Shown here: positions 1 to 38,349 of the stretch, piece after piece
Layout: each line of letters opens with the position of its first letter
Numbering within the stretch: the first letter of the stretch is position 1
From: Bacteroidia bacterium
Lineage (GTDB): Bacteria; Bacteroidota; Bacteroidia; CAIKAF01
Direction: 5' to 3'
Length of the DNA: 38,349 nt
NCBI GenBank assembly: GCA_016742095.1
Contig: JACVCJ010000034.1
Location: 1 to 38,349 of the forward strand
Position numbers and translations under genes: made by a program
Notes under the pieces: generated by a model
Seen by the model: only the letters and a program-made list of their open reading frames with translations
Databases searched by the model: none
Told to the model about the DNA's origin: nothing

Positions 1-222
1 TGTATGGGCAGCCTGGTGGGACTGTTGTGTCATGTGGCCTGGTTCTATGCGGCACCGGTATTCCCTGCCCTGCTGGGAGCGCTCGTACTCTCGGGCCTGG
101 TGGCCTTTTCGCGGCTGGTGCTGAATGCACACAAGCCCTACCAGGTCTATTCAGGATTCCTTGTAGGGCTTGCCGTTCAGTATTTCGGCCTGTTGGGCCT
201 GCTTATATTTTCTGTGCGGTAA
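1..222 (+). CDS. PAP2-family phosphatase, C-terminal end (partial)
   Basis: The open frame enters from the left edge and stops at 220-222, so only the last ~73 codons are present. The visible part is very hydrophobic, with two membrane segments. Between them lies SRLVLNAHKPYQVYSGFLVG, which matches the third PAP2 signature (S-R-x5-H-x3-x-V-x2-G) in its usual place just before the last membrane helix; the His is the expected catalytic residue of that motif. Family members dephosphorylate lipid pyrophosphates or phosphatidates at the membrane. Substrate cannot be told from this fragment. It converges on the next gene with a gap of only three bases. Confidence 0.6.
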   Translation, partial: CMGSLVGLLCHVAWFYAAPVFPALLGALVLSGLVAFSRLVLNAHKPYQVYSGFLVGLAVQYFGLLGLLIFSVR

Positions 223-225
223 TGC

Positions 226-942
226 TTAGAATGGTGTCAGCGTAAAGCCAATGGTGATCGGGTGCCAGCCTTTGGGCCCCTTGTTCTTCTGGAACACTTC
301 GGAGAGACCGTAGTAGACCGTACCGGCAAAACGTCCGTAACCCATACGCAGGTGTAATCCATATACGAAACGGTTTACGCCGGGCACGTTGTATTCCTTG
401 ATCTTGGCGTTTTTAATGGAATTGCCGTACTGCAGTCCGTCGCCCACGTATTTGGTCTTGCTGCTGATGAGGTAACCCACACGGGCTCCGAGCGCCATTT
501 TAAAGGTGTTGCGGCGGTGCGGATGCAGGCGGAAACGCAGTTCCAGGGGGACTTCGAGCGTGGTGGTGGAGAACTTATAACGCTTGAAGGTATCGGGAAA
601 AGCCGTGAACACGGTACCGTTGATGGCCGGATCATAGGTCACCTTACGGTTGATGAAGTAGTTCTCGTTACTGGCCCCGGCACCCAGTCCGAAGCTGAAA
701 TTGGAACGTTTGATGGTAAAGTCCCACATCAGGTGCCCTGTAAATCCGAAGGAATACCATTTATTTTTGATCTCCTGACCCTGCTGGCGCAGCATCTGGG
801 CGCTGTGAATATCTAAAATTACCTGGTCTTGTCTTTTCGGACGGGGTTTGATGGGTTTGGGGTTTACGGTAGAGGTCTGGCCGAAAGCGTCCATACCCAT
901 TGCCATAAAGATCCCCAGGAATAACAGTGCGACTTTTTTCAT
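226..942 (-). CDS. PorT-like outer-membrane beta-barrel protein
   Basis: 238 residues from the ATG at 940-942. A Met nine codons upstream is in frame, but it would start inside a TATGTTTG -7 box, so the inner start, which begins MKKVALLFLG and gives a normal signal peptide ending near AFG-Q, is preferred. The mature part alternates polar and aromatic residues in strands (for example YSFGFTGHLMWDF, NFSFGLGAGA, LEVPLELRFRLHP, GARVGYLISS) and ends in a hydrophobic strand with terminal Phe (HPITIGFTLTPF), as expected of an outer-membrane barrel. This is the pattern of the 'outer membrane protein beta-barrel' (PorT-like) family of Bacteroidota. A specific role, such as in type IX secretion, is not supported by context. 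Confidence 0.7.
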   Translation of the reverse strand: MKKVALLFLGIFMAMGMDAFGQTSTVNPKPIKPRPKRQDQVILDIHSAQMLRQQGQEIKNKWYSFGFTGHLMWDFTIKRSNFSFGLGAGASNENYFINRKVTYDPAINGTVFTAFPDTFKRYKFSTTTLEVPLELRFRLHPHRRNTFKMALGARVGYLISSKTKYVGDGLQYGNSIKNAKIKEYNVPGVNRFVYGLHLRMGYGRFAGTVYYGLSEVFQKNKGPKGWHPITIGFTLTPF

Positions 943-962
943 ACAAACGGATGAATTTTTTA

Positions 963-970
963 CAAACATA
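963..970 (-). promoter_or_regulatory. Bacteroidota -7 box TATGTTTG
   Basis: On the minus strand this reads TATGTTTG, an exact match to the TAnnTTTG consensus of the Bacteroidota primary sigma factor. It lies about 20 bases upstream of the chosen start of the barrel-protein gene. No well-spaced -33 TTG was found. Confidence 0.4.
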
Positions 971-1020
971 TTACAAATTCCCTACAAAACGGAAATTTAT
1001 CCGCTTCCGTATCACGGAAG

Positions 1021-2364
1021 TTAAATAATTCCGGAGGCTTTCATTTCAAGATATTTATTGATGGTATTTACCGTAAGGGCATCGGGCGGCGTAAGTACAC
1101 TGTAGATCCCGTGGGCCTTCAGCTCGCGTACGATCTGGCGTTTCTCGTATTCGAACTTCTCGGCAATGGTCTTCAGGTAGATCTCTTCGGTACCCGATGC
1201 GCTCTTTTCCAGGAAGGATCTCAGCTCTGTATTCTGGAAGAAGATCACCACCACTACGTGATTCCGGGCCATACTGCGCAGGTAGGGCAGCTGTCTGCGC
1301 ATGCCGCTCAGCGATTCAAAATTGGTATAGATCAGCAGCAGGCTGCGGCGGTTCAGCTGTCTTTTTACATATACATGCAGGGCCTCGAAATTACTCTCCA
1401 GCCAGCCGGTCTGTTGTTTGTACAGGGCCTCCATGATCTTGGAAAGCTGGTTGCTCTTGCGGTCGGCGGCTACCACGTCTTCCAGTTTATGTGAAAAAGT
1501 GATGAGGCCGGCCTGGTCGAACTTCTGCAGCGCAATATTGCTCAGTACCAGGGAGGCGTTGATGCTGTAATCGAGCAGGGTCATGCCTTCGAAGGGCATT
1601 TTCATGCTGCGGCCCATATCGATGATGTTGTACACCGGCTGGGCACGTTCCTCGATGTACTGGTTCACCATAAGTGAATTGCGCTTGGCCGTGGCTTTCC
1701 AGTTGATGTGCCGCACGTCGTCGCCGGATACGTATTCCTTGATCTTCTCGAACTCGGAATTGCTGCCGCTGCGGCGTATGCGCTTAATACCGTAGAGAGT
1801 AAGGCGGTGACTGATGGCATGCAGTTCGTACTTCCGCATCTGGATGAACGACGGATACACAGCGGTGTTGGCCGGTTCGCCGAAACTGTAGCGGCGGCGT
1901 ACCAGGCGCAGCCGTGTGTTCACAAATACACGTATCAGGCCGAACTCATACTCGCCCCTTTTCACCGGGCGCAGGTTGTACAGGATCTGCCGGGATTCCC
2001 CGCTTTTGAGCGACAGTTTAAAAAGTACGTCGCGCTTCTGGAACTGGTGCGGAATTTCATCCACCACACGCAGGTCCACCGGGAAATTGTAGCGGTTCTC
2101 TATGTATACGTAAATCGGATTTTCGTCGCCGTTACTGAGCTTCTGCGGCGTTTCGCGCGAGGCGAACATAAAATCGCTGCGGCGCCACAGGATAATGATG
2201 TCGATGAGGGTGATGAGTATCCAAACGCCGCTTAGGATCACGGCTACGGGCAGCAGGAAGGCCTCGTAGTAGCTCAGCGCAAAAAGCAGTACCAGTCCGG
2301 CCCCGAACCGGAAAAAGTTGGGATGAAAATAAAAGCTGCGTATGAAGCGTAATATCCTCTTCAT
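1021..2364 (-). CDS. DUF58 domain protein
   Basis: 447 residues. Two hydrophobic segments in the first ~60 residues anchor the protein; a beta-rich stretch follows, then the DUF58 signature around residues 205-235 (YVSGDDVRHINWKATAKRN), then a von Willebrand A-like domain beginning near DMGRSMKMPF. The MIDAS motif is degenerate (D-x-G-x-S rather than D-x-S-x-S). DUF58 proteins are almost always encoded beside MoxR ATPases, and this is the last gene of such an operon, 4 bases downstream of the MoxR gene. A role as a membrane-bound adaptor of the ATPase is inferred from family context; the substrate is unknown. Confidence 0.85.
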   Translation of the reverse strand: MKRILRFIRSFYFHPNFFRFGAGLVLLFALSYYEAFLLPVAVILSGVWILITLIDIIILWRRSDFMFASRETPQKLSNGDENPIYVYIENRYNFPVDLRVVDEIPHQFQKRDVLFKLSLKSGESRQILYNLRPVKRGEYEFGLIRVFVNTRLRLVRRRYSFGEPANTAVYPSFIQMRKYELHAISHRLTLYGIKRIRRSGSNSEFEKIKEYVSGDDVRHINWKATAKRNSLMVNQYIEERAQPVYNIIDMGRSMKMPFEGMTLLDYSINASLVLSNIALQKFDQAGLITFSHKLEDVVAADRKSNQLSKIMEALYKQQTGWLESNFEALHVYVKRQLNRRSLLLIYTNFESLSGMRRQLPYLRSMARNHVVVVIFFQNTELRSFLEKSASGTEEIYLKTIAEKFEYEKRQIVRELKAHGIYSVLTPPDALTVNTINKYLEMKASGII

Positions 2365-2368
2365 GCGA

Positions 2369-3334
2369 TTAACGGGGCACTTCGATGGTGGCCAGCAGGT
2401 CGGTGATCACTTTGTCTACGGTGCCGCCTTCCATTTCCTTTTCGGGGGTAAGCTGCACACGGTGGCGCAGTACGGGCAGGGCCACGTATTGTATGTCTTC
2501 CGGTATCACAAAACTGCGGCCGTTGATGGCTGCCTTGGCCTTGGCCGTAGCCAGTATGGCCAGGGAGGCACGCGGTGAGGCGCCGAGGTACAGCACCGAA
2601 TTGTTGCGGGTCTTGTGCACAATGCGGGCGATGTATTCCATCAGTTTTTCTTCCACTTTTACCAGGTTCACCATGTTGCGGTAATGCAGCAGGTCGCTGC
2701 GGCTTATTACGGCGTTCAGCGGCTGTGTAGTGGCATCGCCCTTATGGAACTGGGCCTCGCGCAGTATGCGTATCTCTTCTTCGAGCGTAGGGTAATTTAC
2801 CACGATCTTAAAGATAAAACGGTCCAGCTGGGCTTCGGGCAGGCGGTAAGTACCCTCCTGCTCGATGGGGTTCTGCGTGGCCAGCACCAGGAAGGGCGCG
2901 TCCATCGGGTAGGTAACCCCGTCCACGGTGATCTGTTTTTCCTGCATACATTCGAACAGGGCCGCCTGGGTCTTGGCCGGGGCGCGGTTTATCTCGTCGC
3001 AGAGCACCAGGTTGCTGAAGATGGGCCCCTTGCGGAATTCGAAGTCCTGTGTTTTTACATTAAAGATCGAGGTGCCGGTAACGTCCGAAGGCATCAGGTC
3101 GGGCGTGAACTGGATCCTGGAAAAGCCTACCGACAGGGTGCGGGCCGTCAGTTTGGCGCTGAGGGTCTTGGCAATTCCCGGTACCCCTTCGATAAGTACG
3201 TGACCATTGGCCAGCAGGGCCAGGATGAGCTGGTCTATCATTTCGTGCTGACCTACAATGATCTTGCCGATCTCGGAGCGGATATTGTCAGCGGCCAGTT
3301 TCAGGCCGGAAAAGTCGGTTTCGTAGAATTCCAT
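2369..3334 (-). CDS. MoxR-family AAA+ ATPase
   Basis: 321 residues, the usual size. Walker A is GVPGIAKT (residues 50-57), Walker B is LVLCDEINRA (Asp113-Glu114), sensor 1 lies in FLVLATQNP, and the EGTYRLPEAQLDRF stretch is diagnostic of the MoxR subfamily. MoxR ATPases act as chaperone-like assembly factors together with vWA or DUF58 partners. The gene sits between DUF4350 (7-base gap) and DUF58 (4-base gap), so all three are probably translated from one message. Cytoplasmic; no signal peptide. Confidence 0.93.
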   Translation of the reverse strand: MEFYETDFSGLKLAADNIRSEIGKIIVGQHEMIDQLILALLANGHVLIEGVPGIAKTLSAKLTARTLSVGFSRIQFTPDLMPSDVTGTSIFNVKTQDFEFRKGPIFSNLVLCDEINRAPAKTQAALFECMQEKQITVDGVTYPMDAPFLVLATQNPIEQEGTYRLPEAQLDRFIFKIVVNYPTLEEEIRILREAQFHKGDATTQPLNAVISRSDLLHYRNMVNLVKVEEKLMEYIARIVHKTRNNSVLYLGASPRASLAILATAKAKAAINGRSFVIPEDIQYVALPVLRHRVQLTPEKEMEGGTVDKVITDLLATIEVPR

Positions 3335-3341
3335 GTCTGTT

Positions 3342-4520
3342 TTATTTAATACGTTTTTCGAAATCTTCGATCATTTTATTCAGTTGCAGCAGTTCCTTTT
3401 CGGTAATGCTGTTGGCAACAAGATAACTGTGCAGGGTAGCGGTAAGTTTTTTGGCCTCGTTCTCTGATACGTCGCTGCGTTGCGCCAGGCTGCGGGCAAA
3501 ATTCCCGTCGAGCTTTTCGGTGCCCAGGTTGTAGCGCAGGCGTATCTTTTCCAGGAAAAAGTTGATCTTTTTACGGGCCAGGTTCAGGTGGTCCTTCTGG
3601 TTAAAATACACACGGCCCACGGTTTCCGTAAATTCTAGGGTGGTATTGGTGTGTGGTTTTATCACGGGGATCACGCGCTGCATCCGTTTCGACATGAACA
3701 GGATATACAGCAGTATGAGGCCCAGCATCAGGAACCAGGCCGTTTTAAACCCGGGGTGCGAAAGCAGTACGCGGATGGGCGTCATGGGCTCGTCGCGGCC
3801 CACCTTGTAAAATTCGTCCCAGAGGGTAGGCTGCTTCGGCAGAAAGGAAAAGCTTTTTTCTACAAAATCCACATTATTATCGCGCAGCAGGTAATAATTC
3901 GTGAAAAGAAAAGGCGTGGTGTTCAGTATGATGCGTCCCTTGTGCCTCGGTATCAGAACTGTAACGGGTTCGTTGTTCATATTGCGGGCCAGCACACTGC
4001 AGCCCTCCGGAATGCTGTCGAAACTGGCCACCGGGTCCAGACCCAGCTGTGTGTAGGGGGTAAGGGCTTTCAGGGAACCGTCTGTGAAATTAACGCGGTG
4101 CGTGGCGCTGGTTTCGCTGACATCGGCATGGGTAGACAGGCCCAGGGTATCTTCCAGCAGCTGCCCGAAATACAGCTCCGAAATGAACAGGGTACCCCCG
4201 GCGCGGGTAATACGCTCCATGGCTTCAAAATCCCTTTCGGAAGGCAGGGTGTGCCGCAGTCCGATCATAATATAATTGATGCTGCGGGTAGAATCGAAAT
4301 GCGTTTCGGAGGGCGGTACACGGGTAAATTCGGCAGATGCTTCACCGAAATACCCCGGTAGCAGACTGTACAGGGCTTTGCCGCCGAAAGGCCGGCTGTC
4401 GTTCTTGCTCCAGCTCGGTGTCCAGTCCGTGGGTTTGGGCTGCAGTGCGTATAAGACACACACTACGGCCAGCAGGATCAGGGCCGGTATGTAAAAGGGT
4501 ATGCGTTTTTTTTCACTCAT
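3342..4520 (-). CDS. DUF4350 domain membrane protein
   Basis: 392 residues. An N-terminal membrane helix (about residues 8-27) is followed by a large, presumably periplasmic, domain with a Rossmann/ThuA-like feel (strand-Gly turns such as INYIMIGLRHTLP and GGTLFISELYF). A second helix near residues 259-277 (TAWFLMLGLILLYILFM) leads to a cytoplasmic tail rich in charged helices. This is the DUF4350 architecture found between DUF4129 and MoxR genes. Its start overlaps the end of the DUF4129 gene by four bases (ATGA-type), so translational coupling is likely. Biochemical function unknown. Confidence 0.8.
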   Translation of the reverse strand: MSEKKRIPFYIPALILLAVVCVLYALQPKPTDWTPSWSKNDSRPFGGKALYSLLPGYFGEASAEFTRVPPSETHFDSTRSINYIMIGLRHTLPSERDFEAMERITRAGGTLFISELYFGQLLEDTLGLSTHADVSETSATHRVNFTDGSLKALTPYTQLGLDPVASFDSIPEGCSVLARNMNNEPVTVLIPRHKGRIILNTTPFLFTNYYLLRDNNVDFVEKSFSFLPKQPTLWDEFYKVGRDEPMTPIRVLLSHPGFKTAWFLMLGLILLYILFMSKRMQRVIPVIKPHTNTTLEFTETVGRVYFNQKDHLNLARKKINFFLEKIRLRYNLGTEKLDGNFARSLAQRSDVSENEAKKLTATLHSYLVANSITEKELLQLNKMIEDFEKRIK

Positions 4521-5254
4521 GCCGTTACCTCCCTGTATGCCTGGTTAAATGTTTCAAAATCCTTTGCCAGTTCCCGGTATTCCTCCTCGTTCAGCTGCCG
4601 GTAGCCGTACCATACAAATTCATAGGCCGTGGCCAGGTAATCGAAGGCCTGGTAGTCGCTGCGGCCGCGCATCATATTGCGGAAATCGCTGTTGGTACGC
4701 TCAATGGTCCAGTAGATCACGTGGTGGTCCGAAAGCAGTTTCAGGCTGCGCAGGTATTGCAGGCGTATAGCCTTGCGGTAGTTGCCCTCGCTTACGGCCT
4801 TCTGTATCTCATCTATATACTCAATATTGTGTATGTCTTCTTCCAGGATCTCGTATTCGGGCTTTTTTACGCGTGCCCCGCGGCGGGTGAACAGGGAGCG
4901 GAAATCGCTGCGTAACATCAGCCACACCACCAGCGCCACAAAAAGTACAATGATCAGGAAGATGACAAAATACCCGAATCCTTTCATCCAGTCCGTATCG
5001 GCATTGCGCATAAAATCGAGTTCTCCGAATATGCCGCGCAGCCACTCGCGGATCTTGTCCATGAGCGTTTCTACCTTCTCGCGGTTCTCGGGGTAGCGGA
5101 ATTCCCGGCTGTCCTGTATATCGAAGAACTGCTCCCGGTCAAAACGGCGTACCTCCGAAACCGAAGAATCGGCCAGGGCCGCCGCAGCTGAAGGCATTGC
5201 GCACAGCCAGGCCAGCCACAGGAAAAATATATACCGGAACTGCTTCAAGGTCAT
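4517..5254 (-). CDS. DUF4129 domain membrane protein
   Basis: 245 residues. A signal-peptide-like N-terminus (to about residue 25, ending PSAAAALADS), a periplasmic linker, a strong membrane helix near residues 92-115 (FGYFVIFLIIVLFVALVVWL) and a C-terminal cytoplasmic helical domain (about 150-240) with the DUF4129 hallmarks: IQKAVSEGNYRKAIRLQYLR and YEFVWYGYRQLNEEEY. In other bacteria DUF4129 is often fused to transglutaminase-like proteins beside MoxR/DUF58. Here it is a stand-alone member of the same operon, overlapping both neighbours. Function unknown. Confidence 0.8.
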   Translation of the reverse strand: MTLKQFRYIFFLWLAWLCAMPSAAAALADSSVSEVRRFDREQFFDIQDSREFRYPENREKVETLMDKIREWLRGIFGELDFMRNADTDWMKGFGYFVIFLIIVLFVALVVWLMLRSDFRSLFTRRGARVKKPEYEILEEDIHNIEYIDEIQKAVSEGNYRKAIRLQYLRSLKLLSDHHVIYWTIERTNSDFRNMMRGRSDYQAFDYLATAYEFVWYGYRQLNEEEYRELAKDFETFNQAYREVTA

Positions 5255-6270
5255 TAATACGATTTGGTATAGTGTTCAGGCCCCAGGTCGTTGTACGTGC
5301 CCATTTTCTGGATACGCGCCAGGATATTGCTGCCGTAGTGCCGCTCGTTCAGGTCGCCGGTCTTGAAGGCCTGCGATATCAGGTAAATGGCCATGCTGTA
5401 TTCCAGGGCTATGTAGTACAGGGGCGTAAAAACGGAGACCACGATCAGTATAATGGTGCTTTCGCTGCCGCTGAAATCGGTACCGTAGGTCTGCGAGATA
5501 TTAAAGGCCACCACACCCAGTACAATGGTCACCGGCACGGTAAGGGCATAGGTAAGTATATACTGTACCAGGTTGCCCACGAAGGTGGTCCAGAGCCCTT
5601 TCCAGAAATTCCCTTTGGAGTGCATCAGCTGAAAAGCCTTGCCAATGGCCGGGAATACGTCTTTTTTCTCGTACGATGAAATAAAGAAGATAGGCACCCC
5701 GATCGACTGTACATAGGCGATCACGAAGAAGAAAGCCAGGTAGCCCAGTACCATAAAGATAATGAGCGGGGCCGCATTGCTCGTGGCGGCCATGAGACCG
5801 GCCCCGATGGCCACAAATATGATCATGATCACGTAGGCGGCCGAAAAGAAAACACCCGAAAGTGCGCCCCATACCAGGATATTGGCCACCCATTTCCAGA
5901 AATTCTTACGTACGCTGGCCCACACGTCCTTTACGCGTATTTTAGTATAGTCTTCAGAATCACGGTACAGGTTTATGTACTCGAATATCGAAGAGGTAAA
6001 GAAAAGCGATCCTATAAAGAAGATAAGCGCTCCTATGCCGATGTTCAGGTAACCGAAGAGCAGGAATTTCAGGTCTTCTTCGGCTTTAAAGATCAGGTAC
6101 ATCCCGAACAGGTAAAAACCGATGGCCGTAAGGCTGAAAGGCATGGCCAGCGTGGTAATGGTGCGGAACAGTATCCTGCGGTTCTGCCGTATGAACCGGA
6201 AGGTGCTGTTGAACACCTGTCCGAGATCGCGCGACTGCATGAACTCTAATTTATCATTGGGCGATTGCAT
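5254..6270 (-). CDS. multipass membrane protein of the MoxR/DUF58 operon
   Basis: 338 residues. After a polar N-terminus (LEFMQSRDLGQVFNSTFRFI) come about six membrane helices. The opening resembles the membrane domain seen in DUF975 or glycerophosphodiester phosphodiesterase-associated proteins, but I cannot assign it firmly. The gene overlaps the SpoIIM-like gene upstream by 17 bases and shares bases with the DUF4129 gene downstream, so it belongs to the six-gene unit. It contains no catalytic motif I recognise; a structural or transport role in the complex is conjecture. Confidence 0.7.
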   Translation of the reverse strand: MQSPNDKLEFMQSRDLGQVFNSTFRFIRQNRRILFRTITTLAMPFSLTAIGFYLFGMYLIFKAEEDLKFLLFGYLNIGIGALIFFIGSLFFTSSIFEYINLYRDSEDYTKIRVKDVWASVRKNFWKWVANILVWGALSGVFFSAAYVIMIIFVAIGAGLMAATSNAAPLIIFMVLGYLAFFFVIAYVQSIGVPIFFISSYEKKDVFPAIGKAFQLMHSKGNFWKGLWTTFVGNLVQYILTYALTVPVTIVLGVVAFNISQTYGTDFSGSESTIILIVVSVFTPLYYIALEYSMAIYLISQAFKTGDLNERHYGSNILARIQKMGTYNDLGPEHYTKSY

Positions 6271-7240
6271 GTTCTGTACGTTGTTTGAGCGCCTTGTTGC
6301 GGCGGCTTAGCGGGTAAATAACAAAATAATAGAGGATAAAGGCCAGGGTAAGCAGTATAATGGCGATGCTGATAAAGATATTTTCGTCGTAATGCCGGGT
6401 AACGATGCCCTCGATAAAGGCCGCCAGTACAATAAGCGGTAATATGCCGAACAGTACCTTGAACATATCGCGGCTGGCCATGGTAAAGGAATTACTGCGG
6501 CTGTAGGTGCCGGGGAAAATAATGCTCATGCCCCAGCGGGTACCTGCGGCACAGGCAATGAGTATGCACGAAATTTCGATCACCCCGTGTATCCAGATGG
6601 CCAGCATGGTCTCGCCCAGTACGCCCTCACTGTACATCAGCTGGAAAAAGCTGCCCAGGTACATGCCAAAGCGGAACAGGAAGGCCAGCGCTCCCAGCCC
6701 GGCCACCAGGCCCAGCATAAAGTACATGATGGTCACGTACAGGTTGTTGAAGGCGATGCCCAGGAACATGGCCCCTTCCGACGTTTGTCCGTAAATATTC
6801 ATGGCCTTGCCGTTGCGTATGTTCTCCAGGGTCTGGTCCACATACTGGTCGCCCATTACCAGGCGTGTATACGTAAGATCGTTGGCGGCAGATATCCAGC
6901 CCAGCAGTATGGCCAGCAGGAAGACCCCGGCCGTAATGGCCATATAGGTGCTTTGCTTTGCCATGATATCGGGCAGTTCTTCGGTAAAGAATTTCCGGAA
7001 GCGGGAACCTTTTTCGCGTTTGTTCTGGTAAATTTCCTTGTGCAGCTGCACCGAAAGATCGTTCAGGTATTTTACCGTATTGCTTTCGGGGTAAAAGGTG
7101 CGGGCGTAGGAAAGATCGTCATTCAACTGTATGTACAACTCCGAGAGCTTATCGGGGTCTTTCCTCCCCGGCATCAGCAGCATCTTTTCCAGGTCCCGCC
7201 ATTTGTTCTCGTGTTTTTGCAGAAAAATGAGTTCGCGCAC
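6254..7240 (-). CDS. SpoIIM-family (stage II sporulation protein M-like) membrane protein
   Basis: 328 residues and the first gene of the operon. A cytoplasmic, charged N-terminal ~100 residues (FLQKHENKWRDLEKMLLMPG) precedes the SpoIIM-like membrane domain with about six helices, including GLVAGLGALAFLFRFGMYLG and the conserved IWIHGVIEISCILIACAAG, which carries the His-Gly and Glu typical of the family. The organism need not sporulate: SpoIIM homologues recur next to RDD and MoxR/DUF58 genes in non-sporulating Bacteroidota. The start is set 177 bases from the diverging RDD start, leaving room for two promoters. Confidence 0.8.
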   Translation of the reverse strand: MRELIFLQKHENKWRDLEKMLLMPGRKDPDKLSELYIQLNDDLSYARTFYPESNTVKYLNDLSVQLHKEIYQNKREKGSRFRKFFTEELPDIMAKQSTYMAITAGVFLLAILLGWISAANDLTYTRLVMGDQYVDQTLENIRNGKAMNIYGQTSEGAMFLGIAFNNLYVTIMYFMLGLVAGLGALAFLFRFGMYLGSFFQLMYSEGVLGETMLAIWIHGVIEISCILIACAAGTRWGMSIIFPGTYSRSNSFTMASRDMFKVLFGILPLIVLAAFIEGIVTRHYDENIFISIAIILLTLAFILYYFVIYPLSRRNKALKQRTEHAIAQ

Positions 7241-7390
7241 AGTTGTCAGTTTAGTTCGTAAATATACTGTTTACTTCCTTCTTTAGAACTACCATTTCGT
7301 CAAAATAGTACATATGGGGTGTTTTTTGCGCTTTTTTGACCTGTTTCTGATAAAAAAGCAGAGTTTTTTCCCAATTTCGATTTGCTTGTG

Positions 7391-7398
7391 TACTTTTG
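7391..7398 (+). promoter_or_regulatory. -7 box TACTTTTG of the RDD gene
   Basis: Exact TAnnTTTG match ending 18 bases before the RDD start codon. It supports starting RDD at the ATG at 7417: an in-frame TTG at 7396 lies inside the box. No clear -33 TTG at the ideal distance was seen. Confidence 0.4.
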
Positions 7399-7416
7399 AG
7401 TTTTACCCTCAGGGCA

Positions 7417-8166
7417 ATGAATTACTCCGACAGAATACAGATAGAAACCACCCAGAACGTAAAACTGGAATACGAAGTAGCCTCCAGCGGAGACCGTATC
7501 CTGGCCTGGCTCATAGATACACTGCTGAATATCGGCTATATAACCATTATGCTGGTGATCTACGATATGACCGGTCTTGCCCGCAAAGCCGGTGAGACCA
7601 TGGGAGTCGTGCTGGTCCTTATTGTAATTCTGCCCTGGCTGTTCTATCACCTGCTCAGTGAGCTTCTGATGGGGGGACAGAGCTTCGGCAAGCGTTTCCG
7701 CAACATTAAAGTGATCCGCACGGACGGTACTTCGCCCACCATCGGTAACTATCTTATCCGCTGGTCGTTGCGTCTGCTGGAGAATATGCTTTTTCCCGGG
7801 GTGGCCTTCGTAGCCATACTGGCCAGCGAAAAGGGTCAGCGCCTGGGCGACCTCGCCGCCGGTACCGCCGTGGCCAAAGTAAGCCGCCGCACCTACCTCA
7901 GCGATACCATCCTGAATTTTACGCATACGGATTACCAGCCTACGTACCCGGCCGTACAGAACTTTTCCAATAAAGACATCGAGATCATTAAATACGTACT
8001 GAAGCTGCACCGGGAATCGAACAAGTTCCTGATCCTGCGCGAATGTGCTACCAAGGTACGTACCCTGCTGGGCATGGACCCGCTGGATGTTTCCGTACCT
8101 AACGAAACACTGTTGCAGCGCGTAGTGGATGACTATACGTATTATAAAAGCCGCGAGGAGGTTTAA
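7417..8166 (+). CDS. RDD family membrane protein
   Basis: 249 residues from the ATG at 7417. The RDD domain occupies roughly residues 20-150 and shows the named residues: SGDRILAWLIDTLL with Arg and Asp in the first helix, GGQSFGKRFRNIKV in the middle, and GQRLGDLAAGTAV at the end. It has three to four membrane helices and a soluble C-terminal tail of about 100 residues. It is divergent from the SpoIIM-like gene. RDD and SpoIIM genes are neighbours in many Bacteroidota, so it probably works with that operon; no substrate is known. Its last four bases overlap the converging phosphatase gene. Confidence 0.85.
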   Translation: MNYSDRIQIETTQNVKLEYEVASSGDRILAWLIDTLLNIGYITIMLVIYDMTGLARKAGETMGVVLVLIVILPWLFYHLLSELLMGGQSFGKRFRNIKVIRTDGTSPTIGNYLIRWSLRLLENMLFPGVAFVAILASEKGQRLGDLAAGTAVAKVSRRTYLSDTILNFTHTDYQPTYPAVQNFSNKDIEIIKYVLKLHRESNKFLILRECATKVRTLLGMDPLDVSVPNETLLQRVVDDYTYYKSREEV

Positions 8167-9410
8167 AGAAAGCGGCAGGTGAGCAGGGCCGCATCGTCGT
8201 GGAAAGAGCCCGTTCCGGATCTAAAGCGGTTCATTTCCAGGCTCAGCGTCAGGTTCACTTCTTCGGCCGTATGCAGCCCGTTATCGAGCAATACACGCTT
8301 CACCGGTTCATAACCGAAAAATTCTTCTTTTTTATTCTGCAGTTCGCTTACCCCGTCGGTAAAGCACACCAGTACGGCGTCTTTTTCCAGTACGCGCTCG
8401 CCTTTGTGCACAAAGGGCAGGGGAGTGATCATGCCCAGGCCGGTGGTGCCGTCTTCCAGCAGTTCGGTGTTTTTGCCGTTGCGCAGTACGGGCGGGTTGT
8501 GGCCGGCATTCACATAGCTCAGCTGCCGGGTCTGTGTGTTGTAACGCGCCAGGAAAGCCGTGATAAAACGCTCGCCGCGGGCCGCTCGGTCTACTTTTTC
8601 GGCCAGTTTACGCGCCAGTTCCTCCAGGTTGTCGTAGATCGGGAACAGGGCCCGCACATTGGCCTGGAAGTTTGACATCAGCAGGGCCGCCGATATTCCT
8701 TTACCCGATACGTCGGCAATGCAGAAGGCTATTTCGTGTTCGTTCAGTTCAAAATAATCGTAATAATCGCCGCCGACCTCTGAAAAAGGTACATGAAAAG
8801 CCGCAATGTCCAGCTGCAGCGAAGCATTGTTCCAGGGGGGCGGAAACAGCATGGCCTGCAGTTCCGAGGCCAGTTCCAGCTCTTTCTGCAGACGTTCACG
8901 GCGCAGGTTCTCCTTGTAAAGCACTTTGTTTTCCAGGGCCACGAACACAATATTGGTCAGGGTCTGTAAAAACACCAGGCTGTCGGTCACATGCTCGGGC
9001 AGGGTGCTCAGGTCGGCCGTTTCAAAAACGGTCTCTACCAGCAGCAGGGCCAGTACGCGGTCTTTGTGGTGGGCGGGTATCAAAACGTTAAAGCCGTTCG
9101 AGCTGCCCGCGGGCCGGTATACGATATTGTCGGGGTTCTTGATCTCGTTGGAAAGGGAAGCGCCCAGCAGGGCTTCGATCTCGGCCTCTTCGGCATGCAG
9201 CGAAGATTCTACCTTGAGGCCGCTGTTGTTGGAGAAGAGCACAAACTTACGGATATAGGCCTGCTTGCCCAGGATACTGTTGTAAATATCCAGGATCTCC
9301 CGGCGCGAATAATTGTTATTGATCGCCTGTGTAACCAGTAACAGGTTGCGGAGCTGCGTTTTATAACTCTGCTCCGGGCTTCCGCTCTTGAATCCTCCCC
9401 CAAATCTCAT
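8163..9410 (-). CDS. GAF-PP2C (SpoIIE/RsbU-type) serine phosphatase
   Basis: 415 residues. The N-terminal half (about 30-170) resembles a GAF sensor domain. A short helical linker (ENLRRERLQKELELASELQ) leads to a PPM/SpoIIE phosphatase domain with metal-binding aspartates in EVGGDYYDYFEL, IADVSGKGISAALLM, VLVCFTDGVSEL and the final HDDAALL. The motif LSYVNAGHNPPVL is typical of RsbU-like enzymes. Such phosphatases usually activate anti-anti-sigma factors in partner-switching stress responses. No STAS or anti-sigma gene is present here, so the target is elsewhere or different. Convergent with RDD, overlapping it by four bases. Confidence 0.87.
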   Translation of the reverse strand: MRFGGGFKSGSPEQSYKTQLRNLLLVTQAINNNYSRREILDIYNSILGKQAYIRKFVLFSNNSGLKVESSLHAEEAEIEALLGASLSNEIKNPDNIVYRPAGSSNGFNVLIPAHHKDRVLALLLVETVFETADLSTLPEHVTDSLVFLQTLTNIVFVALENKVLYKENLRRERLQKELELASELQAMLFPPPWNNASLQLDIAAFHVPFSEVGGDYYDYFELNEHEIAFCIADVSGKGISAALLMSNFQANVRALFPIYDNLEELARKLAEKVDRAARGERFITAFLARYNTQTRQLSYVNAGHNPPVLRNGKNTELLEDGTTGLGMITPLPFVHKGERVLEKDAVLVCFTDGVSELQNKKEEFFGYEPVKRVLLDNGLHTAEEVNLTLSLEMNRFRSGTGSFHDDAALLTCRFL

Positions 9411-9527
9411 GGGGTGAAGTTACAATGCGGCCTTTTAAAAAAGAAATTTTTATTCGCAGAAAAGAGCTTTGTTAAGAACCCCGACCGGGGGCAGGCATAT
9501 CAAAAAAAAGCGCAATCTTTGCAGCCT

Positions 9528-10664
9528 ATGCATTTTGAGCTTATTCAGAAGGATACTTCCGGCGCCACGGCAGCCCGTGCAGGCGTACTGCACACAGGCC
9601 GGGGCCCCGTACAGACCCCGATCTTCATGCCGGTGGGCACGGTGGCTACCGTAAAATCGGTACACCCGCACGAACTTAAAAAGAACATTAAGGCTCAGAT
9701 CATCCTGGCCAATACCTATCACCTGTACCTGCGCCCGGGCATGAAAGTGATGGAAGAGGCCGGCGGCGTACATAAGTTCATGAGCTGGGATGGCCCCATG
9801 CTTACCGACAGCGGCGGTTACCAGGTATTTTCCCTGGCGGGCAACCGCAAGCTTACCGAAGAAGGCGCCCTTTTCCAGTCGCATATCGATGGCTCCCGCC
9901 ACCTTTTTACGCCGGAATCCGTAATGGACATTCAGCGTACCATCGGGGCCGATATCTGTATGGTCTTCGACGAATGTCCGCCCTATCCCAGTACCTACAG
10001 TTATGCCAAAAACAGCATGGAGCTTACGCACCGCTGGCTGCAGCGCTGCATAAAACGCTTTTCGGAAACGGGACCGAAATACGGCGTGGAACAGGCGCTT
10101 TTTCCCATTGTACAGGGCAGTACCTACAACGATCTGCGTGCCGACAGTGCAAAGTTCATCGCCGACCAGGATATGCCGGGCAATGCCATCGGCGGACTGG
10201 CCGTAGGCGAACCGGCCGAAAAAATGTACGATATGATCGAACTGGTGAACGAAATACTGCCGGCCACCAAACCCCGTTATCTCATGGGCGTGGGTACGCC
10301 GGTGAACATACTCGAGGCCATTGCCCGCGGCGTGGATATGTTCGATTGCGTAATGCCTACCCGCAACGGGCGGCACGGACTGCTGTTCACCCGCCACGGC
10401 ATCGTGAACATAAAGAACGAAAAATGGAAGACCGATTTTTCGGCCCTCGAAGAGGACCCTGTGGTACATGGTGGCACCGTGTATACAAAAGGATACCTGC
10501 ATCACCTGTTCAAGGCCGATGAACTGCTGGGACTACAGATCGCCTCCCTGCACAACCTGGCCTTTTACCTCTGGCTGGTCACACAGGCCCGCGAACATAT
10601 TATGAACGGCACATTTGCCGCCTGGAAAAATGAAATGATACCCGTACTGGGCAAAAAATTATAA
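9528..10664 (+). CDS. tgt: queuine tRNA-ribosyltransferase (tRNA-guanine transglycosylase)
   Basis: 378 residues from the ATG at 9528; homology begins at MHFELIQKDTSGATAARAG. It exchanges guanine 34 of GUN-anticodon tRNAs for preQ1. Catalytic aspartates are in LTDSGGYQVFSL and in GVDMFDCVMPTRNGRHG (nucleophile region). The structural zinc site is absent: where other bacterial enzymes have C-x-C-x2-C, this one reads DPVVHGGTVYTKGYLHHL (about residues 311-330). I recall the same loss from flavobacterial sequences. Likely first gene of a tgt-galE-NTF2 unit, two bases before galE. Upstream, AATCTTTG at 9514-9521 is one mismatch from a -7 box. Confidence 0.95.
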   Translation: MHFELIQKDTSGATAARAGVLHTGRGPVQTPIFMPVGTVATVKSVHPHELKKNIKAQIILANTYHLYLRPGMKVMEEAGGVHKFMSWDGPMLTDSGGYQVFSLAGNRKLTEEGALFQSHIDGSRHLFTPESVMDIQRTIGADICMVFDECPPYPSTYSYAKNSMELTHRWLQRCIKRFSETGPKYGVEQALFPIVQGSTYNDLRADSAKFIADQDMPGNAIGGLAVGEPAEKMYDMIELVNEILPATKPRYLMGVGTPVNILEAIARGVDMFDCVMPTRNGRHGLLFTRHGIVNIKNEKWKTDFSALEEDPVVHGGTVYTKGYLHHLFKADELLGLQIASLHNLAFYLWLVTQAREHIMNGTFAAWKNEMIPVLGKKL

Positions 10665-10666
10665 TT

Positions 10667-11689
10667 ATGGCTAAAATTCTTCTTACCGGTGCATCGGGCT
10701 ATATCGGATCGCATACTCTGCTCAGTTTTCGGGAACAGGGCTATACCGATATCATAGCGGTGGACAATTTTTCCAATTCGCACCCGGAGATCTACGACCG
10801 CATCGCCGCTATCAGCGGCATGCCTGTAAAGCATTACAACGTGGATGTCCGCTCCGATGCCTTTGAGACCGTCTTTACCGAAAACCCGGGTATCGAAGGT
10901 ATGATCCATTTTGCCGCCTATAAATCGGTGCCCGAAAGCGTGGAGAAACCGCTGGAATATTTCGAAAATAACGTATCGGGCCTGGTACATGTGATGCAGC
11001 TTTGTAAGAAATACGGGGTAAAGGTTTTCGTATTTTCATCGTCCTGCTCCGTATACGGCAATATCGACGTACTGCCGGTCATGGAAAGTAGTCCCCTCAA
11101 TCCTCCCGAATCGCCTTATGCGGCCAGCAAAAGGATCGGCGAAGAACTGCTGCAGAGCTGGGCGGGCACGGGGGCCGGCATTAAAATCATAAACCTGCGT
11201 TATTTCAATCCTGCGGGTGCCTATAAAAACGGCCTGCTGGGCGAGTTGCCCCTGAACAGGCCCGCCAACCTGGTGCCTGTGCTGTGTGCGAATGCGCTGG
11301 ACCCCGGCACGGCCTTTACCGTGTTCGGTACCGATTACAATACGCCCGACGGCAGCTGCATCCGCGACTACATACACGTGTCCGACATTGCCGATGCCCA
11401 TGTGGCTGCTTTCGTATATGCATCAAATTCAGCCGATACAACCTTTTTCCGTACCTATAACCTGGGCAGCGAATCGGGCACTTCGGTACTCGAGGTCATC
11501 CGCGTGTTCAGCGAAGAGAACGGCGTTACGCTCAACTATACGCTGGGTCCGCGCCGCAGCGGCGACGTAGAGGCCATCTGGGCCGATTGTTCCCTGGCAC
11601 TTGCCGAACTGGGCTGGAAACCCCGCCGCAGCCTGGGCGAGATCATGCGCAGCGCCTGGCAGTGGACGCTTAATTATACAAAATCATAA
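10667..11689 (+). CDS. galE: UDP-glucose 4-epimerase
   Basis: 340 residues, the standard length for GalE. The NAD-binding glycine motif TGASGYIGS is at residues 7-15, the catalytic SSCSVYG serine region follows, and the Y-x3-K pair is in SPYAASKRIGEEL near residue 150. The substrate-domain signature LRYFNPAGA and the late GDVEAIWADCSLA segment fit the epimerase rather than other short-chain dehydrogenases. It interconverts UDP-glucose and UDP-galactose (some homologues also the N-acetyl forms) for surface polysaccharides. The gene starts two bases after tgt and ends five bases before the NTF2-like gene. Confidence 0.93.
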   Translation: MAKILLTGASGYIGSHTLLSFREQGYTDIIAVDNFSNSHPEIYDRIAAISGMPVKHYNVDVRSDAFETVFTENPGIEGMIHFAAYKSVPESVEKPLEYFENNVSGLVHVMQLCKKYGVKVFVFSSSCSVYGNIDVLPVMESSPLNPPESPYAASKRIGEELLQSWAGTGAGIKIINLRYFNPAGAYKNGLLGELPLNRPANLVPVLCANALDPGTAFTVFGTDYNTPDGSCIRDYIHVSDIADAHVAAFVYASNSADTTFFRTYNLGSESGTSVLEVIRVFSEENGVTLNYTLGPRRSGDVEAIWADCSLALAELGWKPRRSLGEIMRSAWQWTLNYTKS

Positions 11690-11694
11690 AACCG

Positions 11695-12174
11695 ATGGAA
11701 GCGAACAAAGCACTTATCGAAAAGTTCTACGCCGCTTTTGCCCATGCCGACCCCCAAACCATGGTGCAATGCTACCACCCGGACATCCGTTTCCAGGACC
11801 CGGCTTTCGGCGTACTCAACGGCGACGATGCCCGCAATATGTGGCTCATGCTGGTGAATCCCGGGCTGAAACTTATGTTCTCCAACGTAGAGGCCGATGA
11901 AAGAACGGGCCGTGCCGATTGGGTGGCGGTGTACACTTTCAGCAAGACCGGCAGACAGGTCACCAACCGCATTCACGCGGAGTTCGAGTTTAAGGACGGG
12001 CTCATTTACCGCCACACCGATACCTTCAGCTTTCATAAATGGGCCTCGCAGGCGCTCGGACTCAGCGGTAAACTGTTAGGCCGGACCTCCTTCCTGCAGA
12101 ACAAGGTGCGCACGCAGGCCCTGGAGAACCTCCGCCGTTTCAGCGAAAAAAAGAAGGGCGCGGGCAACGCGTAG
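11695..12174 (+). CDS. NTF2-like / SnoaL-like fold protein
   Basis: 159 residues. The opening NKALIEKFYAAFAHADPQTMVQCYHPDIRFQDPAFG is the classical start of SnoaL/NTF2-like proteins (helix, then HPDIxFxDP). The rest alternates strands (GRADWVAVYTFSKTG, IHAEFEFKDGLIYRHTDTF), as expected for the cone-shaped fold. The C-terminal ~35 residues are basic and helical (LENLRRFSEKKKGAG). Members include isomerases, hydrolases and ligand-binding proteins, so no activity can be named. Probably co-transcribed with galE. Confidence 0.75.
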   Translation: MEANKALIEKFYAAFAHADPQTMVQCYHPDIRFQDPAFGVLNGDDARNMWLMLVNPGLKLMFSNVEADERTGRADWVAVYTFSKTGRQVTNRIHAEFEFKDGLIYRHTDTFSFHKWASQALGLSGKLLGRTSFLQNKVRTQALENLRRFSEKKKGAGNA

Positions 12175-12313
12175 CCCTGTAAAGAGCGGCCTCCCCGCTG
12201 CACGTGTGAGTACAGTCCCTGCGGTCCTTAGCACACGGCGTGCATCGGGCGCGCGGTAAAAAAGGCCTTTCCCTGTATCCGGGCTTCCTGTGCGTTACGC
12301 AGGAGCGTGGCGT

Positions 12314-13741
12314 TTACACTTTTACTTTTTTCCATCCGCCCCGGCGGAACATAATGAAACCCGCAATGCTGATGGCCGTTTCTGCCACCGGTATGGCTAT
12401 AAATACGCCGTCGGGCCCCATGTTCAGGCCGCGTGCCAGGAACCAGGCAAAAGGCACCTGGAACAGCCAGAACCCGATAAAGTTGATCACCGTGGGTGTC
12501 CAGGTATCGCCGGCCCCGTTAAAGGTGTTCATCATCACCATACCGATGCCGTAGAAAATATAGCCCAGGCTTATGATGCGCAGGGCCCGGGCGGCTACCT
12601 CGCGTATTTCGGGGTTATCTGTAAAAAAGGCTACGAACCAATGCCCGCCCGCTAAAAAGAACAGGGTAACCAGTATCATAAAGATCACATTGTAGCGCAC
12701 GGTCTTCATTACCGATTCCTGTGCACGTTGCAGCTGTCCGGCCCCCAGGTTCTGCCCCACCAGGGTAGAGGCGGCATTGCTCAGGCCCCAGGCCGGCAGT
12801 ATAAAAAAGGTCATCAGGCGCAGGGCCGTCTGGTAACCGGCCGAACCGGCATCGCTGCCCGTTTTGGCCACCAGGTAGGCCAGGAATATCCAGCTGCAGG
12901 AAGCGATCACGAACTGGAATACCCCCGGGGCGGCGATCTTCAGCAGGGAACCGATCTGCGGCCAGTCCGGCAGAAAATAGCTCAGGCGCATTTTCAGGGT
13001 GCCTTTTCCGTTAAAGAGGTTGTACAGCTGGTACACTACGCCGGCCCCGCGACCGATAGCCGTAGCCATGGCGGCTCCGGTAAGCCCGAAGGCGGGTACA
13101 GGCCCCCAGCCGTTAATGAGTATGGGGCAGAGGATAATGTTCATGATATTGGCCAGCCACAGGCTTTTCATAGCAATGGCCGCATTGCCCGCCCCGCGGA
13201 AGATCCCGTTGATCAGGAACAGGAACATGATCACCAGGCTGCTGCCCATCATAATGCGTACAAAGGGCGTACCCTGTGTGGCGGTCTCCTCACTGGCGCC
13301 CATCAGTAACAGTATTTCGCGGGCATAGATCACTCCGCTTACGGATATCAGCAGGGTAAAAGCAAAGGCAATAAGTATGGCCTGTATGCCTGCTTTGGCA
13401 GCGGCTTCCGGGTTCTTTTCGCCGATGCGGCGGGCTACCACGGCCGTGGCCGCCATACTGATGCCGATGGCCAGGGAATAGATCACGGTAAGCACCGATT
13501 CGGTAAGGCCCACGGTTTGTACGGCATGACTGCTGTTGTGCAGGTGTCCCACAAAATAGAGGTCTACCAGGGCAAATACCGATTCCATGATCATTTCGAG
13601 CATCATCGGTATGGCCAGCAGGATCACCGCTCTGCGTATGCTGCCGGTGGTATAGTCAGCTTCTTCGCCGTTCAGCGATTGTTTAATAAGAGAAAATATG
13701 CGGGATAAGGTACCCGTAGGTTGTTCCGGTTTCGTTGTCAT
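12314..13741 (-). CDS. MATE-family multidrug/sodium antiporter
   Basis: 475 residues with about 12 membrane helices in two similar halves, beginning at AVILLAIPMMLEMIMESVFALVDLYFVG, a typical MATE opening. Further family marks are GAGNAAIAMKSLWLANIMNIIL and, in the second half, ALRLMTFFILPAWGLSNAASTLVGQNLG. MATE proteins export cationic drugs or metabolites in exchange for Na+ or H+ at the inner membrane. The last residues (GWKKVKV) are basic. It converges on the NTF2-like gene across about 139 bases and is separated from the secreted-protein genes by 217 bases, so it is likely a single-gene unit. Confidence 0.92.
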   Translation of the reverse strand: MTTKPEQPTGTLSRIFSLIKQSLNGEEADYTTGSIRRAVILLAIPMMLEMIMESVFALVDLYFVGHLHNSSHAVQTVGLTESVLTVIYSLAIGISMAATAVVARRIGEKNPEAAAKAGIQAILIAFAFTLLISVSGVIYAREILLLMGASEETATQGTPFVRIMMGSSLVIMFLFLINGIFRGAGNAAIAMKSLWLANIMNIILCPILINGWGPVPAFGLTGAAMATAIGRGAGVVYQLYNLFNGKGTLKMRLSYFLPDWPQIGSLLKIAAPGVFQFVIASCSWIFLAYLVAKTGSDAGSAGYQTALRLMTFFILPAWGLSNAASTLVGQNLGAGQLQRAQESVMKTVRYNVIFMILVTLFFLAGGHWFVAFFTDNPEIREVAARALRIISLGYIFYGIGMVMMNTFNGAGDTWTPTVINFIGFWLFQVPFAWFLARGLNMGPDGVFIAIPVAETAISIAGFIMFRRGGWKKVKV

Positions 13742-13872
13742 AAAAAATACATGGAAAAATACACACTATGGCGGCTGCGCTGCACGCAGTGCCGTTCTGT
13801 TAAGGGTTTTGCAAAGGCGGCCGTGATACGCGGCCTGTTTTAGAACTTCATCGTTCGTGTGTGTTAATGGCC

Positions 13873-13880
13873 CAAAGATA
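13873..13880 (-). promoter_or_regulatory. possible -7 box TATCTTTG upstream of the MATE gene
   Basis: Minus-strand exact match to TAnnTTTG, about 130 bases upstream of the MATE start. It implies a long 5' leader containing a short hairpin (GGCCG / CGGCC arms near 13822-13838). No -33 element was found, so the call is weak. Confidence 0.25.
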
Positions 13881-13958
13881 AAAGGAATCCCGGAAACGGA
13901 AGAACGGCGGCGAAAAAAAAACGCCGAAAACCCGGACCGATATTTTTTACAGTAGTGT

Positions 13959-14555
13959 TTACTGCCAGAGCGCCGCTTCGTTCGGTGCCTTTTTCATAAT
14001 GGCGTGTACCGCTCCCAGCCAGTAATTACGGAATCCGAAACCGCCTGGCGCCCCGCTCATCTTATGCTGGCGCAGTACTTTTTTGTTCTTTATATCGAAA
14101 AACACGACATGTATGACCGCTTTTTCATTCAGCTTATCGAAACTATCCACAATAAATACGAGTCCGAGTCCCGAAGACTGTGTGGGCTTGTAGGCAGAGA
14201 CCATGCCGGGTATGTCTTTATCGTCGATCTCGTGCGGCGCTTCGGTCACCAGTCCGTCCACTTTTACGGAGGCGTTGCGGGGTTCCACCACGCTCATATC
14301 GTAGGTAGCTTCGGTTTTCTTAAAAAAACGGGTAATGCTGTATTTATCCTTTTCGGCAACCAGTACATTGTTCCACTCTTTAAAGTAATGATCCTTTATT
14401 TTCTGCGGTTCGGTAAAACCGACAGAACCTACCAGTTTCGCTTTGGAAAAATCCAGGCCGTAAAAGATCACGGAAGGGTCGTGCACCGAAGCCTGTGAAA
14501 ACGCATAAAAGGGGAGAAATAAAAAGGCGAATCCGATAAAAAGACTGTTTTTCAT
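13959..14555 (-). CDS. secreted protein of unknown function
   Basis: 198 residues. A clear signal peptide (MKNSLFIGFAFLFLPFYAFS-Q) gives a periplasmic or exported mature protein of about 178 residues. I recognise no domain. The mature part starts DPSVIFYGLDFSKAKLVG, has a strand-rich centre (SGLGLVFIVDSFDKLNEK, AVIHVVFFDIKNKKVLR), and a Gly-rich turn (SGAPGGFGFRNYWLG) near the C-terminus. The phrase 'VIFYGLDFSKAKLVG' recurs, as I recall it, in uncharacterised Bacteroidota proteins. The two upstream genes also encode secreted proteins in the same direction; the 96-base gap may hold its own promoter. Confidence 0.65.
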   Translation of the reverse strand: MKNSLFIGFAFLFLPFYAFSQASVHDPSVIFYGLDFSKAKLVGSVGFTEPQKIKDHYFKEWNNVLVAEKDKYSITRFFKKTEATYDMSVVEPRNASVKVDGLVTEAPHEIDDKDIPGMVSAYKPTQSSGLGLVFIVDSFDKLNEKAVIHVVFFDIKNKKVLRQHKMSGAPGGFGFRNYWLGAVHAIMKKAPNEAALWQ

Positions 14556-14651
14556 AATAATGGCGGATATATAAAACCAATATACGAAAAATCAGCAGAG
14601 AATGTGCTTTCAGAACTGTCTAAAAAAAAATAATATTTTTACATTCATGTC

Positions 14652-15812
14652 TTACTCCTTAAAGAAGCGTACTCCGTTCTCACCTACATAACCATAGCCT
14701 CCGGCCGTTTTTACATAGAAGAGGATAAATCCTTCGTTCAGGTATGTAGACCTTTCCAGCGATTCGTATACCGGGGGGATCAGCAGTTTCCGTTCAAAGA
14801 TATAGGCTCCTTTTTTGCCGTCTTTCTCTAACTCGTACCCGTAACAGGTCTCGTGTATCCTCGAATATTCGGCCGGGATCAGCGCTTCGCCCTTTAGATT
14901 GATAATACCGTACATGTCGTTCTCTAAAATGCGGAAATAGAGAGGTTCCCTGGCATAACCCGGGCTGCATCGGGTCAGTACTGTGTACCTGGGCTCCATC
15001 AGCACCTGTTTTTTTTCCAGGTCGTAGATCCCGATCATTCCTGTCTGTTCAATGTATACGTATTTGTCGTAACCCGCCATGGTACGCACCGCTTCGTACT
15101 GCTTACGCAATTCTTTCTTCTGTGTGGCAAACGGATCGGCAGGTTCTGCAACTACACCCGCTACCGCCTCTTCCACCGCCGTAAGGTAGTCATCCCAGCC
15201 GGCTTCTGCCAGGCGTTTATCAGTAAAACGTTCCATAGCGATCATTCCGCGGGCAATCCAGGTAATTTCGGCCTCATTGGTCTCACCACTGTTATCCTGC
15301 GATATACGCTGGTATTTCACGGGGATCAGCAGTTTTCCCGTACTGTTCACCAGGCCTTTCAGCCCGTCTTTTTCTACAACATAACTCTTGTTTTCGACGA
15401 CCTCTATTTTGTCGTACTGGCAGCTGATCAGCTGTTTACCGTTAACGAACATACCGACCCTGCCGGCTTTGTACACATGGTAACGGTCTTTCCAGTCATA
15501 CCGGATCGAAGCTTTCACAGAGTCGTACGCATAGGTTTCGGGCACTTTTACCAGCATGTTCTCATCGAGTACATAAGCGGCGGTGGTCTTCTTTACCACA
15601 TAACGCGCGTAGGTCTTTTTTTCCTCTCCGTTGTAATAATAGTTCGGTTCTATCGACTTATAAACGGCGCTCACTTTCAGGTTGCCGGAAGTATCGGCAA
15701 AGCCCCAGAGGTTCTTTACACGGTAGGGCACCAGTACTTTAGAGGGACTTACCTGGGCCGGGAGATCCCCTCCGAAAAGCAGTACCAGTAGCAGGAAAAG
15801 GCTATTTTTCAT
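14652..15812 (-). CDS. secreted WG-repeat protein
   Basis: 386 residues with a signal peptide ending at LPA-Q. The mature protein is made of WG-type beta repeats, units of about 40-50 residues with a Gly/Trp-Gly turn, such as VKNLWGFADTSGNLKV, EKDGLKGLVNSTGKLLIPVKY, ENDMYGIINLKGEALIPAEY and EKDGKKGAYIFERKLLIPPVY, ending TAGGYGYVGENGVRFF. A charged helical insert (about residues 185-245) splits the repeat run. WG repeats form beta-propeller-like surfaces of unknown ligand. The start lies 17 bases after the preceding 598-residue gene, so the two are probably one transcript. Confidence 0.8.
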   Translation of the reverse strand: MKNSLFLLLVLLFGGDLPAQVSPSKVLVPYRVKNLWGFADTSGNLKVSAVYKSIEPNYYYNGEEKKTYARYVVKKTTAAYVLDENMLVKVPETYAYDSVKASIRYDWKDRYHVYKAGRVGMFVNGKQLISCQYDKIEVVENKSYVVEKDGLKGLVNSTGKLLIPVKYQRISQDNSGETNEAEITWIARGMIAMERFTDKRLAEAGWDDYLTAVEEAVAGVVAEPADPFATQKKELRKQYEAVRTMAGYDKYVYIEQTGMIGIYDLEKKQVLMEPRYTVLTRCSPGYAREPLYFRILENDMYGIINLKGEALIPAEYSRIHETCYGYELEKDGKKGAYIFERKLLIPPVYESLERSTYLNEGFILFYVKTAGGYGYVGENGVRFFKE

Positions 15813-15829
15813 AATTCGTATAGGTGTTA

Positions 15830-17626
15830 TCAGTTCAGGTAAAAATTAAGGAGTTTCAGGTTTTCCTGGTGTGGCCGGGCTTTGGCCTTGTCATACAGCC
15901 GTTGTTTCAGGCGTTGCAGTTCCTTCTGTTCAATGCGTTCCTGAAACAGGTCCAGCAGTCCGTCCAGGCTGTAGGTCAGGTACTCGTTGTCTTCCCTGGT
16001 CAATTCGATGTGCCCGAAATCTCTCCCCAGCCCGATCACCGTATTCTGGTCCCGGTCGGTGATATCGATCATGCCTTCCAGCAGCATGCCGTACAGGCGG
16101 GGACGCAGGTCAGGGAAGGAATCGCAGTAAAAAGAGATGAACCTGAGCCGTGCCTGTTTTATGAACAAAGCGCCGGGGTAACGTGTCACCAGTGAATCGT
16201 AGGAGGCAATGCAGGACAGCAGTTCCGGAACGCTTTCGGGGCGCAGTTTGCTGCTGTACGGAAAGTATATATAGCCTGAGCTGTAGAGCGGATTTTTTCC
16301 GAGGAAGCCAAAATAGGCAGACCAGGTCTTCATATCGCGGGCGTAGATCTGCTCCTGCCATACCCCGCTCTGTGCATATAGCGGGCTCTCCTTCAATTCG
16401 TCCAGCACGTAACGGCTGCTGATCATAATGCCGGTCATTACCGAAAGGTCTTCTTCCGTTAATCTGGCATATTCCCGCTGCATCCGGTTGCCGAGCGTAT
16501 CGAGGCTCATGTCTTTGTCGCGGGCTTCTTTGCTGAGTTCTACAAAAGTGTTCAGTTCCTGCATCATCAGGTTAAAGAGTTCTTTTTTGGGCAGGGTACT
16601 CTTCAGCAGGGCGCTGAAGCCCGGACTGTATACAATTTCCTTGCTGCTGCTGCGGTACGGAGAGTATTCCATACTTATCTGGTAAGCACCGTTGGAGCCG
16701 TATTTGATCAGTCCGCGCAGTTTTTCCTTCTCAATTGGGTTGCTTTCTTTCAGCAGGATCCGGCGCAGGCTGTTCTCCAGGGCCGTATCGGCTTTTATCA
16801 CAGAACCGTTCTGTATTTTGTTCCGTACCATAAACTCCCGCAGCAGTTCCCGCACTTTATACCCGGGTGTCTGCGGTGCGGCGGCTTTGTCTTCCAGGCT
16901 TATTTGCTCAAATATCTGTTTACACTCGACGCTCCCGCATTTTTCGGTATGGTATTTTACGCTTCCGCGATGCATCCGGTCGGGGTATAATGACCAGAGC
17001 GCACATATGATACTGTCTGCCCGGTGTTCGGCACTCCGGCCGTAGCCCGTGCGGCAGCGGGCCAGCAGGTAAAAAACGCGGTCATCCTCGCTGAGATTGC
17101 TGTTCAGTATACTGTCGATAAAGGCCTGGCTGCTGGTCAGCGGAGAACTTTTTCCCCAGGCAGACCCTTTGTCGCGCAGGAGCGCCTCTGTGCGCAGACG
17201 TGTAGTAAGCGGGTCTTCAGGTTGCTGCTGCAACAACTGCTGCATGTATAGCGTATAGTCATCATTGCTTTTGCTGTAAAAGGCCAGCCAAGTTTTCGTA
17301 TAGAGTTCGTTGTGGCAGGCTGTTCCTGATTGCCGCAGACTGTCGTCGAATGCCATGGCCCGCTCCCGGCCGTATACGTTCCAGAGGAGCAGGGTACGGA
17401 GCAGGTTCCGGTCTTTCGGTTCTTGCTGCCAGTAAGGTTCGTTGAGCAGCCATTCAGCCTTTGCAAAATTACCGCCGGGAGAACAGGCGGTCAGGGCCCG
17501 GCTTAGTTCGTAACCGCTTTTCTGGTATTGCGTATACGGAACAAGGCTCTGTGCCCGCAAAGCCGGCAGCGGGAGTGTAAAAAGGCAGAGCAGAACGAAA
17601 AAGTGCGGAGATCGGATTCGGAACAT
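15830..17626 (-). CDS. large secreted protein of unknown function
   Basis: 598 residues from the ATG at 17624-17626; an upstream in-frame Met (17666-17668) overlaps a -7 box and would spoil the signal peptide, which is otherwise a good one (FFVLLCLFTLPLPALRA-Q). The mature protein is mostly helical with many short Tyr/Leu/Gln-rich helices (YMQQLLQQQPEDPLTTRLR) and regularly spaced cysteines (CHNELYT, CGSVECKQIF, CIASYDS), suggesting a tandem-helical (TPR-like) scaffold, though no canonical TPR consensus is clear. I do not recognise the family. It is the first gene of an apparent unit with the WG protein. Confidence 0.65.
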   Translation of the reverse strand: MFRIRSPHFFVLLCLFTLPLPALRAQSLVPYTQYQKSGYELSRALTACSPGGNFAKAEWLLNEPYWQQEPKDRNLLRTLLLWNVYGRERAMAFDDSLRQSGTACHNELYTKTWLAFYSKSNDDYTLYMQQLLQQQPEDPLTTRLRTEALLRDKGSAWGKSSPLTSSQAFIDSILNSNLSEDDRVFYLLARCRTGYGRSAEHRADSIICALWSLYPDRMHRGSVKYHTEKCGSVECKQIFEQISLEDKAAAPQTPGYKVRELLREFMVRNKIQNGSVIKADTALENSLRRILLKESNPIEKEKLRGLIKYGSNGAYQISMEYSPYRSSSKEIVYSPGFSALLKSTLPKKELFNLMMQELNTFVELSKEARDKDMSLDTLGNRMQREYARLTEEDLSVMTGIMISSRYVLDELKESPLYAQSGVWQEQIYARDMKTWSAYFGFLGKNPLYSSGYIYFPYSSKLRPESVPELLSCIASYDSLVTRYPGALFIKQARLRFISFYCDSFPDLRPRLYGMLLEGMIDITDRDQNTVIGLGRDFGHIELTREDNEYLTYSLDGLLDLFQERIEQKELQRLKQRLYDKAKARPHQENLKLLNFYLN

Positions 17627-17665
17627 GGTTATCAATAATAGATTCTTACACAGGGTATTTGTGTG

Positions 17666-17673
17666 CAAATATA
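17666..17673 (-). promoter_or_regulatory. -7 box TATATTTG of the secreted-protein unit
   Basis: Exact TAnnTTTG on the minus strand, 39 bases upstream of the chosen ATG of the 598-residue gene. The surrounding 60 bases are AT-rich and gene-free, as expected of a promoter. It decides the start codon, because the longer alternative frame would begin inside it. Confidence 0.45.
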
Positions 17674-17726
17674 TACCCGCGAAAGTATAAATAATAACAA
17701 CTTAACGATATGTTAAATCTCTTTTT

Positions 17727-18239
17727 TCAGTATTGTACCAGGCTGTAGATTTCGCGTCCGGGCAGTTTGTGCCTGCCATTAAGAAAACGTAGTTCCGCCA
17801 GGAAACAGCATTGTACAATTTCTCCGCCGAGTTTCTCTACCAGCTCACATACCGCCGCGGCCGTGCCTCCGGTGGCCAGTACATCGTCGTGTATCAGCAC
17901 TTTTTCGCCGGGCCGGATGGCATCGGTATGCATTTCGAGGGTATCGCTGCCGTATTCCAGTTCGTAGGTGGCCTTCAGGGTACGGAAGGGCAGTTTGCCG
18001 GGTTTGCGCACGGGTACAAAACCGGCATGCAGCTCCTGGGCCAGCAGGGTGGCAAAGAAAAAGCCCCGGCTTTCTACCCCTACCACTTTGTCTATACGGA
18101 CTCCGTGCAGGGCTTCGCGGAAAGTCTCTACGCAGTAGCGCACCGCTTCCGGATCGGCCAGCAGGGGCGTAATATCGCGAAAAGTAATGCCGGGTTTGGG
18201 AAATCCTTCGATATCCCGGATGTAGTCTTTAAGTATCAT
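17727..18239 (-). CDS. apt: adenine phosphoribosyltransferase
   Basis: 170 residues, normal length. It salvages adenine with PRPP to AMP. The opening IRDIEGFPKPGITFRDITPLL is the Apt signature; VVGVESRGFFFATLLAQELH and PVRKPGKLPF follow; the PRPP loop VLIHDDVLATGGTAAAV lies near residues 113-129 with the two acidic residues in place (one of them DD instead of the more usual V-D-D). The start follows the monooxygenase gene by 20 bases, so the pair is probably co-transcribed. Cytoplasmic. Confidence 0.95.
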   Translation of the reverse strand: MILKDYIRDIEGFPKPGITFRDITPLLADPEAVRYCVETFREALHGVRIDKVVGVESRGFFFATLLAQELHAGFVPVRKPGKLPFRTLKATYELEYGSDTLEMHTDAIRPGEKVLIHDDVLATGGTAAAVCELVEKLGGEIVQCCFLAELRFLNGRHKLPGREIYSLVQY

Positions 18240-18259
18240 ATCGGGTGTTTTAGTGTGGG

Positions 18260-19282
18260 TTACGGTTTTTCCAGTCTGAATACTTCCGACAACAGCTCAT
18301 AGGAACGCAGGCGGGCCCTGTGTTCGGTGATCAGGTCCTGGATTATGAACTCCTGTATGTCGAGGTCGCGCCCCAGTTGTGTAAGCTGTGCATGTACCTG
18401 TGCGGGCGTTCCGCCGATAAAGCGCGGCGGGATGCCGCTGCCCGGGACATACGGTTCGGTTTCGGGCAGGTAGCCCAGCTCGGCAAGGGCTTCGTCCGGA
18501 CTGCGCATTTCTACATCGAGTACTCCTTTCTGCAGGTAACGGTACATAAGCACGACGGGTGCCAGCTGGCGGCGGGCCTCCTCTTCGGTGTCGGCACAAA
18601 CGGCGTGCAGGGCCAGGATCACTTCGGGCTGCATAATGCCGGTGGGACCTTCAGACGGACGGAAGGCCGAGCGGTAACTGCCGATGATACCGGGCGTACC
18701 CTGCTGGTTGATAAAACCGGCAAATACGTAGCGCAGACCCAGTGCAGCCGCGGCAGAGGCGCTCCAGCCGCTGGAACCGAGCAGGTACAGGTCCGGCGGT
18801 TCGGGCAGACTATGAATGGGCGTACTGGAAAAAGGATGATCGTCGAGGAACCCGTTCTCCAGCCAGCTTACCAGTTCGGTGATCTGTTCGTCGGAACGGT
18901 TGGGCGCGCGCTGCGAACGGTCCTGCTGCAGGGCCATGTCCAGCACGGGCCCGGTGGTGGCGCGGCCGGCTCCCAGGTCGATACGGCCGGGGTATAGCTC
19001 GTTGAGCGTGCAGAATAGTTCGGCCACTTTAAAGGGACTGTAATGATTGAGCAGCACGGAGCCGGAGCCGACACGTATACGGCTGGTGGCAGCGGCTACG
19101 GCGGCCATCAGTACTTCGGGGGCACGGCCGGCAATGGAACGTGCGCCGTGGTGTTCGGCCAGCCAGATGCGGTGAAACCCGAGCTTTTCGATATGTACGG
19201 CGATTTCTATACTGTGGCGGAGCGCATCGTGCCGGGTCTCGCCGGGCAACACAACGGAAAGATCTACAATGGACAGTTTCAT
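18260..19282 (-). CDS. LLM-class flavin-dependent monooxygenase (luciferase-like)
   Basis: 340 residues from the ATG at 19280-19282, where homology starts (MKLSIVDLSVVLPGET); the frame is open upstream for 31 more codons but crosses the promoter. Family marks are FHRIWLAEHHG, IRVGSGSVLLNHYSPFKVAE, YPGRIDLGAGRATTG and LYLLGSSGWSASAAAALG. This is the group of single-chain luciferase-like enzymes (MsnO8-like) with an FMNH2-type TIM barrel. The substrate is not predictable. It is probably co-transcribed with apt downstream, a common but unexplained pairing of a housekeeping salvage gene with an oxidoreductase. Confidence 0.85.
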   Translation of the reverse strand: MKLSIVDLSVVLPGETRHDALRHSIEIAVHIEKLGFHRIWLAEHHGARSIAGRAPEVLMAAVAAATSRIRVGSGSVLLNHYSPFKVAELFCTLNELYPGRIDLGAGRATTGPVLDMALQQDRSQRAPNRSDEQITELVSWLENGFLDDHPFSSTPIHSLPEPPDLYLLGSSGWSASAAAALGLRYVFAGFINQQGTPGIIGSYRSAFRPSEGPTGIMQPEVILALHAVCADTEEEARRQLAPVVLMYRYLQKGVLDVEMRSPDEALAELGYLPETEPYVPGSGIPPRFIGGTPAQVHAQLTQLGRDLDIQEFIIQDLITEHRARLRSYELLSEVFRLEKP

Positions 19283-19344
19283 ATTCGGGACGAAGCAGCG
19301 GTACTCCGTACATTTTAATTTATAACAGCAAGTCAGGAAACATT

Positions 19345-19375
19345 CAAAGTTAAGAAAGCGTGCAGAGCTTTGCAA
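19345..19375 (-). promoter_or_regulatory. promoter of the monooxygenase-apt unit
   Basis: On the minus strand, TTG at 19375-19373, then 20 bases, then TAACTTTG at 19352-19345. Both Bacteroidota elements (-33 TTG and -7 TAnnTTTG) are present with good spacing, about 63 bases before the start codon. The -33 end touches the outer border of the hairpin-repeat island (19374), so the island begins exactly where this promoter ends. Confidence 0.5.
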
Positions 19376-19420
19376 TTAAAAAACAAGCGTACGTACCTGT
19401 ATAAAGAACGCTTAAACGTT
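19374..19420. repeat. outer direct repeat of the RAYT island, left copy
   Basis: A 47-base sequence beginning AATTAAAAAACAAGCG and ending CTTAAACGTT. A second copy at 20786-20832 has the same length with four differences. Both copies run straight into a type A hairpin. A shorter third piece (GTACCTGTATAAAGAACG) closes the island at 20927-20944. Confidence 0.8.
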
Positions 19421-19806
19421 CGCCGGAGTCGCTCGGAGAGGACTACGGCGTTTTCTCAGAAGTAAGTATTCAAGTGTGTTTATCGTCTGAGTCCCTTTCA
19501 GGCGACTCAGACGAAGCGTCGTAGCGGGTCGTATAGTTTTCGAAGCGCCCGTCGGAGTCGCTCGGAGAGGACTACGGCGTTTTTCAAAGTATGCAGAGTG
19601 TTCAATGTCTGAGTCCCTTCCAGGCGACTCAGACAGAGCGTTATAATAGGCTGTGTAGTTTCGAAATGCTCGCCGGAGTCGCTCGGAGAGGACTACGGCG
19701 TTTTTCAAAGTATGCAGGAGTGTTCAATGTTTGAATCCCTTGCAGGCGACTCAGACGAGTGCGGTAGCGAGTCGTATAGTTTTCGAAATGCTCGCCGGAG
19801 TCGCTC
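19421..19806. repeat. left REP/BIME hairpin array
   Basis: Alternating 30-nt imperfect palindromes. Type A copies are at 19421-19450, 19550-19579 and 19671-19700, plus a half copy at 19793-19806 cut off 17 bases from the transposase stop codon. Type A has arm CGCCGGAGTC, centre GCTCGGAGAG and arm GACTACGGCG (one mismatched pair; the centre adds a 3-bp CTC/GAG stem). Type B copies are at 19484-19513, 19606-19635 and 19728-19757, with arms GTCTGAGTC and GACTCAGAC around CCTTTCAGGC or variants; the third B copy has two changes in its left arm. A-to-A spacing is 121-129 bases. The reverse complement of B aligns to A at 20 of 30 positions with no gaps. Confidence 0.9.
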
Positions 19807-19823
19807 AAAGAGATTCCACAAAT

Positions 19824-20387
19824 TCAGAGGCTTCTGTAACTTGTTAGTTGTATCGGCAATTCTTTATCAAGTTCATAAAAAGCGGCACTTGAGTGTTCAT
19901 ATAGACGATAATCATCAACGAGTTGCCATTTACCGGAAACAGGATTGTGATGTATGTAATCCAGTTTTTGTATCAGGAATTCTTCTGAAATACACACTTT
20001 ACAATTAAAAGAAGGGAAGAATATTTGGTGATTCTTATTCCTGTTCTGCTGATAATCAGGAACACTTTTCTGCAGGAAGGAAAGAAGAGAAAATTCTCTT
20101 TGTTCCTTAAGCCGTTTCACAATTTCATAAGCAAGGAAACGTTTGGCGTTGGATACGAGTTTAGCGAGATCAAGTTCAGGATTTTCTAAGTAAACTATAA
20201 AGTGTACGTGATTAGGCATGATAACATAGGCTATTATTTTGCAGCCCTTTCTGTTCCAGATGTTGAAGGTCTCATAAATGTTTGAATATGTATTCGTTTT
20301 TTGAATGAGGGCTAACCATTTGTAACATGTAAATGTACAGAAGTATATCCTGTTTGTGGAGGGTATATAAGATATTGGCATAGGCAT
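19824..20387 (-). CDS. REP-associated tyrosine transposase (RAYT, Y1/IS200-like)
   Basis: 187 residues from the ATG at 20385-20387; the family's first strand (RIYFCTFTCYKWLALI) starts a few residues in, so a longer in-frame start at 20426 is less likely. The HUH nuclease motif is AYVIMPNHVHFIVYL (His60, His62). The probable catalytic Tyr144 lies in QKLDYIHHNPVSGKW, followed by DDYRLYEHSSAAFY, the usual RAYT ending. These enzymes cut and join single-stranded DNA at REP hairpins and are thought to be domesticated single-copy relatives of IS200/IS605 transposases. The gene is visibly more AT-rich than its neighbours and is enclosed by REP-like arrays on both sides with no IS ends, which supports RAYT over a plain insertion sequence. 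Confidence 0.9.
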   Translation of the reverse strand: MPMPISYIPSTNRIYFCTFTCYKWLALIQKTNTYSNIYETFNIWNRKGCKIIAYVIMPNHVHFIVYLENPELDLAKLVSNAKRFLAYEIVKRLKEQREFSLLSFLQKSVPDYQQNRNKNHQIFFPSFNCKVCISEEFLIQKLDYIHHNPVSGKWQLVDDYRLYEHSSAAFYELDKELPIQLTSYRSL

Positions 20388-20431
20388 AAATATAATGAAA
20401 ATCGGACAAAAAAAGTAATGGTGCAAATGCC

Positions 20432-20906
20432 CGCCGGAGTCGCTCGGAGAGGACTACGGCGGTTTTCAAAGCATGTGTGTGTTTAACGTCTGAGTCCCTT
20501 GCAGGCGACTCAGACGGAGCATCGTAATAGGCTATGTAGTTTCGAAATGCTCGCCGGAGTCGCTCGGAGAGGACTACGGCGGTTTTCAAAGCATGTGTGT
20601 GTTTAACGTCTGAGTCCCTTGCAGGCGACTCAGACGGAGCGTTGTAATAGGCTGTGTAGTTTCGAAGCGCTCGCCGGAGTCGCTCGGAGAGGACTACGGC
20701 GTTTTCTCAAAAGCAAGTATTCAAGTGTGTTTATCGTCTGAGTTCCTTGCAGGCAGCTCAGACGAAGCGTCGTAGCGGATCGTATAATTAAAAAACAAGC
20801 GTACGTGCCTGTATAAAGGATGCTTAAACGCTCGCCGGAGTCGCTCGGAGAGGACTGCGGCGTTTTTCAAAGTATGCCGGTGAATCCCTTGCAGGCGACT
20901 CAGATG
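20432..20906. repeat. right REP/BIME hairpin array
   Basis: Type A hairpins are at 20432-20461, 20552-20581, 20672-20701 and 20833-20862 (the last with a G in the right arm). Type B hairpins are at 20487-20516, 20607-20636 and 20735-20764 (arms altered), with a truncated copy at about 20881-20906. The first two A-B units are tandem copies of exactly 120 bases, identical across hairpins and the A-B spacer and differing only in the B-A spacer. B-A spacers begin GAGCAT and end ATGCTC, so each B-A pair forms a longer inverted repeat. The 33-base spacer after the third A matches the one after the first A of the left array. Confidence 0.9.
20786..20832. repeat. outer direct repeat of the RAYT island, right copy
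   Basis: 47 bases, four differences from 19374-19420, in direct orientation, and likewise followed at once by a type A hairpin. With the hairpin included, about 77 bases are shared with roughly five differences. This suggests that one edge of the island was copied to the other side of the transposase gene. Confidence 0.8.
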
Positions 20907-20945
20907 AGATGCCAAAATGTTCGTCCGTACCTGTATAAAGAACGT

Positions 20946-21680
20946 TTATTTATTCCGGATCCGTTCTGTCTTTTTCAGTTTGCCTTTGCTATACGTTTCA
21001 ATAAACTCCAGCCTGCCGTTTTTGTCGTACAGGTATACGGTACCGTCTCCGTCTTTCAGCGTACCTTTTTCCATGATCTCGCCGCTGGAATTAAAATTGG
21101 ACAGTACTGTCCAGGGGCGGTCGTTTTTGTATATACGTGTCGTCCAGATCATGCCGTTGCTGTGATACACTTCTATAATGCCTTCGCGCAGGTCGTGGAT
21201 ATAATGGCCCGTGAAGCTTCTTTTGCCGTCTTCGGTGTAGATCTGCTGTAATCCGTTGCGTTTCCCGTTGCTGTAGGAGCAAACGCAGGCGGGCTGCCCG
21301 TTCTTGTAATACGTTTTGTAGGGGCCGTCGTATTTTCGGCGTACAAAAGTGCCTTCGCTTCTTAGGCTGCCGTCGGGGTAGTAGGTACGAAAAGGGTTGC
21401 GCTGAGAATCCGTACGTTCCGGACTTAGCTCGTAATAACTGAAGTATTCCTTGTGATATTTGTAATAACGGGTGTAGAGCTCCACACCGGCGATGCGGGC
21501 CTCTTCGCTTTTCAGGCGTCCTTTTTTATCGTGGTAACGCAATAACAGTGTATCGTCTTTCCTTACAACTTCATCGGCAAACAGGAGTTCTTCCGTGTCG
21601 CTGCTGTCCTGTTGGGCAAAAGCTGCGGAGGCAAGGCTGAAAAAGAAGAGCAGAAAGAGGTATCGGAAGCGGTTCTTCAT
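20946..21680 (-). CDS. secreted MORN/YwqK-type repeat protein
   Basis: 244 residues with a signal peptide ending at AFA-Q. The mature part has at least six MORN-like hairpins with the Y-x-D/N-G pattern: RTYYPDGSLRSEGTF, KTYYKNGQPACVCSYSNGKRNG, QIYTEDGKRSFTGHYI, EVYHSNGMIWTTRIYKN, and YLYDKNGRLEFIETYSKGKLK. Databases often label this family 'YwqK antitoxin', but nothing here supports a toxin-antitoxin role: it is exported and has no partner gene. It likely forms an extended beta sheet in the periplasm or outer membrane. The stop codon abuts the RAYT island, so the island is immediately downstream of the transcript. Confidence 0.8.
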   Translation of the reverse strand: MKNRFRYLFLLFFFSLASAAFAQQDSSDTEELLFADEVVRKDDTLLLRYHDKKGRLKSEEARIAGVELYTRYYKYHKEYFSYYELSPERTDSQRNPFRTYYPDGSLRSEGTFVRRKYDGPYKTYYKNGQPACVCSYSNGKRNGLQQIYTEDGKRSFTGHYIHDLREGIIEVYHSNGMIWTTRIYKNDRPWTVLSNFNSSGEIMEKGTLKDGDGTVYLYDKNGRLEFIETYSKGKLKKTERIRNK

Positions 21681-21810
21681 AGTGGTTTTTATCTCTGTTG
21701 CTATAAACGAAGGGGAGCGGCTTATCGTATACCGTTCTCCGCAAAGGGCCTGGTTTTATGAATGGCGGCAGTGTACGATCAGCTGCGCCTGTAGCCGGAG
21801 AAAAAGAAAT

Positions 21811-22686
21811 TTACAGCGCAAACTCCACCGGCAGGTAAAAACGGGTCTTTACAGCCCTGTTGTACTGGCGGCCGGGATACCAGCGCGGCATCGTCCTTAG
21901 TGCATTTTGTACATTCGTGTCAAAACCGGGTGCGCCCTCTACACCGCGTTCTATGCGGATGTCGGAGAGTTGTCCGTATTCGTTCACAATAAACGATGCA
22001 TATACGATACCCTGTATCTTTTTTCGTTTTTCACGGCGGGGATATTTTACATGATCGCGTAACCATTGCTGCATACCGCTTATTCCGCCCGGGAATTCGG
22101 GCATCTGCTGCGGATGGGTATATATTGCCGAGTCGGGGACAGGAACCGCAATGCTGTCTCCTGCCACAACAGGCATTACTTCTACCGGTTCGGGAAAGGA
22201 GATACCCCCGGCTATCGAATGCTCCCAGGGAATTTCACCTACGACGGGCGGCGGAACAACTACAGATCCTTCCCCGGTACACAGGCTGTCTGCAGCGTTC
22301 ACCGGTTCCGTAAGGTCCGGCCCGTCGCTGTCCGTTTGCCGGATAGCGGTCTCCTGCGCCGGTCTCTCCGGGGAACTTCCGCAGCCCGATAAGGTAAGGG
22401 CGCTGAGAGCCAGGATGTAAAAAGCATGATTGGCAAGGCCGGGCTGCTGCGGCAGCTTGCGGATCACGGTAAGGTAATCGCTATCCGAAAAATCGAGCTG
22501 GGAACGCAGTACACGTCCGCACACCCGTTCATCGGGCCTGGCCAGCAGGTATTGCAGGATGTCTTCCCGCTGCATGCGGGTGAAGTCGATCACATTCTTG
22601 CTGCAGTGATCGCAGAACCGGCCGCTGTGTACAATTTTCATGGCGTTCCAGTCGGCGTTGCAGGGCTCTTTGATATGGGCTTTCAT
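21811..22686 (-). CDS. TonB-family energy transducer with cytoplasmic cysteine head
   Basis: 291 residues from the ATG at 22684-22686, where family homology begins (MKAHIKEPCNADWNAM). Residues 1-75 form a head with Cys9, Cys25, Cys28 and Cys56 (GRFCDHCSKNVIDFT, then VCGRV), a known Bacteroidota module in front of TonB domains. One hydrophobic segment (about 87-102) precedes a Pro/acid-rich linker and a C-terminal TonB domain (about 205-291) with GIVYASFIVNEYGQLSDIRI and TRFYLPVEFAL. TonB transduces proton-motive energy to outer-membrane receptors. No ExbB/ExbD or receptor gene is adjacent. The hydrophobic segment ends in LSGC, so a lipoprotein-like reading is possible but unlikely given its depth in the chain. 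Confidence 0.85.
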   Translation of the reverse strand: MKAHIKEPCNADWNAMKIVHSGRFCDHCSKNVIDFTRMQREDILQYLLARPDERVCGRVLRSQLDFSDSDYLTVIRKLPQQPGLANHAFYILALSALTLSGCGSSPERPAQETAIRQTDSDGPDLTEPVNAADSLCTGEGSVVVPPPVVGEIPWEHSIAGGISFPEPVEVMPVVAGDSIAVPVPDSAIYTHPQQMPEFPGGISGMQQWLRDHVKYPRREKRKKIQGIVYASFIVNEYGQLSDIRIERGVEGAPGFDTNVQNALRTMPRWYPGRQYNRAVKTRFYLPVEFAL

Positions 22687-22917
22687 ATATGGAGAGGATT
22701 TGTATCGTAAAACAAAACGTTGTTCTCTTTTACATACGTACACCTCTGGTCGGAAAAAGTTCATACGAACATACACGCAGCGTTTACATTCCGCGGGTAG
22801 AAAGAAGCGCCTTTATAGATGTTTCCTGTCGGGCACCGTTCCGGCGGGGCATTTTTTCAATGCCTTCTCTACATTCCTGTCGAATTTTTCGCCGTCTGCG
22901 ACACTTTCCGTTTTTTC

Positions 22918-25557
22918 TCAGTTCTCTGCCACGGTTTCTTCATACAGCCCGGCCTCTTTGTCCAGGTAACTCTGAACGATCTCGATGGCATTCGTGATCA
23001 CGTCGCTGAGCGCTGTGATGTAGGCGCCCGGTTCGGCAATGGAAATGGCGTGTTTAATGGCTTCGATCTCTTTGGGAATGATCTCGTAGGTGACCTCTTT
23101 ATTCACGGAACCCACGCCTTCGAGGATCAGGTTGATGATCTCGTCGGCCTCGCGTCCGCGCAGGTGTTTTTCCTGGCGTATGATGATGTGATCGAACATG
23201 CGTGCGGCAATGGCCCCGCATTCGCGGATGTCCTTGTCGCGGCGGTCGCCCACACCGGCAATGATACCGATCTTCTTGCTGGCATCCACGGCGGAGAGGT
23301 ATTCTTCAATGGCCAGGTAACCCGCCGGGTTATGGGCAAAATCGACCATCACCTTAAAGTCACGGAAGCTGAAGATGTTCATACGGCCCGGGGTAAGCGC
23401 TGCGGATGGAATAAAGGTCTCGAGGCTGAGGCGTATACCTTCTGTTTTGAACCCATAAAGATAGCCGGCCAGGGTGGCGGCCAGTACGTTGGCGATCATA
23501 AAACGGGCCTTACCGCCGATGGTGAGCGGTATGGTGGTCACTTTTTCGATGCGGATCTTCCAGTCGCCCTTTTTGATGGTCACGTAGCCGTTTTCGTATA
23601 TGGCTGCAATACCGCCTTTTTTGCAGTGTGACTGTATCACGGGATTGTTTTCGTCGAGACTGAAGTAAGCGATGTTACATTGCAACGTTCCGGCAATTTT
23701 TACGCAGTATTCATCTTCGGCGTTCAGTACGGCCCAGCCGTCCTTCTTCACACTCTGCACCACCACGGCTTTTACGCGGGCCAGATCTTCCAGCGTGTCG
23801 ATGTCGTTCATGCCCAGGTGATCTTCGCGTATATTGGTCACAATACCGATATCACAACGGCTGAAGCCCAGACCGGCGCGCAGTATGCCTCCGCGGGCCG
23901 TTTCCAGTACGGCAAATTCCACGGTGGGATCTTTCAGGATAAATTCGGCGCTCAGCGGCCCGGTGGTATCGCCCTTTTCGAGCATGTGGTTCTGTACGTA
24001 AATACCGTCGGACGTGGTAAAGCCCACGCGGTAACCTACGTTCTTCACCATGTGTGCCAGCAGGCGGGTAGTGGTGGTCTTGCCATTGGTGCCTGTAACG
24101 GCAATAATGGGTATGCGGGCCGGTTTTCCCGGGGGATACAGCATATCGATAACGGGGGCGGCCACGTTGCGCGGCAGTCCTTCGGCCGGGGCCAGGTGCA
24201 TGCGGAAACCCGGGGCGGCGTTCACTTCCAGCACTACGCCGCCGTTCTCTTTCAGCGGCTGGGTAAGGTTTTGCGCCATAATGTCGATGCCGCATACGTC
24301 CAGGCCGATCACGCGGGAAATGCGCTCTGCCAGGAAAATATTTTCGGGGTGCACCATATCGGTCACATCGATGGAAGTGCCGCCGGTACTCAGATTGGCC
24401 GTGGATTTCAGGTAGATGATCTCACCGGCTTCCGGTACACTTTCCAGCGTATATTGCATTTTGGTGAGCAGGTCCAGCGTATCGCGGTCGACGAGGATCT
24501 CGGTAAGCACGTTTTCGTGTCCGTAACCGCGGCGCGGGTCCTGGTTCTCGATGTCGATGAGCTGCTGTATGCTGTGCGTTCCGTCACCTTTTACATGGGC
24601 GGGCACGCGCTGGGCGGCCGCTACCAGCTGGTTGTTGATCACCAGCATACGAAAATCGAAGCCTGTAATGAATTTCTCCACGATCACACGGCGCGAATAT
24701 TTCTTTGCGTATTCCAGTCCGGCCAGGGCATCTTCCCAGCTGCTCACATTGATGGAAGCGCCTTTGCCGTGGTTGCCGTCGAGGGGTTTCAGTACAATGG
24801 GAAAGCCGATCTTATCGATGGTGGCCTTCAGGTCTTCTTCGTCCACGCAGATGGAACCGCTGGCCACGGGAATGGAGGCCTGTTCCAGCATGCGTTTGGT
24901 CTGTTCCTTGTTGCAGGCGATATCTACGGCGATATTGCTGGTGAACTGGGTGATGGTGGCCTGGAAACGTACCTGGTTCTTGCCGTATCCCAGCTGTATC
25001 AGGGAATTGGTGCCCAGGCGTATCCAGGGAATATCGCGGGAAACGGCTTCTTCCACCAGGGAACCCGTACTGGGGCCCAGGCGCACGTCCTCGCGGATCT
25101 CGCGCATTTTCTGTATATCGGCGGCCAGGTCGTATTCGGTGCCGTTGATCAGGGCTTCGGCAATACGCACGGAAGCTTCGGCCGCATACATGCCCACATT
25201 TTCCTCCAGGTAGCTGAAAACCACGTTGTACACACCGGGGGTGCGGGTTTCACGGGTGCGTCCGAAACCGGTGTCCATCCCGGCCAGGGTCTGTATTTCC
25301 AGGGCGATGTGCTCGATCACGTGTCCCATCCAGGTACCGCGCTTCACCCGGGAGAAAAAACCGCCGGGGGCCCCTTCGGAACAGCGATGACTGTACATGC
25401 TGGGAAACATGGCCTCGAGCCTTTCGCTGAAGCCGGGGATCTTATCGGTGGGGCGCTGCTCCAGGTCTTCGAGGTCCAGGCGCATCTGGATCAGTTTTTT
25501 ACGGTTGATGCTCCAGATATTGGGACCGCGCAGGGCTTGTACTTTCAGAATTTTCAT
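22918..25557 (-). CDS. cphA: cyanophycin synthetase
   Basis: 879 residues from the ATG at 25555-25557 (MKILKVQALRGPNIW, a typical CphA opening), close to the family's usual length. The N-terminal ATP-grasp half (about 210-470) shows FPIVLKPLDGNHGKGASINV and VVLEVNAAPGFRMH. The C-terminal half is Mur-ligase-like, with P-loop AVTGTNGKTTTTRL near residue 490, DHLGMNDIDTLEDLARVK, and late FAHNPAGYLAIEEYL. The enzyme builds multi-L-arginyl-poly-L-aspartate from Asp and Arg with two ATP per dipeptide. It is divergent from cyanophycinase and isoaspartyl peptidase genes, which complete a storage-and-recovery module. Confidence 0.95.
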   Translation of the reverse strand: MKILKVQALRGPNIWSINRKKLIQMRLDLEDLEQRPTDKIPGFSERLEAMFPSMYSHRCSEGAPGGFFSRVKRGTWMGHVIEHIALEIQTLAGMDTGFGRTRETRTPGVYNVVFSYLEENVGMYAAEASVRIAEALINGTEYDLAADIQKMREIREDVRLGPSTGSLVEEAVSRDIPWIRLGTNSLIQLGYGKNQVRFQATITQFTSNIAVDIACNKEQTKRMLEQASIPVASGSICVDEEDLKATIDKIGFPIVLKPLDGNHGKGASINVSSWEDALAGLEYAKKYSRRVIVEKFITGFDFRMLVINNQLVAAAQRVPAHVKGDGTHSIQQLIDIENQDPRRGYGHENVLTEILVDRDTLDLLTKMQYTLESVPEAGEIIYLKSTANLSTGGTSIDVTDMVHPENIFLAERISRVIGLDVCGIDIMAQNLTQPLKENGGVVLEVNAAPGFRMHLAPAEGLPRNVAAPVIDMLYPPGKPARIPIIAVTGTNGKTTTTRLLAHMVKNVGYRVGFTTSDGIYVQNHMLEKGDTTGPLSAEFILKDPTVEFAVLETARGGILRAGLGFSRCDIGIVTNIREDHLGMNDIDTLEDLARVKAVVVQSVKKDGWAVLNAEDEYCVKIAGTLQCNIAYFSLDENNPVIQSHCKKGGIAAIYENGYVTIKKGDWKIRIEKVTTIPLTIGGKARFMIANVLAATLAGYLYGFKTEGIRLSLETFIPSAALTPGRMNIFSFRDFKVMVDFAHNPAGYLAIEEYLSAVDASKKIGIIAGVGDRRDKDIRECGAIAARMFDHIIIRQEKHLRGREADEIINLILEGVGSVNKEVTYEIIPKEIEAIKHAISIAEPGAYITALSDVITNAIEIVQSYLDKEAGLYEETVAEN

Positions 25558-25752
25558 ACGAGAGACAGGTTTTATAAGAATATGCCTCACAAAATAGTAA
25601 AATTCAGGATATACAGGCATAATATGCCCACATTTTCGCTTTTTGGCCTGAATTTTGAGGAAAAAGTATAGCAGGACCGGGTATAACGGGTAAAGTGGAA
25701 CATGAAAGCAGAGGAAAAGTATTTAAAATATAATTAAGTTAAAATCAACTTA

Positions 25753-25780
25753 TTGTATGCTCATCCGGCAATTAATGTTG
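25753..25780 (+). promoter_or_regulatory. candidate promoter of the cyanophycinase unit
   Basis: TTG at 25753-25755, 17 bases, then TAATGTTG at 25773-25780 (one mismatch from TAnnTTTG). It lies about 60 bases before the cyanophycinase start in a 284-base divergent, AT-rich spacer. No matching box for cphA was found on the other strand; CACAAAATAG at 25590-25599 is the nearest, with mismatches. Confidence 0.3.
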
Positions 25781-25841
25781 CTTAATTCCGTTATCAGCCT
25801 TAAACTTACGTCGTTTTTTTTTAATTTCTACAACGCGCATC

Positions 25842-26726
25842 ATGGCACCAAAAGGTAAACTTATTGTAATCGGGGGGGCGGTCGATAAAGGAAGTTTCAC
25901 AGAAAAAGATTACCAGGCGAATATTGAGAATAACCTGAATTTTTTTGAGAAAGGTATCCTGCGCAGGATCATCAATGAATCGGCACAAAAAGAAAGATCG
26001 AGGATTGAGATCATTCCCACGGCTTCGCAGATACCGCAAACGGTAGGCGAAGAATACCGCAAGGCCTTTAACTACCTGGGCGCGTCGGATATCGACGTGC
26101 TCGATATACAGGACCGCGAGGCTGCCAACAGCACAAAAATAGTGAACCGTCTTAAAAAGGCCGATGTGGTGATGTTCACCGGGGGCGACCAGTTGCGGCT
26201 GACCTCCATCCTGGGCGGCACTAAATTTCACGAAGTACTCGAAAATAAATACCAGAACGAAGATTTCCTGATCGCGGGAACTTCGGCAGGCGCTGCAGCC
26301 TGTAGCACCAATATGATCTACCAGGGTTCGGCTTCAGAGGCCCTGCTGAAGGGAGAGATCAAAATTACGGGCGGACTGGGCCTGATCGACGATGTGATCA
26401 TCGACACCCATTTTGTACAGCGCGGACGTATCGGCCGCCTGTTCCAGGCCGTAGTGAGCAACCCGCGCGTACTGGGCATCGGTCTGGGCGAGGATACGGG
26501 CCTCTATATCTCCGGCGGCAACGTAATGGAAGCCATCGGCTCCGGCCTGGTGATCCTGGTGGACGGACGCAAGATCAAGAACACCAACCTCACCGATGTG
26601 GCCATGGGCGAGCCCGTGTCTATCGAGAACCTGATCGTACAGGTACTTTCCAAAGGCGATACCTACGACCTGGAAAAACACCAGATGAAGATCCATAAAG
26701 AGAGCGTAAAACTGCAGAAAGCCTGA
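25842..26726 (+). CDS. cphB: cyanophycinase
   Basis: 294 residues. A serine peptidase of family S51, with the nucleophile Ser148 in FLIAGTSAGAAACSTNMIY, preceded by MFTGGDQLRLTS and followed by GLGLIDDVIIDTHFVQRGRIGRL, which carries the family's Asp/His/Gln residues. It releases beta-Asp-Arg dipeptides from cyanophycin. There is no signal peptide, so it acts in the cytoplasm on the cell's own polymer rather than as a secreted scavenger enzyme. Its stop codon overlaps the start of the peptidase gene by one base (TGATG), and cphA lies divergently upstream. Confidence 0.95.
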   Translation: MAPKGKLIVIGGAVDKGSFTEKDYQANIENNLNFFEKGILRRIINESAQKERSRIEIIPTASQIPQTVGEEYRKAFNYLGASDIDVLDIQDREAANSTKIVNRLKKADVVMFTGGDQLRLTSILGGTKFHEVLENKYQNEDFLIAGTSAGAAACSTNMIYQGSASEALLKGEIKITGGLGLIDDVIIDTHFVQRGRIGRLFQAVVSNPRVLGIGLGEDTGLYISGGNVMEAIGSGLVILVDGRKIKNTNLTDVAMGEPVSIENLIVQVLSKGDTYDLEKHQMKIHKESVKLQKA

Positions 26727-27607
26727 TGGGACCGCGGATCATCATACACGGCGGTTTTTTCAGCGAGTCGCATACCGATGAGATCACCAAAAAGGCCAAG
26801 CAGGACGCCATGGAAGACATTGTGCGCCGCAGCTATGCCTACCTGCTGGAGCATACCGCCCTGGAAACCGTGGTGTATGCCGTATCGCTGCTCGAAGACT
26901 GTGAACTTTTCAATGCCGGCACCGGCTCCCAGATACAAAGCGACGGCGTGATCCGCATGAGCGCTTCGGTCATGGACGGCATCAGCAAGAAGTTTGCCGG
27001 CGTCATCAATATAGAAAATGTAAAGAATCCCGTACAGGTGGCTGCCAGCCTGCTGAGTAAGGAAGACAGCGTACTGGGTGGTACGGGTGCCCTGCATTAT
27101 GCACGCAGTGCGGGGTTTGAAGCCTATGATCCTGAAATTCCGCAGCGCCGCCTGGAATACGAGGCCAAATTAGGCCTGGCAAGACTCGGCACCGTGGGCT
27201 GCGTGGCCCTGGACATACAGGGAGACCTGGCTGCCGCTACCTCTACGGGCGGAAAGGGTTTTGAGATACCCGGACGTATCTCCGATTCGGCTACCACCGC
27301 CGGCAATTTTGTGAACGAATACTGCGGCGTTTCCTGCACAGGCGTGGGCGAGGACATCCTGCGTGTGGCCCTGGCCAGCAAGATCGTGACCCGCGTAACC
27401 GACGGATTCAGCCTGCAGGAGGCCTACGACAAAACCTTTGCCGAACTGAAAAGCTTCGACGGTTTTGCCGGTGCCATTGCCCTGGACAAGAACGGTTCCT
27501 TCGGACATACGGATTCCCATCCTTCTATGGTGTACGCCTGGTTCGACGGCGAAAACCTGGGCATGTTCGGCAACCGCGAATACACAGAAGAAGAACAGGC
27601 CGTTTAG
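26726..27607 (+). CDS. isoaspartyl peptidase / L-asparaginase (Ntn hydrolase)
   Basis: 293 residues. An N-terminal-nucleophile (plant-type, EcAIII-like) enzyme made as a precursor that cleaves itself before Thr156 in LARLGTVGCVALD; the downstream STGGKGFEIPGRISDS and the Gly-rich NAGTGSQIQSDG of the alpha half fit the family. It splits the beta-Asp-Arg dipeptides left by cyanophycinase into Asp and Arg, completing polymer recycling. The one-base overlap with cphB indicates coupled translation. It ends about 10 bases before a strong hairpin that serves mainly as terminator of the converging gene. Confidence 0.92.
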   Translation: MGPRIIIHGGFFSESHTDEITKKAKQDAMEDIVRRSYAYLLEHTALETVVYAVSLLEDCELFNAGTGSQIQSDGVIRMSASVMDGISKKFAGVINIENVKNPVQVAASLLSKEDSVLGGTGALHYARSAGFEAYDPEIPQRRLEYEAKLGLARLGTVGCVALDIQGDLAAATSTGGKGFEIPGRISDSATTAGNFVNEYCGVSCTGVGEDILRVALASKIVTRVTDGFSLQEAYDKTFAELKSFDGFAGAIALDKNGSFGHTDSHPSMVYAWFDGENLGMFGNREYTEEEQAV

Positions 27608-27616
27608 GGCGTACAC

Positions 27617-27653
27617 AAAAAAACGGCGGTAATCCACCCGGGATATACCGCCG
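27617..27653 (-). terminator. rho-independent terminator of the DoxX-like gene
   Basis: Arms CGGCGGTA (27624-27631) and TACCGCCG (27646-27653) pair perfectly over 8 bp, with a further ATCC/GGAT stem inside past a one-base bulge. On the minus strand the stem is followed by seven T's (27623-27617), 25 bases after the DoxX-like stop. It lies between converging genes and may act in both directions, but the plus-strand side lacks a T tract. Confidence 0.8.
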
Positions 27654-27677
27654 CTAAAAGCTACACTTTATTTAGTA

Positions 27678-28064
27678 TCAGGCCGCAGCCATCGTCATTT
27701 TCAGGGCTGCACCCCTGCGCACACGCATCCGGAAGTAATAGGATACGGCCAGCAGTGCCAGTACCACCAGGGGCATAATAAAGGGCGTGGCGGTTTCTAC
27801 GTGTACCCATACGGCACCGATCAGGGTAAAGGTAAAGCCGGCATAGGCCCATTCTTTCAGGGTTTGCGACCAGGGATTGAGCAGGGCCAGGGCGCCCAGG
27901 AGTTTAGCCATACCCAGCATGGTTACAAAAAAGACAGGGAAGCCCATCGCGGCAAAGCCCTGCATCAGTTCGGGAGCCTTAGTGAGGTACATACTGCTGC
28001 TCATCAGGTAAAAGGCAGAGACCAGTCCCGTGCTGATCCAGTACAAAATTTTAGTAGTTTTCAT
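27678..28064 (-). CDS. DoxX-like family membrane protein
   Basis: 128 residues with four membrane helices. Marks include WISTGLVSAFYLMSSSMYL, GFPVFFVTMLGMAKLLGALAL, an acidic-poor loop with the WSQTLKEWAYAGFTFTLIGA stretch, and a basic C-terminus. This is the DoxX-like (DUF/DoxX_2) subfamily, small quinone-associated or uncharacterised membrane proteins often found beside HxlR regulators, exactly as here. The function is not established. It is divergent from hxlR, with back-to-back promoters. Confidence 0.82.
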   Translation of the reverse strand: MKTTKILYWISTGLVSAFYLMSSSMYLTKAPELMQGFAAMGFPVFFVTMLGMAKLLGALALLNPWSQTLKEWAYAGFTFTLIGAVWVHVETATPFIMPLVVLALLAVSYYFRMRVRRGAALKMTMAAA

Positions 28065-28084
28065 TTTTTTATTGTTATCGGCGA

Positions 28085-28092
28085 CAAAGCTA
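28085..28092 (-). promoter_or_regulatory. -7 box TAGCTTTG of the DoxX-like gene
   Basis: Exact minus-strand TAnnTTTG, about 20 bases upstream of the DoxX-like start codon. It lies only 13 bases from the oppositely oriented -7 box of hxlR, so the two promoters overlap and cannot easily be occupied together. Confidence 0.45.
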
Positions 28093-28105
28093 TGGCAATA
28101 TGCTA

Positions 28106-28113
28106 TACATTTG
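28106..28113 (+). promoter_or_regulatory. -7 box TACATTTG of the HxlR gene
   Basis: Exact plus-strand TAnnTTTG, 44 bases upstream of the HxlR start codon. No convincing -33 TTG at the ideal distance. Confidence 0.45.
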
Positions 28114-28143
28114 TAACTACTTACCTGTTGTATACCGGTTACA
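28112..28143. promoter_or_regulatory. possible HxlR operator (inverted repeat)
   Basis: TGTAAC at 28112-28117 and GTTACA at 28138-28143 form a perfect 6-bp inverted repeat with a 20-base spacer, lying in the divergent spacer just before the regulator gene. It would cover the -33 side of the DoxX-like promoter and the start-site side of the HxlR promoter. HxlR-type proteins bind as dimers to such sites; assignment here rests on position only. Confidence 0.35.
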
Positions 28144-28157
28144 TAAATTATACCATA

Positions 28158-28505
28158 ATGGAAGATACGATCCTACACAGCCTCGAACAGTGCAGCAAGA
28201 GCCGCCGCGCCATGCAGGACACACTCGAAGTGATCAGCGGAAAATGGAAGCTGCCCATCCTGATCACCCTGTTGCACAAGCCCCGCCGTTTTAAGGAACT
28301 GGCCCGGGAGATCGGCATTTCGCCCCGCATGCTTTCCAAAGAGCTGCAGGACCTGGAAGCCAATCGCCTGGTGCTGCGCACGGTGTATGAGACCAAGCCG
28401 GTAACGGTGGAATATTCGATCACGGAATACGGTACTTCGCTGAAGGGCGTCATGGAAGAAATGAGCAAATGGGGCCATGCGCACCGGGTAATGATGTTTG
28501 GCTGA
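28158..28505 (+). CDS. HxlR-family winged-helix regulator
   Basis: 115 residues from the ATG at 28158; the open frame extends far upstream through the DoxX-like gene, but the family begins at MEDTILHSLEQCSKSRRA. The winged-helix motifs are textbook: ISGKWKLPILITLLHKPRRF, ELAREIGISPRMLSKELQDL, ANRLVLRTVYETKPVTVEYS and EYGTSLKGVMEEMSKWG. There is a single Cys (Cys12) in the N-terminal helix, the position used as a redox sensor in some HxlR/HypR-type proteins. It probably controls itself and the divergent DoxX-like gene. Confidence 0.92.
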   Translation: MEDTILHSLEQCSKSRRAMQDTLEVISGKWKLPILITLLHKPRRFKELAREIGISPRMLSKELQDLEANRLVLRTVYETKPVTVEYSITEYGTSLKGVMEEMSKWGHAHRVMMFG

Positions 28506-28523
28506 AATATATATCTTTAGCCT

Positions 28524-30335
28524 ATGCGGAAGGCGCTATTACTTTGCCTGCTGGTCCTGACGGCCGGTACGGCCTTTGCCCAGGACGGAGATACCCGGCA
28601 CCAGAAATACGGCTGGATGCGTTACCGGCTCCGCTATTACTTTATGCACATGGGCGAAGACGAGGGCGAAAGTCTGCCCGCCGGGATCATTAAAGAATTT
28701 GACCGCTGTTATCGCGATAAAGCGCCTACCCGCCTGGTGGACTGGGGCGACGGCACCATTTTTCACGGCTGGTACCTGGGCGTACTGGGCACCGAGGCCG
28801 GACTGCTGCGTATGCAGGGCGAAGCGACGGATTCCACGGCCAAAGAACTGTATTTGGCCCTGCAGGCCTTTGACCGCCTCGATTTTAATGCCGAAGTGAT
28901 CTGGAGCTGTTACAATGGCGCCACGGAAAAAGGACAGGTCGCTGAAGTACACTGGGACCCGATCAGCCGTAGCTGGCTGGGAAAGGCTCCGGGAGTAGTG
29001 AACGGCTTTTTCCTGCGGAACGATGCGCCGCCCGATCTGATACAGCACTTTCCTTTTGCCCATGCCCTGGGTTCGGCCCTGAGCGGGGTGTACGACAGTA
29101 CCGACCGCCGCTATTTCGGGGAGTATAAGGTATGTCCGCCCTTTGCCTACAAGGCCAACACCTATTACCCGATGAACGAGCCGAGTCACGACCAGATCTT
29201 TCCGTTGCTGATGGGCCTTACGCTTACGTACCGCTGCGCTTCGGGCATCTACTGGAACGGGGAGGACCTGGGCGAACGGGCCCGGCAGACCGCCCTGCGC
29301 ATCCTTGATCTTTACGACGAAAGCTGGAAGATACGCAACCCCGTGCGTACACGCTACGGTAGCGGCTGCAACAGCGATGGCTGCCTGCCCTTTAACGGCG
29401 GCGGTAACAGCCTGGCCTATTCATACCCGCTGGCCATCCTGGCCGATCATCTGCGCAACGGCCGTAGTTTTTGCGGTGATCCCTTCCTACAACCGTTCAA
29501 GGATATGCGAAATCCGTACATGACCGCCGGGAGTTTTGCCAGCGGAAGACTCTGGAAGAACCTGCCCCCGCTGTTCTACAGGCACCATGTGAACCATCAT
29601 ATGGAAGTTTCCATCGGTTCGGTAAGCAATGGGTATAAGGCCATACGTCCCTGGCGCGGGCCGGAGATCCTGTGGGAACGTACGCATGCACATGGGACCG
29701 GCTGGGAATTCTATTACCTGCTGAATAAATTCCTGTACCCGAACAAAACCGATTACTGGGACACCGACAGCATCGAGGCCGAACTGGACCTGTGTCCGGC
29801 CAACGGTCCGCACTGGTTCGTGCGCGATAAAAAACACATCGTGACCCCGCCCTGGAACGTTTCACTGCGCTATGTACATGCTTTTAAGAACGGCGATCAC
29901 CGGAGCCGGGACGACAGTCTGAATACCTGGTTCAAAGGATATTTCTCGGGGCTGGATTACATGCTGCTGTACAATATCTACCGCCTGGTGTACCCGGAGC
30001 AGCATAAAACGCCCTATGTGCTGGAACCCTGGCTGCAACCGGCTTTCCCCTGGATACAGGCGGACGGTTTCCGGGTGAAACGTATTATCCTCAACCGCCT
30101 GGAGATCGAAATGGAAAAACCAGACAGAAGTGTTTATTTTTTATTGGAGGATATATATGGGAATGTGCTTTCCCGAAGGGATACAGGCATGTCTTCGTAT
30201 ATAGATACGAAAAGTCTTACGCCCGGCTGGTACATACTCCGTTCGTATACGGATGAAAAAACGTATACGCAACAAAGTCCGCCGCTGTGGCTCATTAAAG
30301 CAGATGATATTTCTTACGAGTACGCCCCGCGCTGA
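28524..30335 (+). CDS. large secreted protein of unknown function, possible sorting-domain-like C-terminus
   Basis: 603 residues with a signal peptide ending at AFA-Q. The mature part is rich in Trp, Tyr, His and Arg: VDWGDGTIFHGWYLGVLGTE, WSCYNGATEKG, FYRHHVNHHMEVSIGSV. The helical pairing and the early GWYLGVLGTEAGLL suggest an alpha/alpha-barrel enzyme of the carbohydrate-active sort, but I see no diagnostic motif. The last ~80 residues (LEIEMEKPDRSVYFLLED, DIYGNVLSRRDTG, SLTPGWYILRSY) look like a type IX secretion sorting (type A) domain, though ten extra residues follow. It begins 18 bases after hxlR. Function unknown. Confidence 0.6.
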   Translation: MRKALLLCLLVLTAGTAFAQDGDTRHQKYGWMRYRLRYYFMHMGEDEGESLPAGIIKEFDRCYRDKAPTRLVDWGDGTIFHGWYLGVLGTEAGLLRMQGEATDSTAKELYLALQAFDRLDFNAEVIWSCYNGATEKGQVAEVHWDPISRSWLGKAPGVVNGFFLRNDAPPDLIQHFPFAHALGSALSGVYDSTDRRYFGEYKVCPPFAYKANTYYPMNEPSHDQIFPLLMGLTLTYRCASGIYWNGEDLGERARQTALRILDLYDESWKIRNPVRTRYGSGCNSDGCLPFNGGGNSLAYSYPLAILADHLRNGRSFCGDPFLQPFKDMRNPYMTAGSFASGRLWKNLPPLFYRHHVNHHMEVSIGSVSNGYKAIRPWRGPEILWERTHAHGTGWEFYYLLNKFLYPNKTDYWDTDSIEAELDLCPANGPHWFVRDKKHIVTPPWNVSLRYVHAFKNGDHRSRDDSLNTWFKGYFSGLDYMLLYNIYRLVYPEQHKTPYVLEPWLQPAFPWIQADGFRVKRIILNRLEIEMEKPDRSVYFLLEDIYGNVLSRRDTGMSSYIDTKSLTPGWYILRSYTDEKTYTQQSPPLWLIKADDISYEYAPR

Positions 30336-32465
30336 TCATTTTCCCTGCAGCTTATCGAGTATCTGCACCGCCGCTGCCGGAATACGCGTACCCGGGCCAA
30401 ATACAAAGCTTACGCCGGCATTGTACAGGAAATCGTAATCCTGCTGCGGGATAACGCCTCCGGCAATGATCATGATATCGTCCCGGCCGAACTTACGCAG
30501 TTCTTCGATCACTTCGGGGATCAGGGTCTTGTGACCTGCCGCCAGGGAAGAGATGCCGAGTATATGCACGTCGTTCTCCACGGCCTGTTTGGCCACTTCG
30601 GCAGGTGTCTGGAAAAGGGCGCCCACGTCCACATCGAAGCCGATATCGGCAAAGGACGTAGCAATGATCTTGGCGCCGCGGTCGTGACCGTCCTGGCCCA
30701 TTTTGGCCACCATCACCCGGGGGCGCCGGCCTTCTTTTTCCGCAAAAGCGTCGGCGGCTTTGCGGGCCTGTTCAAATTCAGCATCCCATTCCATATCCAT
30801 ACTGTATACGCCTGAAATTGTTTTTACGGCCGCCTGGTAACGCCCGAAGGCTTTTTCCATAGCCATGGAGATCTCGCCCAGGGTGGCGCGTTCGCGGGCT
30901 GCGTCCACGGCCAGGGCCAGCAGGTTCCCTTCGCCGCTTTCCGCCGCTTTTTCAAGGGCGGCCAGGGCTTTTTCCACATTCGCGGTATTGCGTCCGGCCT
31001 TTATTTTCTGCAGGCGTTCGATCTGTTGTTTACGTACCGCCACATTGTCCACGTCCAGGATGTCGAGGGTCGATCCTTCCTGTATCTTAAAGGCATTCAC
31101 GCCTACTACGATCTCTTTTCCGCTGTCGATACGCGCCTGTTTGCGTGCGGCGGCCTCTTCGATCTTCATTTTGGGCAGACCGCTCTCGATGGCTTTGGCC
31201 ATGCCGCCCATCGCTTCCACTTCCTGCATCAGGGCCCAGGCTTTTTCGATGAGTTCTTCCGTGAGTTTCTCCACGAAATAAGAGCCGCCCCAGGGATCGA
31301 TGGCCCGGCAGATACCGGTCTCTTCCTGGATCAGCAGCTGGGTGTTGCGGGCGATGCGTGCTGAAAAGTCGGTAGGCAGGGCAATGGCCTCGTCCAGTGC
31401 ATTGGTATGCAGGCTTTGCGTGCCCCCGAAAGCGGCGGCCATGGCCTCGATATAGGTACGCGCCACATTGTTGAACGGGTCCTGCTCGGTGAGCGAATAC
31501 CCCGAGGTCTGGCAGTGTGTGCGCAGCATGAGCGATTTGTCGCTTTTCGGTTCAAAATCTTTTACGATGCGGGCCCAGAGTACGCGTGCGGCGCGCAGTT
31601 TGGCGATCTCGGTAAAGTGATTCATCCCGATGGCAAAAAAGAAAGAAAGACGGGGGGCAAAATCGTCGATCTTGAGGCCGGAGGCGATCCCGGTACGCAG
31701 GTACTCGAGTCCGTCGGCCAGGGTATAGGCCAGTTCGATATCGGCCGTGGCCCCGGCTTCCTGCATGTGGTAACCGGAGATGGAAATGCTGTTGAATTTG
31801 GGCATATTTTCGGCCGTATAGCGGAAAATATCGGCAATGATACGCATGCTGGGGCCCGGCGGATAAATATACGTATTGCGCACCATGAACTCCTTCAGGA
31901 TATCGTTCTGTATGGTGCCGCTGAGTTTATCGGGAGAAACGCCCTGTTCTTCCGCAGCCACGATGTAAAAGGCCATAACGGGAATCACGGCGCCGTTCAT
32001 GGTCATGGAAACCGACATTTCGTCGAGGGGAATGCTGTGGAAGAGTATCTTCATGTCCTCCACGCTGTCGATGGCCACACCGGCCTTGCCCACATCGCCT
32101 GAAACCCGCTCATGATCGCTGTCGTAGCCACGGTGCGTAGCCAGGTCGAACGCCACGGAAAGCCCTTTTTGTCCGGCGGCCAGGTTACGGCGGTAAAAGG
32201 CGTTACTTTCCTCCGCGGTGCTGAAGCCGGCGTACTGGCGTATGGTCCAGGGTTTACCCGTGTACATGGTAGGATAGGGGCCGCGCAGAAAAGGCGCTAT
32301 CCCGGCCGTATAGGAGGGCAGGGGCGAATTTTCGGTATCGGCGGCACTGTAAAAAGAGTGCAGCACAAATCCTTCGGGCGTCGTGAACACCGTTTCGGGG
32401 GCCGTCTTCTTTTTCTCCTTCCGGGCGAATGTATCGAGCGAACGCGTTGTAAATTCTGGCTTCAT
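30336..32465 (-). CDS. mutB: methylmalonyl-CoA mutase, large (catalytic) chain
   Basis: 709 residues from the ATG at 32463-32465, the usual length; upstream codons in the same frame cross the spacer. The substrate barrel carries [20 protein letters not shown], the Tyr-Met and Arg signatures, and [20 protein letters not shown]. The C-terminal B12 domain has the lower axial His in [18 protein letters not shown] (D-x-H-x2-G, near residue 590). It converts (R)-methylmalonyl-CoA and succinyl-CoA with adenosylcobalamin. The partner chain is not next to it: it is encoded on the other strand, starting 1.5 kb away. Confidence 0.96.
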
Positions 32466-32540
32466 GTGTGCTTTCGGAGTTTCGGAAATGGATACGAAGG
32501 TACGGCAGGCAGCCCATAAAAACAAACCCTGAAAAAGTGT

Positions 32541-32548
32541 TACTTTTG
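32541..32548 (+). promoter_or_regulatory. -7 box TACTTTTG of the lipoprotein-hydrolase unit
   Basis: Exact TAnnTTTG, 23 bases upstream of the lipoprotein start codon, in the 106-base spacer that diverges from mutB. On the other strand TACCTTCG (32502-32495) is one mismatch from the same box and may serve mutB. No cobalamin-riboswitch-like structure could be recognised in this short spacer. Confidence 0.45.
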
Positions 32549-32571
32549 TGTACGCTTATTTGCTGCAATGT

Positions 32572-33045
32572 ATGAGAAGTAGAAAAAAGGGGTTCCTGTT
32601 GCTGTTCGGCACACTGATGCTGGTATTATCGTCCTGTAAATTTGTACCGCCGCGTATCACCAATGCCCGCGGCTTTCATATGGAGACGAAGAACGACGGC
32701 CGCAAGGTGATCCTGCTGGAACTGGAGATCGAGAACAAGAACTGGGTAGGCTTCCGCCTGAAGAATCCGCTGGCCACCCTGAAACTGAACGGCCGGGAGA
32801 TCGGTCGTGCCGAAGCGCCGCTGAACCTGAAGATCAGGGCGCATTCTAAAAATTACCAGACCATCGAACTGCGTAGTGACATCAACTGGAAACAGGCCCT
32901 GGGCACCATCGGTTATACCATTACCAGCGGCAAGGTGAAAATTGAGCTCGACGGCAGTATGACCGCCCGTACGGCCTTCGTGAAAAAGCCGCTGCTGTTC
33001 AAAGTGGACAAGGAGTATTCGATCATTGACCTCATGAAACAGTAA
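32572..33045 (+). CDS. LEA14-like (LEA_2/WHy domain) lipoprotein
   Basis: 157 residues from the ATG at 32572. The N-terminus is a lipoprotein signal with lipobox LVLSSC, so the mature protein is lipid-anchored. The rest is one LEA type 2 beta sandwich: VILLELEIENKNWVGFRLKNP, TLKLNGREIGRAEAPLNLKI and YQTIELRSDINW. Such domains occur in stress-related proteins of many phyla; no activity is known. The next gene starts three bases after its stop. Confidence 0.8.
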   Translation: MRSRKKGFLLLFGTLMLVLSSCKFVPPRITNARGFHMETKNDGRKVILLELEIENKNWVGFRLKNPLATLKLNGREIGRAEAPLNLKIRAHSKNYQTIELRSDINWKQALGTIGYTITSGKVKIELDGSMTARTAFVKKPLLFKVDKEYSIIDLMKQ

Positions 33046-33048
33046 GCC

Positions 33049-33870
33049 GTGATCTACAAGACGTTTAGGATAATGGACGGCGTGGAGGTGTACGAATACG
33101 GGTATGCTCCGCTGGGACTGGAATACCTGCTGTATACCGTACATTTTTTCCGCATCGGCGATACCCTGGTGGACACGGGTTCCTTTAAGTCGAGAAAGGC
33201 CCTGCCCGATTTTTCGGAACGGCCGCCGGCACAGGTATTGCTTACCCATTACCACGAGGACCACAGCGGCAATGCGCGCTATTTTCAGCAGAAATACGGC
33301 ACGGAGATCTACGGCCATCCGCTTACGGCGCCGGTGCTGGCAACGGGCTTCCCGATACAGGTGTACGAACGCATTATGTTCGGGCCCACTGAACCTTTAC
33401 AGATACAGGTGTTCCCTGAAAAGATACATATTGGTCCCTGGGAGGCCGAATGGCTGCATGTACCCGGCCATTCCGACGATCACTGCTGTTTTTACGTGCC
33501 CGAAAAAGGCTGGCTCTTCAGCGGCGACATGTACGTGGCCGACCGCATTAAAATATGGCGTAAGACCGAAAACCTGAAACTACAGCGCGAAGGTCTGCGC
33601 AAACTGCTGGCCCTCGATTTCGATACCCTGTTCTGTGCCCACAATCCGCAGGAAAAAGGCGGAAAGGAACGCTTGCGGACCAAACTCGATTTCTTTGATA
33701 ATTTCTACGGCGAAGTGGCGCTGCACGCACAGCGCGGAACCCCGCTGAAAGAAAGCATGCGCCTGCTGGGACGCAAAGAATCCTACTTTACGCGTTTTAT
33801 GACCGAAGGCGACGTGAGCGTGGAAAATATGTTCCGCGACGTGTACCGAGAAGAAGGTTTTCTTTTGTAA
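33049..33870 (+). CDS. metallo-beta-lactamase-fold hydrolase
   Basis: 273 residues from a GTG at 33049; an ATG at 33073 (MDGVEVYEYGYAP) is a real alternative and has AGGA just upstream. The metal motif is LLTHYHEDHSGNARYF (H-x-H-x-D-H), with the further ligands in LHVPGHSDDH and FSGDMYVADRIKI, then FCAHNPQEKGG near residue 200. The order is that of glyoxalase II-like and related hydrolases; the substrate cannot be named. It follows the lipoprotein gene directly and ends 87 bases before the mutase small chain, which has its own promoter. Confidence 0.88.
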   Translation: MIYKTFRIMDGVEVYEYGYAPLGLEYLLYTVHFFRIGDTLVDTGSFKSRKALPDFSERPPAQVLLTHYHEDHSGNARYFQQKYGTEIYGHPLTAPVLATGFPIQVYERIMFGPTEPLQIQVFPEKIHIGPWEAEWLHVPGHSDDHCCFYVPEKGWLFSGDMYVADRIKIWRKTENLKLQREGLRKLLALDFDTLFCAHNPQEKGGKERLRTKLDFFDNFYGEVALHAQRGTPLKESMRLLGRKESYFTRFMTEGDVSVENMFRDVYREEGFLL

Positions 33871-33935
33871 ATGAGGAAGTTGTATTAATGTTTGTGTGCG
33901 GCGTACCGAAAACCGCAATCATTTTGAAAAATCCG

Positions 33936-33943
33936 TACCTTTG
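33936..33943 (+). promoter_or_regulatory. -7 box TACCTTTG of the mutase small-chain gene
   Basis: Exact TAnnTTTG, 14 bases before the start codon at 33958, so the leader is very short. The upstream 60 bases are AT-rich with no ideal -33 TTG. Confidence 0.5.
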
Positions 33944-33957
33944 ACCACTCAATTTTT

Positions 33958-35463
33958 ATGGAAACAAGCATTCACGACATACTTTCCGGCTTTGAGCCCT
34001 CGGACAAACAGGCCTGGGCCGAAGCGGTAAAAAAAGCTGTCCGGAAAGAGGAAGAGCTGAATGCGCTGCGCCATGAAACCACGGACGGACTGCAGCTGGT
34101 AGCCCTGTACGATCAGGAAGACACAAAGGCGCTGCCCCATACACAGGCGTTGCCGGGCGAATATCCCTATGCCGGCGGATTTCCCGGTTTTACGGGCACG
34201 AAACTGCGTCAGCGTATTTTCACTGAAAAGTTCATGCTGGCCAATCAGCAGGCTACGGAAGCCCTGCAGAACGGCGCCGATGAGATCGAATTCAGCGGTG
34301 ACTCCGCCGGGAACGAGCGCGAGTTCGGTACCCTGCTCCTGGGGCTCGATCCGGCAAAAAATCCCCTGCATTTTCAGCTGGGCGAGAACAACAATTCCCT
34401 GCTGTTCATCCTCAGTTCCGAATGGGAAATGAAGGGGTATGACCTGAACAAAGCACAGGGATCGGTGTATTTTTCACCGTTCGACCGCCTGGTTAGCACC
34501 GGTAGTTACGATTATTCCGAAGCAGATACCAGAAAGCTGCTCAAAGCCAATATGGACCTGCTGCTAAGCAGTATGCCCAAATTCCGCGGACTGTCCGTGC
34601 CCGGCGTGCGTTTTGCCAATGCCGGCGCCGGCGATGCTACGGAACTGGCCCTGGCCTGCTCCATGGCCGTGGAATACCTGGACATACTCACCGATCAGGG
34701 TTTCGCTGCCGACGACGTGCTGAAACACATGCAGTTCCACATCAGTTCGGGTTCCGATTACCTGTCGTCGATCGCCAAATGGAGAGCCCTGCGCATGGTG
34801 TGGGCAAATATCTCCGAAGCCTTTGGAGCTACGGTCTTTCCGCATTTCAACGCGGTGAGTTCGGAATTCAACAAATCGCTGTACGATATACATAACAATA
34901 TGTTGCGCCTTACGTCCGAAAGCATGTCGGCCATGCTGGGCAAAGCCGACAGTTTTACGGCCATTCCCTACAACGACCGTATGGACCTGCCGGATGCCTT
35001 TTCGTACCGGAATACGCGCAATATCTGGAACCTGCTCAAACACGAATCGCACCTGGACGCGGTGCAGGACCCGGCTGCAGGGGCCTATTACCTGGAAATA
35101 CTTACGATCAAAATGGCCGAAGCTGCCTGGCAGTTGTTCACGGCGATCGAAAAACAGGGAGGATTTGTGTCCGCCCTGCAAAATAAATTCATACAAGGCA
35201 GCGTTGAAAAACAATACACGTTGCAATTGGATGCATTCCGCAAAGGAACACAGGTACTGGTGGGTACCAATAAATACCCCGATAAGCACGAAAAACTGAG
35301 CGGTAAAATACTGCGCAACGTGACCAAACCCGAACTGGGTGAGCAGTTTGCCGTAATGCCGCTGCCTGCCCGTTACCTGAGCGAAACGCTGGACGAACAG
35401 CGCCTGAAAACAGAAACACAGGAACTGAGAAAAGAGGCGGAAGCCGATCCTGATTTTGAATAA
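33958..35463 (+). CDS. mutA: methylmalonyl-CoA mutase, small (non-catalytic) chain
   Basis: 501 residues, covering the substrate-barrel half only: PYAGGFPGFTG, FILSSEWEMKGYDLNKAQGS, and the FRGLSVPGVRFANAGAGDAT and LKHMQFHISSGSDYLSSIAKW stretches. The B12-binding C-terminal domain of longer small chains is lacking; the frame ends just after the barrel, a shortening known in Bacteroidota. It has no D-x-H-x2-G motif, so it is the structural partner of the large chain at 30336-32465. A small membrane-protein gene follows six bases after its stop. Confidence 0.9.
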   Translation: METSIHDILSGFEPSDKQAWAEAVKKAVRKEEELNALRHETTDGLQLVALYDQEDTKALPHTQALPGEYPYAGGFPGFTGTKLRQRIFTEKFMLANQQATEALQNGADEIEFSGDSAGNEREFGTLLLGLDPAKNPLHFQLGENNNSLLFILSSEWEMKGYDLNKAQGSVYFSPFDRLVSTGSYDYSEADTRKLLKANMDLLLSSMPKFRGLSVPGVRFANAGAGDATELALACSMAVEYLDILTDQGFAADDVLKHMQFHISSGSDYLSSIAKWRALRMVWANISEAFGATVFPHFNAVSSEFNKSLYDIHNNMLRLTSESMSAMLGKADSFTAIPYNDRMDLPDAFSYRNTRNIWNLLKHESHLDAVQDPAAGAYYLEILTIKMAEAAWQLFTAIEKQGGFVSALQNKFIQGSVEKQYTLQLDAFRKGTQVLVGTNKYPDKHEKLSGKILRNVTKPELGEQFAVMPLPARYLSETLDEQRLKTETQELRKEAEADPDFE

Positions 35464-35469
35464 TCCCCG

Positions 35470-35913
35470 ATGTACGACATGAATTCGAACGAAAACGCAT
35501 ATAACCACGCAAAAGACCTGGAAAGTAAAGGCGAGATCATGAATGCGATCCGCGCCCTGGAAGCGTTTCCTTCCGGCACGAACCTGTATTATACGGCCCG
35601 CCTGTACAGTCAGCTGGGCGACTGGAGAAAAGCCAAAAAAATACTGGAACGGCCCGAAGTAAAAGCCGAAGCCGATCCCGGCTACAAAGCTTTTTACACA
35701 GAGTGCCGCAACCGGGTAAAAGACAGCAATGCCGCTACCTTCTTCTTCTTTGGCGTAAGTTTCATTTCGGGTTTTATCATTTTCTTCTCTACCGAAAAAG
35801 TAAGCGGAGGCCTTTTCCCTACCAACGAAACCGTGAACATGTGGTTTCTCTACATCGGTATTTTCTTCCTGCTGCTGGGTTCCGTGATGAAGTGGCTGGT
35901 TAAGCTGAAGTAG
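35470..35913 (+). CDS. small membrane protein with helical N-terminal repeat domain
   Basis: 147 residues. The first ~80 residues are TPR-like helices (NAYNHAKDLESKGEIMNAIR, YYTARLYSQLGDWRKAKKIL). Two membrane helices follow (about 92-110, SNAATFFFFGVSFISGFIIF, and about 122-143, WFLYIGIFFLLLGSVMKWL). It starts six bases after the mutase small chain, so it is very likely translated from the same message; any functional link is unproven. I do not recognise the family. Confidence 0.65.
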   Translation: MYDMNSNENAYNHAKDLESKGEIMNAIRALEAFPSGTNLYYTARLYSQLGDWRKAKKILERPEVKAEADPGYKAFYTECRNRVKDSNAATFFFFGVSFISGFIIFFSTEKVSGGLFPTNETVNMWFLYIGIFFLLLGSVMKWLVKLK

Positions 35914-36245
35914 TCAGGAGTATAGAGTCCGTAGTCCGGCTTTGGAGTGATTGGTATTCGAGAGAGTTAAGAGGAACGGGTGAAGAAGTTAAGTCCGGCG
36001 TATAGAGTCGGTGGCCTGGTTCCGGAATGTAGCTAAATGGACTTTGTTTCGTGAACGAATTTAAAACACTGTTTATTTAGTGTTGCTCATCATACGAATA
36101 ATAAAAATCTGTCTATTTTACTTGCTACTATATGGAGCAATACCAGCCAGCACGGTCTCTGGATCCCCTATAACAACATCGCATTAACTCTTTATTAGTT
36201 AATTATTTATCGTAAAATCGGCAATTACGGACTCGGGGTGCCTTC

Positions 36246-36407
36246 CGAACACTAATCAAAGAAGTTGACCGTTCGGTACAACTTTATAACGAAAAAAAGC
36301 CACATATTAAACTGAAAAGAGTGAGCCCTTTAACTTTCGAAAAAAGTATATTTGTAGTGGCAAACACGTCCTATTTAGACACCAACCCAAACCGTGTACC
36401 AAAATGA
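36246..36407 (+). pseudogene. IS3-family transposase (OrfB) C-terminal remnant
   Basis: In one frame the sequence reads R-T-L then IKEVDRSVQLYNEKKPHIK, LKRVSPLTFEKSIFVVAN, and a stop at 405-407. The Y-N-x-K-x-P-H-x3-K and S-P-L-T-F-E pattern is the end of the IS3-type integrase domain (V-x-Y-N-x2-R-P-H ... P-x2-F). Only ~53 codons remain, with no DDE residues and no start, so it is a relic. Shortly after the stop, GTCAACGTTTTTTAGGC (36430-36446) resembles an IS3-type terminal repeat. The relic sits within the GGACT-type repeat field, which continues on both sides. Confidence 0.7.
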
Positions 36408-36495
36408 TTGTTTAATAACACATAAAATGGTCAACGTTTTTTAGGCATCGACACCCCTTAACTCTTTACCCCTCACTCTTTACTATTTAGCGTCA

Positions 36496-36690
36496 GACCG
36501 GCAAGCGCGGACTCCGGACTTCCGGACCCCATACTTTCATGCCGTAGAACCTGGCTCTTTACCCTTCACTCATTACTATTTGAGATTGGACCGGCAAGCG
36601 CGGACTTTCGGACTTCCGGACCCCATACTTTCATGCCGTAGAACCTGGCTCTTTACCCTTCACTCATTACTATTTGAGATTGGACTGGCA
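36496..36690. repeat. 93/94-bp tandem direct repeats
   Basis: Two nearly identical units begin at 36496 and 36589 (GACCGGCAAGCGCGGACT...), differing by about two bases and one indel. A third start at 36683 (GACTGGCAATAGCGGACT) breaks off after about 22 bases. A diverged partial unit precedes them (CTCTTTACCCCTCACTC, from 36461) and another follows at 36749 (ACCGGCAATAGCGGACTC). Units contain TCCGGA palindromes. No function is visible. Confidence 0.85.
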
Positions 36691-36787
36691 ATAGCGGACT
36701 CCGGCATGCATAAAAATTACTTTTCTCTCCTTACGGATTTGCGGATATACCGGCAATAGCGGACTCCGGACTACAAACTTCGGACTC

Positions 36788-37531
36788 TTACTGACTCCAT
36801 CCCTGCCCGTCGTACGTGTACGTTTTGGCCACGGCGTAGCTGCGGTTCAGCATGTCGAGGCGTACTTTGGGGTCTGACTTTTTGGTCTCGCGCATGGCCA
36901 GCTGCAGGGCAACCAGCTGGTAGGTATAGATGGTGGCCCGCTGTTTCAGCACTTCGGGGTCGGTCATGATCTGCATGATGAACTGATCGTCCTGCATGTC
37001 GAGCACCACAGCGCCGTTCACGGCCGAAAAGAAATCGAGACTGTCTTCCATATAACGGAACAGCGAAGCGGCGCGTTGTTCGCCCAGGCGGAAAGAAAAA
37101 TAGAATTCCCCGTCCATGATCAGCAGTTTTCTGCCGAATGCCGGTATGCGCACTTTGGTATTGAGGTATTCATTGGTCAGCTCGCAGTTGAGCGGCTGGT
37201 TATTGAAAACGGTGGACGACAGTTCAGCGGCCAGGAAACGCATATTGCCCTGGTAACCGGCGCGGTTGATGTACTCGGGATTGGTAACGATGCGCATGGT
37301 GGCCGTATCGTTTTTGCGCACCAGTTGTATGATCTTGGTACCGCTTTCATCAAAAATATCTTTCTGATAGAGGTAATTCCCGAACTTTTCGGCTTCTTCC
37401 TTCGATATTCCGTCTTTATAATACACCTCGCCCAGGCCGAACATCAGTTTTTCGCCACGGTTGAAAAGCTGGCACGAGCTCAGCGATAAAAAAAGTCCTG
37501 CACAGGCAAGAAGTACCTTGTTTTTCAGCAT
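36788..37531 (-). CDS. lipoprotein of unknown function
   Basis: 247 residues. The signal peptide ends in lipobox LSLSSC, so the protein is lipid-anchored. The mature part is mixed alpha/beta: MFGLGEVYYKDGISKEEAEK, YLYQKDIFDESGTKIIQLVR, ATMRIVTNPEYINRAGYQG, LLIMDGEFYFSFRLG. The order of a short beta-hairpin with repeated acidic helices suggests two related halves. No known domain is recognised. It is monocistronic, converging on the repeat-bearing stretch, with a -7 box just upstream. Confidence 0.7.
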   Translation of the reverse strand: MLKNKVLLACAGLFLSLSSCQLFNRGEKLMFGLGEVYYKDGISKEEAEKFGNYLYQKDIFDESGTKIIQLVRKNDTATMRIVTNPEYINRAGYQGNMRFLAAELSSTVFNNQPLNCELTNEYLNTKVRIPAFGRKLLIMDGEFYFSFRLGEQRAASLFRYMEDSLDFFSAVNGAVVLDMQDDQFIMQIMTDPEVLKQRATIYTYQLVALQLAMRETKKSDPKVRLDMLNRSYAVAKTYTYDGQGWSQ

Positions 37532-37550
37532 TCGTTCAGAATTATTGACA

Positions 37551-37558
37551 CAAAATTA
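37551..37558 (-). promoter_or_regulatory. -7 box TAATTTTG of the lipoprotein gene
   Basis: Exact minus-strand TAnnTTTG, 20 bases upstream of the start codon of the lipoprotein gene. No -33 element at the ideal spacing. Confidence 0.4.
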
Positions 37559-37671
37559 ATTTTTACGGGCAGAAACAGAAAGCCGATGCAGCCCCTGAAC
37601 GTTAAAGATTAAGAATTTGTTGCAGTGTGCATGTTTCCGGAAGGATACTTTTATGCCACTGAAAAATTGTG

Positions 37672-37679
37672 TAGGTTTG
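37672..37679 (+). promoter_or_regulatory. -7 box TAGGTTTG next to the asparagine synthetase start
   Basis: Exact TAnnTTTG ending only four bases before the ATG at 37684. If used, transcription would begin at or inside the start codon, giving a leaderless message. TACTTTTA at 37647-37654 (one mismatch) is an alternative with a normal leader. Confidence 0.3.
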
Positions 37680-37683
37680 TTGT

Positions 37684-38349
37684 ATGTGTGGTATAACAGG
37701 ATTTGCAGGGGGGGAGACCGCAAAGATTGAAAATGACCTCAGAAGATCGGTACAGGCCCTGCAACACAGGGGACCGGATGCCGGAGGCGTATTCATTCTG
37801 CAGGAAGCCAACGTCGGACTCGGGCACCGTCGTTTGTCCATCATCGATACAGATGCCCGTTCAGACCAGCCGTTCCATTCGGCCGACAAACGTTTCAGCC
37901 TCGTATTCAACGGGGAGATCTACAACTATAAAGAAATTATCGCCGAACTGGGGTATACGCCCTTTACGGAAAGTGATACGGAAATGGTCCCGGAGGCCTG
38001 GCGCCGCTGGGGGCCCGGTTGTGTAAAACGTTTCAACGGTATGTTCGCTTTTGCGTTATACGATCATGACGCAAGAACGCTGTACCTGGCGCGGGACCGT
38101 TTCGGGAAGAAACCCCTTTTTACGGCCGAGATCGACGGTATCCTGTATTTTGCCTCGGAACTGAAGGGGCTGATGCAGTACAGCGCCGTGCAGTACATGC
38201 GCCGCGAACTGAGTCACACCGCCATGGCTTCTTTCCTGCACCTGGGCTTTATACCCGAGCCGGAGACCATTTACAGGCATATACGAAAATTTCCGGCGGG
38301 CAGCACGGCGGAATTCCGCAACGGGGAACTGCTGCACAGTATGTACTGG
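37684..38349 (+). CDS. asnB: asparagine synthetase (glutamine-hydrolysing), N-terminal part
   Basis: The first 222 codons are present; the frame runs off the right edge. Translation begins MCGITGFAGG, so Cys2 becomes the N-terminal nucleophile of the class II glutaminase domain. Family marks are VQALQHRGPDAGG, VGLGHRRLSIID, LVFNGEIYNYKE, RFNGMFAFALYD and ARDRFGKKPLF. The synthetase domain is cut off. Enzymes with this glutaminase domain make asparagine from aspartate, but relatives in surface-polysaccharide clusters do amide transfers on other substrates, so the substrate is not certain. Confidence 0.9.
   Translation, partial: MCGITGFAGGETAKIENDLRRSVQALQHRGPDAGGVFILQEANVGLGHRRLSIIDTDARSDQPFHSADKRFSLVFNGEIYNYKEIIAELGYTPFTESDTEMVPEAWRRWGPGCVKRFNGMFAFALYDHDARTLYLARDRFGKKPLFTAEIDGILYFASELKGLMQYSAVQYMRRELSHTAMASFLHLGFIPEPETIYRHIRKFPAGSTAEFRNGELLHSMYW

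Follow-up and report, generated by a model that had tools for sequence, protein, structure and literature searches.

The recognition of REPs has been worked out for the GTAG-tagged REPs of gammaproteobacteria. RAYTs are defined by the inverted REPs with a GT(A/G)G head that flank their genes, and a third of them lie in BIMEs (Nunvar et al. 2010, PMC2817692). In Escherichia coli the TnpA-REP enzyme acts on a tag plus an irregular hairpin in single-stranded DNA (PMC8266576), which provides the model for the mechanism considered here. Two further kinds of system are known from the Bacteroidetes. The first is TnpA-REP subclass 2.6 (Quentin et al. 2018, PMC6006769), which corresponds to RAYT group 5 of Bertels et al. 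and whose genes, mostly from Bacteroidetes, are flanked by structures that lack GT[AG]G, were recognised by manual inspection and have copies in the genome; the text calls these structures atypical and weaker. The second consists of the CGTC-tagged REPs, inverted dimers of short palindromes with Bacteroidetes among their phyla and with no known transposase (Di Nocera et al. 2013, PMC3733652).

The locus described here lies in a window, the whole stretch of DNA that was analysed, which is the entire 38,349-bp contig C17 of a draft genome of 3.73 Mb in 70 contigs. It is very probably a REPtron, in which a single-copy RAYT/TnpA-REP-like gene is accompanied by its cognate REPs organised as a BIME. 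Judged by its text description, subclass 2.6 is the nearest described kind: it shares with our enzyme clade the phylum of the relatives, the NH[LIV]H motif together with a C-terminal SS, and flanking structures without GT[AG]G that recur elsewhere. The preliminary description had not recognised the hairpin as any described REP class; with the atypical non-GTAG structures reported for this subclass in 2018 (PMC6006769) it is not without precedent. What is given here is an explicit tag, bulge and covariation, whereas the text on subclass 2.6 offers only the words atypical and weaker.

Layout and structure of the hairpins

Around one HUH/Y1 gene (19824–20387, minus strand), assigned from Pfam, NCBIfam, a tree and a fold match to the crystal structure 4er8, there are fifteen hairpins, eight of type A and seven of type B, and each type includes one incomplete copy. 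The fifteen hairpins, their division between the types, their strict alternation and the single Y1 gene had all been counted in the preliminary description, and all are found. Type A is here called subtype P and lies on the plus strand of the window, type B is subtype Q and lies on the minus strand, and coordinates refer to the 34-nt tag plus hairpin as placed by a covariance model unless stated otherwise. In the left array P occupies 19417–19450, 19546–19579 and 19667–19700, followed by a truncated copy at 19790–19812, recognised from the sequence and repeat family D5, that ends about 11 bp from the RAYT stop codon; the interleaved Q copies are at 19484–19517, 19606–19639 and 19728–19761, the last with a partly decayed stem (E 0.013). 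In the right array P is found at 20428–20461, adjoining the 5' end of the gene, and at 20548–20581, 20668–20701 and 20829–20862, with Q at 20487–20520, 20607–20640, 20735–20768 (upper stem altered, not among the covariance-model matches) and 20877–20910 (stem damaged on one side). The order P+ Q- is kept without exception and the spacing is mostly 59–67 nt, so that the REPs are regularly spaced in alternating orientation as in a BIME. Two tandem 120-bp P-Q units on the plus strand (20425–20664, repeat family D4), BIME-like in themselves, are 97% identical, and the outer edge sequence of the left array (19374–19454, plus strand, repeat families D2 and D8) recurs in the right array at 20786–20866 (94%) and partly at 20922–20948.

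The relation between the two subtypes becomes apparent when each is read with its tag first. Q, when read on its other strand, is CGTCTGAGTCGCCTGCAAGGGACTCAGACG; P is CGCCGGAGTCGCTCGGAGAGGACTACGGCG, and in this direction both contain AGTC-G-CYY-GNA-RRG-GACT within different lower stems. Because of this shared core the A/B alternation is an alternation of orientation, and the array is BIME-like since A and B are one palindrome in opposite orientations; the earlier separation into two hairpin types thus gives way to a single REP class. The architecture consists of a tag, an outer stem ending in GTC, one bulged base, a 3-bp stem, a 3-nt loop and the mirror half, with the bulge and the loop reproduced by DNA folding (single-strand z-scores of -2.1 to -6.0 for the window hairpins). 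At the top of the lower stem P retains a mismatch or G.T while Q is fully paired. The 5' tags in the window are GCTC, GCCC, GTTC, GCTT and GCTC(C), which can be summarised as GCYC-like, and the bulged base is G in the window and T in the relatives.

How does this hairpin compare with the established ones? Neither the window nor its relatives carry GT[AG]G directly 5' of the hairpin, as a canonical GTAG REP does. The likeness to the E. coli REPtron (RayT/YafM, subclass 2.2; 4er8) lies in a single-copy enzyme that is also the best fold match, in a tag 5' of an irregular hairpin, and in paired subtypes that alternate in inverted orientation, the Y and Z REPs of BIMEs being comparable to P and Q. 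The E. coli system differs in its GTAG tag and two-base mismatch, here replaced by a GTCCC- or GCYC-like tag and one bulged base, and in having hundreds of dispersed copies where the present genome has about 31, and sequence identity between the two enzymes is very low. Q begins CGTCTG and so recalls the CGTC-tagged REPs (PMC3733652), but its CGTC is paired within the stem, P has no CGTC, and the layout of loop and stem is different; the unpaired CGTC end, 8–9 bp stem and 4–5 nt loop of that class are not found in the window hairpins. A search of Rfam with the hairpins gave no match above the cut-off, only a single chance match far below it.

Copies elsewhere in the genome

In the 3.7-Mb genome the covariance model has 31 matches, which lie on six contigs. 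Of these, 27 reach E <= 0.001, and this result, the folding z-scores of the window hairpins and the rarity of matches at that level in other genomes show that the pattern exceeds chance. Together with a core scan the model places copies, besides those of the window, on contigs C16, C30, C49, C62 and C67, as alternating arrays on C62 and C49, pairs on C30 and C49, and single copies on C16 and C67. The arrays of C62 (2050–2950) and C49 have no adjoining enzyme gene, since the only Y1 transposase gene found in the genome is that of the window. Copies within a locus are much alike (identity 0.92 for P and 0.84 for Q), and identity falls to 0.73 and 0.67, respectively, between loci. Each locus thus represents its own diverged subfamily, which is why an exact search of the genome for the A hairpin finds nothing outside the window and the core pattern or covariance model is required. 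As an observation apart, a decayed Q+ P- pair on C49 (4247–4335) lies in the C-terminal coding part of a 217-aa open reading frame (4195–4848, minus strand).

The preliminary description had proposed a search of the genome and its relatives for the hairpins, with their complete absence, combined with an enzyme that groups with mobile IS200 transposases, as the outcome that would count against a RAYT-REP pair; copies are present on five other contigs and in relatives, and the enzyme falls apart from IS200. Its further suggestion, that the RAYT locus is the source of REPs spread over the genome, fares less well: copies elsewhere do exist, but they come to about 31 matches on six contigs, fall into locus-specific subfamilies and have duplicated flanks. 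For instance, the repeat unit of the C62 array duplicates the 3' end of the gene next to it, which from its reading frame we take to be methionine aminopeptidase, a sign of tandem duplication as opposed to insertion. The locus-specific identity, the duplicated gene end and the 97% identical units together suggest that the arrays of this genome arose mainly by local tandem amplification.

These same features sustain the strongest competing account, in which the arrays are relics, once moved by a RAYT and now altered only by recombination or slippage, next to a gene that no longer acts on REPs. The small number of loci, their separate subfamilies, the near-identical tandem units, several decayed hairpins and the duplicated gene end at C62 all fit such an account, which we regard as possible though doubtful. 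It is opposed by the intact catalytic residues and open reading frame of the enzyme, and by compensating changes between loci that keep the stems paired. Relic-style amplification and enzyme action may, moreover, operate together.

The enzyme and the hairpins of its relatives

The RAYT gene encodes 187 aa from an ATG, or 200 aa from an alternative TTG at 20426. Its product carries the motifs NHVH and YIHHNP, matches Pfam Y1_Tnp at 2e-7, and matches NCBIfam REP_Tyr_transpos at 5.5e-20 (under the curated cut-off of that family) versus 1.8e-6 for IS200. There is one Y1_Tnp match in the genome, so the enzyme is single copy in a draft that is 98.6% complete. Across the clade alignment NHVH, Y144 and N148 are invariant, providing the HUH motif, the tyrosine and the metal-binding N/Q residue. 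Set against the subclass 2.6 consensus of NH[LIV]H, WQ, YIH[QN]NP and SS, the window enzyme keeps HUH, tyrosine, NP and SS but differs in two of the motifs, having F in place of W and YIHHNP in place of YIH[QN]NP, a comparison made with consensus motifs. Throughout the clade the WQ motif has lost its conserved W, a VFxPS-like motif standing instead, and the replaced residue falls in the region that reads GTAG in E. coli (PMC6006769).

The relationships of the protein rest on a scan of one genome per species over 84,980 species, which led to 80 named relatives, and on a maximum-likelihood tree that included E. coli RayT and five IS200 proteins. The window protein falls in a Bacteroidota clade of 26 rows (100/100), sister to Chryseotalea (97/89), and the IS200 proteins lie across a 100/99 branch; E. 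coli RayT forms a long branch whose exact position is unsure. A sequence search of the PDB with the enzyme gave nothing significant. AlphaFold modelling with a 71-sequence alignment reached a pLDDT of 94.6, as against 45 from the single sequence, and the best fold match of the model is 4er8, the E. coli RAYT-REP crystal structure (Foldseek E 2.2e-7; Z 14.6 over 143 residues versus about 10 for IS608 and ISDra2). The enzyme is therefore RAYT/TnpA-REP-like and not IS200, in agreement with the earlier assignment, for which grouping with mobile IS200 transposases had been named as part of the contrary result. The long residence implied by the term domesticated is not supported. The gene has a G+C of 0.356 in a window of 0.526, with third positions at 0.356 compared with 0.60–0.69 in its neighbours, and no close homologue of the enzyme is found in 15 genomes of the same family, features which together suggest horizontal acquisition. 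The flanking REP arrays are not AT-rich, with a G+C of about 0.50. A scan of viral contigs for the enzyme gave one weak partial match, and Ohtaekwangia koreensis has two RAYTs of the clade (C3:604112 and C6:596978) compared with the usual single copy.

Hairpins of related build accompany the clade enzymes. Within 500 bp of the gene, at least 14 of the 26 clade loci have tag-[6 bp]-GTC-T-CNN-(3-4 nt)-NNG-GAC-[6 bp]. The strict pattern is absent from the other 12, six of which show inverted repeats in which a similar pyrimidine tag is followed by a stem and GTCTC. No exact match to the window core is found in the relatives, the bulge there being T and not G. The five bases 5' of the stem (G/T-T-C-C-C) are conserved at 0.70–1.25 bits each, with at most 0.59 on the 3' flank, and this one-sided conservation fixes the tag-first strand independently of known REPs; the tag of the relatives is GTCCC-like. 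Almost all copies within 500 bp of the gene (35 of 36) are in plus orientation upstream or minus orientation downstream. In 34 aligned hairpins 95.1% of cells are paired, a figure that leans toward this structure because it guided the choice of alignment, and 8 of 12 pairs have changed on both sides. The covariation score is 0.572, whereas shuffled controls score 0.163 and slid controls no more than 0.159. On the tree the bulged-hairpin label is clustered, requiring 6 changes versus 13.2 when shuffled (0 of 500 as low).

Two side observations concern other repeats at RAYT loci. At L088 direct repeats of about 180 bp with a REP-like CTTCTCCGCAAAGTCTCC lie on both sides of the gene, within 600 bp. 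The RAYT flanks of L121 and L126, from Flavobacteriaceae, have another bulged hairpin of the GCAAA-T-GTC-TCCT-GAC-TTTGC type, which at L121 is present in several copies, inverted round the gene.

The hairpin class also follows the enzyme clade between genomes. At E <= 0.001 the covariance model matches 12 of 12 clade genomes and 4 of 99 other related genomes, a contrast to be read with the stricter filters applied to the 99 and with the fact that hairpins from 8 of the 12 went into training the model. Clade genomes have 2–49 matches each at E <= 0.1, of 100 genomes searched 95 are free of matches at E <= 0.001, and the 15 same-family genomes gave none. The four exceptional genomes have distant RAYTs only (E 1e-5 to 1e-25; clade members reach 1e-70 or better). 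In one of them, genome G029, which has no close RAYT, at least six bulged REPs carry TTCCC or TTCTC tags. Its copies resemble true members, some with a compensating change in the upper stem (AGUGUC...GGCACU), and the enzyme that served them may have been lost, leaving them as orphans.

A mobile IS200/IS605 insertion sequence beside which subterminal hairpins have multiplied is a highly improbable explanation. It would account for the IS200 Y1/HUH core of the enzyme, and the ends of IS200/IS605 elements are likewise bulged or mismatched hairpins (PMC8266576), with IS608 and ISDra2 sharing the HUH-Y1 core and the use of hairpins in single-stranded DNA. Yet these elements are usually multi-copy mobile units of the IS200 group, and the window enzyme is single copy with no close copy in the same family, is separated from IS200 proteins on the tree, and scores lower against IS608 and ISDra2 than against the RAYT structure; furthermore, an element of the IS200 type works with both of its ends on the same strand, while the hairpins of the relatives are inverted round the gene. 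Equally remote is the idea that the hairpins terminate transcription or stabilise mRNA and lie by chance next to a transposase gene with which they have no connection, as their largely intergenic position and stable stems might suggest, for across genera the class accompanies a single clade of enzymes, is inverted round the gene and has a one-sided tag, with no Rfam match above cut-off and, on inspection, no T-run after the stem; the hairpins could nonetheless have a secondary role in mRNA stability.

Mechanism and meaning

What remains favoured is a RAYT-REP pair whose hairpins form a class distinct from the GTAG type, a reading of the preliminary description that both the copies and the tree support. 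In such a pair the enzyme probably moves the hairpins of the arrays. The HUH/tyrosine enzyme would bind the folded tag plus hairpin in single-stranded DNA, such as that of the lagging-strand template, would cut at or beside the tag, and would mobilise inverted pairs of REPs with their tags outward, the pairs additionally multiplying in local tandem. Sequence conservation supports a part for tag, bulge and strand in recognition, and by analogy with the E. coli enzyme we infer binding and cutting, with P, Q or both as substrates. Joining, and any mobility in this genome, are likewise inferences.

A comparison between genomes starts from Mucilaginibacter gossypii (G109), in which copies are dispersed, many of them as plus-minus pairs with core starts 75–121 bp apart and outer ends GTCCC...GGGAC, beyond which the DNA differs. 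At a first orthologous intergenic site G109 has a pair and two congeners have only 28 and 37 bp; there are no clean edges, and several congeners hold a different palindrome there. At a second site the pair is present in G109 and G128 and absent from G124 and G142, with homology resuming a few bases from GGGAC on the right and less exactly on the left. Edges near the tags are compatible with a mobile pair delimited by its tags, although absence could also reflect deletion. Separately, a different palindromic pair, starting (A)ACGTCATTGCGAG and possibly a CGTC-type REP, is seen at six loci in the same intergenic Mucilaginibacter sites, and small palindromes unrelated to one another seem to accumulate at one of the sites.

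Our wider proposal, which we hold to be somewhat better than an even prospect, is that the RAYTs of this clade recognise not GTAG but a tag of the GTCCC type together with a bulge of one base in the stem, and that they actively mobilise tag-delimited inverted REP pairs, the window representing a further derived form with a G bulge, a GCYC-like tag and two obligately paired subtypes. A clade of Bacteroidota enzymes that lack the conserved W is here tied to a defined, covariation-supported class of REPs without GTAG. The recognition of tag and bulge, the coevolution of enzyme and REP, and the movement of REPs become testable in a second phylum, for which cultured Mucilaginibacter, with its dispersed and polymorphic copies, provides a ready test system.
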